From contig NZ_CP082839.1 of assembly GCF_019930585.1 (NCBI RefSeq), positions 3,406,001 through 3,470,000 on the forward strand: DNA of 64,000 nt. The letters run 5' to 3'. Positions 1-64,000 of the stretch are shown piece by piece. The DNA comes from Sphingomonas nostoxanthinifaciens. Lineage in GTDB: Bacteria; Pseudomonadota; Alphaproteobacteria; Sphingomonadales; Sphingomonadaceae. Every line of letters begins with the position of its first letter. Within the stretch, counting starts at the first letter, position 1. The notes beneath the pieces were generated by a model. That model made no database searches. It was not told the origin of the DNA and saw nothing but the letters and a program-made list of their open reading frames with translations. The position numbers were made by a program, and so were the translations under genes.

Positions 1-79
1 CGAACAAGGAGCACGGCAATCTCAACTGTTGACGTTCGCAGGTGCAACAACGATCCTACGCCGCACTGGAGTCGATCGA

Positions 80-661
80 TTGCGAATTGTCCTCATCGAC
101 GACAGCGGTCTGCGGGCGACGGTCCTTGAGGAGGGCCTTCTTGAGGCCGGCTACGACGACATTCACGTTGTCCTGCCCCGGGGGGGCTTTGTAGCGAAGG
201 TCGAGCGAATGGCGCCCGATGTTGTGCTCATGGATCTCGGCAACCCGAGCCGGGATACGCTGGAGGAGATGCTCGCCGTCAGCCGGGCACTCGCGAAGCC
301 GATCGCGATGTTCGTTGACAGCTCGGACGATACGATGATCGGCGCTGCGATCGATGCCGGTGTTTCCGCCTATGTCGTTAACGGGCTGCGCAAGGATCGG
401 GTGCAGCCGATTCTCAATCTGGCGATCCGCCGCTTCAATGCGTTCGCGCGCATGCAAGCGGAGCTCAACGAGGCGAAGACCGCTCTTGCCGACCGCCGCA
501 CGATCGACAAAGCCAAGGCGATCCTGATGGCGGCACGGAATCTCTCCGAGCCGGATGCGTACGGACTCTTGCGCACGACAGCCATGAATCAGGGTAGGAG
601 GATAGTGGAGGTGGCAGACGCGCTGATTACGGCGAGCAGCCTTATCGGAGCCGGCTTGTGA
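80..661 (+). CDS. nasT: NasT: ANTAR-domain antiterminator of nitrate assimilation
   Basis: About 193 residues. The N-terminal half is a response-regulator receiver fold beginning with the acidic pair in VLIDDS and carrying the VLMDL aspartate near residue 54. The C-terminal ~60 residues form an ANTAR RNA-binding domain (three-helix pattern around DKAKAILM and EPDAYGLLR). By family knowledge, NasT binds paired RNA hairpins in leader transcripts and prevents termination when nitrate frees it from NasS. A TTG start at 80 is preferred because GGAG lies 9 bases upstream and the protein then begins directly with the receiver strand; an in-frame TTG at 29 is the alternative. It overlaps nasS by four bases, and two matching RNA targets lie downstream. 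Confidence 0.9.
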   Translation: MRIVLIDDSGLRATVLEEGLLEAGYDDIHVVLPRGGFVAKVERMAPDVVLMDLGNPSRDTLEEMLAVSRALAKPIAMFVDSSDDTMIGAAIDAGVSAYVVNGLRKDRVQPILNLAIRRFNAFARMQAELNEAKTALADRRTIDKAKAILMAARNLSEPDAYGLLRTTAMNQGRRIVEVADALITASSLIGAGL

Positions 662-1878
662 CGCCCGTCTCGGTCGCTTTTCTGCCGCTCACCGACTCTG
701 CTGTGCTTGTAGCAGCGCGGGAGAAGGGGTTTGCCGAAAGACAGGGTGTGGAGCTGAACCTGATCCGCGCGACCTCCTGGGCGACGGTCCGCGATCGGCT
801 GGTGTTCGGTCAAGTACAAGCGGCGCACATACTGGCGCCGCTGGCGCTCGCAGTCACGCTCGGGTTGAGCCAGCATCCGGCGCCGATCGCAGCGCCGTTC
901 AGATTGAACGTCAACGGCAATGCGCTTGCCATGTCACCTACCTTCGCCGCCGCCCTCGACCCGGATCCCGCCGCGCGCATCGCCGATCCCGTCGCCACCG
1001 CGCACGATTTCGCGACCGCGATCGGTCTTTACCACCGCAAGCCGGTCATCGGCATCGTTCACCGCTTTTCCAGCCACGCACTGATGCTCCGCTACTGGCT
1101 AGGCTTTGCAGGGGTAGATCCAGACCGCGACGTAATGCTGCGGGTGCTGCCGCCATCATTGATGGTCGAGGCGATGCGTGCACGAGAGCTTGATGGCTTT
1201 ATCGCTGGCGAACCGTGGAGCAGCATCGCGGTAGCTGAAGGCGAGGCAGAGATCATCGCTCTTGGCGAGCGCATTTGGCAGCGGGGGGTTGAGAAGGTCC
1301 TGGCATTTCGCAGCGAATGGCTCGATGCCAACCCAGACACTGTGGATCGGCTTCTACGCGCATTGTCCGAGGCTGCGGGCTGGTGTGACGAACCTGTCAA
1401 CCGCGAGGAACTAGCCGTCCTTCTTTCCCGCGAATCCTATCTTGATCGGCCTGCCGAGCTCATTCTACCCGCGCTTGTCGGTCGAATGGTGCTCCGCCAG
1501 GGGGACGGTCCTGCCGAGACGCCGGATGTGATGATGTTTCATCGCGAAGCAACCGGCTTTCCCTGGCGCAGTCAGGCGCTCTGGATTTACTCCCAACTCA
1601 TCCGCTGGGGTATGGTCGAGCCAAGTCCAGACCATGAACGCCAGGCGGCAGACGTATTCCGCTCGGATATTTACCGGCGGGCGCTTGGCAGCAGCGGCGT
1701 GCCGATGCCCGGAGCAAGCTTGAAGGTGGAAGGATCGTTGACCCGCCCCCTTGCGATAGGCGTAGCCCGCGGGTCGCTCACGCTCGGCCCGGACCGCTTC
1801 TTCGACGGCACGGTGTTCGATCCCAACGACGTTGCCAGCTATCTCGCACGTTTCAGGGCGAGTTCGCCGGTAGGCTGA
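658..1878 (+). CDS. nasS: NasS: nitrate-sensing partner of NasT (NrtA/CmpA-like)
   Basis: 406 residues related to the nitrate/bicarbonate-binding proteins NrtA and CmpA, but without a lipoprotein or secretion signal, which fits a cytoplasmic sensor and not a transporter component. The two-lobed binding-protein fold is suggested by the N-terminal FLPLTDSAVLVAAREKG segment, the ATSWATVRD segment and the FIAGEPW segment near residue 180. It starts at GTG 658, inside the last codons of nasT (GTGA overlap), so the pair is translationally coupled. By analogy with Paracoccus and Azotobacter NasS-NasT, it holds NasT inactive without nitrate. No ABC permease or ATPase gene is beside it, which supports the sensor role. 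Confidence 0.88.
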   Translation: MTPVSVAFLPLTDSAVLVAAREKGFAERQGVELNLIRATSWATVRDRLVFGQVQAAHILAPLALAVTLGLSQHPAPIAAPFRLNVNGNALAMSPTFAAALDPDPAARIADPVATAHDFATAIGLYHRKPVIGIVHRFSSHALMLRYWLGFAGVDPDRDVMLRVLPPSLMVEAMRARELDGFIAGEPWSSIAVAEGEAEIIALGERIWQRGVEKVLAFRSEWLDANPDTVDRLLRALSEAAGWCDEPVNREELAVLLSRESYLDRPAELILPALVGRMVLRQGDGPAETPDVMMFHREATGFPWRSQALWIYSQLIRWGMVEPSPDHERQAADVFRSDIYRRALGSSGVPMPGASLKVEGSLTRPLAIGVARGSLTLGPDRFFDGTVFDPNDVASYLARFRASSPVG

Positions 1879-1880
1879 TT

Positions 1881-1909
1881 TTGCACTTGCGAATGCAGTC
1901 CGGTTGATA
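1881..1909 (+). promoter_or_regulatory. Possible sigma-70-type promoter for the transporter transcript
   Basis: TTGCAC at 1881-1886 and TTGATA at 1904-1909 are separated by exactly 17 bases and sit just after the nasS stop. A transcript starting near 1916 would begin a few bases before the first leader hairpin. The match to consensus is only moderate, so this is an inference from position and spacing. Confidence 0.35.
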
Positions 1910-1922
1910 CAGGTTCCTCGGT

Positions 1923-1977
1923 AACGCGCGATGGAGCGCGTTTAGCGGGGAACGCGCCAGCGTCGGCGGCGAGCCCC
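1923..1977 (+). promoter_or_regulatory. Paired-hairpin NasT (ANTAR) target in the transporter leader
   Basis: Hairpin 1 has a perfect 7-bp stem (AACGCGC at 1923-1929 with GCGCGTT at 1936-1942) and hexaloop GATGGA. Hairpin 2 has an inner 4-bp stem (1955-1958 with 1965-1968), hexaloop AGCGTC, and an outer GGGG/CCCC stem (1947-1950 with 1974-1977). Known ANTAR targets are two hairpins with six-base loops carrying A at position 1 and G at position 4. Loop 2 fits fully; loop 1 has the G4 but G instead of A at position 1. The pair sits directly upstream of a strong terminator, as NasT regulation requires. Confidence 0.7.
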
Positions 1978-1993
1978 TCCAACAGATCAGCAG

Positions 1994-2041
1994 AGCCGCT
2001 GTCTGACGCCTGACCTTGTCGGGCGTCGGCAGCGGCTTTTT
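1994..2041 (+). terminator. Leader attenuator (intrinsic terminator) ahead of the nitrate transporter
   Basis: A long stem pairs 1994-2001 with 2030-2037 (8 bp, AGCCGCTG arm). After a one-base bulge it continues 2003-2010 with 2022-2029, including one T-G pair. A run of five T ends at 2041. It lies between nasS and the transporter, about 36 bases before the transporter ATG, so it would block expression unless antitermination occurs. Confidence 0.85.
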
Positions 2042-2076
2042 GCTTGGGCTCAACCCATTCTTGAAGGGGGTTTTCC

Positions 2077-3315
2077 ATGGCGACGGCGTATTGGAAGGGT
2101 GCGAACACCAAGACAGGGGGCGGCTTCTGGTCGAGCGGGCATACGCCGACACTCATTGCCGCGTTCCTCTACTTCGATCTGGCGTTTATGGTGTGGGTCC
2201 TGCTCGGGCCGTTGGCACCCGCCATCTCGAAGGCCTTGGCGCTGACGCCCGCCGAAAAGGGTTTCATGGTGGCGACGCCGACGCTTGCCGGCGCATTGCT
2301 GCGTGTCGTCAATGGGCTTCTCGTTGATCGCATCGGACCCAAGCGTTCAGGGGCGATCAGTCAGCTGATCGTTATCGGCGGGCTACTGTCCGCCTATCTT
2401 CTCGGCGTCGACAGTTTCGGTGGCACGATCGCGCTGGGCGTGATCCTGGGCTTCGCGGGCGCGAGCTTCGCAATCGCGCTGCCGCTAGCCAGTCGTTGGT
2501 ATCCGCCCGATCATCAAGGCAAGGCAATGGGCGTTGCCGGAATGGGCAACTCAGGCACGGTGCTCGCCTCACTATTCGCGCCTGGTCTCGCCAAACTGTT
2601 CGGCTGGAATACAGTGCTGGGACTCGCCTGCATCCCGCTGGCCATCGTGTTCGTGATCTACATGGCGATGGCAAAGGACGCGCCAGGTCGCCCCGCGCCG
2701 AAGTCGCTAAGCGAGTACCTGCATCCGCTGAAATCCGCCGATGCCTGGTGGCTGATGGGCTTCTACAGTGTCACCTTCGGCGGCTTCGTTGGACTTGCGG
2801 CCAGTCTGCCCATCTACTTCACCGATCGCTTCGGCCTGACCCCGATCACCGCCGGCTATTGCACCGCCGCGTGCGTGTTCGCCGGCTCGCTGGTCCGGCC
2901 GATCGGTGGCGCGCTCGCCGACTCGATCGGCGGTATAAAGATGCTGATCGGCGTCTTCATCGTCGCGGCATTGGCGCTGGCTGCGGTCAGCATCGCGCCG
3001 ACCGTCGGGAGCGCGCTGGCATTCTTTGTCGTCGCGATGCTTGCCCTTGGAGTCGGCAATGGCTCGGTGTTTCAGCTTGTGCCACAGCGCTTCGGCGCCG
3101 AGATCGGCGTAATGACCGGGCTCGTCGGCATGGCTGGTGGCATCGGCGGCTTCTATCTCGCCTCTTCGCTCGGACTTGCCAAGCAGTGGACGGGAAGCTT
3201 CGCGCCAGGTTTCCTGATCTTTGCCGCGCTGGCGCTCGTGGCGCTGGTCAGCGTCTTCGTGGTCAAGAGCCAATGGCGAAGGAGCTGGGGCGCGGCCGAG
3301 GGCGTCCGGATCTGA
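2077..3315 (+). CDS. narK: NarK/NasA-type nitrate/nitrite transporter (MFS)
   Basis: 412 residues with about twelve hydrophobic membrane segments. The MFS motif-A-like loop (NGLLVDRIGPKRSG) follows helix 2. The nitrate-porter signature appears as GMGNSGTVLA after helix 4, with the second half-repeat around GNGSVFQLVP. It moves nitrate (possibly exchanging nitrite) across the inner membrane for the assimilatory reductases encoded downstream. The ATG at 2077 follows AAGGGGG with good spacing. Its transcript carries the leader hairpins and terminator at 1923-2041, so it should be made only when NasT is active. The porin gene follows 54 bases later and is probably co-transcribed. Confidence 0.92.
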   Translation: MATAYWKGANTKTGGGFWSSGHTPTLIAAFLYFDLAFMVWVLLGPLAPAISKALALTPAEKGFMVATPTLAGALLRVVNGLLVDRIGPKRSGAISQLIVIGGLLSAYLLGVDSFGGTIALGVILGFAGASFAIALPLASRWYPPDHQGKAMGVAGMGNSGTVLASLFAPGLAKLFGWNTVLGLACIPLAIVFVIYMAMAKDAPGRPAPKSLSEYLHPLKSADAWWLMGFYSVTFGGFVGLAASLPIYFTDRFGLTPITAGYCTAACVFAGSLVRPIGGALADSIGGIKMLIGVFIVAALALAAVSIAPTVGSALAFFVVAMLALGVGNGSVFQLVPQRFGAEIGVMTGLVGMAGGIGGFYLASSLGLAKQWTGSFAPGFLIFAALALVALVSVFVVKSQWRRSWGAAEGVRI

Positions 3316-3369
3316 ATTGAACGGGTGGGCGAGCCGACACGGCGCCCACCCGCTCCTAGGGGAAATTTG

Positions 3370-4575
3370 ATGAAACATGTCATTTTGACGGCGGCCACTT
3401 TGGCCGTCGCCGGGCCGGCTTACGCCCAAAGCGTGTCGCTCAAACCGTTCGTTGATCTTCGTACGCGCTACGAAAACGTCGATCAGGACGGTGTCGCTAG
3501 CGATGCAGATGCCCTCACCATCCGCGCGCGCGGCGGCCTCGAAGCGGACGCCGGCGGATTATCGGCACTGATCGAGGGCGAGGGCACACTAGCTGCCGTC
3601 GATCATTATTATGATGGATTGAATGGTGCCGCCACGCGCCCACTCGTCGCCGACCCGCAGAACATCGCGCTGTACCGAGCGCAGCTACGTTACGCCCGGC
3701 CCGGCTGGGCGATCACGGCGGGAAGGCAGCGCATCGCGCTCGACGACGAGCGTTTTGTGGGTGCGGTCAACTTCCGCGATAACGGCCAGACATTCGACGC
3801 GGTGCGGTTCGAGTGGAATCCGGTCAAGCGACTGAAGGCGGATGTGAGTTATTCCTGGAGCGTGCGCACGATCTGGGGCATCGACGGGCACGACGCGCGG
3901 CAACAGGCGGTTTCCGGCAACAACGTGTTTGCCAACGTCGGTTACCAGACTTCGTTTGGCACGCTGACGGGCTTTGCCTATCTGATCGACCAGGATGAGT
4001 TGGCGGTGCAGGGCTATCGCCTGTCGAGCCAGACGTACGGCGTCCGCTTCGCTGGTGCGCACACCTTTTCCAAGCAGGCCAAGCTTTCCTACCAGGCCAG
4101 CTATGCACGCCAATCGGATTATCACCGCAATCCGAACGACTACACAGCCGGCTACTATTTGGTCGATGGCTCACTCGATGTGGCTCAGTTCAAGATCGGC
4201 GTGGGGTATGAGGTGCTCGGTGCCGACCACGGCCTGGCGCTGACCTCGTTCCAGACGCCGCTTGCCACCGGCTTCAAGTTCCAGGGCTGGGCGGACAAGT
4301 TCCTCACGACTCCGCCCGACGGCGTGCGCGACCTTTACGGAAGCGTTGGATATGGATTGAAGACGGGTACCGCGCTTGGCGTGTTCACGTTCCAGGGCGT
4401 CTATCACCACTTTGACAGTGATCGCCTGGTGCGGCGCTATGGAGACGAGATCGATGCGCTTGCCAGCATGAAGATCAAGCGCACCACGCTCTCGCTCCGC
4501 TATGCCGACTATCGGGCGCACGGCTTTGCCACGGATACCCGCAAGCTGTGGCTGGAGGTCGACTGGGCGTTGTAA
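3370..4575 (+). CDS. Alginate-export-family outer-membrane porin in the nitrate locus
   Basis: 401 residues. A signal peptide ends near AYAQS (about residue 20). The rest is alternating polar/aromatic beta-strand sequence typical of an outer-membrane barrel of the alginate-export (AlgE-like) family, ending in LWLEVDWAL with the hydrophobic C-terminus expected of barrel proteins. The ATG at 3370 is chosen because AGGGGA lies just upstream and the signal peptide starts there; longer in-frame starts lack both. Lying between the nitrate transporter and nirB, it most likely lets nitrate or nitrite through the outer membrane. That substrate is inferred from context only; the family name describes alginate. 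Confidence 0.82.
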   Translation: MKHVILTAATLAVAGPAYAQSVSLKPFVDLRTRYENVDQDGVASDADALTIRARGGLEADAGGLSALIEGEGTLAAVDHYYDGLNGAATRPLVADPQNIALYRAQLRYARPGWAITAGRQRIALDDERFVGAVNFRDNGQTFDAVRFEWNPVKRLKADVSYSWSVRTIWGIDGHDARQQAVSGNNVFANVGYQTSFGTLTGFAYLIDQDELAVQGYRLSSQTYGVRFAGAHTFSKQAKLSYQASYARQSDYHRNPNDYTAGYYLVDGSLDVAQFKIGVGYEVLGADHGLALTSFQTPLATGFKFQGWADKFLTTPPDGVRDLYGSVGYGLKTGTALGVFTFQGVYHHFDSDRLVRRYGDEIDALASMKIKRTTLSLRYADYRAHGFATDTRKLWLEVDWAL

Positions 4576-4640
4576 GAAAGATGCTGCGAATGCGAAGAAT
4601 CGCTTGCTGACGCGCTGCGCTTCCGGCACCCTTCGATTGT

Positions 4641-4688
4641 TCGCGGCAATGCCGCCGCGAGCCCATAGCCAAGCTCTCCAATGTCGGA
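4641..4688 (+). promoter_or_regulatory. Paired-hairpin NasT (ANTAR) target in the nirB leader
   Basis: Hairpin 1 is a perfect 7-bp stem (TCGCGGC 4641-4647 with GCCGCGA 4654-4660) closing hexaloop AATGCC. Hairpin 2 has a short TCC/GGA stem (4677-4679 with 4686-4688) closing hexaloop AATGTC. Both loops have A at position 1 and G at position 4, the ANTAR-target signature, and they resemble each other. The second stem is short and extends only through mismatches. A terminator begins about 56 bases downstream. Confidence 0.75.
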
Positions 4689-4743
4689 CGGGTCTGGTGC
4701 ATCGCCCGATCGGGGTTCATCTCCGGTCGATTGTGATGATGGC

Positions 4744-4794
4744 AAGGCCGCCATGCAGGCGCTGGGTTTCCAGCGTCCGCATGGCGGCCTTTTT
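4744..4794 (+). terminator. Leader attenuator (intrinsic terminator) ahead of nirB
   Basis: A 13-bp perfect stem pairs 4744-4756 (AAGGCCGCCATGC) with 4779-4791. After one mismatch it continues for eight pairs (4758-4765 with 4770-4777, one G-T) around a GTTT loop, and is followed by T 4790-4794. It ends about 18 bases before the chosen nirB start. A reading frame runs through it, but the structure and the paired hairpins upstream argue that it is untranslated leader. Confidence 0.9.
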
Positions 4795-4812
4795 CGTTTC
4801 CGGAGCATGACG

Positions 4813-7311
4813 ATGGAATTCCTCGACGAGAGTGCCGAAGAAATGGCTACGGTCGGTACGACCAAAGCCGAGAGTGACCGGGGGCTCGTTGTCATCGGCA
4901 ACGGCATGGCCGGTTGCCGCGCCGTCGAGGAACTCCTCGAGCGCGAGCAGGGTCGATATCAGGTCACCATCTTTGGTGCTGAGCCGCACGTGAACTACAA
5001 TCGCATCATGCTGTCGCCGGTGCTGGCCGGCGAGAAAACTTTCGACGAGATCGTCATCAACGACCGTGCCTGGTATGCCGACAACGGCATCGAATTGATC
5101 GCCAGCGACCCTGTGGATGCGATCGATCGCGAGGCGAAAACCGTAACGGCGCGGTCGGGCCGCACCGTCGCCTATGACAAACTGCTGATCGCGACCGGGT
5201 CCGATCCGTTCATCATCCCCGTGCCGGGCAAGGATCTGCCCGGGGTCATCACCTTCCGCGACATGGCAGATGTCGACCACATGCTCGGAGCCGCTGAGAA
5301 GGGCGGGAATGCGGTGGTCATCGGCGGCGGCCTTCTCGGGCTGGAGGCGGCGCACGGCCTGACGCTGCGTGGCATGAAGGTGACCGTGCTACACCTGCCG
5401 GGCACGTTGATGGAACGGCAGCTCGACGAGGCGGCAGGCTGGCTGCTCAAGAGCGCGCTCGAGGCGCGCGGACAAACGATCCTCACCAAGGCAGACACCG
5501 CCGAGATCGTGGGTGAGCATCACGTGGAGGGCGTGCGGCTGAAGGACGGCACGCTGATCCCGGCAAGTCTCGTGGTGATGGCGGTCGGGATCCGTCCCTC
5601 AGTGAAGCTCGCGCGCGACGCCGGGCTCGAGGTCGGTCGCGGCATCAAGGTCGACGACCATATGGTGACGTCCGATCCCGATGTACTGGCGGTGGGCGAG
5701 TGCGTCGAGCATGACGGTCTCGTCTACGGTCTGGTCGCACCGCTCTGGGAGATGTGTCGCGCGCTGGCGGACGGACTTGTCGAGCGGCACAGCGGCTACA
5801 AGGGCTCGGTGACCTCGACCAAGCTCAAGGTTGCCGGGCTCGACGTGTTCTCAGCGGGCGACTTCCTCGGCGGCGACGGTGCGGAGGATATCGTGCTACG
5901 CGATGCCAGCCGCGGCATCTACAAGCGCGTCGTCGTGAAGGACGACCGCGTCGTCGGCGCGGTACTCTACGGCGACACCAGTGACGGCGGGTGGTATTTC
6001 GACCTGCTAAAAAAGGGCGAGGACATCTCGCCGATCCGCGACATGCTGATCTTCGGTCAGGCCTATGCCTCCGGAGGGGGGCAGGGGGACCCTAGCTCAG
6101 CCGTTGCGGCGCTCTCGGACGATGCCGAGATCTGCGGCTGCAACGGCGTCTCCAAAGCAAGGGTCGTCCAATCGATCGTCGGCGGCGCAGTCAGTCTCGA
6201 TGCGGTGCGGTCGACGTGCAAGGCCTCTGCCTCGTGCGGCTCTTGCACCAACCTCGTCGAACATCTGCTGAGCCTCACGCTCGGGGCCGATTATGGCGGC
6301 GCGCGGACGACCAAGACGCTCTGCAAATGCACCAGCTTCGGCCATGGTGATGTCCGGCGCGAGATCGTGGCGCAAGGAATGCGCTCGATACCCGAGGTCA
6401 TGCAGAAGCTGCACTGGTCGACCCCCGATGGCTGCTCGGGTTGCCGCCCGGCGCTTAATTACTATCTGCTGTGCGCCTTGCCCGGCGACTATAAGGACGA
6501 TCAGCAGAGCCGCTTCGTCAACGAGCGGATGCACGCAAACATCCAGAAGGACGGCACCTATTCGGTAGTGCCACGGATGTGGGGTGGCCTTACGACACCC
6601 AAGGAGCTGCGCGCGATCGCCGATGTGGTCGAGAAGTTCAACGCGCCGATGGTGAAGGTTACCGGCGGCCAGCGGCTCGACATTTTCGGCATCAAGGGCG
6701 AGGATCTGCCGGCCGTCTGGGCCGATCTCAATGCTGCTGGCATGGTCTCGGGCCATGCCTACGGCAAATCGCTGCGTACCGTAAAGACGTGCGTGGGCAC
6801 GGACTGGTGCCGGTTCGGCACACAGGATTCAACCGGACTCGGCGTCAAGACCGAGCAGATGACGTGGGGCTCGTGGATGCCGCACAAGTTCAAGATCGCC
6901 GTCTCGGGATGCCCGCGAAACTGCGCGGAAGCGACGATCAAGGACTTCGGCGTGATATGCGTCGACAGCGGCTACGAGCTCCACGTCGGCGGCAATGGCG
7001 GCATCAAGGTCCGCGTTACCGATCTTCTCTGCAAGGTCGCGACCGAGGAAGAAGCGATGCATTATTGTGCGGCGTTTACCCAGCTCTATCGAGAAGAGGC
7101 GCATTACCTGGAACGCACGGCGCCCTGGATCGAGCGGATTGGGCTTGAGTACGTCAAGAGCCGCGTGGTCGAGGATGGGGAGGGTCGCGATGCGCTGGCC
7201 GCACGCTTCCTGTTCTCGCAGCGTTTCACGCAGGACGATCCCTGGGCCAAGCGGGTCGCCGGCGAGGACGCACAATTCCACCAGCCGCTAATGATGGCAG
7301 CGGCAGAGTGA
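4813..7311 (+). CDS. nirB: NirB: assimilatory NAD(P)H nitrite reductase, large subunit
   Basis: About 832 residues. In order: an FAD/NAD(P)H pyridine-nucleotide oxidoreductase module (VVIGNGMAG near residue 20, a second GGGLLGLEAA glycine motif), a BFD-type [2Fe-2S] domain (CGCNGVSKA then CxxC in SCGSC), and the siroheme/[4Fe-4S] reductase domain with TCVGTDWC and SGCPRNC supplying the cluster cysteines. It reduces nitrite to ammonium in the cytoplasm. The ATG at 4813 has GGAG seven bases upstream; 4807 is also possible. Upstream in-frame codons would run through the leader terminator. The nirD frame overlaps its stop. Confidence 0.95.
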   Translation: MEFLDESAEEMATVGTTKAESDRGLVVIGNGMAGCRAVEELLEREQGRYQVTIFGAEPHVNYNRIMLSPVLAGEKTFDEIVINDRAWYADNGIELIASDPVDAIDREAKTVTARSGRTVAYDKLLIATGSDPFIIPVPGKDLPGVITFRDMADVDHMLGAAEKGGNAVVIGGGLLGLEAAHGLTLRGMKVTVLHLPGTLMERQLDEAAGWLLKSALEARGQTILTKADTAEIVGEHHVEGVRLKDGTLIPASLVVMAVGIRPSVKLARDAGLEVGRGIKVDDHMVTSDPDVLAVGECVEHDGLVYGLVAPLWEMCRALADGLVERHSGYKGSVTSTKLKVAGLDVFSAGDFLGGDGAEDIVLRDASRGIYKRVVVKDDRVVGAVLYGDTSDGGWYFDLLKKGEDISPIRDMLIFGQAYASGGGQGDPSSAVAALSDDAEICGCNGVSKARVVQSIVGGAVSLDAVRSTCKASASCGSCTNLVEHLLSLTLGADYGGARTTKTLCKCTSFGHGDVRREIVAQGMRSIPEVMQKLHWSTPDGCSGCRPALNYYLLCALPGDYKDDQQSRFVNERMHANIQKDGTYSVVPRMWGGLTTPKELRAIADVVEKFNAPMVKVTGGQRLDIFGIKGEDLPAVWADLNAAGMVSGHAYGKSLRTVKTCVGTDWCRFGTQDSTGLGVKTEQMTWGSWMPHKFKIAVSGCPRNCAEATIKDFGVICVDSGYELHVGGNGGIKVRVTDLLCKVATEEEAMHYCAAFTQLYREEAHYLERTAPWIERIGLEYVKSRVVEDGEGRDALAARFLFSQRFTQDDPWAKRVAGEDAQFHQPLMMAAAE

Positions 7312-7322
7312 GCGAGGTAGTC

Positions 7323-7655
7323 ATGACCAACTGGACCGACGTTGGCTGCGTCGCCGACATCCCTGTGCAGGGCGCGCGTAACCTGCAGTTCGGCGGACAG
7401 CCTGTCGCCGTGTTCCGCACCGTGGACGACCGGATCTTCGCGCTCGTCGATCGCTGCCCGCACAAGGCGGGGCCGCTTAGCCAAGGGATCGTCCACGGCC
7501 ACACCGTCTCCTGCCCGCTGCATAATTGGCGGATCGCCTTAGTGAGCGGCGAGGCGCAGGGTGACGACAAGGGCTGCACGCCGGTCGTCCCGATGCGGCT
7601 CGACGGTGATCGTATCCTGCTCGGGGCACCTGCCGCTCTCGCCGACGCCGCCTGA
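7323..7655 (+). CDS. nirD: NirD: nitrite reductase small subunit, Rieske-type
   Basis: 110 residues with a Rieske fold. Both ligand pairs are present: CPH near residue 45 and CPLH about 20 residues later. This suggests a real [2Fe-2S] Rieske centre; NirD of enteric bacteria keeps the fold but lacks these ligands (family knowledge). It partners NirB in electron delivery to siroheme. The ATG at 7323 with GAGG five bases upstream is preferred; a GTG at 7308 would overlap the nirB stop. It is followed one base after its stop by nasA, so the genes are one transcription unit. Confidence 0.9.
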   Translation: MTNWTDVGCVADIPVQGARNLQFGGQPVAVFRTVDDRIFALVDRCPHKAGPLSQGIVHGHTVSCPLHNWRIALVSGEAQGDDKGCTPVVPMRLDGDRILLGAPAALADAA

Positions 7656-7656
7656 C

Positions 7657-10254
7657 ATGGCCGAGGGGGTGCGCACCACCTGCCCCTATTGCGGCGTCGG
7701 TTGCGGCATCATCGCCACCCGAAGCGGCGAGCGCGCGGTCGAGATCAAGGGCGATCCCGAGCATCCCGCCAATCGCGGGCGGCTCTGTTCCAAGGGCACG
7801 CACCTTGGAGAGACGGTTGGGCTCGAGGGGCGGCTGCTCCACCCCATGATCGGCGAGCGTCGTTCGAGTTGGGACAAGGCGCTCGATCTGGTGGCGACGC
7901 GCTTTAGCGACACGATCGCACAGCATGGGCCGAACAGCGTCGCCTTCTACGTCTCCGGTCAACTTCTTACGGAAGACTATTACGTCGCCAACAAGCTGAT
8001 GAAAGGCTTCATCGGCTCGGCCAACATCGACACCAACTCGCGACTGTGCATGTCGAGCGCGGTGGCCGGACACATCCGGGCGTTCGGTGAGGACGTAGTG
8101 CCCGCGACTTATGACGATCTCGACGCCGCCGATTTGATCGTGCTCGTGGGCTCGAACACCGCCTGGTGCCACCCGGTCGTCTACCAGCGCATCCAGGCGG
8201 CACGGGCGGAACAAGGCACGAAGCTCGTCGTCATCGATCCGCGCCGGACGGAGACGGCGGAGGAAGCCGATCTCCATCTAGCGATCCGCCCCGGTAGCGA
8301 CGTCGCGCTCATGAACGGCCTGCTGGCGCATTGCCGGCGCGAGCGGCTGACGGACGATGCGGCGCTCGCGGTGCCCGACGACTTCTGGGCGACGATCGAG
8401 GAGCATGGCGATCTCTGGTCCGTCGCGGCCGCCTGCGATGTCACGCCCGCCGATCTTAGCCGCTTCTACGATCTGTTCGCAACGACCGCGCGCACCGTCA
8501 CCTTGTTCAGCCAGGGGATCAATCAGTCGCTGCGCGGCACCGATCAGGTCAACGCGATCACCAATCTGCACCTTGCTACCGGCCGCATCGGCAAGCCAGG
8601 TGCTGCGCCTTTCTCGATCACCGGCCAGCCGAACGCGATGGGTGGTCGCGAGGTCGGTGGCCTGGCGTCCACCCTCGCCGCGCACATGGACTTCTCTGCC
8701 GAGAATGTTGAGCGGACGGCACGCTTCTGGGCGGCTCCCAACATCGCGCGCAAGCCGGGCCTGAAGGCGGTGGACCTGTTCCGCGCCGTCGGGGAGGGCC
8801 GGATCAAAGCCTTGTGGATCATGGCGACCAATCCTGCGGTCAGCATGCCGGACGCCGGCCGCGTGCGTGAAGCCCTCGCCGGCTGCCCGTTCGTCGTCGT
8901 CTCGGACGTGATCGCCGATACCGACACGAGCGCCTTCGCCCACGTGCGGCTGCCGGCCGCCGCGTGGGGAGAGAAGGACGGCACGGTCACAAACTCCGAG
9001 CGCCGCGTCACCCGTCAGCGCGCCATGCTGCTGCCGCCCGGCGATGCACGGCCGGACTGGTGGATCGTCTCGCAGGTCGCGGGACGTATGGGCTGGGCAT
9101 CGCATTTCGCCTACAATCATGCGGCCGATATCTGGCGCGAGCACGCGCGCCTGACAGCCTATCAGAACGTCGACGGCGCGCGCGTCCTCGATCTGCGCGC
9201 GCAGGCCGCGATCGGGAATCACGCCTATGATACAATGGCACCGTTCTGCTGGGGTGGCACACCGTTCGCGGACGGGCGGTATCCCGCGCCCGGGGGTCGG
9301 GCGCGTTTGGTCACTATCCGGCAGGCGAAGGCGCCGGAGCCGCTGCGCAACTGGCCGATGACACTTAACACCGGCCGCTATCGCGATCAGTGGCATACGA
9401 TGACCCGCACCGGCCTCAGCCCAAAGCTTTCACGCCATCGAGAGGAGCCGATGGTCGAGGTGCATCCCAATGACGCCACCGCACTTGGGCTGGACGCGGG
9501 CGGCTTGGCGCGTGTCGCCACGCCGCAGGGCGGGAGCTTGTTTCGCATCGCGCTCAGCGACAGCCAGAGGCCTGGTGAACTGTTCGTGCCGATCCACTGG
9601 ACCGATCGCCAGTCGAGCGGCGGCCGCGCCGGCCTCTTGCCCCGCCCGCTTGCCGACCCGCAGTCGGGGCAGCCCGGCTTCAAAGCGACGCCGGCCCGGA
9701 TTGACCCAGTCGCGACCGAATGGCGCGGATTCCTGATTACCCGGGATGCCGCGATCCCGCTTCCAGAGTGCTTGTGGGCGACGCGCGTCACGGTTTCCGG
9801 AGGCGCGCTGTTCGAGCTTGCCGGCAACGGTGATCCGGCTGGATTGGAGGCGACATTGCCGCGCGGCGAGCGCATCGAGACGCAGGACCGCGCCCGCGGA
9901 ACGCGGCGCACCGCCGTGATTGTGGAGGGCCGGGTTGCAGCAGTCCTGTTCGTCACGCGCGACGGCAAGCTCCCTTCACGCGATTGGCTCATTTCTCAAC
10001 TCGGGCAGGCCTCTGCAGGGCCTGTTCTGCTCGCAGGTCGGGCGGCTGGCGCTGCAGTAGATAGCGGAGTGGTCGTCTGCGTCTGCTTTGACGTCGGGCT
10101 GAAAACGCTCGTCGCGGCTATCGCTGATCAGAAGCTCGTCAGCGTCGCCGCGATTGGCGCAGCGCTTGGGGCAGGCACGAATTGCGGCTCGTGCCGCCCC
10201 GCGCTGGCCAAGCTCATCGCAAAGACTCCGGAGGTGGCCGATGTCGCAGGATAG
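7657..10254 (+). CDS. nasA: NasA: assimilatory nitrate reductase catalytic subunit with C-terminal BFD domain
   Basis: 865 residues. The N-terminal [4Fe-4S] site is CPYCGVGCG with the fourth cysteine in LCSKGTH. The long molybdopterin-binding body follows (GSNTAWCHPV, GQPNAMGGREVGG, then the MopB dinucleotide-binding region around NTGRYRDQWHTMTRTG). The last ~60 residues are a BFD-like [2Fe-2S] domain (VCVCF ... CGSCRP). It reduces nitrate to nitrite in the cytoplasm for NirBD. The ATG at 7657 is used because upstream in-frame sequence overlaps nirD. No separate nasB/nasC electron-transfer subunit is next to it, so the donor may be ferredoxin or an unlinked flavoprotein docking on the BFD domain. 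Confidence 0.94.
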   Translation: MAEGVRTTCPYCGVGCGIIATRSGERAVEIKGDPEHPANRGRLCSKGTHLGETVGLEGRLLHPMIGERRSSWDKALDLVATRFSDTIAQHGPNSVAFYVSGQLLTEDYYVANKLMKGFIGSANIDTNSRLCMSSAVAGHIRAFGEDVVPATYDDLDAADLIVLVGSNTAWCHPVVYQRIQAARAEQGTKLVVIDPRRTETAEEADLHLAIRPGSDVALMNGLLAHCRRERLTDDAALAVPDDFWATIEEHGDLWSVAAACDVTPADLSRFYDLFATTARTVTLFSQGINQSLRGTDQVNAITNLHLATGRIGKPGAAPFSITGQPNAMGGREVGGLASTLAAHMDFSAENVERTARFWAAPNIARKPGLKAVDLFRAVGEGRIKALWIMATNPAVSMPDAGRVREALAGCPFVVVSDVIADTDTSAFAHVRLPAAAWGEKDGTVTNSERRVTRQRAMLLPPGDARPDWWIVSQVAGRMGWASHFAYNHAADIWREHARLTAYQNVDGARVLDLRAQAAIGNHAYDTMAPFCWGGTPFADGRYPAPGGRARLVTIRQAKAPEPLRNWPMTLNTGRYRDQWHTMTRTGLSPKLSRHREEPMVEVHPNDATALGLDAGGLARVATPQGGSLFRIALSDSQRPGELFVPIHWTDRQSSGGRAGLLPRPLADPQSGQPGFKATPARIDPVATEWRGFLITRDAAIPLPECLWATRVTVSGGALFELAGNGDPAGLEATLPRGERIETQDRARGTRRTAVIVEGRVAAVLFVTRDGKLPSRDWLISQLGQASAGPVLLAGRAAGAAVDSGVVVCVCFDVGLKTLVAAIADQKLVSVAAIGAALGAGTNCGSCRPALAKLIAKTPEVADVAG

Positions 10255-11035
10255 CTTCCCGGTAGGTACGGTCTGGCTGGTCGGAGCCGGACCAGGCGAT
10301 CCCGAGCTGCTCACACGCAAGGCAGAACGATTGATCGCTCAGGCCGACATCATCTTCTACGACGCGCTCGTCGGCCCAGCTATTCTCGATCGGGTGCCGC
10401 GCCACATCGAGCAAGTCGGCGTTGGCAAGCGGTCGGGGCGTCACTCGAAGGATCAGGGCTCCATCAACGACATGCTGGTCGTGGCCGCACATGCCAAAAA
10501 GCGTGTTGTGCGATTGAAGGGCGGTGATCCGTCCGTCTTCGGCCGCTCCGCCGAAGAGGTTGAGCACCTCGCTGCGAAGGGAGTAACCGTGCGCATCTGC
10601 CCCGGTGTAACGACCGCAAGCGCGGCCGCGGCAAGCGGCGGCATTTCACTTACGCTGCGTGGGCTAGCCCGACGGCTGACACTCGTCACCGCGCATGCCC
10701 GAGCGGGGCATGCGCTGGACCTTGATTGGGGAACCCTCGCTGGCGCGGACAGCACACTCGCGGTATATATGGGCCGCGCTGCCGCAGGTGAGGTATCTCG
10801 CGAGCTGATTGCGGCCGGCCGGTCGCCCGATACGCCGGTCATGATTGCAGTGAACGTTTCGATGCCGCAGGAGAGGATCATCCGAGGTCGGCTCGCCGCG
10901 TTAGCGTTTCTTGTTGAAGCGATCAGCGACGATGACCCTACGTTGTTGTTGATTGGCGAAGCCGTCGGCACGGCGAGTCGCATTGCATCCCTGACCCGCA
11001 TCGAAATGACTGTACAGTCATGCAGCAGGGCCTAA
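10241..11035 (+). CDS. cobA: Uroporphyrinogen-III C-methyltransferase (SUMT) for siroheme
   Basis: 264 residues of the tetrapyrrole methylase family: VGAGPGDPELLT at the N-terminus, YDALV, the VRLKGGDPSVFGR loop that binds S-adenosylmethionine, and PGVTTASAAAA. It makes precorrin-2, the precursor of the siroheme used by NirB. The ATG at 10241 has GGAGG upstream and overlaps the end of nasA by 14 bases, so it is the last gene of the nitrite/nitrate reductase operon. It lacks the CysG dehydrogenase/ferrochelatase domain, which must be supplied from elsewhere. Confidence 0.93.
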   Translation: MSQDSFPVGTVWLVGAGPGDPELLTRKAERLIAQADIIFYDALVGPAILDRVPRHIEQVGVGKRSGRHSKDQGSINDMLVVAAHAKKRVVRLKGGDPSVFGRSAEEVEHLAAKGVTVRICPGVTTASAAAASGGISLTLRGLARRLTLVTAHARAGHALDLDWGTLAGADSTLAVYMGRAAAGEVSRELIAAGRSPDTPVMIAVNVSMPQERIIRGRLAALAFLVEAISDDDPTLLLIGEAVGTASRIASLTRIEMTVQSCSRA

Positions 11036-12750
<1,715 letters not shown>

Positions 12751-12754
12751 ACGA

Positions 12755-12786
12755 AGGGCCCGGCGGGCTTGAGTTCGCCGGGCCCT
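12755..12786 (+). terminator. Hairpin just after the katG pseudogene stop
   Basis: A perfect 11-bp stem (AGGGCCCGGCG at 12755-12765 with its complement at 12776-12786) begins five bases after the old katG stop. There is no clear T-run, so it may be a relic terminator. Confidence 0.5.
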
Positions 12787-12795
12787 CTCGACACT

Positions 12796-13143
12796 TTAAC
12801 TGAGCAGGGCGGTAAGAAACGCTAGCATTTCCAGTCCGATAGACAGCGGCACTCCACCAGCTCGGCGCGAGCCCGATGGCGACCATCCGCCGATCCACCA
12901 ACAAGCTGGCGAACAGCGCCAAGCCGAGAATGGCCAGCGACGGTCCCGGCCAGGGCGCACCGATCGCCCAGGGCAACGCCGCGCCAGGGCGATCAACGAC
13001 GGGGCTACTGCTGCTAGCCATGCCCAGGCCGGAGTTGGACCGGCTTGTGCGGCGGCGAGACCCCACCACATTCTGCCGAGGAAGCTGAAGATCAACGCGG
13101 CATAGGCGTAACCGAGCGACAGCGCCGCGAAGTGCCACCACAT
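12796..13143 (-). pseudogene. DUF3429-like membrane protein, truncated and frameshifted
   Basis: Read on the minus strand, one frame gives ALSLGYAYAALIFSFLG, WWGLAAA and VAPSLIALA. A second frame then supplies ILGLALFASLLVDRRMVAIGLAPSW, and the first frame resumes with LEMLAFLTALL before the stop. Together these follow the helix pattern of DUF3429 inner-membrane proteins (AVILSFLGGIHWGLAL-type motif). Two compensating frame changes are needed and the usual N-terminal helix is absent. Function is unknown even for intact members. It is part of the decaying segment next to the integrase. Confidence 0.6.
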
Positions 13144-13317
13144 CGATCCTTACCCCAGCGCCAGGACGACCCTACTTGCGGTAACAGGCCGGCAAATCCG
13201 AGAGCTCTGGCGAGCGGGGGCCGCTGCTGGTCTTCAGTCAACGTCGAGGGCGCCCCCGTATCGGTCAATCTGCCCGTTCCCCCATCAATCGTACAAGACT
13301 CTTAAGTGCTCGTTACA
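13144..13317. other. Short non-coding gap before the integrase 3' end
   Basis: No gene, RNA or clear repeat is visible. It contains the presumed lost start of the DUF3429 pseudogene. Confidence 0.4.
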
Positions 13318-14613
13318 TCAAACACTCGCATTCAAGTTCCGAATTCCCACGCTCACAAGCCTTGGGATCCGGATGCTGTTGGTCGCGCCATCTAGAAGTT
13401 CAGCGATCTTGGTGGCCGTGGCGTCGATCGCTATCCAAAGCCCCTCATCAATGTGGATATAGCCCTGGGTTACGTTGCGCTTGCCATGCCCGAGCATCAT
13501 CGCGATTGTCAGTTCTGAGAAGCCCAGGTCGCCCGCCACGCTTCCGAACGTGTGGCGCAGTGTATGAGCCGTTACATCCTTGAGTTGCGCTATCTGGCAG
13601 AGCCGAGCGATGACGTCCGGTACCTGTTTGTAATGACTGCGCGCATCTTCCGACGGAAAAACATAGGGACACGTCTCAGGAGTTGGCTGATCAGCAGCGA
13701 CGGCATACGCCGCAGGCGCAATCGCGCGCGTCTGCGCGTCGGACTTTGTATCTGGGAAATGGACGCAACCGCCCTGCCGGTCGATCCAATCCCGCTGAAG
13801 CGTCTGCGCCTCCATCAACCTAAAACCGGTTAGAGCTATGAAGCGTACTAGCGCTAAGCCGGTCGGGTGCTCGCCATACTCCGCCGAGCGGCGCATCGCC
13901 TCACCAAGCCTGACCAGTTCACTGGCGCTCAGCCTACGCGTACGGCGCTTGCTGGCGATGCGGCGAACGCCTCTTGCTGGGTTGGTCTCGATGATATCCA
14001 TCCGAACTGCATGTTCGAAGATCGAATGCAGCGTGGAGATGACACGCCCCGCGGCGCCTTCTCCGCCGGTCGTAATCCTACCGCTCCGTTTATGAGGCGC
14101 AGCGCTCGTCTTTCCACCGGCAATGTCGGCCTGCATTCGCTCAATGTCCGCGAGGCGTAACGTTCTTACCGCGCGGGTGCCGAGCAGCGGCTTGATGTGC
14201 CGCTCGATCCGGCTTCGGTCCATTTTGAGAGTCGAGGGCTTTATCGGCCGCCGCCGACGACCGAGCAGTCTGCGAGACTCCGCTTCGACAAGGTACCAGT
14301 CGCACACGTCCGCGACAGTGCCCCCGACGCGATTGGCCCGCTTCTCCTCAGCGGGATCGACACCGAGAGTCGCCTTCGCGAGCAACGCTTTCGCCTGCCT
14401 ACGCGCATCGTCCACATCGATGATGTTGCATCTCGCCACCGCCATGCGACGGAGACGCCCATCGGGGCTACGAAACTGAAGAACGTATGTCTTCACTCCG
14501 CTCGTCCCCACCCGAACGCCAAACCCTTTGAGCTCGGTATCCCAGACGAACTCCTGTCCAACTTCGGGCGCCCGCAGGCGATTGATTACGGTTTGAGAAA
14601 TCTCCGCCTGCAT
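13318..14613 (-). CDS. Tyrosine-recombinase integrase (P4/DUF4102-type)
   Basis: 431 residues, full length. An N-terminal arm-binding domain (ELKGFGVRVGTSG) is followed by a core-binding region and the C-terminal catalytic domain. The catalytic set is present: Arg in TGFRLMEA, Lys in DTKSD, HxxR in HTLRHTFG, His in LGHGKRN and the nucleophile Tyr in TQGYIHID. The start has GGAGG seven bases upstream. The gene begins about 190 bases from the tRNA-Thr 3' fragment at 14805-14849, the usual position of an integrase beside its attachment site. It is intact although its neighbours at 11217-13143 are decayed. Confidence 0.95.
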   Translation of the reverse strand: MQAEISQTVINRLRAPEVGQEFVWDTELKGFGVRVGTSGVKTYVLQFRSPDGRLRRMAVARCNIIDVDDARRQAKALLAKATLGVDPAEEKRANRVGGTVADVCDWYLVEAESRRLLGRRRRPIKPSTLKMDRSRIERHIKPLLGTRAVRTLRLADIERMQADIAGGKTSAAPHKRSGRITTGGEGAAGRVISTLHSIFEHAVRMDIIETNPARGVRRIASKRRTRRLSASELVRLGEAMRRSAEYGEHPTGLALVRFIALTGFRLMEAQTLQRDWIDRQGGCVHFPDTKSDAQTRAIAPAAYAVAADQPTPETCPYVFPSEDARSHYKQVPDVIARLCQIAQLKDVTAHTLRHTFGSVAGDLGFSELTIAMMLGHGKRNVTQGYIHIDEGLWIAIDATATKIAELLDGATNSIRIPRLVSVGIRNLNASV

Positions 14614-14766
14614 GGCATGCCTCCGCCTATATTACGCAGGATAGCCTGACCGCGCCGTAATGGAAACGTAAATGAAAATGCGTCGTACAGGCGGATAGCG
14701 TCAGCGGCGCCCGGCTACAGAAAGGTAGGATTAAATGAGCAATTACAAACACCTAAGTGTGTGGCA

Positions 14767-14791
14767 TCGCACATCGGGATACGATGTGCGA
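14767..14791. repeat. 10-bp perfect inverted repeat beside the attachment site
   Basis: TCGCACATCG at 14767-14776 and its exact complement at 14782-14791 flank a five-base centre, 14 bases from the tRNA-Thr fragment. The position suggests a binding site for integrase or an excision factor, or a transcript hairpin. That is inference. Confidence 0.6.
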
Positions 14792-14804
14792 AATCATATT
14801 CCTG

Positions 14805-14849
14805 TTGGTAAGGCTGAGGTCGTGAGTTCAATCCTCACCGGCAGCACCA
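14805..14849 (+). other. Attachment site: 3' fragment of tRNA-Thr(GGT)
   Basis: The 45 bases read as the 3' part of a tRNA from the anticodon loop onward: loop TTGGTAA with anticodon GGT, 3' anticodon strand GGCTG, variable loop AGGTC, T-arm GTGAG-TTCAATC-CTCAC, acceptor strand CGGCAGC, then ACCA. The upstream half (acceptor 5' strand, D-arm) is absent, so this is not a working tRNA. Tyrosine recombinases commonly recombine in tRNA 3' ends and leave such a fragment at the far end of the element. The orientation puts the element to the left. Confidence 0.85.
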
Positions 14850-14925
14850 GACATGGTCAGACATCGCGCGTGGCCGGGGTGGCGGGCGCTATGCCCAAAC
14901 CCCGCTCACCTTCCGCCCGGTGTTG

Positions 14926-15993
14926 ATGGCGCGCGTGGCTCGAATCGCACTGCTGCTCCTCGCCTCTTGCGCGTTCGCAGGGCTGCTCGAGTGGGTTGGG
15001 CTTCCCGCCGGCCTGTTGCTCGGGCCGATGGCTGCGGCGATGATCTTCTCCGCGCAAGGCGGTCGCCTCGCCGTTCCGCCGCCATTGGCCACTGCCGCGC
15101 AGGCGGTCGTCGGGCTGCTGATCGCGCGATCCTTTACACCGCAGTTGATCGCTGTCGCCGCGAAGGAGCCGTGGATCCTGCTCGGCGGCACCCTGACGAC
15201 GTTGGTCGCTGCCGCTGCCATCGGCGCGCTTCTCGCGCGGTGGAAGGTTCTGCCCGGCTCGGTTGCCGTCTGGGGCTCCATGCCGGGAGCGGCGACGGCG
15301 ATGGTGCTGATGGCACGCGACGAAGGTGCCCAATGGCAACTCGTCGCGGTGATGAGCTATCTGCGCGTGATCTTCGTCGCCGCCGTCGCTTCCGTGCTCG
15401 CTGCCACCATCGCGGGTCATGGCGGTAGCCGTGCACCGGGCGGAGCATGGTTTCCGCCCGTCGATCCGCTGGGTCTGGCAGAGGCCGCTTTGTTCGGCAG
15501 CGCAGGCGTATGGGGCGGCAGGAAGGTAGGCATGCCGGCCGCAGCCCTGCTCGGCCCCGCGCTGTTCGCCGCCGTGGCGCAGGGAATCGGCATCGCGCGG
15601 CCACAACTGCCTGGCTGGCTGCTGGCCACCTCCTACCTGCTCGTCGGCTGGCGGATCGGGCTTGGCTTCACGCCGGATATCGTGCGGGCTGCCCGCCGCG
15701 CCGCCGCGCGGCTCGTGCTCGCGATTGCCGCGCTCATCGCCTTCTGCGCCGGCTGCGGGTTTGCATTGGCGAAGCTGTCGGGACGCGATCTGTTGAGCTG
15801 CTATCTGGCGATGAGCCCCGGCGGCGCCGATTCGGTCGCGATCATCGCCAGCTCGTCACGGGTCGACGTGCCGTTCGTGATGTCGATGCAGGTCGCCCGG
15901 CTGGTGGCGGTACTGCCTGTCGGCCCGTGGCTGGCGCGGACCATCGCGCGGCGCGTCGGCAGCGACGACGCCGCAGCAGCGTCGTCGCCTTAG
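14926..15993 (+). CDS. AbrB/AmoA-family integral membrane protein
   Basis: About 355 residues with ten or so hydrophobic helices arranged as two related halves (GLPAGLLLGPMAAAM in the first, GMPAAALLGPALFAA in the second). This is the duplicated-domain pattern of the family misleadingly named AbrB or putative ammonia monooxygenase. Conserved elements PGSVAVWGSMPGAATAM and MSPGGADSVAIIA occupy equivalent places. Molecular function is not established. It is the first gene to the right of the attachment site, so it probably marks resumption of the ancestral chromosome. A GTG at 14920 is an alternative start. Confidence 0.85.
   Translation: MARVARIALLLLASCAFAGLLEWVGLPAGLLLGPMAAAMIFSAQGGRLAVPPPLATAAQAVVGLLIARSFTPQLIAVAAKEPWILLGGTLTTLVAAAAIGALLARWKVLPGSVAVWGSMPGAATAMVLMARDEGAQWQLVAVMSYLRVIFVAAVASVLAATIAGHGGSRAPGGAWFPPVDPLGLAEAALFGSAGVWGGRKVGMPAAALLGPALFAAVAQGIGIARPQLPGWLLATSYLLVGWRIGLGFTPDIVRAARRAAARLVLAIAALIAFCAGCGFALAKLSGRDLLSCYLAMSPGGADSVAIIASSSRVDVPFVMSMQVARLVAVLPVGPWLARTIARRVGSDDAAAASSP
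15962..15988. repeat. 10-bp hairpin at the convergent end of the AbrB-type gene and eno
   Basis: GCGACGACGC (15962-15971) and its complement (15979-15988) flank a seven-base loop, overlapping the last codons of the upstream gene and lying 21 bases before the eno stop. It could slow transcription from either side, but no T-run is present. Confidence 0.35.
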
Positions 15994-16009
15994 ATCTGCG
16001 CGGCTGCCT

Positions 16010-18272
<2,263 letters not shown>

Positions 18273-18276
<4 letters not shown>

Positions 18277-18617
18277 GCGGACAGGATCTGGACAAGGCGC
18301 GTGCCGAGGCGAATGCCGCCCGCGAGCGGTTGCTCGGGTCGGCGCACGCGCTGCAGACGCGGCTGGCGCCTTCGGTGCTGGCCGAGCGCGCATGGGGCGG
18401 CGTGCGCGAAGGCGGCGAGGCGGCGGCATCGAAGGCGTTGGGCGCGGTCCGTGCCCGCCCGGTCGCCGCGTCCGCGATCGGCATCGCCACCATCGCCTTT
18501 CTCGCCCGTCGGCCGCTTGCGCGGCTGATCGGCCGGATTGCGGGCGCCGGTGCGCGCCCAGCCACGAACACCAAGCCGGCGCGGCGATCGCGCCGGATCG
18601 AGGGAGACCGATCATGA
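18273..18617 (+). CDS. DUF3618 domain-containing protein
   Basis: 114 residues. The N-terminus carries alternating charged and alanine residues (DKARAEANAARERLLGSAHALQTRLAP), which matches the DUF3618 pattern. A short hydrophobic stretch (PVAASAIGIATIAFLARRPL) lies near residues 68-87, and the C-terminus is very basic. Its ATG overlaps the holin-like stop, and its own stop overlaps the next ATG, so the three products are probably made in fixed ratio. Role unknown; envelope maintenance is inferred from neighbours. Confidence 0.75.
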
Positions 18618-19057
18618 GCAAGGATGACGAACCGACCGGTTCGACCGCTTTGTTGACCGACGCCTATGAGAAAGTGAGCGACAGCGTGACGACCGCTTAT
18701 GCCAGGGCGCGCGACGTCGCGTCGGATGCCGCCTCCACCACCGTGTCCGGCATCGAGGGCAATCCGCTCGCGGCATTGATCGGCGGCCTCGTGATCGGCG
18801 CGGCGGCGGGCGCGCTGATCCCGCGCAGCGCGCGCGAGAAGCAATTGCTCGACCCGGTCGGCGCACGCATCGGCGACGCCGCGCGCGCCGGGCTGGATGC
18901 CGGCAAGACCGCCGGGCTCGCTTCGCTGACCGAGGCGGGGCTGAGTGCCGACAATCTGCGCGCCCAGGCAGCCAAACTGGTCGGACAGGTGTTGGATGCC
19001 GCCAGCACCGCCGGAAGCGCGGCGCTGGACGCCGCGCGCGAAACATCCGCTCGCTAA
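18614..19057 (+). CDS. Hypothetical membrane-associated helical protein
   Basis: 147 residues. It contains an Ala/Ser/Thr-rich helical N-terminus (AYEKVSDSVTTAYARARDVA), a glycine-zipper hydrophobic segment near residues 58-75 (AALIGGLVIGAAAGALIP), and a long alanine-rich amphipathic C-terminal half. The glycine spacing suggests helix packing in the membrane. I do not recognise a named family with confidence. It closes the overlapping run that starts at 17423; mlaC follows after 62 bases. Confidence 0.65.
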   Translation: MSKDDEPTGSTALLTDAYEKVSDSVTTAYARARDVASDAASTTVSGIEGNPLAALIGGLVIGAAAGALIPRSAREKQLLDPVGARIGDAARAGLDAGKTAGLASLTEAGLSADNLRAQAAKLVGQVLDAASTAGSAALDAARETSAR

Positions 19058-19119
19058 GTTCAAATCGGGTTCAGCCGCCTGCGTGCAGCACGGCGGCGAC
19101 ATATTGGAGATTACCGAAC

Positions 19120-19722
19120 ATGAAGACGGTTAGCGGCACGCTTGCCGCGCTCGCGCTGGCCACGGCCGGCCTTGTCGCACCGACGATGATCGCACCGGCG
19201 GCAGCCGCGGTCGACAATTCCGATCCGCAGCGCTTCGTCGAGACGCTGACCACCGACGGCTTCGCGGCGATGCGTACCGGCGACAAAGCGGGCGCGAAGT
19301 CGCGCTTCCGTGCGCTGCTGGCGCAGAATGTCGCGGTCGACGAGGTCGGCGCGCGCCTGATCCGCCGCTGGCTGCCGACGATCTCGCCGGCGCAGAAGGC
19401 GGCATATGACAGTGCACTGCCGGCCTATATCGTCGGCACCTACACCGACCGGCTGTTCGAATATGCCAATGCGACGGTAAAGGTCATCCGTACCCAGCCG
19501 ACCGCTGGCGACGGCGTCGACGTCTATTCGACCGTGACCAAGCCCGGCGCCCAGCCGATCCCGGCGGTCTGGTCGGTGACGAAAGTCGGCGGCGGCTACA
19601 AGGTGCTCAACCTGCGCGTCGGCGGCATCAACGTGGCGATGGCGCAGGCGGCCGATTTCGATTCGGTGATCCAGCGCCAGGGCTTCGATGCGCTGGTGAA
19701 GATGATGAAGGCGCGCGGCTGA
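19120..19722 (+). CDS. mlaC: MlaC/Ttg2D-like periplasmic phospholipid-binding protein
   Basis: 200 residues. A signal peptide ends near APAAAAVDN (about residue 30). The mature part matches the MlaC fold: FVETLTTDGFAAM, the RFRALLAQNVAVDEVGARLIRRW helix region and the YDSALPAYIVGTYTDRLFEYA segment. In the Mla pathway this carrier shuttles phospholipid between outer and inner membrane complexes. The other mla genes (mlaA, mlaFEDB) are not nearby, so this may be an orphan paralogue. A hairpin at 19734-19764 follows. Confidence 0.82.
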   Translation: MKTVSGTLAALALATAGLVAPTMIAPAAAAVDNSDPQRFVETLTTDGFAAMRTGDKAGAKSRFRALLAQNVAVDEVGARLIRRWLPTISPAQKAAYDSALPAYIVGTYTDRLFEYANATVKVIRTQPTAGDGVDVYSTVTKPGAQPIPAVWSVTKVGGGYKVLNLRVGGINVAMAQAADFDSVIQRQGFDALVKMMKARG

Positions 19723-19733
19723 TACCACCCGAC

Positions 19734-19764
19734 GAACGCGATCGGCGATCGGCCGGTCGCGTTC
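19734..19764 (+). terminator. Hairpin after mlaC
   Basis: GAACGCGA at 19734-19741 pairs with TCGCGTTC at 19757-19764, and the 15-base interior can form a further small stem. It lies 11 bases past the stop. There is no T-run, so termination strength is uncertain. Confidence 0.45.
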
Positions 19765-19804
19765 GCCTGTTGCAATGCGGCAGCGGTGGCGGCAGAACGC
19801 GGCC

Positions 19805-20026
19805 ATGAGCCTGATGCATCTCGTCTTCGGTGGCCGCGTCACCGATCCGCAGACCCTCGATTTCGACGATCTGTCGGCGATGGATGTCGTCGGTTTCTTC
19901 CCCGATTACGCCACAGCCGAGAAAGCGTGGCGCGGCGCCGCACAGCGCACGGTCGACGATGCCGAGATGCGCTACGTGATCGTCCACCTGCACAAGCTGC
20001 TCGATCCCGGCGTCGCCGGTCAATAA
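19805..20026 (+). CDS. DUF4170 domain-containing protein
   Basis: 73 residues starting MSLMHLVFGGRV. It is a short acidic cytoplasmic protein with the DUF4170 pattern (VVGFFPDYATAEKAWRGAA, then AEMRYVIVHLHKLLDP). The family is small and confined mostly to alphaproteobacteria; function unknown. The ATG at 19805 is chosen over the longer frame because the extra residues are basic and unlike the family. Confidence 0.75.
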   Translation: MSLMHLVFGGRVTDPQTLDFDDLSAMDVVGFFPDYATAEKAWRGAAQRTVDDAEMRYVIVHLHKLLDPGVAGQ

Positions 20027-20072
20027 TCGCGCTTAGTGCCCGGATCGCTCGCGCGATCCTACCCGGCGACGT

Positions 20073-20678
20073 TCAAGCCTTGCGATAGCGCCAGCGCAGC
20101 AACGGCCGCGCCAACAGCAGCCCTGCCACGAAGCCGCCGACATGTGCGGACGCAGCCATCGCCACCCCCACGGTGGCCGACGCCAGCCCGAGCAGGGCCT
20201 GCACCACCACCCACGTCACCGCCAGCCACAGGATATGGACCCAGCGCGCCAGCTCGGGCGACAGCTTGGAGGGACGCCGCTGGCCGTAGAGGATGGCATA
20301 GGCCCCTACCAGCGCCGAGATCGCGCCGCTCGCGCCGATCATCGGCACCGCCGAGTGCGGGCCGGCGACGAATTGCGCCGCCGCCGCCGCGTAGGCGCCG
20401 GCCACATAGAGCAGCACCATGCCGCCGCCGCCCAGCGCCACCTCGTCCTCGCGTCCGCAATAGACCAGCATCAGCAGGTTGAAGGATAGATGCAGGACAC
20501 CGCCGTGCAGCAAGGCGGCGGTGAGCGGGGTCAGCCACACCGGCATCGCACCGGCCAGTGCCATCCCCGTCACGCGCGCGGGAATGAAGCCGCCCACCAG
20601 CGCCGCCGCCTGCGATCGATCGAGCGCCGCGACGACCACGTAGCTGGCGACCGTCAACGCAGCCAGCGTCACCGTCAT
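20073..20678 (-). CDS. Rhomboid-family intramembrane serine protease
   Basis: About 201 residues with six or seven hydrophobic helices. The catalytic serine lies in GASGAIS and the catalytic histidine in SAHVGGFVAGLLL. The earlier HGGVLHLSFNLLML segment holds the HxxxN-type oxyanion residues. It cleaves membrane proteins within the bilayer; its substrate cannot be told from sequence. The start is uncertain: ATG at 20678 gives a normal rhomboid N-terminus, while a longer frame up to 20750 would overlap greA. It follows greA on the same strand. Confidence 0.88.
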   Translation of the reverse strand: MTVTLAALTVASYVVVAALDRSQAAALVGGFIPARVTGMALAGAMPVWLTPLTAALLHGGVLHLSFNLLMLVYCGREDEVALGGGGMVLLYVAGAYAAAAAQFVAGPHSAVPMIGASGAISALVGAYAILYGQRRPSKLSPELARWVHILWLAVTWVVVQALLGLASATVGVAMAASAHVGGFVAGLLLARPLLRWRYRKA

Positions 20679-20721
20679 GCGTGCGGGCGCGGCCCTCACC
20701 GATGTTGCCCCGACGATCGGG

Positions 20722-21198
20722 TCAGATGAATTCGACCGCCGAGACGACATAGTAACGATCGCCCGACGGCACCGTCACCTCGACCTCGTCATCGACCTTG
20801 CGGCCGATCAGCGCGCGTCCGAGCGGCGAATTATAGCTGATCCGCCCCGATTTGGCGTCGGCCTCGGTCTGGCCGACGATCTGATACTTGATCGGCTTCT
20901 CGTCCTCGTCGAGCAGGTGGACGGTCGCACCGAACACCACCTTGTCGCCCGACAGCATCGACGGATCGATCACCTGCGCGCGGCTGAGCTTGTCCTCGAT
21001 GTCGGCGATCATCGCCTCGATCTGGCCCTGACGCTCCTTGGCGGCATGATATTCGGCATTCTCGGACAGGTCGCCGTGGGCGCGCGCTTCCTCGATTGCG
21101 TCGATGATCTGCGGCCGCTCGACCTTCAGGCGTGAAAGCTCTTTGGAGAGCATGTCGTGGCCCTCCTGCAGCATCGGCAGCTTGTCTTCGCCGGCCAT
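20722..21198 (-). CDS. greA: Transcription elongation factor GreA
   Basis: 158 residues. The N-terminal coiled coil contains the acidic tip [15 protein letters not shown]. The C-terminal FKBP-like domain includes [27 protein letters not shown]. It rescues backtracked RNA polymerase by stimulating transcript cleavage. The ATG at 21198 is preceded by AAGGG and is preferred to the TTG two codons upstream. It lies downstream of carB on the same strand, as is common in alphaproteobacteria. Confidence 0.96.
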
Positions 21199-21285
21199 GT
21201 CCAAACCCTTTTCTTATTCGTCAAAAGCTATGCCACGCCGCCGGATCGACGGCGCCCTCACTTGGCGATGTGGGGGGATCGTTGG

Positions 21286-24606
<3,321 letters not shown>

Positions 24607-24625
24607 GTTATGCGAGGCCTGCTAG

Positions 24626-24660
24626 CCCTCTCCCCGCGGGGAGAGGGTTGGGTGAGGGGA
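24626..24660. repeat. REP-like palindromic repeat, left copy
   Basis: A 22-bp perfect palindrome (CCCTCTCCCC-GC-GGGGAGAGGG, 24626-24647) is followed by TTGGGTGAGGGGA. The same element occurs in direct orientation at 25014-25046 and inverted at 25088-25124, so the DUF559 gene is bracketed by inward-facing copies. Confidence 0.85.
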
Positions 24661-24667
24661 TCCGCCG

Positions 24668-25012
24668 ATGACGGGAAGATTGACGCCGGTCGCACGCGAT
24701 CTGCGACGGACGGCTACCGATGTGGAGGCGGCGTTGTGGCAGCGCCTGCGCAATCGCAAGGTGGAAGGCACGAAGTTCGTGCGGCAGCTTCCAATCGGTC
24801 AGCACGTCGCCGACTTTGCCAGCCGTTCGCTCAAGATCGTGATCGAACTGGATGGCGGCCAGCATGCGACGAGCGCGACGGACGCGGAACGCACGCGGCT
24901 GATCGAGGCACGGGGCTACACCGTAATCCGCTTCTGGAACAACGACGTAGCCGAGAACATGGACGGGGTGCTGGAAGAAATACGTCGAACCATCCTCCTG
25001 GCACGCGGCTGA
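24668..25012 (+). CDS. DUF559 endonuclease-like protein inserted between carA and carB
   Basis: 114 residues. It has the Vsr/PD-(D/E)xK-like fold of DUF559: LWQRLRNRKVEGTKFVRQ, then the core DFASRSLKIVIELDGGQH with acidic and histidine residues, then RLIEARGYTVIRFWNNDV. DNA-cleavage activity is inferred from the fold, not shown. It is transcribed against carA and carB and is enclosed by REP-like repeats at 24626-24660 and 25014-25124, eight bases from one and one base from the other. That arrangement suggests a small mobile or domesticated unit dropped into the carAB operon. Confidence 0.85.
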   Translation: MTGRLTPVARDLRRTATDVEAALWQRLRNRKVEGTKFVRQLPIGQHVADFASRSLKIVIELDGGQHATSATDAERTRLIEARGYTVIRFWNNDVAENMDGVLEEIRRTILLARG

Positions 25013-25013
25013 G

Positions 25014-25046
25014 CCCTCTCCCTTGAGGAAGGGGATTGGGTGAGGG
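25014..25046. repeat. REP-like repeat, middle copy
   Basis: CCCTCTCCC, an imperfect complement (GAGGAAGGGG), then ATTGGGTGAGGG: the same order as the left copy at 24626, directly after the DUF559 stop. The palindrome is degenerate. Confidence 0.75.
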
Positions 25047-25087
25047 TGGTCTGCCGCAGACAGGACAAGCTCGGCTGCGCCTCGCAT

Positions 25088-25124
25088 CCCCTCACCCCAA
25101 CCCTCTCCCCGACAGGGAGAGGGA
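25088..25124. repeat. REP-like repeat, right copy (inverted)
   Basis: CCCCTCACCCCAACCCTCTCCCC with GACA and then GGGAGAGGG is the reverse-oriented version of the left copy. It abuts the carA stop codon, so carA transcripts end in a hairpin here. Such palindromes can also stabilise mRNA ends. Confidence 0.85.
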
Positions 25125-25125
25125 G

Positions 25126-26313
25126 TCATGCCGCCGCGCTCCGCAGTTGGCGCACGAACTGCTCGAACAGATAGTGGCTGTCTTGCGGGCCGGGGCTCGC
25201 TTCGGGGTGATATTGCACGCTGAAGGCGGGCTTGTCGGTCAGGCGCAGGCCGGCGAGGCTGCCGTCGAACAGCGAGACGTGGGTCGGCTCGGCATTGGCG
25301 GGCAGGGTTTCCGTATCCACCGCAAAGCCGTGGTTCATGCTGGTGATCTCGACGCGGCCCGCGCCCTCGATGTCGCCCACGCGCTTGACCGGATGGTTCG
25401 CGCCGCGATGGCCCTGGTGCATCTTGTAGGTCTTCGCGCCGACCGCGAGGCCGAGCAACTGGTGGCCGAGGCAGATGCCGAAGATCGGCTTGCCGACCTC
25501 CAGCAATTCGCGGATCACCGGCACGGCATAGGCGCCGGTCGCGGCCGGATCGCCCGGCCCGTTCGACAGGAACACGCCGTCGGGCGCGTGCGCCATCACA
25601 TCCTCGAAGGTCGCGGTCGCGGGCACGACGGTCACGCGCGCGCCAGCGGCGACGAGGTTGCGCAGGATGTTGCGCTTCAGCCCGTAATCGATCGCGACGA
25701 CGTGCGGCCCGTCCGGATTGGCGGCGTGGGTGGCATAGCCTTCGCCCAGCGTCCACAGCCCGTCGTCCCACTTGTAGCTCTGGGTCGAGGAGACTTCCTT
25801 GGCGAGGTCCATGCCTTCCAGCCCCGGCCACGCGCGCGCCTGCGCCCGCAGTGCCTCGAGATCGAACTCACCCTTGGCATTGTGGGCGATGACGCCGTTG
25901 GGCGCGCCCTCGATGCGGATGGCGCGGGTCAGCGCGCGCGTATCGACGCCGGCCAGCCCGATGCGACCATTGTTGCGCAGCCACGCGTCGAAGCCCTGCG
26001 TCGCGCGGAAATTGGAGGGATCGGTCACGTCCTCGCGCACGATGCAGCCCAAAGCGTGCGGGTTGATCGCCTCGATATCCTCGGCGTTCGCGCCGACATT
26101 GCCGATATGCGGGAAGGTGAAGGTGACGATCTGCCCGGCATAGGAAGGATCGGTCATCACCTCCTGATAGCCGGTCATCGCCGTGTTGAAGCACACCTCG
26201 CCCACCGCGGCGCCCTCCGCGCCGAAGCCGCGGCCCCAGATGACCGAGCCGTTGCCGAGGACGAGAACCCCCGTCGCTCCTTCTGGCGCGCGTGATGACG
26301 TGGCGTCGGCCAT
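25126..26313 (-). CDS. carA: Carbamoyl-phosphate synthase small subunit (glutaminase)
   Basis: 395 residues. The N-terminal CarA-specific domain (VCFNTAMTGYQEVMTDPSYAGQIV) is followed by a class I glutamine amidotransferase domain with the nucleophile cysteine in GICLGHQLLGLA and the glycine-rich FLSNGPGDP loop. It supplies ammonia to CarB. The start at 26313 gives the standard N-terminus. It diverges from yqeY over 136 bases. Confidence 0.97.
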   Translation of the reverse strand: MADATSSRAPEGATGVLVLGNGSVIWGRGFGAEGAAVGEVCFNTAMTGYQEVMTDPSYAGQIVTFTFPHIGNVGANAEDIEAINPHALGCIVREDVTDPSNFRATQGFDAWLRNNGRIGLAGVDTRALTRAIRIEGAPNGVIAHNAKGEFDLEALRAQARAWPGLEGMDLAKEVSSTQSYKWDDGLWTLGEGYATHAANPDGPHVVAIDYGLKRNILRNLVAAGARVTVVPATATFEDVMAHAPDGVFLSNGPGDPAATGAYAVPVIRELLEVGKPIFGICLGHQLLGLAVGAKTYKMHQGHRGANHPVKRVGDIEGAGRVEITSMNHGFAVDTETLPANAEPTHVSLFDGSLAGLRLTDKPAFSVQYHPEASPGPQDSHYLFEQFVRQLRSAAA

Positions 26314-26449
26314 GGTGGGCAGGCACTCCTTCAGATGGCGGCAATGTCGCTAAGCGGCGTCCGCTAGACCGCATGGGCCGGGCGGTCAACTCTACCAAAA
26401 TCGGCCGGCAGCGGCTATGATCGGGGTTTATCCCGACCTCGAGAGATGC

Positions 26450-26902
26450 ATGATCCGCGACGATGTGAAGACGGCGCAAATCGCCGCGATGAAGGCTGCC
26501 GACAAGATGACGGTCGCCACGACCCGCCTGATCCAGGCGGCGATCAAGAATCGCGACATCGAGCTGCGCACCGCCTCGGCCCAGCCCGGCGACGACCTGC
26601 TGGTGACCGAAGTGCTGCAGAAGATGATCAAGCAGCGCCGCGAATCGATCGAGCTTTACGAAAAAGGCAACCGGCCGGAGCTGGCTGCGGCGGAGCAGGC
26701 CGAAGTCGCGGTGATCGAACGCTTCCTGCCGCGCCAGATGGACGAGGACGAGGCGAAGCTGGCCATCGACGCGATCGCGACCGAGGTGGGTGCCGCTTCG
26801 GTCAAGGATATGGGCCGGGTGATGGCGGCGCTGAAGGAGCGCCACGCCGGGCAGATGGACATGAGCCGAGCCAGCGCACTGGTGAAGGCGCGGCTCGCAT
26901 AG
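26450..26902 (+). CDS. yqeY: GatB/YqeY domain protein
   Basis: 150 residues starting MIRDDVKTAQIAAMKAADK, the usual YqeY opening. The body has the family patterns ELYEKGNRPELAAAEQAEVAVIERFLPRQM and GAASVKDMGRVMAALKERHAGQMD. The domain is also found at the C-terminus of GatB, where it contacts tRNA; the stand-alone protein's role is unsettled. A position upstream of dnaG-rpoD is common in alphaproteobacteria. An upstream in-frame ATG at 26417 is less likely, as the family begins at 26450. Confidence 0.9.
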   Translation: MIRDDVKTAQIAAMKAADKMTVATTRLIQAAIKNRDIELRTASAQPGDDLLVTEVLQKMIKQRRESIELYEKGNRPELAAAEQAEVAVIERFLPRQMDEDEAKLAIDAIATEVGAASVKDMGRVMAALKERHAGQMDMSRASALVKARLA

Positions 26903-26920
26903 CCACGCGCTCGCACGGTC

Positions 26921-26937
26921 ATCCCGGCGGCCGGGAT
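26921..26937. repeat. Short palindrome after yqeY
   Basis: ATCCCGG and its complement CCGGGAT flank CGG. It lies 18 bases past the yqeY stop and may act as a weak terminator or be part of a REP-type element; a second GC-rich imperfect repeat follows at about 26947-26985. Confidence 0.45.
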
Positions 26938-27054
26938 CCGGATCGACGGCGCGAGCCCGGTTTCCGGCCTGCGCCGGCGCGACGATGCGAGCGGATTGCG
27001 CAGCCCGAAATCGGCGGGCTGCCCTTCCCCATCGCGCCGCTTTCTGCTATCTAA

Positions 27055-27060
27055 TATAAT
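27055..27060 (+). promoter_or_regulatory. Consensus TATAAT close to the dnaG start
   Basis: A perfect -10 hexamer in an AT-rich patch of otherwise very GC-rich sequence. No good -35 is seen 17 bases upstream. If used, transcription would start at about 27067, right at the annotated dnaG ATG, which implies a leaderless message or a later start codon. Confidence 0.4.
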
Positions 27061-27065
27061 ACGCC

Positions 27066-28955
27066 ATGGCTTCCGCCGCACCGGCACCCCGCAGCGAATC
27101 ATACCCGACCCGCCGGACTTCTGGCGGCGGTTTGCTGTCGCCCGCCTTCATCGACGAATTGCGCACCCGCACCTTGCTGTCGACGCTGATCGGCCGCTCG
27201 GTGAAGCTGCAGAAGGCCGGACGCGAGTATAAAGCGTGCTGCCCGTTCCATCACGAAAAATCGCCGAGCTTCTACGTCAATGACGAGAAGGGCTTCTACC
27301 ATTGCTTCGGCTGCGGCGTGCACGGCGATGCGATCCGCTTCCTGACCGAGGCGAACGGCCTGCCCTTCATGGATGCGGTCAAGGAACTGGCCGCCGCTGC
27401 CGGCATGGACATGCCCGCGCCCGATCCCGCCGCACGCGCACGCGCCGAGCGGGCCGGCGGGCTGATCGGCGTGTGCGAGGCGGCGACGGGCTGGTTTCGC
27501 CAGCAGCTCGACGGGATCGAGGGTGCGGCGGCGCGGGCCTATCTCGACAAGCGCGGGCTGGGCGCGCATGCCCGCACCGCGTTCGGCATCGGCTTCGCAC
27601 CCGACGGCCGCAACCGCATCGCCCCGGCACTGGCCCCCGCGCCCGAAGTCGAACTGATCGAGGCCGGGCTGCTCATCAAGCCCGATGGCGACGGCAAGCC
27701 CTATGATCGGTTTCGCGGCCGGCTGATGATCCCGATCCGCGACGCCCGCGGACGCACGATCGCGTTCGGCGGCCGCATCATCGATCAGGGCGAGCCCAAA
27801 TATCTGAACTCGCCCGACACTCCGCTGTTCGACAAGGGCCGCACCCTCTTCAATCTCGACCGCGCCGGCCCGATCGCGCGCAAGTCCGGCCGAGCGATCG
27901 TGGTCGAAGGCTATCTCGACGTGATCGCGCTCGATCAGGCGGGCATCGGCGAGGCGATGGCGCCGCTCGGCACCGCGCTGACGGAGGCGCAGATGGCGCG
28001 GCTGTGGAGCCTCGTCGACGCGCCGATCCTGTGCTTCGACGGCGACGGCGCGGGGCGCAGGGCCGGCGTGCGCGCCGCCGAGCGCGCGCTGCCAGTGCTG
28101 CGCCCGGGCAAGACCTTGCGCTTCGCCATGCTGCCGACGGGTAAGGATCCGGACGATCTGGTGCGCGATGGCGGCGCCGAAGCGTTCGAGACGGCGATCG
28201 CCGAGACGGTCCCGCTGGACGTTCTGCTGTATCGCGCCGCGCGAGATGCCGCCGATATGGAGCGACCCGAGGCGCGTGCGGGCCTGCGCCAGGCGCTCAA
28301 CGACATGGCCGCGCGCTGCGGCGACCGGCTGGTCGCGGACGAATATAAGCGCGCCTTCACCAGCCTGTTCTTCGAGGATTTCGGCTGGAAGAAGACCGAG
28401 CGCCGCACGATCGCCAGCGCGGTCCTGCGCGCCGCCACCCGGCCGGAAAGCTATCGCGACCTGCGCGATTCCTATGTCGAGGCGATGCTCTACGGACTGT
28501 CGCGCCACCCGCACCTGATCGCCGAGCATCTCGACCAACTGGCGGCGATGCCGATCGCCGACGAACGGCTGGCGCGCTGGCGCGAGGCGCTGGTCGATGC
28601 GGCGTGGCGCCATCCCGCCCTTGATAGCGACGCGATCCTTTCCATATTGGACACGGCGTTGCTGCCCGAGCTGTTGCAGGTCAATCTACAGAAAAGCTTG
28701 CGCTTCCCGTTCCTCCATGCAGAGGCAGGGAGCGATCGGGGGACGGGCCAGATCGCCGGATTGATCGATACGCTCTGTGCCGAGCGCGAGCTTCGCGAGC
28801 ATGGCGACATGCTTGAGGCCGAGGCGAAGGCAGCGGCGACGGACGGCGACGGCGAACGTTACAGCCGGATTGAAGACGAACGGATGACCGTTCGGGAGCA
28901 GCAAGCGGAAGTGTTGGAGGCGGCGTTCCGCCTCGGCGAGCGCGACGAGGGTTGA
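27066..28955 (+). CDS. dnaG: DNA primase
   Basis: 629 residues. The N-terminal CHC2 zinc finger (CCPFHHEKSPSFYV then HCFGCGVHGD), the Toprim core (VVEGYLDVIAL, then CFDGDGAGRRAG) and a C-terminal DnaB-interaction region are present in order. It makes RNA primers for replication. The start is uncertain: an ATG at 27066 adds about 22 residues before the conserved LLSPAFIDELRTR, while a TTG at 27132 would match the usual N-terminus. It is followed ten bases later by rpoD, the conserved macromolecular-synthesis arrangement. Confidence 0.97.
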   Translation: MASAAPAPRSESYPTRRTSGGGLLSPAFIDELRTRTLLSTLIGRSVKLQKAGREYKACCPFHHEKSPSFYVNDEKGFYHCFGCGVHGDAIRFLTEANGLPFMDAVKELAAAAGMDMPAPDPAARARAERAGGLIGVCEAATGWFRQQLDGIEGAAARAYLDKRGLGAHARTAFGIGFAPDGRNRIAPALAPAPEVELIEAGLLIKPDGDGKPYDRFRGRLMIPIRDARGRTIAFGGRIIDQGEPKYLNSPDTPLFDKGRTLFNLDRAGPIARKSGRAIVVEGYLDVIALDQAGIGEAMAPLGTALTEAQMARLWSLVDAPILCFDGDGAGRRAGVRAAERALPVLRPGKTLRFAMLPTGKDPDDLVRDGGAEAFETAIAETVPLDVLLYRAARDAADMERPEARAGLRQALNDMAARCGDRLVADEYKRAFTSLFFEDFGWKKTERRTIASAVLRAATRPESYRDLRDSYVEAMLYGLSRHPHLIAEHLDQLAAMPIADERLARWREALVDAAWRHPALDSDAILSILDTALLPELLQVNLQKSLRFPFLHAEAGSDRGTGQIAGLIDTLCAERELREHGDMLEAEAKAAATDGDGERYSRIEDERMTVREQQAEVLEAAFRLGERDEG

Positions 28956-28964
28956 AGAGGCAGC

Positions 28965-30998
28965 ATGGCGAAGACGATTGTGGCGGACGCAGGCGACAAG
29001 ATTGAAGGTGGCGATGCGCCGCTGATCGATCTCAACGAGGCGTCGCTCAAGAAGCTGATCGCGCGCGCCAAGAAGCGCGGCTACATCACCGTTGACGAGG
29101 TGAACGAGGTCGTGGGCGACATGTCCACCGACCAGATCGAGGACGTGATGTCCGCCATCAACGAGATGGGCGTCAACGTCGTCGAGAATGAGGAAGCGGG
29201 CGAGGACGGCGAGGCGCATCCCCAGCCCGACGACGATGCGGACGAAACCGCAGAGGGCCAGGACGAGGCCACCGTCACCTTCACGCCGGTCGCCAAGAAG
29301 GAAACCGTCGATCGCACCGACGATCCGGTGCGCATGTACCTGCGCGAGATGGGCGCGGTCGAACTGCTCAGCCGCGAGGGCGAGATCGCCATCGCCAAGC
29401 GGATCGAGGCCGGCCGCGACACGATGATCCAGGGGCTGTGCGAAAGCCCGATCACCTTCAACGCCATCATCGACTGGTCGACCCAGCTCAACGAAGGCAC
29501 GATGCAGCTGCGCGAGATCCTCGATCTCGAGGCGATGGTCTCCAAGGGGCCGACGCCCGAGCAGGTGGCCGGTGCCGAAGACGATACGGGCGAGATCAGC
29601 GAAACCTCGGCCGGCCCCTCGTTCAAGGAAGAGGAGGAGCCCGAGGAGGCGCCCGCCGAAACCGACGAGGACGAGGAGTCGATGGTCGAGCGGCGCGCGC
29701 CGCGCCCGTCGGACGACGAGGAGGAGGACAACACCCTCAGCCTCGCGCAGATGGAAGAGCAGCTCAAGCCGCAGGCGCTTGAGAAGTTCGCCGCGATCAC
29801 CGAGCTGTACCGCTCCTTCTCCGCGCTCCAGGGTCGTCGTGTGACGGCGCAGGGGCTGGGCGACGATTTCCCCAAGGCGGACGAGGATCGCTACCAGCAG
29901 CTGCGCGAGGATCTGACCGCGCAGGTCGAGAGCGTGAAGTTCCACGCCGCCAAGATCGAGTCGCTGGTCGACCAGCTCTACAGCTTCAACCGGCGCCTGA
30001 CCGCGCTGGGCGGCCAGATGCTGCGCCTCGCCGAGCGCCACCGCGTGCCGCGCAAGGACTTCCTCGACCGTTATATCGGCCACGAGACCACCGAGGGCTG
30101 GCTGGACAGCGTCGCGAAGATCGACCGCAAATGGACCGCCTTCGTCGCCGAGGAAGCGGGCGCGGTCGAGCGTATCCGCTCCGAGATCGCCGAGATCGTC
30201 CAGGCGACCGGCATGGCGCTCACCGAGTTCCGCCGCATCGTCAACATGGTGCAGAAGGGCGAGCGCGAGGCGCGGATCGCCAAGAAGGAGATGGTCGAGG
30301 CCAATCTCCGGCTCGTGATCTCGATCGCCAAGAAATACACCAACCGCGGCCTGCAGTTCCTGGATCTGATCCAGGAGGGCAATATCGGCCTGATGAAGGC
30401 GGTCGATAAGTTCGAATATCGCCGCGGCTACAAGTTCAGCACCTATGCGACGTGGTGGATCCGCCAGGCAATCACGCGCTCGATCGCGGATCAGGCGCGG
30501 ACGATCCGCATCCCGGTCCACATGATCGAGACGATCAACAAGCTCGTCCGCACCAGCCGCCAGTTCCTCCACGAGACCGGCCGCGAGCCGACTCCCGAGG
30601 AACTCGCCGAGCGCCTCTCGATGCCGCTCGAGAAGGTCCGCAAGGTGATGAAGATCGCCAAGGAGCCGATCAGCCTCGAAACGCCGATCGGCGACGAGGA
30701 GGATTCGCACCTCGGCGACTTCATCGAGGACAAGAATGCCGTGATCCCGGTCGATGCCGCGATCCAGGCGAACCTCAAGGAAACCGTCACCCGCGTGCTG
30801 GCGAGCCTCACCCCACGCGAGGAGCGCGTGCTGCGCATGCGCTTCGGCATCGGCATGAACACCGATCACACGCTGGAAGAGGTCGGCCAACAGTTCAGCG
30901 TGACGCGCGAGCGCATCCGCCAGATCGAAGCGAAGGCGCTCAGGAAGCTGAAGCATCCCTCGCGCAGCCGCAAAATGCGCAGTTTCCTCGATCAGTAA
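28965..30998 (+). CDS. rpoD: RNA polymerase primary sigma factor (sigma-70)
   Basis: 677 residues. Region 1.1 is at the N-terminus ([20 protein letters not shown]), then region 1.2 ([22 protein letters not shown]) and a long acidic non-conserved region. Regions 2 ([20 protein letters not shown]), 3 and 4 follow, the last with [20 protein letters not shown]. It directs RNA polymerase to housekeeping promoters. A strong terminator follows at 31022-31056. Confidence 0.98.
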
Positions 30999-31021
30999 GC
31001 GAACCGGCTTCGGTAATTATT

Positions 31022-31056
31022 AGGGCGGCGCGGGCGGGGGCTCGCGCCGCCCTTTG
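31022..31056 (+). terminator. Intrinsic terminator of the dnaG-rpoD unit
   Basis: An 11-bp perfect stem pairs AGGGCGGCGCG (31022-31032) with 31043-31053 around a ten-base loop and is followed by a short T-run. It lies 23 bases past the rpoD stop. Confidence 0.85.
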
Positions 31057-31193
31057 ATTATGGGTCGGGCCACATAGGCGCGCGCGGCAAATGCCTAATG
31101 CGGCATACACCCTGTCTTTACGCGCTATCGTTACAACGTTGGCCACAGGGGATGAACGAGGGCGCGTCCTGCGCGCCGCTTCGGGAGCCGATG

Positions 31194-31880
31194 ATGCCAT
31201 TCGCAGCTTTGGAACAAGGTGACGCCGATTTCGGCGCCATGATGGTCGCGCTCGCCGCGACCGAGGGAAGCGCGAGCCATCCTTATACGGTCTCGATCGA
31301 ACTGAATGCGGATTCGCTGGCGACGCGCAATCTTGCCGACACGCTGCATCTCCTGTCGATGCTGCATGGCGTCCATCCCGGACTGATCGAGATGGCCGCC
31401 GACCGCAACGTCCTGCCCGAGGCGGACGAGTGGTTTCATCAGGCGGTGTCGGCCTTCACGCTGGAACGCGCCTATCTTGCCCAGCTGATCGTCGCCGCCG
31501 GCCCGGTGCCGAGCACGCCGGGCGAAACCGAGACCGCCGCTACCGTCGCCAACCAGCGTCACGCTTTCGGCACGATTGCGGCATCCGATCGGTTCGGTTG
31601 CTCGCTCGGCGCAGCCGCAGCGATGGTGCTCGACTGGCAGTCGATCCGCTCGGTGCTCGATACCGGCGCGGCGCGGCTGGGGGTTACAGTCGGCCGCTGT
31701 CGGATGCCCGACGAGGAACTGACCGCGACCCTGCTGGCCCGGCTGCCCGAACAGCCGCGCCTCGGCCGCACCCTCGCATTCGGCGCACGCCAGCTGCTCG
31801 TACAGCATTGCGGGTTGTGGGATCTGCTGGAGGCGCGCGCCGCCGCCCGCGTCGCGCAGGATACGCGCATTACCGGCTGA
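31194..31880 (+). CDS. Conserved hypothetical protein (sphingomonad-type)
   Basis: About 228 residues, mostly alpha-helical by composition, with no signal peptide or membrane segment. Recognisable stretches are TLHLLSMLHGVHPGLIEMAAD and ERAYLAQLIVAAGPVPSTPGETE. A histidine-containing helix (NQRHAFGTIAASDRFGCSLGAAAAMVLDW) could bind a cofactor, but none can be assigned. I think it belongs to a family restricted to Sphingomonadales (possibly DUF6975) and cannot be certain. The ATG at 31194 has GGGAG six bases upstream; 31191 and 31152 are alternatives. Its end overlaps the converging gene by 11 bases. Confidence 0.7.
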   Translation: MPFAALEQGDADFGAMMVALAATEGSASHPYTVSIELNADSLATRNLADTLHLLSMLHGVHPGLIEMAADRNVLPEADEWFHQAVSAFTLERAYLAQLIVAAGPVPSTPGETETAATVANQRHAFGTIAASDRFGCSLGAAAAMVLDWQSIRSVLDTGAARLGVTVGRCRMPDEELTATLLARLPEQPRLGRTLAFGARQLLVQHCGLWDLLEARAAARVAQDTRITG

Positions 31881-32445
31881 GCTGGCGCTCGATCCGCCGG
31901 TCGGGCACGAACCACAGGATCGCGATGCCGACATAGATGGCGTCGGCCGCCAGCGGCGCCACGAAGGCGATCGCGATCGCCGCGAGATAAAGCGCCAGGC
32001 TGATGCGTCCCTTGCGATCATGGCCGACCGCCCGCGCCACCGCCGACGTGTGGCCGTTGACGGCGATGATCCGCGCCTGCGTCCAGATATAACCGATCGC
32101 GGTCATGCCCATCACCACGCCGTAAGCGGCGGTCGGCATCGCGCCGAAGCCCGCCTCGTCCAGCCAGCGGATCACCCACGGCACCAGGCTCATCCAGAAC
32201 AGCATGAACAGATTGGCCCACAGCACGCTGCCGTCGATCCGCTCGGTCGCGGCGAGCATGTGATGGTGGTTGTTCCAGTATAGCCCGACATTGGCGAAGC
32301 TGAGCGCATAGGCGACCAGCACCGGCGCCACCTCGCGCAGGCCGGCAAGCGTCGCCGCATGCGGCACGCGCATCTCCAGCACCGTGATGGTGATGATGAT
32401 CGCGACGATCCCGTCGGTGAACGCTTCCAGCCGCCCCGGCTTCAT
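31870..32445 (-). CDS. TMEM175-family (DUF1211) potassium-channel-like protein
   Basis: 191 residues with six hydrophobic helices. The first helix carries the family signature RLEAFTDGIVAIIITITVLEM (the RxxxFSD-type motif), and NHHHMLAATERIDG follows helix 2. Bacterial TMEM175 homologues form potassium-permeable channels, so an ion-channel role is likely by family, although the substrate is unproven. The start at 32445 places the signature at residue 5; the open frame upstream lacks family sequence. Confidence 0.9.
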   Translation of the reverse strand: MKPGRLEAFTDGIVAIIITITVLEMRVPHAATLAGLREVAPVLVAYALSFANVGLYWNNHHHMLAATERIDGSVLWANLFMLFWMSLVPWVIRWLDEAGFGAMPTAAYGVVMGMTAIGYIWTQARIIAVNGHTSAVARAVGHDRKGRISLALYLAAIAIAFVAPLAADAIYVGIAILWFVPDRRIERQLSR

Positions 32446-32593
32446 CGGCTTGTCTCCCAGTGCTGCCTTGCGACGGGATAGCCGCGCGCTGCGCGAATGA
32501 GAACGGCCCGAGATCGGTCGCAGGCGGCGATGGACCCGCACCGCCATCGATTGCTCCGCTTCCCTTGCGCGGACCGCTCCGATAGATCGGGGC

Positions 32594-33076
32594 GTGCCCG
32601 AACACCGGATCATCGCCATCGACCTGGACCAGGCCACAATTCTGGCACGCACGCCCGAGATCGAGCAGGAGCGCGCGGTGGCGATCCGCGATCTGTTGAC
32701 CAGCAACAGCTTCGCGCCGCGGCGGCCGATCGCCAACGGCTATGGCGGCCCCTATCGGCTCGGCCTGCGGGTCGAGGAAGGGCGGCTGGCGATCGGGATC
32801 GCCGAGCGGGATGGGCGGCTGCTGGAGACGATCATCCTCGGCCTCGCCCGCTTTCGTCGTGTCATCAGGGATTATTTCGCCATCTGCGACAGCTACTTCC
32901 AGGCGGTGGCGCAGGCCCAGCCGGCGCAGATCGAGGCGATCGACATGGCGCGGCGCGGCATCCACAACGGCGCGGCTGAATTGCTCGTGACGTGCCTGGA
33001 GGGAAAGGTGGCGCTGGACTTCGATACCGCACGACGGCTGTTCACCCTGATCACCGCGTTGCACATCCGTGGCTGA
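32594..33076 (+). CDS. UPF0262 family protein
   Basis: 160 residues starting at GTG 32594. It carries the UPF0262 features: an early IIAIDLD strand, HxG-free middle LARFRRVIRDYFAICDSYF, and the closing ALDFDTARRLFTLITALHIR. The family is confined to alphaproteobacteria and has no known activity. The gene ends beside cytidine deaminase, whose likely start is seven bases downstream, so the two may be co-transcribed. Confidence 0.85.
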   Translation: MPEHRIIAIDLDQATILARTPEIEQERAVAIRDLLTSNSFAPRRPIANGYGGPYRLGLRVEEGRLAIGIAERDGRLLETIILGLARFRRVIRDYFAICDSYFQAVAQAQPAQIEAIDMARRGIHNGAAELLVTCLEGKVALDFDTARRLFTLITALHIRG

Positions 33077-33083
33077 GGTGGCG

Positions 33084-33536
33084 ATGGCCGACGTCGCCGG
33101 CCGCGTGCTGGTCGATCATGCGCTGGAGGCGGCAAAGAACGCGCACGCCCCTTATTCGCGCTTCGCCGTCGGCGCGGCATTGCTGCTGACCGATGGCACG
33201 ATCGTGCCCGGCACCAATTTCGAGAATGCGAGCTACGGCCTGTCGCTCTGCGCCGAGACGGTCGCGCTCGCCGCCGCCAACGTCGCCGGGCGGCTGCGCG
33301 ACGTGGTCGCGATCGGCATCGTCGGCGGCGCGATGGCGCCGGGCGGCGGCATCGACGGCGATGGCGCCATCTATCCGTGCGGACGCTGCCGCCAGGTTTT
33401 GAACGAAGCGGCCGACCTGGGGGGCCGCGACATTATCGTCTATTGCGGCTCGGCCGACGGCTCGATCCTGCGTCGCCACCTGCTGTCGGAGCTGTTGCCG
33501 CACGCCTTCGGGCCGGCCGACCTCGGCATCGGCTGA
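33084..33536 (+). CDS. cdd: Cytidine deaminase
   Basis: 150 residues. Zinc ligands and the catalytic glutamate are present in SLCAETVAL (CAE) and PCGRCRQVL, with the substrate loop FENASYGL. It deaminates cytidine or deoxycytidine for pyrimidine salvage. The ATG at 33084 has GAGG five bases upstream. An earlier GTG at 33069 overlaps the preceding gene and is less likely. Confidence 0.95.
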   Translation: MADVAGRVLVDHALEAAKNAHAPYSRFAVGAALLLTDGTIVPGTNFENASYGLSLCAETVALAAANVAGRLRDVVAIGIVGGAMAPGGGIDGDGAIYPCGRCRQVLNEAADLGGRDIIVYCGSADGSILRRHLLSELLPHAFGPADLGIG

Positions 33537-33540
33537 CCGC

Positions 33541-33927
33541 TCAGGCCAGCGGCAGCAGCGCCCGCACGCGCGCGTCGCGCAGATAGAGTCCGCCCCACGC
33601 CCCTACCGCCAACAGGATACAGACAATCTGCGGCGGCGAGCCGAATTCGCCGATCCGCACATGCGTGCAGACCGCCCCGCCGGCGAAGGCGGTGATCAGG
33701 ATCGCGCCGAGCGTCTTGGTCCGCGGGATGGCGTAGAGGATGGCGCTCGCAATCGCCGTCGTCGCGATCACCGGCAATTGCGCCACCGTCCAGCCCGTCT
33801 CCTCCACGTTGGCGCGAAGCTGCTCGGGCGCGAACAACCCCACCGCACCGTCCGCCAACAGAATCGACACAACGATCAGGCTGAGAGCGCGACCCAGCCA
33901 CACCATGCTGCTGCTCATGTCCATCAT
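33541..33927 (-). CDS. DoxX-like small integral membrane protein
   Basis: About 128 residues with four hydrophobic helices: residues around [18 protein letters not shown], the [18 protein letters not shown] helix, [17 protein letters not shown], and [16 protein letters not shown]. Helix order and spacing resemble the DoxX-like proteins, whose role is unclear. The ATG at 33927 has GGGGAGG just upstream. It converges with cdd, with only four bases between stop codons. Confidence 0.75.
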
Positions 33928-34124
33928 GCATCCTCCCCCAAGGATGGCGACATAATGCCAGAAACGGTGCCGCGCGATCAACCGCTTCGGGCTGGCAAAG
34001 TAGGATTTGGTACGTCAAGAAGGCGCATGATGCGCTCCAGCCTCTCTCGCAGCCGCCACGATCCGCGCGCGGACGCGTTCGCACCCCTCAACATCCTCAA
34101 CTTCGCCCCGGCGGAGGCCTTCGC

Positions 34125-34676
34125 ATGGTGATGTCCGATCGCTGGATCCGCGAGGCGGCATTGTCGCAGGCGATGATCGAGCCGTTCGTCGAGGCGCAGC
34201 GGCGCGAGGGCTGTATCAGCTACGGCCTGTCCTCCTACGGCTACGATGCGCGCGTGGCGGACGAGTTCAAGATCTTCACCAATGTCGACAATGCGATCGT
34301 CGATCCGAAGAATTTCGCCCACAACAGCTTCGTCGATCGCAAGACCGACATCTGCATCATCCCGCCCAACAGCTTCGCGCTGGCGCGCACGGTCGAATAT
34401 TTCCGAGTGCCGCGTGACGTGCTGGTAATTTGCCTCGGCAAGTCGACCTATGCGCGCTGCGGGATCATCGTCAACGTGACGCCGCTGGAGCCGGGCTGGG
34501 AGGGGCATGTCACGCTGGAGTTCTCGAACACCACGCCATTGCCTGCCAAGATCTATGCCAATGAGGGGGCATGCCAGTTCCTGTTCCTGCAGGGCAACGA
34601 GCCGTGCGAGGTGAGCTACGCCGATCGCGCGGGCAAATATATGGGGCAGCAGGGTGTCACCCTGCCCCGCCTGTAA
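34125..34676 (+). CDS. dcd: dCTP deaminase
   Basis: 183 residues, the usual length. Family motifs [13 protein letters not shown] near the N-terminus, [45 protein letters not shown] and the late [14 protein letters not shown] are all present. It converts dCTP to dUTP, feeding dTMP synthesis. The ATG at 34125 has GGAGG eight bases upstream. Together with nearby cdd, this stretch serves pyrimidine nucleotides, although the genes are not one operon. Confidence 0.96.
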
Positions 34677-34695
34677 CGGCCGAGGGGGGATCGTC

Positions 34696-35478
34696 ATGCG
34701 GTATTGGATGGTCGGGATCGTGCCGCTGGCGGCAGTGGCGCTGATCGCGGCGGACAAGGAGCCCGGCTATCTGCCGCTCCATGCGATCGACCTGACCAAG
34801 GTGCTGCCGCCCGCGCCGCAAGAAGGCGACATTCGCTACGCAACCGACCGCAAGATCTTCAAGGCGATGAAGGCGCGGATCGGCAGCCCGCGCTGGGATC
34901 TGGCCACGAGCGATGTCGACCTGGCGACGCCGGCGGTGATGCGCGATTTCGCGTGCGCGACGGGGATCGCCTTGTCGCCCACTACCACGCCGGCCACCTA
35001 TCGCCTGCTCGATACCGCGTCGCGCGACACGTCCAACGCCAACAACGACGCCAAGGATCAGTATCGCCGGCTGCGCCCGTTCTGGATCGACAAGGGCGAG
35101 ACCTGCCAGCCGAAAAAGGATCTCGGCAAGAGCTACGATTACCCCTCGGGCCATACCACCAAGGGGTGGACGGTCGGGCTCGTGCTGGCCGATGCGCTGC
35201 CCGATCGCGCGACGCCGATCCTCACGCGCGCCCGCGCTTATGGCGAGAGCCGGATCGTGTGCCGCGTGCACAATTTCAGCGCGGTCGAGAATGGCCGGCT
35301 GAGCGCGACGGTGACGATGGAAGCGGTCCGCGCGACCCCTGCCTATCAGGCCGATCTCGCCGCCGCGAAGGCGGAACTGGCGGCGGCGCGGGCATCGACG
35401 CCAGCACCCGATGCCGGCGCCTGCGCGGCCGAGGCGGCGCTCATCGGGCCGTCGGTGCTAGCGGGGCTAAAGGACTAG
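34696..35478 (+). CDS. Class A acid phosphatase / PAP2-type phosphatase
   Basis: 260 residues with an N-terminal hydrophobic export signal (about residues 4-18). The phosphatase signature appears as KDQYRRLRP (KxxxxxxRP), then YPSGHTTKGW (PSGH), then SRIVCRVHNFSAVENG. In the last motif (SRxxxxxHxxxD), the usual final aspartate is replaced by alanine. The catalytic histidine and arginine remain, so activity is plausible but may differ. It would act in the periplasm on phosphomonoesters. The ATG at 34696 follows AGGGGGGA. Confidence 0.87.
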   Translation: MRYWMVGIVPLAAVALIAADKEPGYLPLHAIDLTKVLPPAPQEGDIRYATDRKIFKAMKARIGSPRWDLATSDVDLATPAVMRDFACATGIALSPTTTPATYRLLDTASRDTSNANNDAKDQYRRLRPFWIDKGETCQPKKDLGKSYDYPSGHTTKGWTVGLVLADALPDRATPILTRARAYGESRIVCRVHNFSAVENGRLSATVTMEAVRATPAYQADLAAAKAELAAARASTPAPDAGACAAEAALIGPSVLAGLKD

Positions 35479-35553
35479 CGATCATCGTCATGCCGGACAC
35501 GGTCCGGGGCGACGGGGGTGTTTCGCCGCGGCACGCCCTCTATATCGGCGCGC

Positions 35554-36189
35554 ATGCCCACCGTGCGTTCCAAGATCTGCGGCCTCTCAACGGCTGACGC
35601 CATCGACGCCGCGATCGGCGGCGGTGCGGCGTGGGTCGGCTTCGTCTTCTTTCCCAAAAGCCCGCGCGACGTGAATGCCGATGCGGTCGCCGGGCTCACC
35701 GCGCGCGTGCCGGCACATATCGGCCGGGTCGGCGTATTCGTCGATCCCGACGATGCACTAGTGGCGGAGGCGGCGCGCGCTGGGCTTACGGCTCTGCAAC
35801 TGCACGGCGACGAATCGCCCGAGCGGCTGGCCGCGCTGCGCCGGCACGGGCTGGAATTGTGGAAGGCGATCCCGGTGCGCACCCGCGCCGATCTCGACGC
35901 GGCCAAGCGCTACCAGGGCGTCGCCGATCGCATCCTCTACGACGCCAAGACGCCGCCCGGCACCCTGCCCGGTGGGATGGGAATGCGCTTCGACTGGCGG
36001 CTGCTCGACGGCTTCGATCATCCGCTGCCGTGGCTGCTGTCGGGTGGACTCGATGCCGGCAACCTGTCCGAGGCGGTGGGCATCACCGGCGCGCGCGCGA
36101 TCGACGTCTCGTCCGGCGTGGAACGCGCGCCGGGCGTCAAGGATGTGGACAAGGTGAGCGCCTTCCTTCAAGCCGCGGCCCGACTATGA
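35554..36189 (+). CDS. trpF: Phosphoribosylanthranilate isomerase
   Basis: 211 residues forming a TIM barrel: [15 protein letters not shown] at the start (catalytic cysteine in KICG), [21 protein letters not shown], and the closing phosphate-binding [10 protein letters not shown] with [16 protein letters not shown]. It catalyses the third step of tryptophan synthesis after anthranilate. The ATG at 35554 is the family start. Its stop overlaps trpB by ATGA. Confidence 0.96.
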
Positions 36190-37418
36190 CCCTACAGAAC
36201 AGCCTTCGCGCCGGCCCCGATGCGTCGGGCCATTTCGGCGATTATGGCGGCCGCTACGTCGCCGAGACGCTGATGCCGCTGATCCTCGAGCTCGAGCGCG
36301 AATATCGCGCGGCGAAGGAGGATCCCGCCTTCCACGCCGAATTCAACGGGCTGATGACGCATTATGTCGGCCGGCCGAGCCCGCTTTATTATGCCGAGCG
36401 GCTGACCGAGACGCTTCGCGCCGCCGCGCCCGACGGCATGGGCGCGAAGGTGTACCTCAAGCGCGAGGAACTGAACCACACCGGTGCGCACAAGATCAAC
36501 AATTGCATCGGCCAGATCCTGCTCGCACGACGGATGGGCCGCACGCGCATCATCGCCGAGACCGGCGCGGGATCGCACGGCGTCGCCACCGCCACCGTCT
36601 GCGCACGCTTCGGCCTGAAGTGCGTCGTCTACATGGGCGCAAAGGACGTCGAGCGGCAGCAGTCGAACGTCTTCCGCATGAAACTGCTCGGCGCCGAGGT
36701 GGTGCCGGTGACGAGCGGCGCGCAGACGCTGAAGGACGCGCTGAACGAGGCGCTGCGCGACTGGGTCGCCAACGTCGACGACACCTTCTACCTGATCGGG
36801 ACGGTCGCGGGGCCGCACCCCTATCCGGAGCTGGTGCGCGATTTCCAGTCGGTGATCGGCACCGAGGCGCGCGCGCAGATGCTGGAGGCGGAGGGGCGCC
36901 TGCCCGATCTGCTGATCGCGGCGGTCGGCGGCGGATCGAATGCGATCGGCCTGTTCCACCCGTTCCTCGACGATCCGGAGGTCGCGATGCTCGGCATCGA
37001 GGCGGCGGGCTATGGCGTCCAGACCGGGCGCCATGCCGCCAGCATCGGCGGCGGCACGCCAGGCGTGCTGCACGGCAACCGCACCTACCTGCTGCAGGAC
37101 GAGGACGGCCAGATCACCGAGGCGCATTCGATCTCCGCCGGCCTCGATTATCCCGGCATCGGGCCCGAACATGCCTGGCTGAACGATATCGGCCGCGTCA
37201 CCTACGAAGGCGTGACCGACGATCAGGCGGTCGAGGCGTTCAAGCTGCTCGCCGAGGTCGAGGGGATCATCCCCGCGCTGGAGAGCGCCCATGCGCTGGC
37301 GGCCGTTCCGGCGCGCGCCAAGGCGATGCCGCGCGACGGCATCATCCTCGTCAACCTGTCGGGCCGCGGCGACAAGGACATGCCGACCGTCGCCGCCTCG
37401 CTGGGCGTGACGCTGTGA
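36186..37418 (+). CDS. trpB: Tryptophan synthase beta chain
   Basis: 410 residues. The pyridoxal-phosphate lysine is in HTGAHKINN, phosphate binding is by GGGSNAIG, and [12 protein letters not shown] and [17 protein letters not shown] are standard. It joins indole and serine to give tryptophan. It overlaps trpF (ATGA) and trpA (GTGA), so subunit stoichiometry is probably set by translational coupling. Confidence 0.97.
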
Positions 37419-38236
37419 GCCGCCTATCCGACGCCTTCGCGCGCGCCAGGGCGGAGCGCCGCGCTGCGCTCGTCACCTTCGTCACCGGCGGCGATCCGTC
37501 GCCCGCCGCGACAGCCGCGATCCTCGACGCGTTGGTCGCGGGCGGGGCAGACGTGATCGAGCTGGGCCTGCCCTTCACCGATCCGATGGCCGACGGCCCA
37601 GCGATCCAGCGCGCCAACCTGCGCGCGCTGGATGCCGGCACGCGCACCGCGGATATTCTTGCTGCGGCACGAGCGTTCCGTGAACGTCATCCGCGCGTGC
37701 CGTTGGTGCTGATGGGCTATGCCAATCCGATGCTGCGGCGGGGCGCCGAATGGTTCGCCGAAGCGTGCGCCGACAATGGCGTGGACGGCGTGATCTGCGT
37801 CGACGTGCCGGCGGAGCAGGATGCCTCGCTCGGGCCGGCATTGCGCGCCAAGGGCATCGATCCGATCCGCCTCGCCACCCCCACCACCGATGCGGCGCGG
37901 CTGCCGGCGGTGCTCGATGGCGCGAGCGGCTTTCTCTATTACGTCTCGGTGGCGGGCATCACCGGCATGCAGCAGGCGGCGACCGCCAGCATCGCGGACG
38001 CGGTCGACCGGCTGAAAGCTGCGACCGAGCTGCCGGTCGCGGTCGGCTTCGGCGTGCGCACCCCCGATCAGGCGCGCGCGATCGGCGCGGTGGCCGACGG
38101 CGTGGTGGTCGGCTCGGCAATCATCGACGTGATCGAGTCGGCGGCGAAGGAGGGGCGCGATCCCGCGCCGGGCGTCGAGGCGCTTGTCTCCTCGCTTGCG
38201 CGCGCGCTGGCGGACGGCGAAAGGGTGTCGGCATGA
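37415..38236 (+). CDS. trpA: Tryptophan synthase alpha chain
   Basis: 273 residues starting at GTG inside the trpB stop. Catalytic acids are in [16 protein letters not shown] (Glu and Asp), and the TIM-barrel phosphate site is in [10 protein letters not shown] and VVVGSAIID. It cleaves indole-3-glycerol phosphate to indole, which is channelled to TrpB. Its stop overlaps accD by ATGA. Confidence 0.97.
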
Positions 38237-39087
38237 GCTGGCTCGACAAGGTACGCAATTCGATCCCCTTCATTCCGAAGCGGGAGACGCCCGACAACCT
38301 CTGGCACAAATGCCCGAGCTGCGGGACGATGCTGTTCACGCGCGAATATGAGGAGAACCAGTCGGTCTGCCCGAAATGCCAGCATCACGGGCGGATCGGG
38401 CCGGACGACCGGTTCGACGCATTGTTCGACGGCGGCCTCTACACCCTGCTGCCCGATCCCGAGGTGGCGGAGGATCCGCTCAAGTTCCGCGATTCGAAGC
38501 GCTATGCAGACCGGCTGAAGGCCGCGCGCGCCAAGACCGGCGAGGCGGACGCGCTGGTCAATGCACGCGGGACGATCGAGGGCTATCAGGCGATCGTCGG
38601 CGTCCAGAATTACGGCTTTCTTTCCGGCACGATGGGGCTGGCGGTGGGCGAGGCGTTCATCGTCGGCGTGCAGGCCGCGATCGCGCAGCATTGCCCCTAC
38701 ATCATCTTCACCTCGGGCGGCGGCGCGCGGATGCAGGAGGGCATCATGAGCCTGATGCAGATGCCCAAGACGACGATCGGCGTGCAGCAGCTGCGCGAGG
38801 CGGGGCTGCCCTACATCGTCGTGATGACCGATCCCACCACCGGCGGCATCACCGCATCCTATGCCATGCTGGGCGACGTCCAGTTGGCGGAGCCGGGTGC
38901 GCTGATCGGCTTCGCCGGCCAGCGCGTGATCGAATCGACCATCCGTGAGAAATTGCCCGAGGGCTTCCAGCGCGCCGAATATCTGCTGGAGCACGGCATG
39001 CTCGACATGGTGGTGCATCGCCACAAGCTGCGCGCCGAGCTGGCGCGGCTCGTCTCCTACCTCTGTCCGGGGAAGGCCGCGGCGTGA
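38233..39087 (+). CDS. accD: Acetyl-CoA carboxylase carboxyltransferase subunit beta
   Basis: 284 residues. A four-cysteine zinc ribbon lies near the N-terminus (CPSCG then CPKC). The carboxyltransferase core has [19 protein letters not shown] and [18 protein letters not shown]. It makes malonyl-CoA with AccA for fatty-acid synthesis. It overlaps trpA and is followed by folC after 24 bases, the conserved alphaproteobacterial order. Confidence 0.97.
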
Positions 39088-39111
39088 CCCGGCCGGCGTT
39101 GGGCGCCAGCG

Positions 39112-40431
39112 ATGCCTGACCACGCCGTCTCGTCCAATCCGGCGGTGCAGCGCCAGCTCGACCGGCTGGCGACGCTGTCGCCGGGCGCCGACATTCTCGG
39201 CCTGGAGCGGATCGCGACCCTGCTCGCGCGGCTCGGCAATCCCGAGCGCGCGCTGCCGCCGGTGTTTCACGTCGCCGGGACCAACGGCAAAGGCTCGACC
39301 TGCGCCTTCCTGCGCACGGCGCTGGAGGCGGCGGGGCACAAGGTCCACGTCTATACCAGCCCGCACCTCGTCCGCTTCAACGAGCGCATCCGGCTTGCCG
39401 GCACACTGATCGACGACGCGATGCTCGCCGCCTTGCTCGACGAGGTGCTGAGCGTGGCCGACGGCGTCTCACCCAGCTTCTTCGAGGTGACGACCGCCGC
39501 CGCCTTCCTCGCCTTTGCGCGCGTGCCCGCCGATGCCTGCGTGATCGAGGTGGGCCTCGGCGGCCGGCTGGATGCCACCAACGTACTGGCGACCCCGGTC
39601 GCCTGCGGCATCACCCAGCTTGGCATCGATCATCAGGCGCTGCTGGGCGACACGATCGAGGTGATCGCCGGAGAGAAGGCTGGCATCGCCAAGGCCGGCG
39701 TGCCGCTGCTGACGCAGCGTTACGCCCCCCCGGTGGCGGCGCCGATCGAGGCGGCAGCGGCGGCGGCCGGCGCGCTCTGGCTGCCGCGCGACGGCGTGTG
39801 GCGGGCAAGCGTGCAGCGCGGCCAGCTCCATTATGAAGATGCGGTGGGCACGCTCGATCTGCCGGTGCCGCGCCTGCCGGGCAGCCACCAGGCGGGCAAT
39901 GCCGCGCTGGCGGTGGCGATGCTGCGCCACCAGACGCGGCTGGCAGTGCCCCCGGCAGCACTGCGCGCGGCGATGGGCTGGGCCGAATGGCCGGCGCGGC
40001 TGCAGCGGATTACCACCGGCACGCTCGCCGCTGCCTTGCCGGAGGACGGCAGCCTGTGGCTCGACGGCGGCCACAATCCGGCGGCGGCGCGCGCCATCGC
40101 CGAATTCTTTCGCAGCAAGGTGACGCCGGGCCAGCCGTTCGAGCTGGTGCTGGGCATGCTCGCCAACAAGGATCTGGCGGGCTTCCTCGAGCCGTTCGCC
40201 GGCAGCGTGACGCGCATCCACGCAGTGCCGGTGCCCGGCCATGCGCATCATGATGCGGCGGCGGTGACGGCAGCGGCGCAGCGGCTGGGCATCCCGGCCG
40301 ACGGCGCAGCGACGATCGGGGACGCACTGGCGTTGATCGCCGCGCGCCAGACGGCGCCGCTCGTGCTGATCGGCGGCTCGCTCTATCTCGCGGGCGAGGC
40401 GCTGGCGGCGAACGGCACGCCGCCAGCCTGA
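39112..40431 (+). CDS. folC: Folylpolyglutamate/dihydrofolate synthase
   Basis: 439 residues of the Mur-ligase-like family. The P-loop is HVAGTNGKGSTCAFLRTALE, followed by YTSPHLVRFNERIR and EVGLGGRLDATNV, then a C-terminal domain with LDGGHNPAAARA. It adds glutamate to dihydropteroate or folates. It is the last gene of the trpFBA-accD run. REP-type hairpins follow. Confidence 0.96.
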   Translation: MPDHAVSSNPAVQRQLDRLATLSPGADILGLERIATLLARLGNPERALPPVFHVAGTNGKGSTCAFLRTALEAAGHKVHVYTSPHLVRFNERIRLAGTLIDDAMLAALLDEVLSVADGVSPSFFEVTTAAAFLAFARVPADACVIEVGLGGRLDATNVLATPVACGITQLGIDHQALLGDTIEVIAGEKAGIAKAGVPLLTQRYAPPVAAPIEAAAAAAGALWLPRDGVWRASVQRGQLHYEDAVGTLDLPVPRLPGSHQAGNAALAVAMLRHQTRLAVPPAALRAAMGWAEWPARLQRITTGTLAAALPEDGSLWLDGGHNPAAARAIAEFFRSKVTPGQPFELVLGMLANKDLAGFLEPFAGSVTRIHAVPVPGHAHHDAAAVTAAAQRLGIPADGAATIGDALALIAARQTAPLVLIGGSLYLAGEALAANGTPPA

Positions 40432-40443
40432 TCTCTTTCCATC

Positions 40444-40518
40444 ATGCCAGCGCGGGCTGGCATCTCGTCAGGCGAGCGGAACGCCCGGACCGCACGAGAT
40501 CCCAGCTTTCGCTGGGAT
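40444..40518. repeat. REPIN-like nested hairpins between folC and aspS
   Basis: ATGCCAGC (40444-40451) pairs with GCTGGCAT (40456-40463). ATCCCAGC (40499-40506) pairs with GCTGGGAT (40511-40518). ATCTCGT after the first hairpin pairs with ACGAGAT before the second. Two similar hairpins held by an outer stem resemble a REP doublet. It separates convergent folC and aspS and may terminate both. Confidence 0.65.
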
Positions 40519-40535
40519 GACGGGTAGATGGGGGA

Positions 40536-42356
40536 TCACCCCGCGTCGGGCGCCACCACCGCGGCGACCGGCTTGGCCGGCGACGGTGCCTGCTCGACCA
40601 CGCGGATGTTGAGCTCGCGCAGCTGCTTCATCGTGACGGCGGACGGCGCGTTCATCATCAGATCCTCCGCCTTCTGGTTCATCGGGAAGAGCACGACCTC
40701 GCGGATGTTGGGCTCGTCCGCCAGCAGCATGACGATGCGGTCGACGCCCGGCGCCGAACCACCGTGCGGCGGGGCGCCGTACTTGAACGCGCCGACCATG
40801 CCGGGGAAGCTCGCGTCGACGTCCTCGCGCGAATAGCCGGCAATCTCGAACGCCTTGTACATCACGTCGAGCTTGTGGTTCCGGATCGCGCCCGACGACA
40901 ATTCGATGCCGTTGCAGACGATGTCATATTGATAGGCGAGGATGTCGAGCGGATCCCTGGTCTCCAACGCCTCCAGCTCGCCCTGCGGCATCGAGAAGGG
41001 GTTGTGGCTGAAATCGACCTTCTTCGCATCCTCGTCATATTCGAACATCGGGAAATCGACGATCCAGCAGAACTGGAACACGCCCTGCTCGATCAGGCCC
41101 AGTTCCTCGCCGGTGCGCGTGCGGGCGAGGCCGGCAAGCTTGGCCGCCTGCCCTTCCTTGCCCGCGGCGAAGAACACGCCGTCATTGGGCCCGAGGCCGA
41201 GCGCCTCGATCAGCGCGGCGGTCGCTTCCTCGCCGTGATTCTTGGCGATCGGGCCACCGGGCTCGCCATCCTTGATGTTGATGTAGCCGAGGCCCGAATA
41301 GCCCTGCGCGCGCGCCCATTCGTTCATGTCGTCGAAGAATTTGCGGCTCTTGGCGCCCGCCCCCGGCGCGGGGATGGCGCGCACGACGTTGCCGCTCTCG
41401 ACCAGCCGCGCGAACAGGCCGAAGCCCGAGCCGCGGAAATGATCGGTCACGTCGACGATCTCGATCGGGTTGCGCAGATCGGGCTTGTCCGAGCCATATT
41501 TCAGCATCGCGTCGCGATAGGCGATGCGCGGGAAGGGGCAGGCGCTGACGGTGCGGCCGTTGGCGAATTCCTCGAACACGCCGTGTAGCACGGGCTCGAT
41601 CGCGGCGAACACGTCGTCCTGCGTGACGAAGCTCATCTCGAAATCGAGCTGGTAGAATTCGCCGGGCGAGCGGTCGGCACGGGCATCCTCGTCGCGGAAG
41701 CAGGGCGCGATCTGGAAATAACGATCGAAGCCCGCCACCATCAGCAATTGCTTGAACATCTGCGGCGCCTGCGGGAGCGCGTAGAATTTGCCGGGGTGGA
41801 TGCGGCTCGGCACGAGGAAGTCGCGCGCGCCCTCGGGGCTCGACGCGGTCAGGATCGGCGTCTGGAATTCGGTGAAGCCCTGCCCGATCATGCGGCGGCG
41901 GATCGAGGCGATCACGTTGGAACGCAGGACGATGTTCTTGTGCAGCCGCTCGCGCCGCAGATCGAGGAAGCGATAGCGCAGGCGGATATCCTCGGGATAT
42001 TCGGCCTCGCCCGCGACCGGGAGCGGCAATTCCTGCGCCATGCTCTGCACCGTCACGCTCTGCGCGAACACCTCGATCGCGCCGGTGGCAAGGTTGGGGT
42101 TCGCCGTTCCGTCGGCGCGCGCCTTCACCACGCCGTCGATCGTCACGACCGACTCCACGCGAAGCCCTTCAAGCACCGCGAGTGCCGGCGAATCGCTGTC
42201 GGCGACAACCTGGGTGATGCCGTAATGATCACGCAGATCGACGAACAGCACGCCGCCATGATCGCGCTTGCGATGGATCCAGCCGGACAGGCGGACCTGC
42301 TCCCCGACCTGGGAGGCGCCCAGACCGGCGCAAGTGTGGGTGCGATAGGCGTGCAT
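40536..42356 (-). CDS. aspS: Aspartyl-tRNA synthetase
   Basis: 606 residues. An N-terminal anticodon-binding OB fold ([22 protein letters not shown]) precedes a class II core with [25 protein letters not shown] (motif 1), [19 protein letters not shown] (motif 2) and a bacterial GAD insertion; motif 3 is [14 protein letters not shown] near the end. Alphaproteobacterial enzymes of this type often also charge tRNA-Asn. The start at 42356 is the family start. It diverges from rnd. Confidence 0.97.
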
Positions 42357-42472
42357 CGTCGGGGTCTTTCCGCAAAAATCGTCCCGCGCGGGCAGGATCA
42401 AAACCGTGTCCGGCGCTTTCTTGCCGCGGCTCGCTTTGTCAACCCGCGCTGCGCTCGCTATGGCAGTGCACA

Positions 42473-43636
42473 ATGCATATTCATCCGCTCGTCACCGACA
42501 CCGAAACCCTCGCCGCGCTCTGCGCCCGCCTCGCCAAAAGCGACTTCATCGCGGTCGATACCGAGTTCATGCGCGAGAACACCTATTGGCCCGAACTCTG
42601 CCTGGTGCAGATCGCCGATACCAACGAGGCCGCGGCGATCGACCCGCTCGCGCCGGGGCTGGATCTCACGCCGATGCTCGATCTGCTGGTCGACAACGAG
42701 GACGTGCTGAAGGTCGTCCATGCCGGCGGGCAGGACATCGAGATCATCTACAACCTGACCCAGACCACGCCGCACCCGCTGTTCGACACGCAGATCGCCG
42801 CCATGGCGCTGGGGATGGGCGAGCAGGTCGGCTATTCGAACCTGATCGAGAGCATGACCGGCGTGAAGCTCGACAAGGGCGCACGCTTCACCGACTGGAG
42901 CCGCCGTCCGCTCGACAAGCGCCAGATCGATTATGCGATCGGCGACGTGACCCATCTGGTGACGGTCTTCCCGCGCATGCTGGAAAAGCTGCGCAAGACC
43001 GGCCGCGGCGCGTGGCTCGACCAGGAGATGGAGCGCATCTCCGATCCGGCCAATTATGTGAACGACCCCGATCTGGCGTGGCAGCGGGTGAAGGTCGCCA
43101 GCCGCAAGCCCGAGGTGCTCGGCCGACTCAAGGCGATTGCGGGCTTCCGCGAGCGCGAGGCGCGCCGCAAGAACCTGCCGCGCGGCCGCCTCATCAAGGA
43201 CGAGACGATCGCCGATCTCGCGGTCCACCCGCCGCGCGCGCAGGCCGACCTTGCCAAGGTGCGCGGACTCGCGCCGAGCTGGGCCGGCAACGAGATCGGC
43301 GCCCGGCTGATGGGCGCGATCGAAGGGGCCGCCCCGCTGGTCGAGGCCGAAATGCCGCCGCGCGAAGATCGTCGGCCCGGCCTCGGCAAGGAAGGCGCGC
43401 TCGTCGCCGACCTGCTCAAGCTGCTGCTCAAGGTGCGCGCGCGCGACGCCGACGTGGCACCGCGCCTGATCGCACGCGGCGACGAGCTCGACGCGCTCGC
43501 AGCTGGCCAGCGCCAGAATCTGTCGATGATGGAGGGGTGGCGCTTCGACGTGTTCGGCCGCGATGCGCTGGCGCTGGTCGAAGGCCGCCTCGCCTTCAGC
43601 GTGCAGAGCGGCAAGATGGTGATGAGCGAACTCTGA
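42473..43636 (+). CDS. rnd: Ribonuclease D
   Basis: 387 residues. The DEDDy exonuclease motifs are present: VDTEFMREN (DxE), [17 protein letters not shown] with the second aspartate, and [10 protein letters not shown] (YxxxD). An HRDC domain follows ([21 protein letters not shown]). It trims 3' ends of tRNA precursors. It starts at ATG 42473, divergent from aspS, and converges with ppx. Confidence 0.95.
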
Positions 43637-43646
43637 CGACCCTAAA

Positions 43647-45143
43647 TCAGGTGTAGAGCAGCGCCTTGCGGCCGAGCGCCTCGGCGAGCGCGCGGTGGCG
43701 GCGCTCGACCGCCTCACCGTAAAGCGCGCGATCGCCGCCCGACAGGCGCAGCACGACCGCATCATCCTCGAGGCTGAGACGACTATTCTCGAGCGGCTCG
43801 GCGATGCCGCCCGACAGGCGCTGGCCGAGACGCATCGCATAGCCCCAACGGCTGGCGGTCGCGCTAAGCTCGGGCCCGATCAGACGGGCGACCATTTCGG
43901 GCACGCTATCGCCGCCGAAATGGGTGAACAGCGCCTGCGCCATCATCGCACGACCCTGCCCGTCGATCCCCACCCAATGACCGTGCAGCGCGGTGTCGAG
44001 ACCGCGTTCGGCGCGGAATTCGGGATGCGCGCGCCAGCCGACATCGGCAAGCAGGCATGTGGCATGGCGGAGCCGCGCGAAGGCCGGCGACTCGTGCGCG
44101 AACAAAGGTGCGATCCAGCGATCGAGCAGGTCGCCATGCTCGGGGAAGCGCCCCTGCCGCACGCCTTCCTCGCGCGTCGCCTCGATCAGCGGATCGCGCG
44201 CCTGGACCGCCGCCGGAAGGCTGCGGTGGAGCAGTCCCTCGCGCAGGCCATAGGCCGAGACGATCAGCGCGGACGGCTTGAGGCGTCGCCCCAGCGCAGC
44301 CAGCAGCATCGCCGCGTCGCCGAGCGCGGGCACGCGCGGGGTGGAGATGCCGGGCACCTCGCGCACGCGCTTGGGATCGAGCTGACCCAGCGCGCGCACC
44401 AGCCGCTGCCCCTCACCCGGCGCCATGGCATAATGATGCACGATCGGCAGCGGATAGCTCGCCAGCGCCATGTGCAGCCGCGCGAGGCTGCGCCACGAGC
44501 CGCCGACCATATAGAGCGGCTTGCCCTCGGCGTTGCCGCTCCAGCCGCTCTTGTCGAGCGCATGGCCCAATGCGCGGTCGAGATCGCGCGCGGTGCGCAG
44601 CTTCATCGCCGCGATCCGCAGCACGCCGAACGGCACCGAGGCGCCATGCTGCACCTGACCATTGCCCACGCGCACCAGCTCAAGGCTGCCACCGCCAAGG
44701 TCGCCGACGATGCCGTCGGCTTCGGGGATCGCCGCGAGCACGCCGTGTCCGGCCAGCGTCGCTTCCTCCGCGCCGGTCAGCAACTCGACCTCGAGGCCGA
44801 TCGTCCCCAGCCGCGCGATGAAATCGGGCCCGTTGCGCGCATCGCGCACGGCCGCCGTCGCGACGGTACGCGGCTGGCGCACGCCCATATCCTCGGCCAG
44901 CCGCTTGAAGCGGGCGAGCGCCACCAAGGCGCGCTCGACCGAGGGCGGGTCGAGCAACCCGGTCTTGCCGAGCCCCTTGCCCAGCCCGGCCATCACCTTC
45001 TCGTTGAACAGGATCGACGGGATCCGCCCCTGTCCTTCGTAGATGACAAGCCGAATCGAATTGGAGCCGATGTCGATAATCGCCACCGGCGCCCGCTCGA
45101 CGTCGGGCGCGTCGGCGCGGCGCAGAAAGGGAATCGCAACCAT
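43647..45143 (-). CDS. ppx: Exopolyphosphatase / Ppx-GppA family phosphatase
   Basis: 498 residues. The actin-like ATPase-fold motifs are clear: AIIDIGSNSIRLVIYEG at the N-terminus, TAAVRDARNGPDF, GDLGGGSLELVRV and the later VGGSWRSLARLH. The C-terminal extension resembles the HD-like regulatory domain of long Ppx forms. It degrades polyphosphate or pppGpp; which one cannot be told from sequence. No ppk gene is in the window. Confidence 0.9.
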   Translation of the reverse strand: MVAIPFLRRADAPDVERAPVAIIDIGSNSIRLVIYEGQGRIPSILFNEKVMAGLGKGLGKTGLLDPPSVERALVALARFKRLAEDMGVRQPRTVATAAVRDARNGPDFIARLGTIGLEVELLTGAEEATLAGHGVLAAIPEADGIVGDLGGGSLELVRVGNGQVQHGASVPFGVLRIAAMKLRTARDLDRALGHALDKSGWSGNAEGKPLYMVGGSWRSLARLHMALASYPLPIVHHYAMAPGEGQRLVRALGQLDPKRVREVPGISTPRVPALGDAAMLLAALGRRLKPSALIVSAYGLREGLLHRSLPAAVQARDPLIEATREEGVRQGRFPEHGDLLDRWIAPLFAHESPAFARLRHATCLLADVGWRAHPEFRAERGLDTALHGHWVGIDGQGRAMMAQALFTHFGGDSVPEMVARLIGPELSATASRWGYAMRLGQRLSGGIAEPLENSRLSLEDDAVVLRLSGGDRALYGEAVERRHRALAEALGRKALLYT

Positions 45144-45193
45144 GCTTGGCGAGGCCTAGCCCGGAACGATCGCGGGCGAAAGCCGAGGATCGC

Positions 45194-46198
45194 CTATTCG
45201 GCGGCGATGCTCTCGCCCGCCGCGATCGGCCCCAGTTCCGCATCCTCTGGCACCGGGAAATCCTGCGCCTGCAGGAAGCGCTCGGCATCCAGCGCCGCCA
45301 TGCAGCCGGTGCCGGCGGCGGTGATCGCCTGACGATAGACCTTGTCCATCACGTCGCCGCACGCGAACACGCCGGGCACGTTGGTGAGCGCGGTGCCGGG
45401 CTTCACCTTGATATAGCCCTCGTCCAGCTCGATCTGGCCGGCGAACAATTCGGTCGAGGGGTGGTGGCCGATCGCGACGAAGCCGCCATCGACGTCGAAC
45501 CGGCTGACCTCGCCGGTCTTCGTGTCCTTGAGATCGATGCCGATCAGCCCCTCGGCGTCCGATCCGCCGACAAAGCGCACCACCTCCTTGTTCCACAGCA
45601 CGTTGATGCCGTGATGCTTGAACAGCCGCTCCTGCAGGATCTTCTCGGCCCGCAGGCTGTCGCGACGGTGGATCAGGGTGACGTCATGGCTGTGGTTGGT
45701 GAGGTAGAGCGCCTCCTCGACCGCGGTATTGCCGCCGCCGATCACCGCCACCTTCTTGCCGCGATAGAAGAAGCCGTCGCAGGTCGCGCAGGCCGAGACA
45801 CCCTTGCCGCCCAGCTCCGCCTCGCCCGGCGCGCCGAGCCACCTGGCCTGCGCGCCCGTCGCGATGACGAGCGTGTCTGCGACGTAGAGCGTGCCGCCGT
45901 CGCCCTTGAGCCGGAACGGCCGCTCGGACAGGTCGACCTCGACGATCGTGTCCCATATCATCTGCGCGCCGACATGTTCGGCCTGCGCCTGCATCTCCTC
46001 CATCAGCCACGGCCCCTGGATGACGTCGCGGAAGCCGGGATAATTCTCGACATCGGTGGTGATGGTGAGCTGGCCGCCGGGCTGGAGCCCCTGCACCACG
46101 ATCGGCGCCATGCCTGCCCGCGCGCCATAGATGGCAGCGGAAAGACCGGCGGGACCGGAGCCGAGGATCAGCATACGGGTGGAATGGACGGCGGTCAT
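45194..46198 (-). CDS. trxB: Thioredoxin reductase
   Basis: 334 residues. An FAD site (ILGSGPAGLSAAIYGARAGM), a redox-active CATC (SACATCDGFFY near residue 140), an NADPH site (VAVIGGGNTAVEEALYL) and the C-terminal FAD motif (GVFACGDVMDKVYRQAITAAGTGC) are all present. It reduces thioredoxin with NADPH. The ATG at 46198 is the family start. It lies upstream of ppx on the same strand. Confidence 0.96.
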   Translation of the reverse strand: MTAVHSTRMLILGSGPAGLSAAIYGARAGMAPIVVQGLQPGGQLTITTDVENYPGFRDVIQGPWLMEEMQAQAEHVGAQMIWDTIVEVDLSERPFRLKGDGGTLYVADTLVIATGAQARWLGAPGEAELGGKGVSACATCDGFFYRGKKVAVIGGGNTAVEEALYLTNHSHDVTLIHRRDSLRAEKILQERLFKHHGINVLWNKEVVRFVGGSDAEGLIGIDLKDTKTGEVSRFDVDGGFVAIGHHPSTELFAGQIELDEGYIKVKPGTALTNVPGVFACGDVMDKVYRQAITAAGTGCMAALDAERFLQAQDFPVPEDAELGPIAAGESIAAE

Positions 46199-46283
46199 AC
46201 GGCAGCTCGCAACGTGGATCGGAGCGACCACAGATAGGTGCGCGACCCGGTGAATGGCAACCGGTCGGCCTGCCGATAACGGC

Positions 46284-46706
46284 TCAGCGCCGCCGGATCA
46301 GGCGATCGATATAGGTCGGGCTCGGCGGTTTGCCGCGCTCCTCATCGCCAATGTCCTCGCATTCCTTCTCGAGGTCCGCGCGGATCTGCTGGATCTCGTG
46401 ATCGGTCTTGTGCTCGATGCCGATGAACTGGCCGCGCGCATCGTCGACCGCGCGGATCAGCTCGTCCAGCTTCGCTTGCATCGCCGCGGCGTCGCGGTTC
46501 TGCGAATTCTGGATCAGGAACACCATCAGGAAGGTGACGATAGTGGTGCCGGTGTTGATGACCAGCTGCCACGTATCGGAATAATGGAAGAGCGGCCCCG
46601 TCACCCCCCACACGATCACGACCAGCAGCGCGAGCATGAACGCGCTCGGCTGGCCGACGAAGCTGGCGATGCGGTTGGCGATCGTCGTGAACAGCCGATC
46701 CATCAT
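46284..46706 (-). CDS. Low-affinity iron permease-family membrane protein
   Basis: 140 residues. Two hydrophobic helices (FMLALLVVIVWGVTGPLF and the LVINTGTTIVTFLMVFLIQ segment) precede the family motif QNSQNRDAAAMQAKLDELIRA and a charged C-terminal coil. This is the PF04120 family named for yeast Fet4-type low-affinity iron permease, but in bacteria the transport role is untested. It begins at 46706, just before a short tandem repeat. Confidence 0.85.
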   Translation of the reverse strand: MMDRLFTTIANRIASFVGQPSAFMLALLVVIVWGVTGPLFHYSDTWQLVINTGTTIVTFLMVFLIQNSQNRDAAAMQAKLDELIRAVDDARGQFIGIEHKTDHEIQQIRADLEKECEDIGDEERGKPPSPTYIDRLIRRR

Positions 46707-46727
46707 GTCCGCCGTTCACCCTTGTCC

Positions 46728-46770
46728 GCGCACATCCTTGTGCGCGCACATCCTTGTGCGCGCGGACGCA
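46728..46770. repeat. Short 16-bp tandem repeat
   Basis: GCGCACATCCTTGT is repeated with period 16 (units ending at 46741 and 46757), and a degenerate third unit follows (GCGCGCGGACGCATCCTT). It lies between the pgk stop and the start of the iron-permease-like gene. Unit number is too low and the spacing too tight for a CRISPR array. Confidence 0.7.
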
Positions 46771-46798
46771 TCCTTAGACAAGCTCGCTGACCAGGGCC

Positions 46799-48007
46799 TT
46801 ACAGCGTCGACGCGGCCTCGAGCGCCTTCACGCCGGGCAATTCCTGGCCCTCCATCCATTCGAGGAAGGCGCCGCCCGCGGTCGACACGTAGGTGAACTG
46901 GTCGCCGACGCCGGCCTGGTTGAGCGCCGCGACCGTATCGCCGCCGCCGGCGACCGAGACGAGCGTGCCGCTCTGGGTGAGCGCCGCCGCAGTCCGCGCC
47001 AGCGCCACCGTCGCCGTATCGAACGGCGGCGTCTCGAACGCACCGAGCGGACCGTTCCAGACGAGCGTGCGGCAGGTCTTGAGCGCATCGGCGAGCGCCT
47101 CGACCGCATTGGGGCCGACATCGAGGATCAGCTCGTCGGCGGCGACCTCGTGCACGTTGATCGTGCGCGTCGGTGGGTTGGCCCTGAACTCCTTCGCCAC
47201 GACGACGTCGTAGGGCAGGTGGACGGTGCAGCCGGCAGCATCGGCCGCGTCGAGGATCGCGAGTGCGGTGTCGGCCAGGTCATGCTCGCACAGCGACTTG
47301 CCGACATCGATGCCGCGCGCCGCGAGGAAGGTGTTGGCCATGCCGCCGCCGATGACGAGGTGATCGACCTTCGCGACCATCTGGCGCAACACGTCGAGCT
47401 TGGTCGAGACCTTGGCCCCACCGACCACCGCGGCGACCGGATGCTCGGGCTTGCCCAAAGCCTTCTCCAGCGCCTCCAGCTCGGCCTGCATCGCGCGGCC
47501 GGCGAACGCCGGCAGCACGTGCGCCAGTCCCTCGGTCGACGCGTGCGCGCGATGCGCGGCCGAGAAGGCGTCGCTGACGTAGACGTCGCCCAGCTCGGCC
47601 AGCGCGGCGACCAGCGCCGGATCGTTCTTCTCCTCGCCCTTGTGGAAGCGGGTATTCTCCAGCAGCGCGATATCACCCGGCTTCAGATCGGCGATCGCGG
47701 CCTTCGCGTCCGGGCCGACGCAATCGTCGACGAACCGCACCTCGCGCCCCAGCACGTCGGACAGCGGCTTCGTCACCAAGGCGAGGCTCATATCGGGATT
47801 GCGCTCGCCCTTCGGCCGGCCGAAATGGGCGAGGATCAGCACGATCGCGCCCTTGTCGGACAGTTCGGCGACGGTCGGCGCGGCAGCGCGCAGGCGCGTG
47901 TCGTCGGTCACGCGCGCGCCATCCATCGGCACGTTGAGATCCTCGCGCACCAGCACGCGCTTGCCCGTGACGTCGCCCATGTCGTCCAGGGTCTTGAAGC
48001 CGCTCAT
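46799..48007 (-). CDS. pgk: Phosphoglycerate kinase
   Basis: 402 residues. The N-terminal domain has [28 protein letters not shown] and the [12 protein letters not shown] basic patch. The C-terminal nucleotide domain has [14 protein letters not shown] and [10 protein letters not shown]. It makes ATP from 1,3-bisphosphoglycerate. It starts at 48007, overlapping the MOSC gene by ATGA, and is downstream of gap on the same strand. Confidence 0.97.
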
Positions 48008-48456
48008 CGATCGATCCTCACTTCCATGCCGACCCGGATCGGGCCACTTTCGATCACGCGCGTGGTGACGCCGCCGCGCCATCCGGGCAGCAGCGCCGCC
48101 TTCAGGCCGGGCGCCACCTCCTCCATGCGGCTGCACGGATCGCATTCGCCGGTCACCTCAAGCACGAGGCCCGTATCGAAGACGATGCGCGCGCCCTTGG
48201 TTTCGCGCAGCGCCAGCCCTTCGACCAGCAGGTTCACGCGCCTTTGCTCCCACGGCACGTCCGCGCCGAGATCGGCGAGCGCCGCCGCCCAATCCTCGGC
48301 CGCCATCGCCGTCACCTGGCGCTTGTTGCGGCCGGGCTTGAGGCTGCCACGAAAGTCGCCATGCACCCCTTCGGCGACGGTCACGTCGGCCGCGCCGAGC
48401 GTTTCCATGGCGCCGCGCGGCCGCGCATGGCGCGCGATGCCGAGCAGGCGTCCCAT
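48004..48456 (-). CDS. MOSC domain protein
   Basis: 150 residues with a MOSC (molybdenum-cofactor sulfurase C-terminal) beta-domain: [34 protein letters not shown], and the conserved cysteine in [13 protein letters not shown]. Stand-alone MOSC proteins such as YiiM handle molybdenum cofactor or related sulfur chemistry; this protein's substrate is unknown. It sits between gap and pgk, six bases after gap and overlapping pgk by ATGA, so it is co-expressed with glycolytic genes. Confidence 0.88.
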
Positions 48457-48462
48457 CGGGTG

Positions 48463-49473
48463 TTAGAGCAGCTTGCCCATCGCGCCGGCGGTATCGACCA
48501 TCCGGTTCGAGAACCCCCACTCATTGTCGTACCATGAGAGCACGCGGACGAGCTTGCCCTCGAGCACGGTGGTCTCGAGGCTGTCGACCGACGACGAGTG
48601 CGCGTCGCCGTTGAAGTCGATCGAGACGAGCGGCTCGGTCACGAACTGGAGGATACCCTTGAGCGGGCCTTCCTCCGACGCGGCCTTGAGCGCGCCGTTC
48701 ACTTCCTCGACGGTCGTGTCGCGCTTGGGCTGGAAGGTGAGGTCGACCACCGAGACGTTCGGCGTCGGCACGCGGATCGCCGATCCGTCGAGCTTGCCCT
48801 TCAGCTCGGGCAGCACCTCGCCCACCGCGCGCGCCGCACCGGTGGTGGTCGGGATCATCGACATCGCGGCGGCACGCGCGCGGCGCATGTCCTTGTGGAT
48901 CTGGTCGAGGATCTTCTGATCATTGGTGTAGCTGTGGACGGTCGTCATCAGGCCGCGCTCGATACCGACCGCGTCGTTCAGGACCTTGGCGATCGGCGCG
49001 AGGCAGTTGGTGGTGCACGAGGCGTTGGAGACGATATTGTGGTCGGCGGTCAGCTTGTCGTGGTTGACGCCATAGACGACGGTGAGGTCGACGCCCTTGG
49101 CGGGCGCCGAGACCAGCACCTTCTTGGCGCCTGCGATCAGATGCTTGCCCGCCGATTCGCGATCGGTGAAGAAGCCGGTGCATTCCAGCGCGATGTCGAT
49201 CGCGTCGGCAGCGTGCGGCAGCTTGGCCGGATCGCGCTCCGCCGTCACCTTGATGCGCTTGCCGTCGACGACCAGATCGCTGCCCTCGGCGGTGACGGTG
49301 CCGTCCCAGCTACCATGCACGCTATCGCGCTTGAACAGGAGCGCATTCGCCTTGGCATCACCAAGATCGTTGATCGCGACCAGTTCCAGCCCGCATTCGG
49401 GCCGCGCGAGGATCGCGCGTGCCACCAGCCGACCGATGCGCCCGAAGCCGTTGATCGCAACCCGCACCGCCAT
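48463..49473 (-). CDS. gap: Glyceraldehyde-3-phosphate dehydrogenase, type I
   Basis: 336 residues. The Rossmann start ([18 protein letters not shown]), the catalytic cysteine motif [12 protein letters not shown] and the C-terminal [16 protein letters not shown] are present. It oxidises glyceraldehyde-3-phosphate with NAD. It is the first gene of gap-MOSC-pgk. The region 49474-49694 separates it from the divergent zapA group. Confidence 0.97.
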
Positions 49474-49694
49474 ATCGATCTCCTTGCGGCCACCCGCTCC
49501 TTACCGGAACATATGGGCGGCGTGATGCGGCGGCTTTCCCCGCCAGGCGGGTCAGCGCGCCAGGAACCGGACCGCCCCCGTGCGACCCCGCACGATTCGA
49601 GCCCGGCAGAATGCGACGTCCTTTGTCGGCTGGGCGGCGAAGCGTCAACCGCGCGGCTTGCGCCCGGGCCGCATGGGTCCCTATCTCGGCAGGC

Positions 49695-49898
49695 ATGACG
49701 CATGAAGCCCTGGACACCGCATTGGCGCGGCTCGATCGCGCCATCGAGCGGATCGAACGCGCCGGCAACGGTCGTGATTTCGCCGGCGCCGAGCTGGCAG
49801 AACGTTACGTGTTGCTCGAGGAACGCCACGGCCTGCTGCGTGATCGCGTGCAGCAGACGATCGAGCGGCTCGACACCCTGATCGGGGGCGGCAGCTGA
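49695..49898 (+). CDS. Small coiled-coil protein upstream of zapA
   Basis: 67 residues, almost entirely heptad-like helix (ALARLDRAIERIERAG, then LEERHGLLRDRVQQTIERLDTLI), so a dimeric coiled coil is expected. No named family is recognised. The stop shares bases with the zapA ATG (TGATG), which suggests translational coupling and perhaps a division-linked role similar in style to ZapB-type coiled coils. That role is inference. Confidence 0.7.
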   Translation: MTHEALDTALARLDRAIERIERAGNGRDFAGAELAERYVLLEERHGLLRDRVQQTIERLDTLIGGGS

Positions 49899-50209
49899 TG
49901 GCGCAGGTGACGCTGACGATCGGCGGCCGCCGCTACGATCTCGCTTGTCGCGATGGTGGCGAGGATCGCTTGCGGATGCTCGGCGCGATGGTCGACGCGC
50001 GCGCGACCGAGGCGGCACGCGCCGTCGGTGACACGAACGAGGCGCGTCAATTGCTGATGGCCGCTTTGCTGCTCGCCGACACGCTGAGCGACGTCGAAGC
50101 GGGGGTCGCCCCGACCGCCGACGATCGCGCCGCCACCGCGATCGATGCGCTGGCGCAGCGGGTCGAATCGATTGCCGAGCGTCTTGAGAAAAGCGACCAG
50201 CGACCCTAG
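49898..50209 (+). CDS. zapA: Cell division protein ZapA
   Basis: 103 residues. The N-terminal domain has VTLTIGGRRYDLAC and EDRLRMLGAMVDARA, and a C-terminal helix (AIDALAQRVESIAERLEKS) serves for tetramer formation. ZapA binds FtsZ and bundles filaments at the division site. It is followed by 6S RNA and 5-FTHF cyclo-ligase, the order conserved across many proteobacteria. Confidence 0.93.
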   Translation: MAQVTLTIGGRRYDLACRDGGEDRLRMLGAMVDARATEAARAVGDTNEARQLLMAALLLADTLSDVEAGVAPTADDRAATAIDALAQRVESIAERLEKSDQRP

Positions 50210-50210
50210 A

Positions 50211-50345
50211 TTGGTTGCCGGTGGGACTGCCCGGTGCGAACCGCTGCGAACATCCCTGAGGCGATCCATCATCCTTGGGGGCTGTCCCTGTCCGGACCCT
50301 GGTCCGGTGCATATGGTCCCCACCTGACGTTTACGGCGTCAGAGG
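50211..50345 (+). ncRNA. ssrS: 6S RNA (ssrS)
   Basis: The stretch between zapA and the 5-FTHF cyclo-ligase gene is where 6S RNA is found in many proteobacteria. A closing stem pairs GGTGGGAC (50222-50229) with GTCCCCACC (50316-50324, one bulged C). A central CCGGAC/GTCCGG hairpin lies inside, between asymmetric bubbles that would mimic an open promoter. A terminal CTGACG/CGTCAG hairpin (50324-50342) follows. 6S RNA binds the housekeeping RNA polymerase in stationary phase. Exact ends are estimates. Confidence 0.75.
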
Positions 50346-50363
50346 ATATTCCGGAAAACGGCC

Positions 50364-50972
50364 ATGGCGGTCCCACCACCCCCACCCCTCTCCCCACTAG
50401 ACGAGAAGCGCACGATCCGCGCCACGCTCCGGGCGTCGCGCGCCGCGCATGTCGCGCGGCTGCGGGACGAAGGCTGTCATGATGCCGCGCATGCCGCTGC
50501 GGCGCATGCCCTGGCACATGTTCCGGCCGGCGCAACGGTCGCGCTGTATCGGTCGCTCGGCGACGAACTCGATCCTGCACCATTTGCGGACCTGCTGATC
50601 GCGGCGGGGCATCGGCTCGCTTTGCCGCATGTCGATCGCGGCGATCCGACCATGCGCTTTCTCGCATGGCATCCCGAGGCGCCGCTGTTCGAGGGCATGT
50701 TCGGCCTTCGCCAGCCTCATGACGCAAGCGAGCCGGTCGTGCCCGACGTGATCGTCACGCCGCTGGTCGGCTTCGATCGCGCTGGCGGCCGCATCGGCCA
50801 GGGCGGTGGCTTCTACGATCGTGCGTTCGCGCTTTTGCCCGGCGCGTTCCGAATCGGCTATGGCTGGTCGGCGCAGGAGATCGCGACCGTGCCACGCGAT
50901 CCGTGGGACATCGCGCTCGACGGAATCGCGACCGAGCGGGAGTGGATCGACGTGACGAAGACCGGGCAATGA
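50364..50972 (+). CDS. 5-formyltetrahydrofolate cyclo-ligase
   Basis: 202 residues. It has the family N-terminus (LDEKRTIRATLRASRAAH), YRSLGDELDPAPFADLLIAAG, the phosphate/substrate-binding PLVGFDRAGGRIGQGGGFYDR and the WDIALDGIATE end. It recycles 5-formyl-THF to 5,10-methenyl-THF. It lies directly after 6S RNA and may be processed from the same transcript. The downstream DUF2842 gene overlaps it by ATGA. Confidence 0.95.
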   Translation: MAVPPPPPLSPLDEKRTIRATLRASRAAHVARLRDEGCHDAAHAAAAHALAHVPAGATVALYRSLGDELDPAPFADLLIAAGHRLALPHVDRGDPTMRFLAWHPEAPLFEGMFGLRQPHDASEPVVPDVIVTPLVGFDRAGGRIGQGGGFYDRAFALLPGAFRIGYGWSAQEIATVPRDPWDIALDGIATEREWIDVTKTGQ

Positions 50973-51193
50973 CACCCAGTTGGCGCAAGCCGGTCGGCAT
51001 GCTGCTGATCCTGCTGTTGATTGCGATATGGGCAGGGCTGGTCGTCAGCCAGAGCCAACGGATCGCGACGCTGCCGGGCCTTCTCCAGGCGCTGGTTTAT
51101 GCTGTCGCAGGCATCGTCTGGATCACTCCGCTGAAGCCATTGCTGAGGTGGATGGAAATCGGTCCAAAACGGATGCGAAATGACAGACCTTAG
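50969..51193 (+). CDS. DUF2842 family small membrane protein
   Basis: 74 residues with two hydrophobic helices (MLLILLLIAIWAGLVV and LLQALVYAVAGIVWITPL) and a conserved WRKPVG-type N-terminus plus PLLRWME end, matching the DUF2842 family of alphaproteobacteria. No function is known. Its ATG overlaps the upstream stop, so it is translationally coupled to the folate enzyme. Confidence 0.85.
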   Translation: MTPSWRKPVGMLLILLLIAIWAGLVVSQSQRIATLPGLLQALVYAVAGIVWITPLKPLLRWMEIGPKRMRNDRP

Positions 51194-51272
51194 TCGAATA
51201 TTTTCAGCGCCGTACATCTTTCTAAACGCGATGCTCACCGTCCTTTAACCGGCGGCTGATAACGGTTGCGTC

Positions 51273-52283
51273 ATGACGAGCCCGGCCCAACACGATCGGT
51301 GGAGTTGTCTCTTCGACGACATCCGGCAGGTTCTGCTAGAGAACCGGCTGGAGCCGACTCCGACCAATTATGGTCTCGCGCATCATTATCTGACCGCCGA
51401 CGACGCGACGTTCAACAGCGCGGTTGACCGCGCCACGGCGCACGGTGGCCTATCGGCCGCCGCCGCCGCGGCGTTGATGGCCGAACGCAATGTCGAGCTG
51501 TCCGCCGCCGACCTGCAGGGGATGGCGAAGGAAGCGCAGGAGCGTCTCGAAGAAGTCGAGGTGATCCTGCTCGGCTCGCGCGAGGCGCATCAGGATTATG
51601 GCAGCACGCTGGCGACCAATGCCGCCGAACTGGCAGCGGGCGCGGCTGCCGGACCGCTGGTCAGCTCGCTCCTCGACGTCACCCAGTCGATGATCGACAA
51701 GACGCAGGCGATCGAGGACCAGCTGCGGACCGCGTGCGAAGAGATACGCGAATTGCGCGAGAGCCTGGCCGAGGCGCAGGATGCCGCCAACCGCGACGCG
51801 CTGACCGGCCTGCCCAACCGCCGCGCGCTCGACGCCCGCCTCGCCGCCGCATCGGATGCCGCCCGCCGCACGGGCCGCCCGTTCAGCATCGCCATCTGCG
51901 ACATCGATCATTTCAAGGCGGTCAACGATCGCTTCGGCCACCAGATCGGCGACGAGGTCATCAAGTTCGTCGCGACCAGCCTGTCCAACGGCGCCAGCGA
52001 ACGGCTGTTTGCCGCGCGTTATGGCGGCGAGGAATTCGTCGTGCTGTTCGAGGGTGCCGACGCGGCCAGCGCCAGCCGCGAGGTCGACCGCATCCGTGCG
52101 ACGATCGGAAAGCGCGACCTGCGGGTCAATGCGACCGGCCAGTCGCTCGGGCGCCTGACCTTTTCGGCCGGCGTCGCGCAGCTCGCGGCGATGGAGGGCG
52201 GCGCATCGGCCATGCTGAAGCGCGCCGACGTGGCGCTGTACGAAGCCAAGCGCGCCGGACGGAACCGCGTGATGGTCGGCTGA
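51273..52283 (+). CDS. GGDEF-domain diguanylate cyclase
   Basis: 336 residues, soluble. A helical N-terminal region (residues ~1-165) with coiled-coil stretches (IEDQLRTACEEIRELRESLAEAQ) feeds into a GGDEF domain with DALTGLPNRRALDARL, CDIDHFKAVND and the active-site GGEEF at 251-255. An RxxD inhibitory site is not seen in its usual place, so product feedback is likely absent. It should make cyclic di-GMP; no EAL domain is attached. Confidence 0.92.
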   Translation: MTSPAQHDRWSCLFDDIRQVLLENRLEPTPTNYGLAHHYLTADDATFNSAVDRATAHGGLSAAAAAALMAERNVELSAADLQGMAKEAQERLEEVEVILLGSREAHQDYGSTLATNAAELAAGAAAGPLVSSLLDVTQSMIDKTQAIEDQLRTACEEIRELRESLAEAQDAANRDALTGLPNRRALDARLAAASDAARRTGRPFSIAICDIDHFKAVNDRFGHQIGDEVIKFVATSLSNGASERLFAARYGGEEFVVLFEGADAASASREVDRIRATIGKRDLRVNATGQSLGRLTFSAGVAQLAAMEGGASAMLKRADVALYEAKRAGRNRVMVG

Positions 52284-52354
52284 CGTCGCCACATCGCGCG
52301 GAACCTCACCGCGCGCCGGACGCTCCCAACGCGCAACGAGCGACGGAGCATTCC

Positions 52355-53182
52355 ATGACTGCGGTTCCCGATATCCTGCTGAACGACGGCGCGCGCATGC
52401 CGCAGATCGGCTTCGGCGTGTTCCAGATGCCGATCGACGAGACCGAGCGACAGGTCGCGAGCGCGATCGGACAAGGCTATCGCGCGGTCGACACCGCCAA
52501 ATTCTACGGCAACGAGGAAGGCGTCGGCGCGGCGGTGCGCGAGAGCGACGACTGGATCTTCGTCACCACCAAGCTGTGGAACGGCGATCACGGCTACGAC
52601 ACCGCGCTGCGCGCATTCGATGCGAGCATGACGCGGCTCGGCATCGACAAGCTCGACCTCTACCTGATTCACTGGCCGCTGCCGTCACTCGACAAATATG
52701 TCGAGACGTGGCGTGCTTTGGTGCGACTGCAGGAGGAAGGCCGCGTCGGGTCGATCGGCGTCTCCAATTTCACGGTCGAGCATCTGGAGCGGATCATCGA
52801 CGATAGCGGCGTCGTGCCGGTCACCAACCAGATCGAGCTGCACCCGCATTTCCAGCAAAGCCGGCTGCGCGACTTCCATGCCGAGCGCGGGATCGCCACC
52901 ACCAGCTGGAGCCCGCTGGGGCGCAGCGCGGCGCTGGGCGACGAGGCCATCGCGGCGCTCGCCCGCAAACACGGTCGCACGCCGGCGCAGATCATCCTGC
53001 GGTGGCATGTCCAGCTGGGGCTGATCGCGATTCCCAAATCGTCGAGCCCCGAGCGGCAGGCGGAAAATATCGCGCTGTTCGATTTCGCGCTGGATGCGGA
53101 CGACATGGCGGCGATCGGCCGGCTCGACAATTCGGATGGCAGGATCGGCCCCGATCCGGAGCAGCTCGGTCCGCCGCAATGA
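52355..53182 (+). CDS. Aldo/keto reductase
   Basis: 275 residues. The catalytic tetrad is visible: Asp and Tyr in VDTAKFYGNE, Lys in VTTKLWNGD and His in YLIHWPLP. The NADPH-binding end is IAIPKSSSPERQAENI. It resembles the 2,5-diketo-gluconate/methylglyoxal reductase subgroup, but the substrate cannot be fixed. The ATG at 52355 follows GGAG about six bases upstream. Confidence 0.93.
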   Translation: MTAVPDILLNDGARMPQIGFGVFQMPIDETERQVASAIGQGYRAVDTAKFYGNEEGVGAAVRESDDWIFVTTKLWNGDHGYDTALRAFDASMTRLGIDKLDLYLIHWPLPSLDKYVETWRALVRLQEEGRVGSIGVSNFTVEHLERIIDDSGVVPVTNQIELHPHFQQSRLRDFHAERGIATTSWSPLGRSAALGDEAIAALARKHGRTPAQIILRWHVQLGLIAIPKSSSPERQAENIALFDFALDADDMAAIGRLDNSDGRIGPDPEQLGPPQ

Positions 53183-53206
53183 TCGCGGGGATACCGAAAC
53201 ATGCAA

Positions 53207-53283
<77 letters not shown>

Positions 53284-53334
53284 ATGAGAATGCCCTTGCG
53301 GAGGCCGGCCACCTAAATAGGGCCGCCCTGCCTG

Positions 53335-54507
53335 TCAACCGCTCTCGAACGGCGGGGAGGGCGGTTCGGGCAGCGGGCCGGTAAGCGTGCCGTCCTCGAA
53401 CAGGAAACCGGCGATGTCGGGCTTGCCGGCCGCGTCGAGCACGGTCTTCATGATGATGAGCAGCGGCACCGCCAGCAGCGCACCCGTCGCCCCCCACACC
53501 CAGCCCCAGAAGCTGAGCGACACGAGGATCAGCAGCGGATTGATCGTCAGCCGTCGCCCGACCAGCGACGGGGTGATGATGTTCGATTCGATCAGGTGGC
53601 AGCCGACGAACACCGCCACCGGAAAGGTGGCGTACCAAGCGTCGCGGAACACCATCAGCCCGCCCAGCGCCAGCAGCAACGCTGCCATGATCGGGCCGAG
53701 ATAGGGCATGTAGTTGAACAACGCGACGATGCCGCCCCACATCAGCGGATCGGGCAGGCCGATCAGCCACAGGGCGAACGCGACCATCAACCCCAGCGCG
53801 ATATTGATGATGGTGATGGTCGACAGATAGGCCGAGGTCGAATCGACCATTTCCTGGATCACCCGCGCCGTGGTGAGCGCGCTGGTGAAGCTGCCCCGGC
53901 TGGTGATGGTGTTGCGCCGCATCCGCGTCCAGCCGGAGAGGAAGAAATAGACGACCAGCAAAGCGAAGAACATCTGCAGGATCGCCACCGGCGCCGAGCT
54001 CGCGACCACGTCGAGCAACGAATTGGGCGCGGCCACCGTCACCGTATGCGCGTGCGGACTGACGCGCATGAACGTCGCCGAGGTATCGCTGACGAAGCGG
54101 TCGAGACTGCCATAGAGCTCGATCAGCGGGCGCAGATTATGACGAATCCGCACTACCCTTTGCGGCAGCAGCGCGAACCAGCCCGATGCCGGCACGATGA
54201 TCGCCGCGACGGCCGCATTGGCGATGGCGAGGAAGGCGGCGATGCAGAAAAAGGCGGCGACCGAAGAGGGAACCCCGCGCCGCTCGAGCCATTCGAGCGT
54301 CGGCACCAGGGCGATGGCGATCACGAGTGCTGCCGTGACCGGCAGGAAGAATGCGGTGCCCGCGCGCAAGGCGAACGGCAGCGCGATCAGCAGGCCGAGG
54401 CCCGCGAACAAGGCAATGGCCGCAAGCAGCCGGTCGCGGCGCAGCGATTCGGCACCGCGCGCCGCCAGCATGGCGCGAATCGCAGATGTACCCAGCCGTT
54501 CTTCCAC
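53335..54507 (-). CDS. AI-2E family transporter (UPF0118)
   Basis: About 390 residues with eight hydrophobic segments in the 3+... pattern of the family: an N-terminal pair (LLAAIALFAGLGLLIALPF and FFLPVTAALVIAIALVPTLEWL), a periplasmic/coiled middle, then FNYMPYLGPIMAALLLAL and the IESNIITPSLVGRRLTINPLLIL motif. Members export various small molecules, and autoinducer-2 export is shown for few. The GTG at 54507 has GGGGAG at good spacing; the longer frame upstream is unlike the family. Confidence 0.9.
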   Translation of the reverse strand: MEERLGTSAIRAMLAARGAESLRRDRLLAAIALFAGLGLLIALPFALRAGTAFFLPVTAALVIAIALVPTLEWLERRGVPSSVAAFFCIAAFLAIANAAVAAIIVPASGWFALLPQRVVRIRHNLRPLIELYGSLDRFVSDTSATFMRVSPHAHTVTVAAPNSLLDVVASSAPVAILQMFFALLVVYFFLSGWTRMRRNTITSRGSFTSALTTARVIQEMVDSTSAYLSTITIINIALGLMVAFALWLIGLPDPLMWGGIVALFNYMPYLGPIMAALLLALGGLMVFRDAWYATFPVAVFVGCHLIESNIITPSLVGRRLTINPLLILVSLSFWGWVWGATGALLAVPLLIIMKTVLDAAGKPDIAGFLFEDGTLTGPLPEPPSPPFESG

Positions 54508-54839
54508 CGCGTCTCCCCGCGAATCGGGCCCTGCATAGCGGGCGAGACGTCGATATCCCAAGATTGGACGCGCGGCACCCGGAGCGATCACAAGCCGCTG
54601 AAAATGGCCAAAAACCGTCGCGTTCGTGCAACAAAGCCGCATTTGGGCCGCAACGGCCCATCGCGGCAGCCTACCGACTCGTCGTCACTTAATTGACGCA
54701 TTAACCTGTTGCGGACACGTAAGGGTATCGAACGGTCGCCGGGGCTCGCGTTTCCGTCCAGTCGACAAGACGTGAAATCCGCAGGCGTGGCTTTGTATCC
54801 GCGACGCCGGGCGTTTTTGCGCATGCGCATGAGTAATGA
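54508..54839. other. Divergent intergenic region with no gene seen
   Basis: No gene or RNA is recognised in this 332-base stretch between the divergent AI-2E transporter and hydrolase genes. It is locally AT-richer near 54685-54715 and should contain both promoters; a TTGACG lies at 54693-54698, with no convincing -10. Confidence 0.4.
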
Positions 54840-55412
54840 ATGACTGTGAAACAGCGTGTGACGCTGCTTTCCCTCGGCGGTGGCTTTGCAGCTGCCGCTT
54901 TCCTGGGGCTGATGCCGACGATGGGCCATGCTGCCGATCTCGGTGCGCTCCCGGCTTTGGCCTACGATCTCGATTCCTCCAATCTCCCGCAGGCCGCCGC
55001 GCCGCAGCCTGCCATGGCCGATGCCGGCGACGATGATGTCGCGGTCGACCCCGCCGCGCTGGAATGCATGGCCAAGGTGGTAATGCACGAAGCCGGCTCC
55101 GAACCGCGCGCCGGCAAGGTCGCGGTCGCCCAGACCCTGGTCAACCGCCTCAAGACTGGACGCTTCGGCGATTCGATCTGCGCCATCGCCAAGCAGCCGG
55201 GCCAGTTCTTCAACGTCGCGAGCTATCAGCCGCATCGTGACAGCGACAATTGGGCCGAATCGATGGCGGTTTCGCGCGCGGTGCTTACCGGCGATGCCGA
55301 TGCGATCGTACCGGGCGCGATGTTCTTCCGCTCCGCCGCCAGCCCCGCCAGCAGCTTCTTCCGCTCGCGCGCGCGCGTCGCGATGGTCGGCGCGCAGGTC
55401 TTCTACCGCTAA
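54840..55412 (+). CDS. SleB-like cell wall hydrolase
   Basis: 190 residues. An export signal ends near GHAADLG (about residue 32) and a short low-complexity linker follows. The Hydrolase_2 (SleB) domain has ECMAKVVMHEAGSEPRAGKVAVAQTLVNRLKTGRFG with the catalytic glutamate in HEA, and then QFFNVASYQ. It is a likely lytic transglycosylase or amidase-type enzyme acting on peptidoglycan. No lipobox or LysM domain is seen. Confidence 0.9.
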   Translation: MTVKQRVTLLSLGGGFAAAAFLGLMPTMGHAADLGALPALAYDLDSSNLPQAAAPQPAMADAGDDDVAVDPAALECMAKVVMHEAGSEPRAGKVAVAQTLVNRLKTGRFGDSICAIAKQPGQFFNVASYQPHRDSDNWAESMAVSRAVLTGDADAIVPGAMFFRSAASPASSFFRSRARVAMVGAQVFYR

Positions 55413-55463
55413 ATCGCTATCGCCGTAGCAATGGCGCCGTTCCCGGCCTCGGCCGGAGCGGTG

Positions 55464-55784
55464 CTATTGCCGTGCGTCATCCGTGGGCGGCTGGCCGGCG
55501 AAGCGCGCCGCCTCGGCCCGCTTCCATTGGCCGTGCATCGCCGCGCGTGGCGCGCCGAGGCCGATCGTGTCGGTGAATGCCACCCAACCGTCGGCGGCAG
55601 TCGCGGCATAGGCCTGCACCGGGCTCGGCCGCTGTTCGTCGATCCAGTCGCGCAATGCCACCGCGTTGGTGAGCAGCAGCACCAAAGTCGCGACCGCGAT
55701 CACGGTGGTCGCCCACGCGATCCCGCTGCCGTTCAGCAGCGCCGGGCCGGGCAGGTCGATCGGTGACGGCGTCTCGCGCGGCAT
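55464..55784 (-). CDS. Small membrane-anchored protein of the acyltransferase operon
   Basis: 106 residues. One hydrophobic helix (GIAWATTVIAVATLVLLLTNAVAL, about residues 20-43) is followed by a likely periplasmic domain with RDWIDEQRPSPVQAYAATAADGWVAF. I recognise no family. It is the last of four closely spaced minus-strand genes, 14 bases after the MBOAT gene, so a role with the acyltransferase is inferred. The ATG at 55784 is chosen for the membrane-anchor start. Confidence 0.65.
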   Translation of the reverse strand: MPRETPSPIDLPGPALLNGSGIAWATTVIAVATLVLLLTNAVALRDWIDEQRPSPVQAYAATAADGWVAFTDTIGLGAPRAAMHGQWKRAEAARFAGQPPTDDARQ

Positions 55785-55798
55785 GCCCAGCTCCCTCG

Positions 55799-57214
55799 TC
55801 AGAACTGATAATAGATGAAGGGCGCGACCCCTTCGAAGCGCATCGCGTCGACCACGAGGATCGCCGCCCCCGTCAGCAGGCCCAGCGCGGGGGCGGGCAG
55901 CCGCCGCAAGCGCAGGGCGACATTCTGCGCCAGCAGCGGCGGCGTGAAGTGGATCGCCAGCCCGAACAGGATCAGCACCAGCATCAGCGGCGTCAGCACC
56001 GCGCTCGTCGCGTTGCTCGCGGCCATGCCGCCGAGATAGGTCGTGGCGCCGCCGAACGTTTCCGAACGGAAGAAAATCCAGCCGATCAGCACGACGTGGA
56101 AGGTGACGAGCAATGTCACGACGCGCGGCAGGCGCGGCCAATCCTCCGGCCGGTAACGATCCCAGATGCGTTCGAGCGCCAGTACGCCCCCATGCAGGCC
56201 ACCCCACACCACGAACGTCCACTTCGCGCCGTGCCACAGCCCGCCGAGGAGCATCGTCGCCACAAGGTTCACACACTGCCGCGCGAAGCCGCGCCGGTTG
56301 CCGCCGAGCGCGCCGATATACAGATAGTCGCGCAGCCAGCTCGACAGGCTGATGTGCCAGCGCCGCCAGAATTCCTGCAGCGAGGCGGCACGATAAGGCT
56401 GGTCGAAGTTGAGCGGGAAGCGATAGCCGAGCAGAGCGGCAATGCCGATCGCCATGTCGCTATAGGCGGAGAAATCGCAATAGATCTGAATGGCATAGCC
56501 ATAGGCCGCCGCTATCAGGTCGGCGCGGCTGTGCGCCGACGGATCGAAGAAGACCGGGTCGACCAGCTGGGTCGACAGCTCGGAGGCGATCACCGCTTTC
56601 TTGAACAGTCCCCACACGATCAGCAGTAGGCCCATCGTCGCCATGTCGCGCGTGAGCCGCGGCGCGCGCGCAAATTGCGGCAGCAGATCCGATCCGCGCA
56701 CGATCGGCCCCGCGACCAAATGTGGGAAGAACGACATCAGCAGGGTCACGTCGAGCAAGGCCGCCGGCGCCAGCCGCCGCGCATGCACGTCGGCAAGGTA
56801 AGACATGCCCTGGAAGGTGAAGAAGGAGATGCCGACCGGCAGCACCACCTGCATCAGCGGCAGATCGCGCTGGATGCCGAGCGCGCCGAGCACGTCGCCG
56901 AGCTGTTCGAGGAAGAAGCCGTAATATTTGAAGAAGCCGAGGATCGCGAGATTGGCGACCACGCCGACGATCAGGATCGCCTTGCGCCGTCCCGTCTCCT
57001 CCTCCGGCTGGGCGTCGATCAGCCGCGCTGCGCCCCAGTTGAGGAAGGCCGATCCGATCAGCAACGCGACGAACCGCCAGTCCCACGCGCCGTAGAAGGT
57101 CCAGCTCGCCAGCAGCAGCAGGATCTTGCGCCATTCGTTCGACGCCTGCGCACCCCACGCGACCGCATAGACGACCAGAAAGAACAGCCCGAAGCTGAGC
57201 GTCGGGAACAGCAT
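55799..57214 (-). CDS. MBOAT-family O-acyltransferase (AlgI-like)
   Basis: 471 residues with about ten membrane helices. Family motifs are FFKYYGFFLEQLGDVLG, GISFFTFQGMSYLADV, the FARAPRLTRDM loop and the catalytic histidine in GGLWHGAKWTFVVWGGLHG. In alginate and related systems, AlgI-like proteins pass acetyl groups across the inner membrane to a periplasmic transferase. Directly adjacent SGNH genes fit that role. Which polymer is modified is unknown; no polymerase genes are nearby. Confidence 0.93.
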   Translation of the reverse strand: MLFPTLSFGLFFLVVYAVAWGAQASNEWRKILLLLASWTFYGAWDWRFVALLIGSAFLNWGAARLIDAQPEEETGRRKAILIVGVVANLAILGFFKYYGFFLEQLGDVLGALGIQRDLPLMQVVLPVGISFFTFQGMSYLADVHARRLAPAALLDVTLLMSFFPHLVAGPIVRGSDLLPQFARAPRLTRDMATMGLLLIVWGLFKKAVIASELSTQLVDPVFFDPSAHSRADLIAAAYGYAIQIYCDFSAYSDMAIGIAALLGYRFPLNFDQPYRAASLQEFWRRWHISLSSWLRDYLYIGALGGNRRGFARQCVNLVATMLLGGLWHGAKWTFVVWGGLHGGVLALERIWDRYRPEDWPRLPRVVTLLVTFHVVLIGWIFFRSETFGGATTYLGGMAASNATSAVLTPLMLVLILFGLAIHFTPPLLAQNVALRLRRLPAPALGLLTGAAILVVDAMRFEGVAPFIYYQF

Positions 57215-58615
57215 CTAGCGTGCGGCCGCCCGGTCGAGATCGGCCTGCAGGCGCTGCGCGATCTCCTGACCGCCGGTGGTGGTGTAATGGACGTAGTCGC
57301 CGCGCATCAGCGCCGGCGTGCGGTGAACCCAGTCGTTGGCGGCGCACCGCCCGCCCATCCGCGCTTCCCAATCCCAGAAAGCGACGTTGAGCTGACCAGC
57401 GACGCGCCGCTGCACGTCGCGCACCGCCTTCAGCGCGGCCGGCGGGAACAGGCCGGGGCGCACGACCGGCGGCGAGGTGGTCGGCGCGGCGGCGACCGGC
57501 GGCGGCACCACCAGCGGCGGCTGTGCGGCTGGAGCCGGGGTCGCATCGTCCCCCGTCATGCCGATGCTGGCGCGCAACCGATCCATGATTCCCGCGATCA
57601 CGCCCTGCGGCGGCGCGGCGGCGGGCGCGGACGGCGTCGGGCTGGCGCCGAGCGGCGGACAGTCGGCGGAGACGTCGCCCAAGCCATTGGAGCGCATCTC
57701 GGCGCGGCGGCTGAGCGCATCGGGTGCGCCCAGCAGCAGGATCGGCACATTGCCCGCCAGCCGCCGGATGCGCCCGATCTGGGTGCGCAGGATGGTTTCA
57801 TACTCGAACGCGCTGAAGCGCGGGCCGAAGCCCTCGTTGGTGCCGAACGCGATCACGATTAGATCGGGCTGATAAGCGTGCAGTTCTTCCGACAGCACCG
57901 CATCGTCGGTCCGCGAGAAATGCATGAGCTGCGAGCCGACCACGCCCAGGTTCGACAAAGCGACCCCGCCGGTATCGCGGAACGTCGCCCACGAGGTGAT
58001 CGTCACCGGACCGTCGCTGGTGGTCACGTCGGCGCTGCTCGCCGGCTGGGTGAGATGCATCGTGCGACATTGCGGCCGCTCGGTTACCGAGCCGAGGCTG
58101 AAGATGACGGTGTCGGTCCCGGCACGGAGCTGGAGGCTGCCCGCGCCCGGCTTGGCAATGGCACAGACGGTGAAGCGGTCGAACATCTCGCCGGGATCGG
58201 CCGAGATCGACATGGTGGCACCATCCTGGATGCTCGTCGCGCTGAACGCGGACAGGCCCAGCGGCGGCGACGGGCTGGTCCACGCCTTGCCGAAATCGGC
58301 GGCGATGCTCCAGCCGGAGGACATCGCCTCGGTCGAGCCGTGGGTGACGTAGCCGTCGTAAGGTCGGCCCGGCGGCAGCACGCCGCGGCCGCCCGCGCCA
58401 TAGCGCCGTTGCAGCAGATCGCGCCACGCGCCGCTGATCGAATCGCCGGCCGTATGGCTGTCGCCGATCTGGAGGATGTGGACCGGCCGCCCGCCGACGC
58501 CCGGCCCCTGCCGCGCCAGCTTGGCGAAAAACGGGTCGAGCGAGCGCGGATTGCACAGGCTATCGGTGCAGGTGCCGCCGAACGACAGCACCGCCGCGGC
58601 GAGCAGGGAGATCAT
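57215..58615 (-). CDS. SGNH/GDSL-type exported hydrolase/acetyltransferase
   Basis: 466 residues. A signal peptide (LLAAAVLSFGGTC) is followed by the SGNH block I HILQIGDSHTAGDSISGAWRD, block III around VIAFGTNEGFGPRFS, and the block V histidine near DYVHYTTTGG at the C-terminus. A proline/alanine-rich insert lies at about residues 325-385. Related PatB/AlgX-type enzymes transfer or remove acetyl groups in the periplasm. It overlaps the DUF459 gene upstream by ATGA, and its stop abuts the MBOAT start. Confidence 0.85.
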   Translation of the reverse strand: MISLLAAAVLSFGGTCTDSLCNPRSLDPFFAKLARQGPGVGGRPVHILQIGDSHTAGDSISGAWRDLLQRRYGAGGRGVLPPGRPYDGYVTHGSTEAMSSGWSIAADFGKAWTSPSPPLGLSAFSATSIQDGATMSISADPGEMFDRFTVCAIAKPGAGSLQLRAGTDTVIFSLGSVTERPQCRTMHLTQPASSADVTTSDGPVTITSWATFRDTGGVALSNLGVVGSQLMHFSRTDDAVLSEELHAYQPDLIVIAFGTNEGFGPRFSAFEYETILRTQIGRIRRLAGNVPILLLGAPDALSRRAEMRSNGLGDVSADCPPLGASPTPSAPAAAPPQGVIAGIMDRLRASIGMTGDDATPAPAAQPPLVVPPPVAAAPTTSPPVVRPGLFPPAALKAVRDVQRRVAGQLNVAFWDWEARMGGRCAANDWVHRTPALMRGDYVHYTTTGGQEIAQRLQADLDRAAAR

Positions 58616-59616
58616 GGATTGCCATTGTCCTGCGCGGGCGTGTCGGGAGCGGCGGCGGCATCCTTGCGCGCGGCGGTTGCCGTCGCCTTGATGCGGCCCG
58701 CCAGCGTCTTGGTGATGCGGATATAGCCGTTCATCGACATGTGCACGCCGTCGCCCGCGCGCAGCAGTTTCTGGCTGCCGTCGGCATCCTGATAATAAGC
58801 CTGATAATTGCCGTCGGCGTCGGCGGTATAAGGCCGGATCTCGATGAACGGCACGCCCAGCCGCTGCATCAAGGCAGCGTAGAAGGCGTCCATCGCGTGC
58901 GTGTCGCTGTCGAACGACGGATCGCGCATCACCGGCAGGCCGATCCAGTAGACGCTCGCACCGTGCCGCCGCAGCATCGCGATATAGCTGGTGATGCGCT
59001 GGCCGATCACCTGCTGCCAATATGCGCTCATCAGCGCGCCGCAATGGCCGCCGTCGCACACGCCCTGCACGTCGTTGGCGCCGAAGGCGACGACCGCCAC
59101 GTCGACCGGGTCGCTGCCGACCTGGCTGTCGTCATGCGCCTCCAGGTTGAGGCTGCGATAGCGGGTGAAGCCGGTGGACTGCTGGCTATACTTCGTGACG
59201 CGATAGCCCTCGGTCGCCGGCAGCAGCCGGTAGAGTGCGGACCAGACGCCGTCCCCGAAGCTGTCGCCGAACACGCCGACATGGACCAGCCGGCCACCGC
59301 GCACCGCATCCGCCAGCGAACCGGTCGCCTTGTCGGCGACGGGCGCCTCGGCCATCGGCTCGGCCACCACCGGCGCGGGCTTGGCGAGTGCAGGTTCCTT
59401 CTTGGCCACTTCCTCGGCGGCCGGCGCTGCGGGGCCGGAGGGCGGCGGCGGTGCGGTCGCGGCGGGCGCGCCGATCACCGGCGCGGCCTCGGGCGCGAGC
59501 GTCACCGTCTCGTGCCGCTCGCCACCGCTGCCGAACGCGAAGCCGATCGCCACCCCGGCGGCGACGCCGAGGAACAGGATGGCGGTGCGATCGAAGAGAA
59601 AACGCAGATTGCCCAT
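58612..59616 (-). CDS. DUF459 SGNH-family protein
   Basis: 334 residues. One N-terminal membrane helix (FLGVAAGVAIGFAF), a Pro/Ala-rich linker (residues ~35-100), then an SGNH fold: VGVFGDSFGDGVWSAL (block I), VAFGANDVQG (block III), and DGVHMSMNGYIRITK (block V with catalytic Asp and His). DUF459 members are linked with exopolysaccharide acetylation. It begins the operon DUF459-SGNH-MBOAT-small protein. A periplasm-facing orientation is expected from the signal anchor. Confidence 0.87.
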   Translation of the reverse strand: MGNLRFLFDRTAILFLGVAAGVAIGFAFGSGGERHETVTLAPEAAPVIGAPAATAPPPPSGPAAPAAEEVAKKEPALAKPAPVVAEPMAEAPVADKATGSLADAVRGGRLVHVGVFGDSFGDGVWSALYRLLPATEGYRVTKYSQQSTGFTRYRSLNLEAHDDSQVGSDPVDVAVVAFGANDVQGVCDGGHCGALMSAYWQQVIGQRITSYIAMLRRHGASVYWIGLPVMRDPSFDSDTHAMDAFYAALMQRLGVPFIEIRPYTADADGNYQAYYQDADGSQKLLRAGDGVHMSMNGYIRITKTLAGRIKATATAARKDAAAAPDTPAQDNGNP

Positions 59617-59679
59617 TCACCCCTCCGATGCCGACCCGGCACCGGCTTGGCAAGGTGGCAGGCGATCAACCGCCCGACT

Positions 59680-60573
59680 TCAGGCGACGGTACGCGGCCG
59701 GGCCTGCGGATAGGTGCCGAGTACGCGCAGCCACTTGGTGTGGAAGCGCAGCTCCTCCAGCGCGCGGGCGACGGCGGGATCGTCGGGCGTGCCCTCGATA
59801 TCGCTGTAGAATTGGGTCGCGGCGAAGCTGGCGCCCGGCTGATAGCTCTCCAGCTTCGTCATGTTGACGCCGTTGGTCGCGAAGCCGCCCAGCGCCTTGT
59901 AGAGCGCCGCGGGTACGTTGCGCACCTCGAACACGAAGCTGGTCATGCTCGGGCTCGCGACCGGCGCGGCGTCGGCCTCGCGCGCCAGCATGACGAAGCG
60001 GGTGGTGTTGTCGGCGCTATCCTCCAGCCCCTCCGCCAGCAACTCCAGCCCGTAAAGCTCGGCGGCGAGGCGCGGGGCGATCGCGCCGACATGCGGCTGG
60101 CCGAGATCCTTCACCGCGGCGGCGGCGCCGGCGGTATCGGCATAGGTGATCGGCTTGATGCCGCGCGCGCGCAGCCAGCGGCGGCACTGGCCGAGCGCCT
60201 GCGGATGGCTCATCGCCTCGCTCACCTCGGCGCCGCCCAAGCCCATCAGATGGTAGCGGATCGTCATGAAATGCTCGCCGACGATCGCCAGCCCCGATTC
60301 GGGCAGCAGCACGTGGATGTCGGCGACGCGCCCGTGCAGCGAATTCTCGATCGGGATCAGCGCGCGATCGACCCGCCCGTCGCGCAGCGCGTCCAGCGCA
60401 TCCTCGAAGCTGAAGCAGGGCAAAGGCAGCGCGTCGGGATCGACCTCCAGCGCGGCGATATGCGAGTTGCAGCCCGGTGCGCCCTGGATCGCGACGGCGC
60501 GGGCGGGCGCCGCCGCGGCGGCGTCGCTCATCGCGGCGACCAGCGCATGTGCGGGTGCAGGATAGCTTTCCAT
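59680..60573 (-). CDS. pheA: Prephenate dehydratase
   Basis: 297 residues. The catalytic domain has the IQGAPGCNSH-type opening, LIPIENSLHGRV and the DNTTRFVML active-site TRF motif. A C-terminal ACT domain follows (FVFEVRNVPAALYKALGGFATNGVNMTKLES), which binds phenylalanine for feedback. It makes phenylpyruvate. No chorismate mutase domain is fused. The ATG at 60573 gives a slightly long N-terminus. Confidence 0.95.
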   Translation of the reverse strand: MESYPAPAHALVAAMSDAAAAAPARAVAIQGAPGCNSHIAALEVDPDALPLPCFSFEDALDALRDGRVDRALIPIENSLHGRVADIHVLLPESGLAIVGEHFMTIRYHLMGLGGAEVSEAMSHPQALGQCRRWLRARGIKPITYADTAGAAAAVKDLGQPHVGAIAPRLAAELYGLELLAEGLEDSADNTTRFVMLAREADAAPVASPSMTSFVFEVRNVPAALYKALGGFATNGVNMTKLESYQPGASFAATQFYSDIEGTPDDPAVARALEELRFHTKWLRVLGTYPQARPRTVA

Positions 60574-60705
60574 GGTGGGAAGCCGCTTACCCACCCGGCC
60601 CCGCGACCGCAACCATCGTGGCGGGATGCTTGCGGTGCCTTCTACTGCCCTTTAAGACGGGGCAAACCCGCTCGACGGGCCAACCAGAACAGTCAAGGCA
60701 GGGGC

Positions 60706-61419
60706 ATGGACGATCGGGCGAACACGATTGCTGGCTGGGTGCTGTTCGCGGGCATCGCCGCGTTGGGGCTCACGATCGTCACGGGCGAATTCTATATGGC
60801 GGAACGGCCCAAGACGATGGGCTACACCGTCACCGGCGTCGAGGCCGAAGCGGGCGCCGGCGCTGGCGCCGCGGCCGCCGAGAAACCCTTTCCCTTCTAC
60901 ATGGCGCAGGCCGACGCGGCGAAGGGTGGCGACGTCTTCAAGAAGTGTACCGCCTGCCACAATGCCGACAAGGGCGGCGCCAATGCACTCGGCCCGAACC
61001 TCTATGGCATCGTCGGCGACGAGGTGGCGTCGGGCCGTGGCGGCTTCGCTTTCTCCGACGCGCTGAAGAGCAAGGGCGGCAAGTGGGACTTCGATCGCCT
61101 CGGCGAATGGCTCACCAGCCCCAAGGCATTCGCGCCCGGCACCAAGATGACCTTCGCCGGCCTGTCCAACCCGCAGGATCGCGCCAACGTCATCGCCTAT
61201 CTGAACCAGCAGGGCGATACCAAGCTGCCGCTGCCGCCGATGCCCTCGGCGGGTGCCGACAGCCCAGCCAAGGCCGCGGCCGAAACCAAGGACGACGCGC
61301 AGAAGGCGAAGAATCAGCCGGTGCAGACCGAGGCGCAGGCGGCCAAGCAGCCCAAGGGCAACGTCGCTGGCGAGGCGGCCCCCGCCACCTCCGGCCGCGC
61401 CGACCAGCGCCGCCAGTAA
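60706..61419 (+). CDS. Membrane-anchored cytochrome c
   Basis: 237 residues. A single N-terminal helix (NTIAGWVLFAGIAALGLTIV) anchors it, and a Gly/Ala-rich linker follows. The class I cytochrome c domain has the haem site CTACH near residue 85, LGPNLYGIVGDEVASG, and a methionine ligand in TKMTFAGLSNPQDRANVIAYL. A low-complexity Lys/Ala/Gln tail ends the protein. It resembles CycM/cytochrome c552 carriers between the bc1 complex and oxidase. The ATG at 60706 follows AGGGGC. Confidence 0.92.
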   Translation: MDDRANTIAGWVLFAGIAALGLTIVTGEFYMAERPKTMGYTVTGVEAEAGAGAGAAAAEKPFPFYMAQADAAKGGDVFKKCTACHNADKGGANALGPNLYGIVGDEVASGRGGFAFSDALKSKGGKWDFDRLGEWLTSPKAFAPGTKMTFAGLSNPQDRANVIAYLNQQGDTKLPLPPMPSAGADSPAKAAAETKDDAQKAKNQPVQTEAQAAKQPKGNVAGEAAPATSGRADQRRQ

Positions 61420-61545
61420 CCGGCGCAGTGCGCGTCTGAGCATGCCGGGCTTGCCCCGGCGACCGCCACGCGTACAACGCCGCACGCGCAAGGCGCAGCG
61501 ACCCGGCCGTCGGGCCGCGGTGCAAGCCCTTCGGAATTCGAGGCC

Positions 61546-62226
61546 ATGTCCGATCCCACCACCATCCGCCGGCTGTACGGCCGCCGCCAGGGTCATCCGC
61601 TGCGTGCGGGCCAGGCGGCGTTGACCGAACGGCTGCTCCCGCTCCTGTCGGTGCCCGGCGACGGGCCGCTCGACGCGCCGCGCCTGTTCGGCGACGATCG
61701 GCCACTCGAGCTGGAGATCGGCTTCGGCCGCGGCGAGCATCTCGCCGGTCAGGCGGCGATGCGGCCCGATCACGGCTTCATCGGGTGCGAACCCTTCCTC
61801 GACGGCGTCGTCGGCCTGCTGCTGCATGTCGAGGCCGAGGGGCTGGAGAATATCCGCATCCATCGCGACGACGCGCTCGGCGTGCTGGAGCGGCTGCCCG
61901 ACGCCAGCCTGTCGCGCGCCTACCTGCTGCATCCGGATCCGTGGCCGAAGGCGCGCCACGCCAAGCGGCGCTTCATGAACAAGGGACCGATCGACCTGCT
62001 CGCCGCCAAGCTGAAGCCGGGCGCCGAGTTTAGGTTCGGGACCGATCATCCGGTCTATTGCCGCTGGGCGATGATGGTGATGGGCAGCAATCCTGCCTTC
62101 GACTGGCTGGCCTCCGCCCCCGACGACTTCCTCGTCCGTCCGGACGATTGGCCCGAGACCCGCTACGAAGCGAAGGCGCGCGCGCATGGCCACGAGGTCT
62201 GGTATTTCCGCTATATACGAAAGTAG
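61546..62226 (+). CDS. trmB: tRNA (guanine-N7)-methyltransferase
   Basis: 226 residues. The SAM-binding motif is LELEIGFGRGEHLAGQA, followed by GCEPFLDGVVGLL and the signature YLLHPDPWPKARHAKRRFMN. It methylates G46 in tRNA variable loops. The ATG at 61546 is the family start. The 126 bases before it hold no gene. Confidence 0.95.
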   Translation: MSDPTTIRRLYGRRQGHPLRAGQAALTERLLPLLSVPGDGPLDAPRLFGDDRPLELEIGFGRGEHLAGQAAMRPDHGFIGCEPFLDGVVGLLLHVEAEGLENIRIHRDDALGVLERLPDASLSRAYLLHPDPWPKARHAKRRFMNKGPIDLLAAKLKPGAEFRFGTDHPVYCRWAMMVMGSNPAFDWLASAPDDFLVRPDDWPETRYEAKARAHGHEVWYFRYIRK

Positions 62227-62579
62227 GGCGTAGTCTGGTGCAGAGAAGCATATTGTTTTCGATGCACGAAACCATGCTCACGGCAGTCGGTCGCAATGAT
62301 TTCCGCTCCGGTGATTGCCTAGTGATTACCGAAACAGGGACATGAGGCTCCGGAATAACCCAAGGGCAACTGGCAAAACTCTCAAGTGGACGGTCGACGC
62401 CCTGATCGCCGCCAACCGCCAACGCGGAAAAGCAACGCCGCCGAGTGGCAACCGATCTCGCCTTCTCAAACTATGCCGATCTGTTCACCGCGTCCCGTGA
62501 TGGCATCGGACACGAAATAGGAATTGCAGGGGATGCTCTTGATCGAGGAACCGTGGTTCGCCGTCATCGGAGGTGGATC
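62227..62579. other. Low-GC gene-poor stretch after trmB
   Basis: No intact gene is recognised. Composition is more AT-rich than the surroundings, with several short broken frames, and it leads into an IS630-like fragment. It looks like the debris of an insertion. Confidence 0.5.
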
Positions 62580-62681
62580 ATGGAAAATCCTGTTCGAAGC
62601 TCTCGCGAGCAGATCTCCGGACATGTGGCCGCGGGTCATAGCCGGCGAGATGCCGCGCGGCGGTTCGGGGGACGCGCGTAG
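62580..62681 (+). pseudogene. IS630-type transposase N-terminal remnant
   Basis: Thirty-three residues from ATG 62580, with GGAGG and good spacing upstream. REQISGHVAAGHSRRDAARRFG matches the helix-turn-helix opening of IS630-family transposases (LRERVVAxVAxGxSRRxAAxxFGV). The frame then stops, and no catalytic DDE region follows. The remnant is short, so the family call is tentative. Confidence 0.55.
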
Positions 62682-62682
62682 G

Positions 62683-64000
62683 TCAGGAACGGTGATGAGG
62701 CGGTCGTGTCGAGGCGACTGAGGCGGCGGCACGAAACCGGATCGTACAGACGAGGCCATGCGGCTCGGCATTCTCCAGCGTAAGTGTCGCGCCCATGCGT
62801 TGCGCCAGATTGCGCGCGATCGTGAGGCCGAGGCCAGTCCCGCCGGTCTCGCGGGAGCGGGAGGTTTCGAGCCGCACCATCGGCTCGAACACGGCATCGA
62901 TCTGATGGGCCGGGATGCCCGGCCCGGCATCGCGTATCACGATCCGCAACCCGTCGGCATCGTCATGCGTGGAAAGGTGCGCCTCATCACCATGCTTGAT
63001 CGCATTATCGACGAGGTTCTGGACGCAGCGCCGCAACATGCGCGGACGGCAGACCCAGTCGCGCCCCGCCGACGCATCGAACGTGGCAAGGTTGCCGGCA
63101 TCGCGCTCGTCCTCCACGATACTGTCGATCAGGGAATCGATGTCCAGCAATACGAGCGGCTCGCGCGCATCGGTGCTGTGCGCCAGTTCCAGCCCCTCCT
63201 CGACGATCGCGCGCATCGCGTGCCAGTCGGAAAGCAGCCGGTCACGCCAGACGACATCATCGATCTGTTCGAGTTTCAACCGCATCCGCGTCATCGGTGT
63301 CTGGAGATCGTGCGTGATCGCGGCGATCATGTGCGTCTGCTCGATCGCGTGGCGGGCCAGTCGGACGCGCATGTCGTTGAAGGCACGGATGGCGCCGCGC
63401 ACATCCGCCGGACCGGCTTCGGGCAGATCGATCACCGACACTTCGGGAACGATGCTGGCGGCGGCACGGGTGAGCGTGCGGATCGGCCCTCCGGCGATGC
63501 GCGCGACGAGCAATGCGAGAGCGGCGCCCGCGACGAGGATCACCGACAGAAATGCCGGATCGGGCCCGTAACTCGCCTTGAGGAGCGGCGGCGGTCCCGT
63601 CACGAACGACCAGTCGCTCCCGTCGCTGAGGCGTGCCGCGATGCGCCAGCAATCCGTCGCTTCCACCACCGCCCTCCACGCTCGCGCTGACTCGCTGGCG
63701 GCGGAGTCAGGGTCCGAGGCGTGATCGCCATCCCTGTCTTTGTCGTGATCGTCCTTGTCGTGATCGCGATCCGCCGGGACAGCACATCGCGCGACGGGGA
63801 TTGCCGTCACCGTAGCGGTGACACCCGGCGGCAGTTGCGGCGCCAGCAGAGCCACGAGATCGGGTGCCGCGATGCCGCCCTCGTCTCCGCCCTGCGCCAG
63901 CCGCACGAAGGTTCGCGCCTCGCGGGTTTCATGCTTGCGCCGGTCCTTTTCCGATGTCTCGATTTCGCCGATGAAGCGCGACAGCCGCTCCAGCGCGCGG
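62683..64000 (-). CDS. Sensor histidine kinase, 5' end off-window
   Basis: At least 438 residues; the frame stays open to the window edge. A periplasmic part contains a His/Asp/Lys-rich run (from DRDHDKDDHDKDRDGDH at about 63720-63775 on the map), followed by a membrane helix (FLSVILVAGAALALLVARIAG) and a HAMP region. The kinase core has ITHDLQTPMTRM (phosphorylated His), NLVDNAIKHGD (N box), DAGPGIPAHQ and GGTGLGLTIA (G boxes). The response regulator would be to the right. A metal or cation signal is suggested by the His/Asp segment and is speculative. Confidence 0.9.
   Translation of the reverse strand, partial: RALERLSRFIGEIETSEKDRRKHETREARTFVRLAQGGDEGGIAAPDLVALLAPQLPPGVTATVTAIPVARCAVPADRDHDKDDHDKDRDGDHASDPDSAASESARAWRAVVEATDCWRIAARLSDGSDWSFVTGPPPLLKASYGPDPAFLSVILVAGAALALLVARIAGGPIRTLTRAAASIVPEVSVIDLPEAGPADVRGAIRAFNDMRVRLARHAIEQTHMIAAITHDLQTPMTRMRLKLEQIDDVVWRDRLLSDWHAMRAIVEEGLELAHSTDAREPLVLLDIDSLIDSIVEDERDAGNLATFDASAGRDWVCRPRMLRRCVQNLVDNAIKHGDEAHLSTHDDADGLRIVIRDAGPGIPAHQIDAVFEPMVRLETSRSRETGGTGLGLTIARNLAQRMGATLTLENAEPHGLVCTIRFRAAASVASTRPPHHRS

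Follow-up and report, generated by a model that had tools for sequence, protein, structure and literature searches.

The nitrate-assimilation locus described here is very probably controlled by two NasT-dependent transcription attenuators, one preceding the gene of a NarK-type transporter (leader 1) and the other preceding nirB (leader 2). What was computed here comprises the hairpins themselves, the covariation of their stems, the mutual exclusivity of the third hairpin (H3) and the terminator, the presence of a single ANTAR protein and the restriction of such sites to these two across the whole genome. The proposal of two NasT-type leaders in one nitrate locus, made in an initial annotation, held on inspection of the invariant G at loop position 4 (G4), the covarying stems, the H3/terminator exclusivity and the detection of each leader by the covariance model of the other.

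Organization of the locus

The window (the whole stretch of 64,000 nucleotides that was analysed) covers positions 3406001–3470000 of a 4.3-Mb genome in a single contig (G000), whose closest named relatives are Sphingomonas species. All features given below lie on the forward strand. The locus is arranged in the order nasT, nasS, leader 1, NarK-type transporter, porin, leader 2, nirB, nirD, nasA and cobA, all co-oriented, and Pfam matches confirmed the position of nasT and nasS just upstream of the leaders that had been annotated. The nasT gene (65–661, start codon uncertain) encodes a response-regulator-like protein with REC-like and ANTAR RNA-binding parts (Pfam ANTAR PF03861, E=1.4e-18) and is adjacent to nasS (658–1878), which overlaps its stop at 658–661 and encodes the NrtA/NMT1-like nitrate/nitrite sensor partner (PF13379, E=5e-63). 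Further downstream are the NarK-type nitrate/nitrite MFS transporter (2077–3315; TIGR00886, E=3e-80, below that model's curated cut-off), a porin-like outer-membrane protein (3370–4575; Alginate_exp, PF13372, E=4e-7) and nirB (4813–7311; TIGR02374, E=3e-278). A Pfam ANTAR search of the whole genome returned NasT as the only ANTAR protein encoded and, since its gene adjoins the leaders, a single regulator for both would be the economical reading.

Architecture of the two leaders

Leader 1 extends from about 1916 to 2041, between nasS and the transporter gene. Its first hexaloop hairpin, H1 (1923–1942; stem 1923–1929/1936–1942), carries the loop GAUGGA (1930–1935), with G at positions 1 and 4, and shows two-sided changes in 5 of its 7 pairs among 45 relatives. 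H2 (1947–1977) is formed by an inner and an outer stem, with two-sided changes in 3/5 and 8/8 pairs, respectively, and its loop AGCGUC (1959–1964) has A at position 1 (A1) and G4. H3, of sequence CAGC-AGAGCC-GCUG (1988–2001; loop 1992–1997), has A1 and G4 in all 45 narK leaders and overlaps the 5′ arm of the intrinsic terminator that ends in a U run (1994–2041; z=-7.5, 94.6% of cells paired in the alignment). The whole leader folds at z=-5.4, and no shuffle was equally stable, either for the leader or for its terminator; the count of three hexaloop hairpins was equalled in 1 of 1000 dinucleotide shuffles. In the window, H2 of leader 1 loses out to another fold (pair probability 0.01–0.08, with 0.01 in the RNA truncated after H3): the lowest-energy structure extends H1 into the outer stem of H2, and H3 itself reaches a pair probability of just 0.17 in the truncated RNA, an exception among relatives. 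Both observations were counted against the two-attenuator model.

Leader 2 (about 4634–4794) contains H1 (4641–4660; stem 4641–4647/4654–4660, loop AAUGCC at 4648–4653), with two-sided changes in 6/7 pairs among 41 relatives, and H2 (4674–4692; loop AAUGUC at 4680–4685), with such changes in 5/6 pairs. H3 (AUGGC-AAGGCC-GCCAU, 4739–4754; loop 4744–4749) carries A1 and G4 in 41/41 leaders and again overlaps the 5′ arm of the intrinsic terminator with its U run (4745–4794; z=-8.7), where 99.8% of cells are paired and two-sided changes affect 5 of 12 pairs. The leader as a whole folds at z=-6.2, and neither it nor its terminator was matched in stability by any shuffle. The strict count of two hexaloop hairpins was equalled in 5/1000 shuffles when A1 was required and in 34/1000 when A or G was accepted. 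The near-perfect terminators annotated earlier were recovered in both leaders and are conserved in relatives.

The loop-to-loop gap between H2 and H3 is bimodal in nirB leaders, 25–27 or 45–58 nt, and is partly taken up by stems. Leader 2 of the window, with a short inner H2 stem, has the longest gap of the set (58 nt). In the long-gap leaders, the window's included, the extra sequence mostly forms a hairpin of its own (4693–4737 in the window), whose support comes from folding, the spacer alignment (A4) being too uneven for covariation to be counted. A lengthened linker defeats antitermination by EutV (PMC8934654), and the role of the spacer hairpin may therefore be to hold the ends close together. 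The 58-nt gap itself was counted against the two-attenuator model, because longer linkers abolish EutV antitermination.

A third hairpin exclusive of the terminator

The initial annotation had described paired hexaloop hairpins in front of each terminator. H1 and H2 were found within the spans that it had given, and of the four loops that it named three (AGCGUC, AAUGCC and AAUGUC) indeed carry A1 and G4, the fourth, GAUGGA, having G4 with G1. It had missed the third A1/G4 hairpin, so that each leader has three; H3 was found by comparing 80 NasT loci. In the alignable leaders of the window's clade it is of the type CAGC-ARAGCC-GCUG before narK and GGC-AARGYC-GCC before nirB. It was located by motif anchoring; a mismatch in the terminator stem had caused a strict H3 finder to overlook many narK leaders.

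In both leaders the 5′ arm of the terminator is made up of the H3 loop and the 3′ half of the H3 stem. When the RNA is truncated just after H3, the median pair probabilities of H1, H2 and H3 are 0.97, 0.99 and 0.94 in narK leaders and 1.0, 1.0 and 0.99 in nirB leaders; with the completed terminator H1 and H2 persist, but the median pairing of H3 drops to 0.0. Leader 2 of the window follows this behaviour, with 0.99–1.0 for H1–H3 in the truncated RNA and a drop of H3 from 0.99 to 0 with the full terminator. The last hairpin therefore overlaps and excludes the intrinsic terminator, as in ANTAR targets. Since H3 occupies the position of P2 in EutV targets, it is likely the antiterminator hairpin, and the pair annotated earlier corresponds to H1 and H2.

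Comparative support

The alignments comprised 45 narK leaders (A1 alignment), 41 nirB leaders (A2) and 22 distant leaders (A3). G occupies the fourth loop position of each of the three hairpins in 45/45 narK and 41/41 nirB leaders. Position 1 is A without exception in H3 of both leaders and nearly so in narK H2 (42/45) and nirB H1 (40/41), and is often replaced by G in narK H1 (27/45) and nirB H2 (16/41). The window's own hairpins have G4 in six of six and A in the first position in five of six. An invariant G4 with a variable first position fits the EutV–RNA structure, in which G4 is the sole base-specific contact (PMC8934654). At least three hexaloop hairpins were counted in 46 of 47 narK and 35 of 44 nirB leaders of relatives, against 0% of shuffles.

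Covariation in orthologous loci, named in the initial annotation among the checks on its proposal, was obtained for the 45 narK and 41 nirB leaders: the scores of stems and terminators were reached by 0/500 shuffles and fall when the pairing partners are slid. Stems of at least 3 bp with covariation support are present in H1 and H2 of both leaders, whereas covariation is silent on leader 1 H3, whose pairs are (almost) invariant. Because sequences that share ancestry can beat shuffles without any structure, more weight was given to the slide control and to the count of pair types; the two agree except at the narK terminator, where further pair types are not above shuffles.

Two covariance models were built, R1 from narK leaders and R2 from nirB leaders, both including the window's own sequences, so that cross-detection is the independent part of this evidence. 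Among 79 loci, R1 matches most nirB leaders with up to 54 bits (the window's with 25.5 bits, E=0.0055) and R2 matches narK leaders (the window's with 28.8 bits, E=4.5e-4). A search of the whole genome with both models found the two leaders as sole sites, except that one terminator was also matched on its reverse strand. Such reverse-strand matches were rejected as extra leaders, being palindromic terminators. No Rfam 15 family reached its gathering score in either leader and relaxed thresholds gave no useful match, a result counted against the two-attenuator model.

These data bear on the reading that the elements are ordinary terminators or repeats without a regulator, with hexaloops arisen by chance. 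Strong terminators would stop transcription by themselves, and their palindromes do score on the reverse strand too; the hexaloop counts far above shuffles, the invariant G4 and the covarying stems outside the terminator, however, largely refute this reading, which is barely credible.

Promoter-like elements

A CTTG box resembling a -35 element precedes the H1 loop in nearly all leaders, at 42–45 nt in narK and 43–45 nt in nirB leaders. In the window it lies within GCACTTGC (1884–1891), about 44 nt before the H1 loop of leader 1, and within CTTGCT (4603–4608), 45 nt before that of leader 2. A scan for consensus sigma-70 promoters was negative, which is what a -35 of the CTTG type would lead one to expect. 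Many nirB leaders of relatives have a TATGTT/TATGCT-like -10; that of the window (GGCACC region) is weak, which was counted against the two-attenuator model. The recurrence of the box suggests separate promoters for the two leaders, and its fixed distance makes it plausible that uptake and reduction would be gated separately.

Alternatively, a single long transcript started at the narK promoter could pass through both attenuators in turn, with nirB gated twice and lacking a promoter of its own. The co-orientation of all genes, the weak -10 before leader 2 and the negative sigma-70 scan agree with such an arrangement, but it would not account for the CTTG box kept 43–45 nt before H1 in nearly all nirB leaders, for the -10-like sequences of many relatives or for the retention of the nirB leader in loci without the intervening porin gene; serial action is unlikely, though not negligible. 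It is more doubtful still that leader 2 is active in relatives and degenerate in this strain, only the narK leader being under NasT. The weak -10, the short inner H2 stem and the longest spacer of the set would agree with decay; against it, leader 2 has a strong model score of 92.8 bits, keeps A1 and G4 intact in its three loops and is predicted to form H1–H3 almost completely when truncated. Two NasT-dependent attenuators thus remain the preferred reading.

The nirB start codon

Leader 2 lies within a reading frame that, as had been pointed out, could be mis-called as the nirB start; this was right as a possibility, the frame being open from ATG 4681 through the terminator to 7311. The true start is likely ATG 4813, preceded at 7 nt by GGAG (4802–4805), in a GGAG...ATGGA context kept in relatives. 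In 30/44 relatives a start codon in the nirB frame occurs before the end of the terminator. In the one annotated relative checked, the Sphingomonas sp. NIC1 plasmid, the called start comes after the leader 2 terminator, so mis-calling of nirB is a risk and not a rule.

Were leader 2 protein-coding, with nirB starting at ATG 4681 and the hairpins inside the gene, the open frame of the window would be explained, as would that of 43/44 relatives, in which it extends at least back to H3. Yet NirB homology begins at residue 25 after 4813, the GGAG and ATGGA start is conserved, the in-frame stops of relatives lie at widely differing upstream distances with many lacking a start codon there, and a U-run terminator within a gene would be self-defeating. 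A coding leader 2 is accordingly very improbable, and the two-attenuator reading is kept.

Distribution among relatives

The nirB leader is a clade-specific trait, carried by 44 of 48 judgeable loci of the close clade, which was delimited by a NasT identity of 75% or more. The four close relatives without it (L009, L037, L040 and L047), counted against the two-attenuator model, have nirB a short distance behind narK or the porin gene, except L040, in which an unrelated stretch precedes it. Sphingopyxis-type loci have the narK leader only, and the nirB leader is present again in Novosphingobium and Croceicoccus loci (L060, L077). On the NasT tree the nirB-leader label is clustered and requires six changes; a single origin was therefore rejected, and gain, loss or both occurred more than once. 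The porin gene as cause of the gap before nirB was also discarded, the leader being found both with and without it, and a third-leader candidate in genome G117 (L147) was dropped for its lack of hexaloops.

Among 40 non-sphingomonad NasT loci (L158–L197), the leaders detected by the scan mostly have two hairpins. Their spacing is 18–28 nt in the most frequent type and reaches 63 nt in others; three hairpins occur in a few leaders, L161 and L171 among them. The H1–H2–H3 arrays look like a sphingomonad elaboration. The two-leader arrangement is not confined to this group, since in one non-alphaproteobacterial genome (L196) narK and nirB are each preceded by a leader.

Proposed mechanism and relation to known systems

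In the proposed mechanism, without nitrate or nitrite NasS would hold NasT, as is known in Paracoccus, and RNA polymerase starting before each leader would be halted by the intrinsic terminator. Once nitrate is present, NasT would be free to bind the nascent hexaloops of H1 and H2 and then stabilise H3; the 5′ arm of the terminator would thereby be occupied and the polymerase would read on, into narK and the porin gene from leader 1 and into nirB-nirD-nasA-cobA from leader 2. NasT binding, nitrate dependence, the direction of control and the separate promoters are inferred from work in Paracoccus, Klebsiella, Enterococcus and Bradyrhizobium (PMC3795266, PMC5424462, PMC7496416, PMC3369931, PMC6759348), and the succession from H1 through H2 to H3 is likewise a proposal.

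In Paracoccus denitrificans, NasT binds the nasA leader and the NasS–NasT complex dissociates in a nitrate-dependent manner (PMC3795266), and hairpin HI of that leader is required for growth on nitrate (PMC5424462). The adjacent nasTS genes and the leader hairpins before nitrate genes are shared with the present locus, the NasT–RNA binding being a Paracoccus result, but a single leader with HI and HII is described there (PMC3795266, PMC5424462), whereas two leaders with three hexaloops each are found here. In Enterococcus faecalis one ANTAR protein, EutV, acts on several eut leaders (eutP, eutG, eutS and eutA; PMC3369931, PMC8934654), in which the 13-nt AGCAANGRRGCUY element of the P2 hairpin overlaps the terminator (PMC3369931). 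The present locus resembles these targets in its several leaders and in the overlap of the antiterminator hexaloop with the terminator 5′ arm, leader 1 containing AGC-ARAGCC-GCU; it differs in that dual hairpins with 5–12 nt linkers are replaced by sets of three with wider gaps and an additional spacer hairpin. The Klebsiella nasF leader is also subject to nitrate-responsive ANTAR antitermination and has an A1/G4 hexaloop, but its regulator NasR is a NIT-ANTAR one-component sensor with one leader (described in PMC3369931 and PMC7496416). In Bradyrhizobium diazoefficiens several NasT-target leaders are predicted, with a different gene set, and narK-bjgb-flp goes up, not down, in a nasT mutant under denitrifying conditions (PMC6759348). 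Both the mechanism in its basics and ANTAR loci with more than one leader have precedents, the latter established in eut and predicted in Bradyrhizobium, so the two-leader finding is not new in kind. Our literature search, with most subscription journals outside its scope, found no paper on a Sphingomonas NasT leader and no report of a three-hexaloop leader.

A tentative extension, less likely than not, is that sphingomonad NasT leaders could be three-stage relays, with two recruitment hairpins followed by the antiterminator. Since the non-A1 hairpin is often H1 in narK leaders and H2 in nirB leaders, each leader might then require its own level of NasT, which would set an order for uptake and reduction. 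The leaders form a well-supported RNA family, matched by no Rfam model, in which hairpin number and spacing vary naturally, and this bears on the question of whether ANTAR proteins engage a pair of hairpins simultaneously or pass from one to the other (PMC8934654). In many sphingomonads the transporter and the nitrite reductase lie behind separate predicted NasT leaders, which matters for the annotation of nirB starts and for the prediction of nitrate use.

Distribution and surroundings of the two-leader nas locus

The arrangement seen in the window, in which one hexaloop leader stands ahead of narK and another ahead of nirB, is also found in a genome outside the Alphaproteobacteria (locus L196, leaders at 1095-1450 and 4850-5170). 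Both leaders of the window also have a TGCA(N)TGC(A/G)AA-like element near the promoter box (~1884-1900 and ~4580-4608), which recurs in relatives, distant clades included, and is possibly an activator site.

Immediately 3' of the nas locus in the window lie two fragments of a catalase/peroxidase gene (katG, 11641-12569), which looks broken. A tyrosine-type phage integrase is encoded on the reverse strand (13318-14613), close to the nas locus and the katG remnant, and this region may represent the border of a mobile element. Elsewhere in the window, a 6S RNA (50221-50377) reaches the Rfam gathering score.

Nas loci are also carried by sphingomonad plasmids (records L198, L199, L201 and L202), two of the four being typed as mobilizable (L198 and L201), and both leaders are present in the locus of L198. 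A further sphingomonad nas locus (L037, from the close clade and without the nirB leader) lies in a record labelled Actinobacteria, probably a mis-binned contig.

Additional NasT-type leaders

Other sphingomonad-family genomes possess an extra NasT-type leader at a locus far from the nas locus. This leader precedes an NrtA-like binding protein gene in L145 (1488-1623), L148 (reverse strand) and L150 (1601-1737), and an apparent second gene for an assimilatory nitrate reductase in L146 (1787-1893) and L149 (reverse strand). The NasT regulon of these genomes is larger than that of the genome studied here.

Follow-up and report, generated by a model that had tools for sequence, protein, structure and literature searches.

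DUF559 genes are physically paired, across bacteria, with short repeats of intrastrand-triplex architecture. The sequences of gene and repeat change together, even inside single genomes, and the repeats are abundant almost only where the genome has a DUF559 gene. Proximity, orientation and size, co-evolution, co-occurrence and shared borders are independent lines of evidence, and together they show the pairing. That DUF559 and the repeats form a functional pair is, in our judgement, nearly certain. The best explanation overall, which we consider quite likely, is a two-part system in which DUF559 is the dedicated nuclease of the repeats. Two old unknowns are joined in this way, the widespread nuclease family DUF559 (YcjD in E. 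coli) and the BoxC/PIT repeats.

The DUF559 unit between carA and carB

The window, a stretch of 64,000 nucleotides from Sphingomonas nostoxanthinifaciens, carries a DUF559 open reading frame on the strand opposite to the flanking carB and carA. Both neighbours are named from their own protein sequences. The features of the locus are as follows.

21286–24606, minus strand: carB, neighbour
24626–25123, no strand: whole unit (498 bp), an inward inverted repeat pair around DUF559
24626–24658, plus strand: left triplex-architecture repeat (pyrimidine arm, loop, purine arm, linker TT, third strand GGGTGAGGG), tail toward the DUF559 gene
24668–25012, plus strand: DUF559 gene, 114 aa, PF04480 match, predicted PD-(D/E)XK nuclease of Vsr / I-Bth0305I fold
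25012–25125, no strand: short inverted dimer, of the same build as 10 dimers elsewhere in the source genome
25014–25046, plus strand: direct repeat copy, degenerate, that forms the left end of the short inverted dimer
25088–25123, minus strand: right triplex-architecture repeat, linker TTG, tail toward the DUF559 gene
25126–26313, minus strand: carA, neighbour

The left repeat reads CCCTCTCCCCGCGGGGAGAGGG-TT-GGGTGAGGG and is a perfect palindrome in its first 22 bases. A sequence-only reading of this DNA had described inward-facing palindromes around DUF559 at the carA-carB junction, with 22 perfect bp at the left, and both the coordinates and the motif were confirmed. It had not set apart the purine third strand of each intact repeat. 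In an intact repeat, a pyrimidine arm is followed by the purine arm complementary to it and then by a third strand, again of purines, that mirrors the purine arm when A is read as A or T. The extra direct copy noted in the same reading is present but degenerate (80% over 35 nt). Together with the right copy it makes up a short inverted dimer of a type present elsewhere in the source genome, with an interior like that of the dimer at locus L015 (AAGCTCGGCTNCGCCTCGC).

Judged by sequence, the repeats of the unit have the layout of BoxC/PIT/TM intrastrand-triplex motifs and are not RAYT-type REPs. The published BoxC/PIT consensus is CCCTCNCCCN3-6GGGNGAGGGN3GGGNGAGGG (Holder et al. 2015, PMC4666352; Hoyne cited there). 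The right repeat fits this consensus fully, spacing included, whereas the left one has a linker of 2 nt instead of 3. The feet of the repeats read AGCCC and GGGTGAGGG, and neither a GTAG nor a CGTC tag is found at the hairpin foot. The proposed analogy of DUF559 and its repeats with RAYTs and REPs holds insofar as the two belong together far beyond this locus, but the repeats are BoxC/PIT-like and the Y1 transposase model PF01797 had 0 matches in the source genome. A RAYT origin of the source-genome repeats was ruled out by this lack of a match.

Loci and control windows with a motif were counted under strict rules (arms of 7 nt, a third strand that mirrors exactly, a search range of 200 bp to either side), which had replaced a looser first finder beforehand. 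Under strict rules, no repeat besides the two intact ones of the unit is detected in the 64-kb window, and 400 kb sampled from the source genome gave the repeat in 2 of 1980 windows of 200 bp. Because the repeat is this rare, its presence at the unit is not due to chance. The length of 498 bp compares with a median of 449 bp in 97 such units (5–95%: 416–534).

The source genome has five DUF559 genes and all five are bracketed by repeats, the spellings of which differ. The strict finder detects them at four of these loci and misses L004, where the copies are worn. Four types were distinguished.

Type a: CCCTCTCCC..GGGAGAGGG..GGGTGAGGG
Type b: CCCCTCCC..GGGAGGGG..GGGGTGGG
Type c: CCTCCCC..GGGGAGG..second hairpin..GGAGGGG
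Type d: as type a, plus a second hairpin ahead of the third strand

The pattern GGTTGGGTGAGGG with at most one mismatch had 18 matches in the source genome and 16 for the reversed control, so the raw count, being barely above the control, is no evidence. The setting of the matches, by contrast, is informative: the 12 exact ones correspond to 11 elements, namely 10 short inverted dimers and the window unit. In the dimers, one repeat has the linker TT and its partner usually NNG.

At six other carA-carB junctions of the same genus (five whole, one fragmented) other DNA without such a repeat was found, which disposes of the possibility, raised by the sequence-only reading against itself, that the arrangement is fixed in all relatives. 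Within the genus, the inserts at this junction are unrelated. Elsewhere, DUF559 units recur in several alphaproteobacterial lineages, either between carA and carB or immediately upstream of carA, and in both orientations (window 24607–25125; L025, L027, L053, L095, L163 and L164).

DUF559 genes and repeats are paired and change together

A match to the Pfam family PF04480 was found in 26 of the 60 genomes that represent the order; for the phylum the figure is 53 of 150, and for an E. coli-like family 9 of 60. In the first test, a local alignment of the upstream flank with the reverse-complemented downstream flank, 60 of 62 loci lay above the 95th percentile of control windows. The strict finder located the motif on at least one side in 87 of the 94 loci of a first set, and on both sides in 58, against 4 of 372 control windows. 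A second set of 80 named loci, 77 of them usable, was analyzed with the finder already fixed; the motif was found in 71 (both sides, 48) and in 2 of 439 controls. This second set spans Alpha-, Beta-, Gamma- and Deltaproteobacteria, Mariprofundus, Candidatus Kuenenia, Gastranaerophilales, a Nitrospirae and a Daviesbacteria genome. After removal of the duplicates L169 and L218, and of loci with a domain score below 60 or with flanks shorter than 200 bp, the pooled set comprised 169 distinct loci, with the motif within 200 bp in 156 and on both sides in 104. Pairs were oriented inward at 97 loci, outward at 11 and directly at 38, these classes not being exclusive. The median distance from the domain to the third strand is 38 bp at one end of the gene and 19 bp at the other. 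DUF559 genes without repeats, which the sequence-only reading had named as evidence against it, are a small part of the collection: they account for 13 of the 169 loci under the strict rule, and some loci have repeats that keep the architecture in another spelling.

On the DUF559 tree the repeat type changes 12 times, against a mean of 37.6 after shuffling (0 of 200 shuffles); 25 of the 97 rows, which have no clear type, were not counted. Both ends of a locus have the same repeat type in 50 of 55 loci. Because several types often occur in one genome, labels could also be permuted inside genomes, and species history is therefore removed. With 52 loci from 17 genomes, 7 changes were counted against a permuted mean of 25.9 and minimum of 18 (0 of 300), and the two ends were alike in 44 of 48 loci against a permuted mean of 18.5 and maximum of 32 (2000 permutations). 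These data show that DUF559 and repeat sequences change together, even inside single genomes.

An exact mirror of the purine arm was present in the third strand of 110 of 175 inward hairpins, versus 3.9% for shuffled arms. When only asymmetric arms were considered (n = 143), the third strand was a mirror in 62% and a direct copy in 11%. Third strands mirror the purine arm across repeat families, and this mirror covariation is comparative evidence for selection on triplex-forming ability. The E. coli form of the repeat was reported to form a triplex in vitro, with a cellular footprint pointing to minor or transient formation (PMC4666352).

The census of type a, b and c repeats covered the 60 genomes of the order Sphingomonadales, and a DUF559 gene was called intact above 60 bits. 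At least five repeats were found in 17 of 20 genomes with an intact gene and in 0 of 40 without (Fisher 2.9e-12), the latter having two repeats at most. The 60-bit and five-copy thresholds were chosen after the tables had been seen; at Pfam's own cut-off the figures are 17 of 26 versus 0 of 34 in the order and 6 of 9 versus 1 of 51 in the E. coli-like family. The contrast recurs inside families, as in G016 and G021 (DUF559 present, 46 and 50 type-a sites) versus G001 and G009 (neither). Three genomes, G002, G012 and G045, have an intact DUF559 gene, yet only 1–3 repeats. In the E. coli-like family, BoxC cores are abundant in 6 of 6 genomes with intact DUF559 and in 1 of 54 others (Fisher 1.4e-7); they number 11 to 45 in these six and 0 to 3 in the others except G220. 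Repeats are thus abundant almost only where the genome has a DUF559 gene. The exception is G220, an assembly of 90 contigs in which 71 BoxC cores but no DUF559 match were found; recent loss, a gap in the assembly or another mobiliser may be the reason. At G204:C1:1789060–1791093, five BoxC cores, the first four 446 bases apart, were observed, possibly a larger tandem repeat built on the motif.

Short dimers, E. coli BoxC and the probable mobile form

Inward same-type neighbours within 1500 bp were collected from the seven genomes with positions listed fully enough, single-copy contigs being left out. The 69 pairs fall into two size classes and no other size: 60 pairs are shorter than 150 bp and none of these contains DUF559, and nine pairs of 371–500 bp have DUF559 inside in 9 of 9 cases. 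G023 has twenty short dimers of about 95 bp. By eye, the inner border CAGGCCC(A/T)CCCCC is common to its DUF559 unit and 16 of the 20 dimers, and a further border of the unit, GGGTGGGAACGAC, is shared with some of them. As with a MITE, the short non-coding elements of this genome have the ends of a gene-bearing partner. An A-linker repeat is joined to a G-linker repeat in 20 of 23 dimers of G023 (49% expected). This joining of two linker types in inverted pairs is a further likeness to BoxC/PIT/TM, since an A/B linker rule was described for five E. coli inverted pairs (PMC4666352). Dimers sit at many unrelated sites inside one genome, and their flanks are unlike.

The unit of about 500 bases had been read as having the shape of a minimal mobile element, but comparison of the loci does not support a recent move of the unit itself. 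All-against-all comparison revealed no pair of loci with high identity confined to the unit between unlike flanks; the 19 short blocks listed were 54–135 bp long and lay inside the gene. Recent transposition of the whole unit was rejected on these grounds. Several DUF559 units are syntenic between species. The gene looks mostly vertically inherited, and the short dimer, not the whole unit, seems to be what moves. No target-site duplication was seen, and the one E. coli site compared with and without its dimer has an imprecise footprint.

In E. coli, ycjD (b1289) is a DUF559 gene (167 bits), and its stop codon is followed at a distance of about 168 bp by copy 9 of the BoxC elements in PMC4666352. 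In strain TC_EC10 a BoxC sits right at the stop of ycjD, and the end of a second ycjD survives as a remnant. In the E. coli-like family, each of the six loci with an intact gene has a motif that starts 14–63 bp behind the domain; further motifs follow, and none lies in front. In E. coli itself, ycjD occurs in 3365 of 5426 genomes. BoxC copies would appear to persist in strains without it, judging from several extra BoxC matches per genome. In four E. coli without ycjD the site is occupied by a regulator and an RND efflux operon, a replacement also described in PMC12817139; because another operon takes the place, the ycjD-less site is no empty site, and a clean one was ruled out. Strains differ in whether they have the BoxC dimer at hrpB-mrcB, and its boundary there is imprecise. 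Several deletions or rearrangements at lldD-trmL and a larger deletion at ygfF-gcvP likewise gave no clean dimer footprint among the strains compared. In E. coli O111:H11 (L267) an internal deletion in the hrpB-mrcB dimer has left a bare hairpin that lacks third strands. At L096, the DUF559 gene is followed by BoxC-like motifs arrayed at intervals of about 80 bases.

Proposed role of the nuclease, alternatives and related systems

The window protein matches PF04480 with 128.8 bits (gathering cut-off 20.6). An AlphaFold2 model from 55 sequences had a pLDDT of 87.5, and the top solved folds among the matches listed by VIA-align were 3hrl, an endonuclease-like protein of Neisseria (Z 17.8), I-Bth0305I (Z 13.8) and Vsr (Z 10.2); the absence of a fold from these matches carries no information. 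Residues E20, D49, E60, D62, H66 and D72 are invariant in the 55 sequences. On this modelling, DUF559 is predicted to be a single-domain PD-(D/E)XK nuclease of Vsr-like fold. YcjD was earlier assigned to the PD-(D/E)XK superfamily, near Vsr (PMC1189080). Sequence matches to AB5 toxin chains were dismissed as chance (E above 0.1). PADLOC gave no match for the window protein or YcjD, and a defence role was set aside for this reason.

We propose that the repeat would fold as a hairpin of pyrimidine and purine arm with the mirror-image purine third strand, and that DUF559 would recognise it, probably as a folded single strand. The enzyme would then nick or cut at the repeat, and short dimers may be copied or moved in trans as a result, so that DUF559 would spread or maintain them in the way that RAYTs serve REPs. 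Cleavage, mobilisation and triplex recognition by DUF559 are activities that we infer from sequence comparisons. Dispersal of the dimers by DUF559 is likely; whether the triplex, and not just the hairpin, is the recognised form is to us an evenly balanced question.

DUF559 might instead be a structure-specific repair nuclease that removes or resolves folded repeats, which would be tolerated in large numbers only in its presence and would spread by other means. The PD-(D/E)XK Vsr-like fold agrees with such a role, Caulobacter VsrA has been called a repair enzyme (PMC12907096), and the phyletic pattern fits tolerance equally with dispersal. Repair leaves unexplained, however, why repeats of its own type bracket each gene in a unit of fixed size and why dimers and DUF559 unit have common inner borders, and we think it unlikely. 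Rather more improbable is homing, by which DUF559 would cut repeat-bearing or empty sites and the repeats would spread by gene conversion, not transposition, with the flanking copies as homology. The closest mechanistically studied fold, I-Bth0305I (sequence match E 0.0017), and the failure to find precise insertion footprints speak for it, but homing into alleles would not give one genome's dimers at many unrelated sites with unlike flanks.

Repeats do lie near both ends of the gene, at the median distances given above, as would be expected if they served the DUF559 gene and adjacent genes as terminators or mRNA hairpins. Mirror third strands would nevertheless be useless in a terminator, dimers exist without the gene and the repeat type tracks gene phylogeny inside genomes, which makes regulation very improbable. 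An ordinary REPtron, with the repeats owed to a RAYT and DUF559 carried along as a passenger, shares the logic of inverted palindromes, dimers and a cognate nuclease; it is scarcely credible, as a Y1 transposase match is absent from 12 of the 17 repeat-rich genomes, the source genome included.

The dedicated-nuclease reading still has much in common with REPtrons and REPINs (PMC8266576, PMC3733652, PMC3116915): inverted palindromes flank a cognate nuclease, a single genome has several families, short non-autonomous inverted dimers occur, and the parts co-evolve. The mostly vertical inheritance of DUF559 also resembles that of RAYTs, which were described as domesticated transposases (PMC8266576). 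The differences are that DUF559 is a PD-(D/E)XK and not an HUH/Y1 enzyme, and that its ends are triplex motifs and not hairpins tagged with GTAG or CGTC. On account of these two differences, we regard the DUF559-repeat pair as a categorically new system, although it could be grouped with REPtrons if the logic were weighed more. To our knowledge, the REPtron is the only system with the same logic.

I-Bth0305I, an EDxHD homing endonuclease that lies in a group I intron, is related here through fold similarity, as the second-best solved fold among the matches listed. Caulobacter VsrA has the same fold, a reported DUF559 domain and a link to 5mC repair, but T:G mismatch repair tied to a cytosine methylase was proposed for it (PMC12907096), and the accessible text of that article contains no link to repeats. 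For the E. coli copies of the repeat, no mobility activities were reported in their surroundings, and the accessible main text of the same article mentions neither DUF559 nor ycjD (PMC4666352). The nuclease and the repeat families of other spellings go beyond that description. In the accessible open-licence PubMed Central literature, no link of DUF559 or ycjD to REP, BoxC or triplex repeats was found.

It is, in our view, as likely as not that this is a novel class of repeat dispersal: a solitary nuclease with the Vsr fold and about 115 residues would recognise DNA folded into an intrastrand triplex and would mobilise inverted dimers of about 100 bp in trans. If true, the source of BoxC/PIT elements, those of E. 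coli included, would have been found, and DNA triplexes would have a selected role in living cells. The intergenic DNA of very many bacteria is shaped by such small elements. Genomes with several DUF559 genes and several repeat types provide cognate and non-cognate pairs, so nuclease and repeats can be tested together.

A diverged DUF559 paralogue that has lost the ELDGGQH motif was observed in Sphingomonadaceae (L043, L044, L090 and L091; 41–50 bits with the seed model). It is the sole DUF559 of G018 and G042, which have no repeats of types a–c. Four large alphaproteobacterial genomes (G109, G113, G129 and G197) contain many broken DUF559 genes, as if copies decayed frequently.
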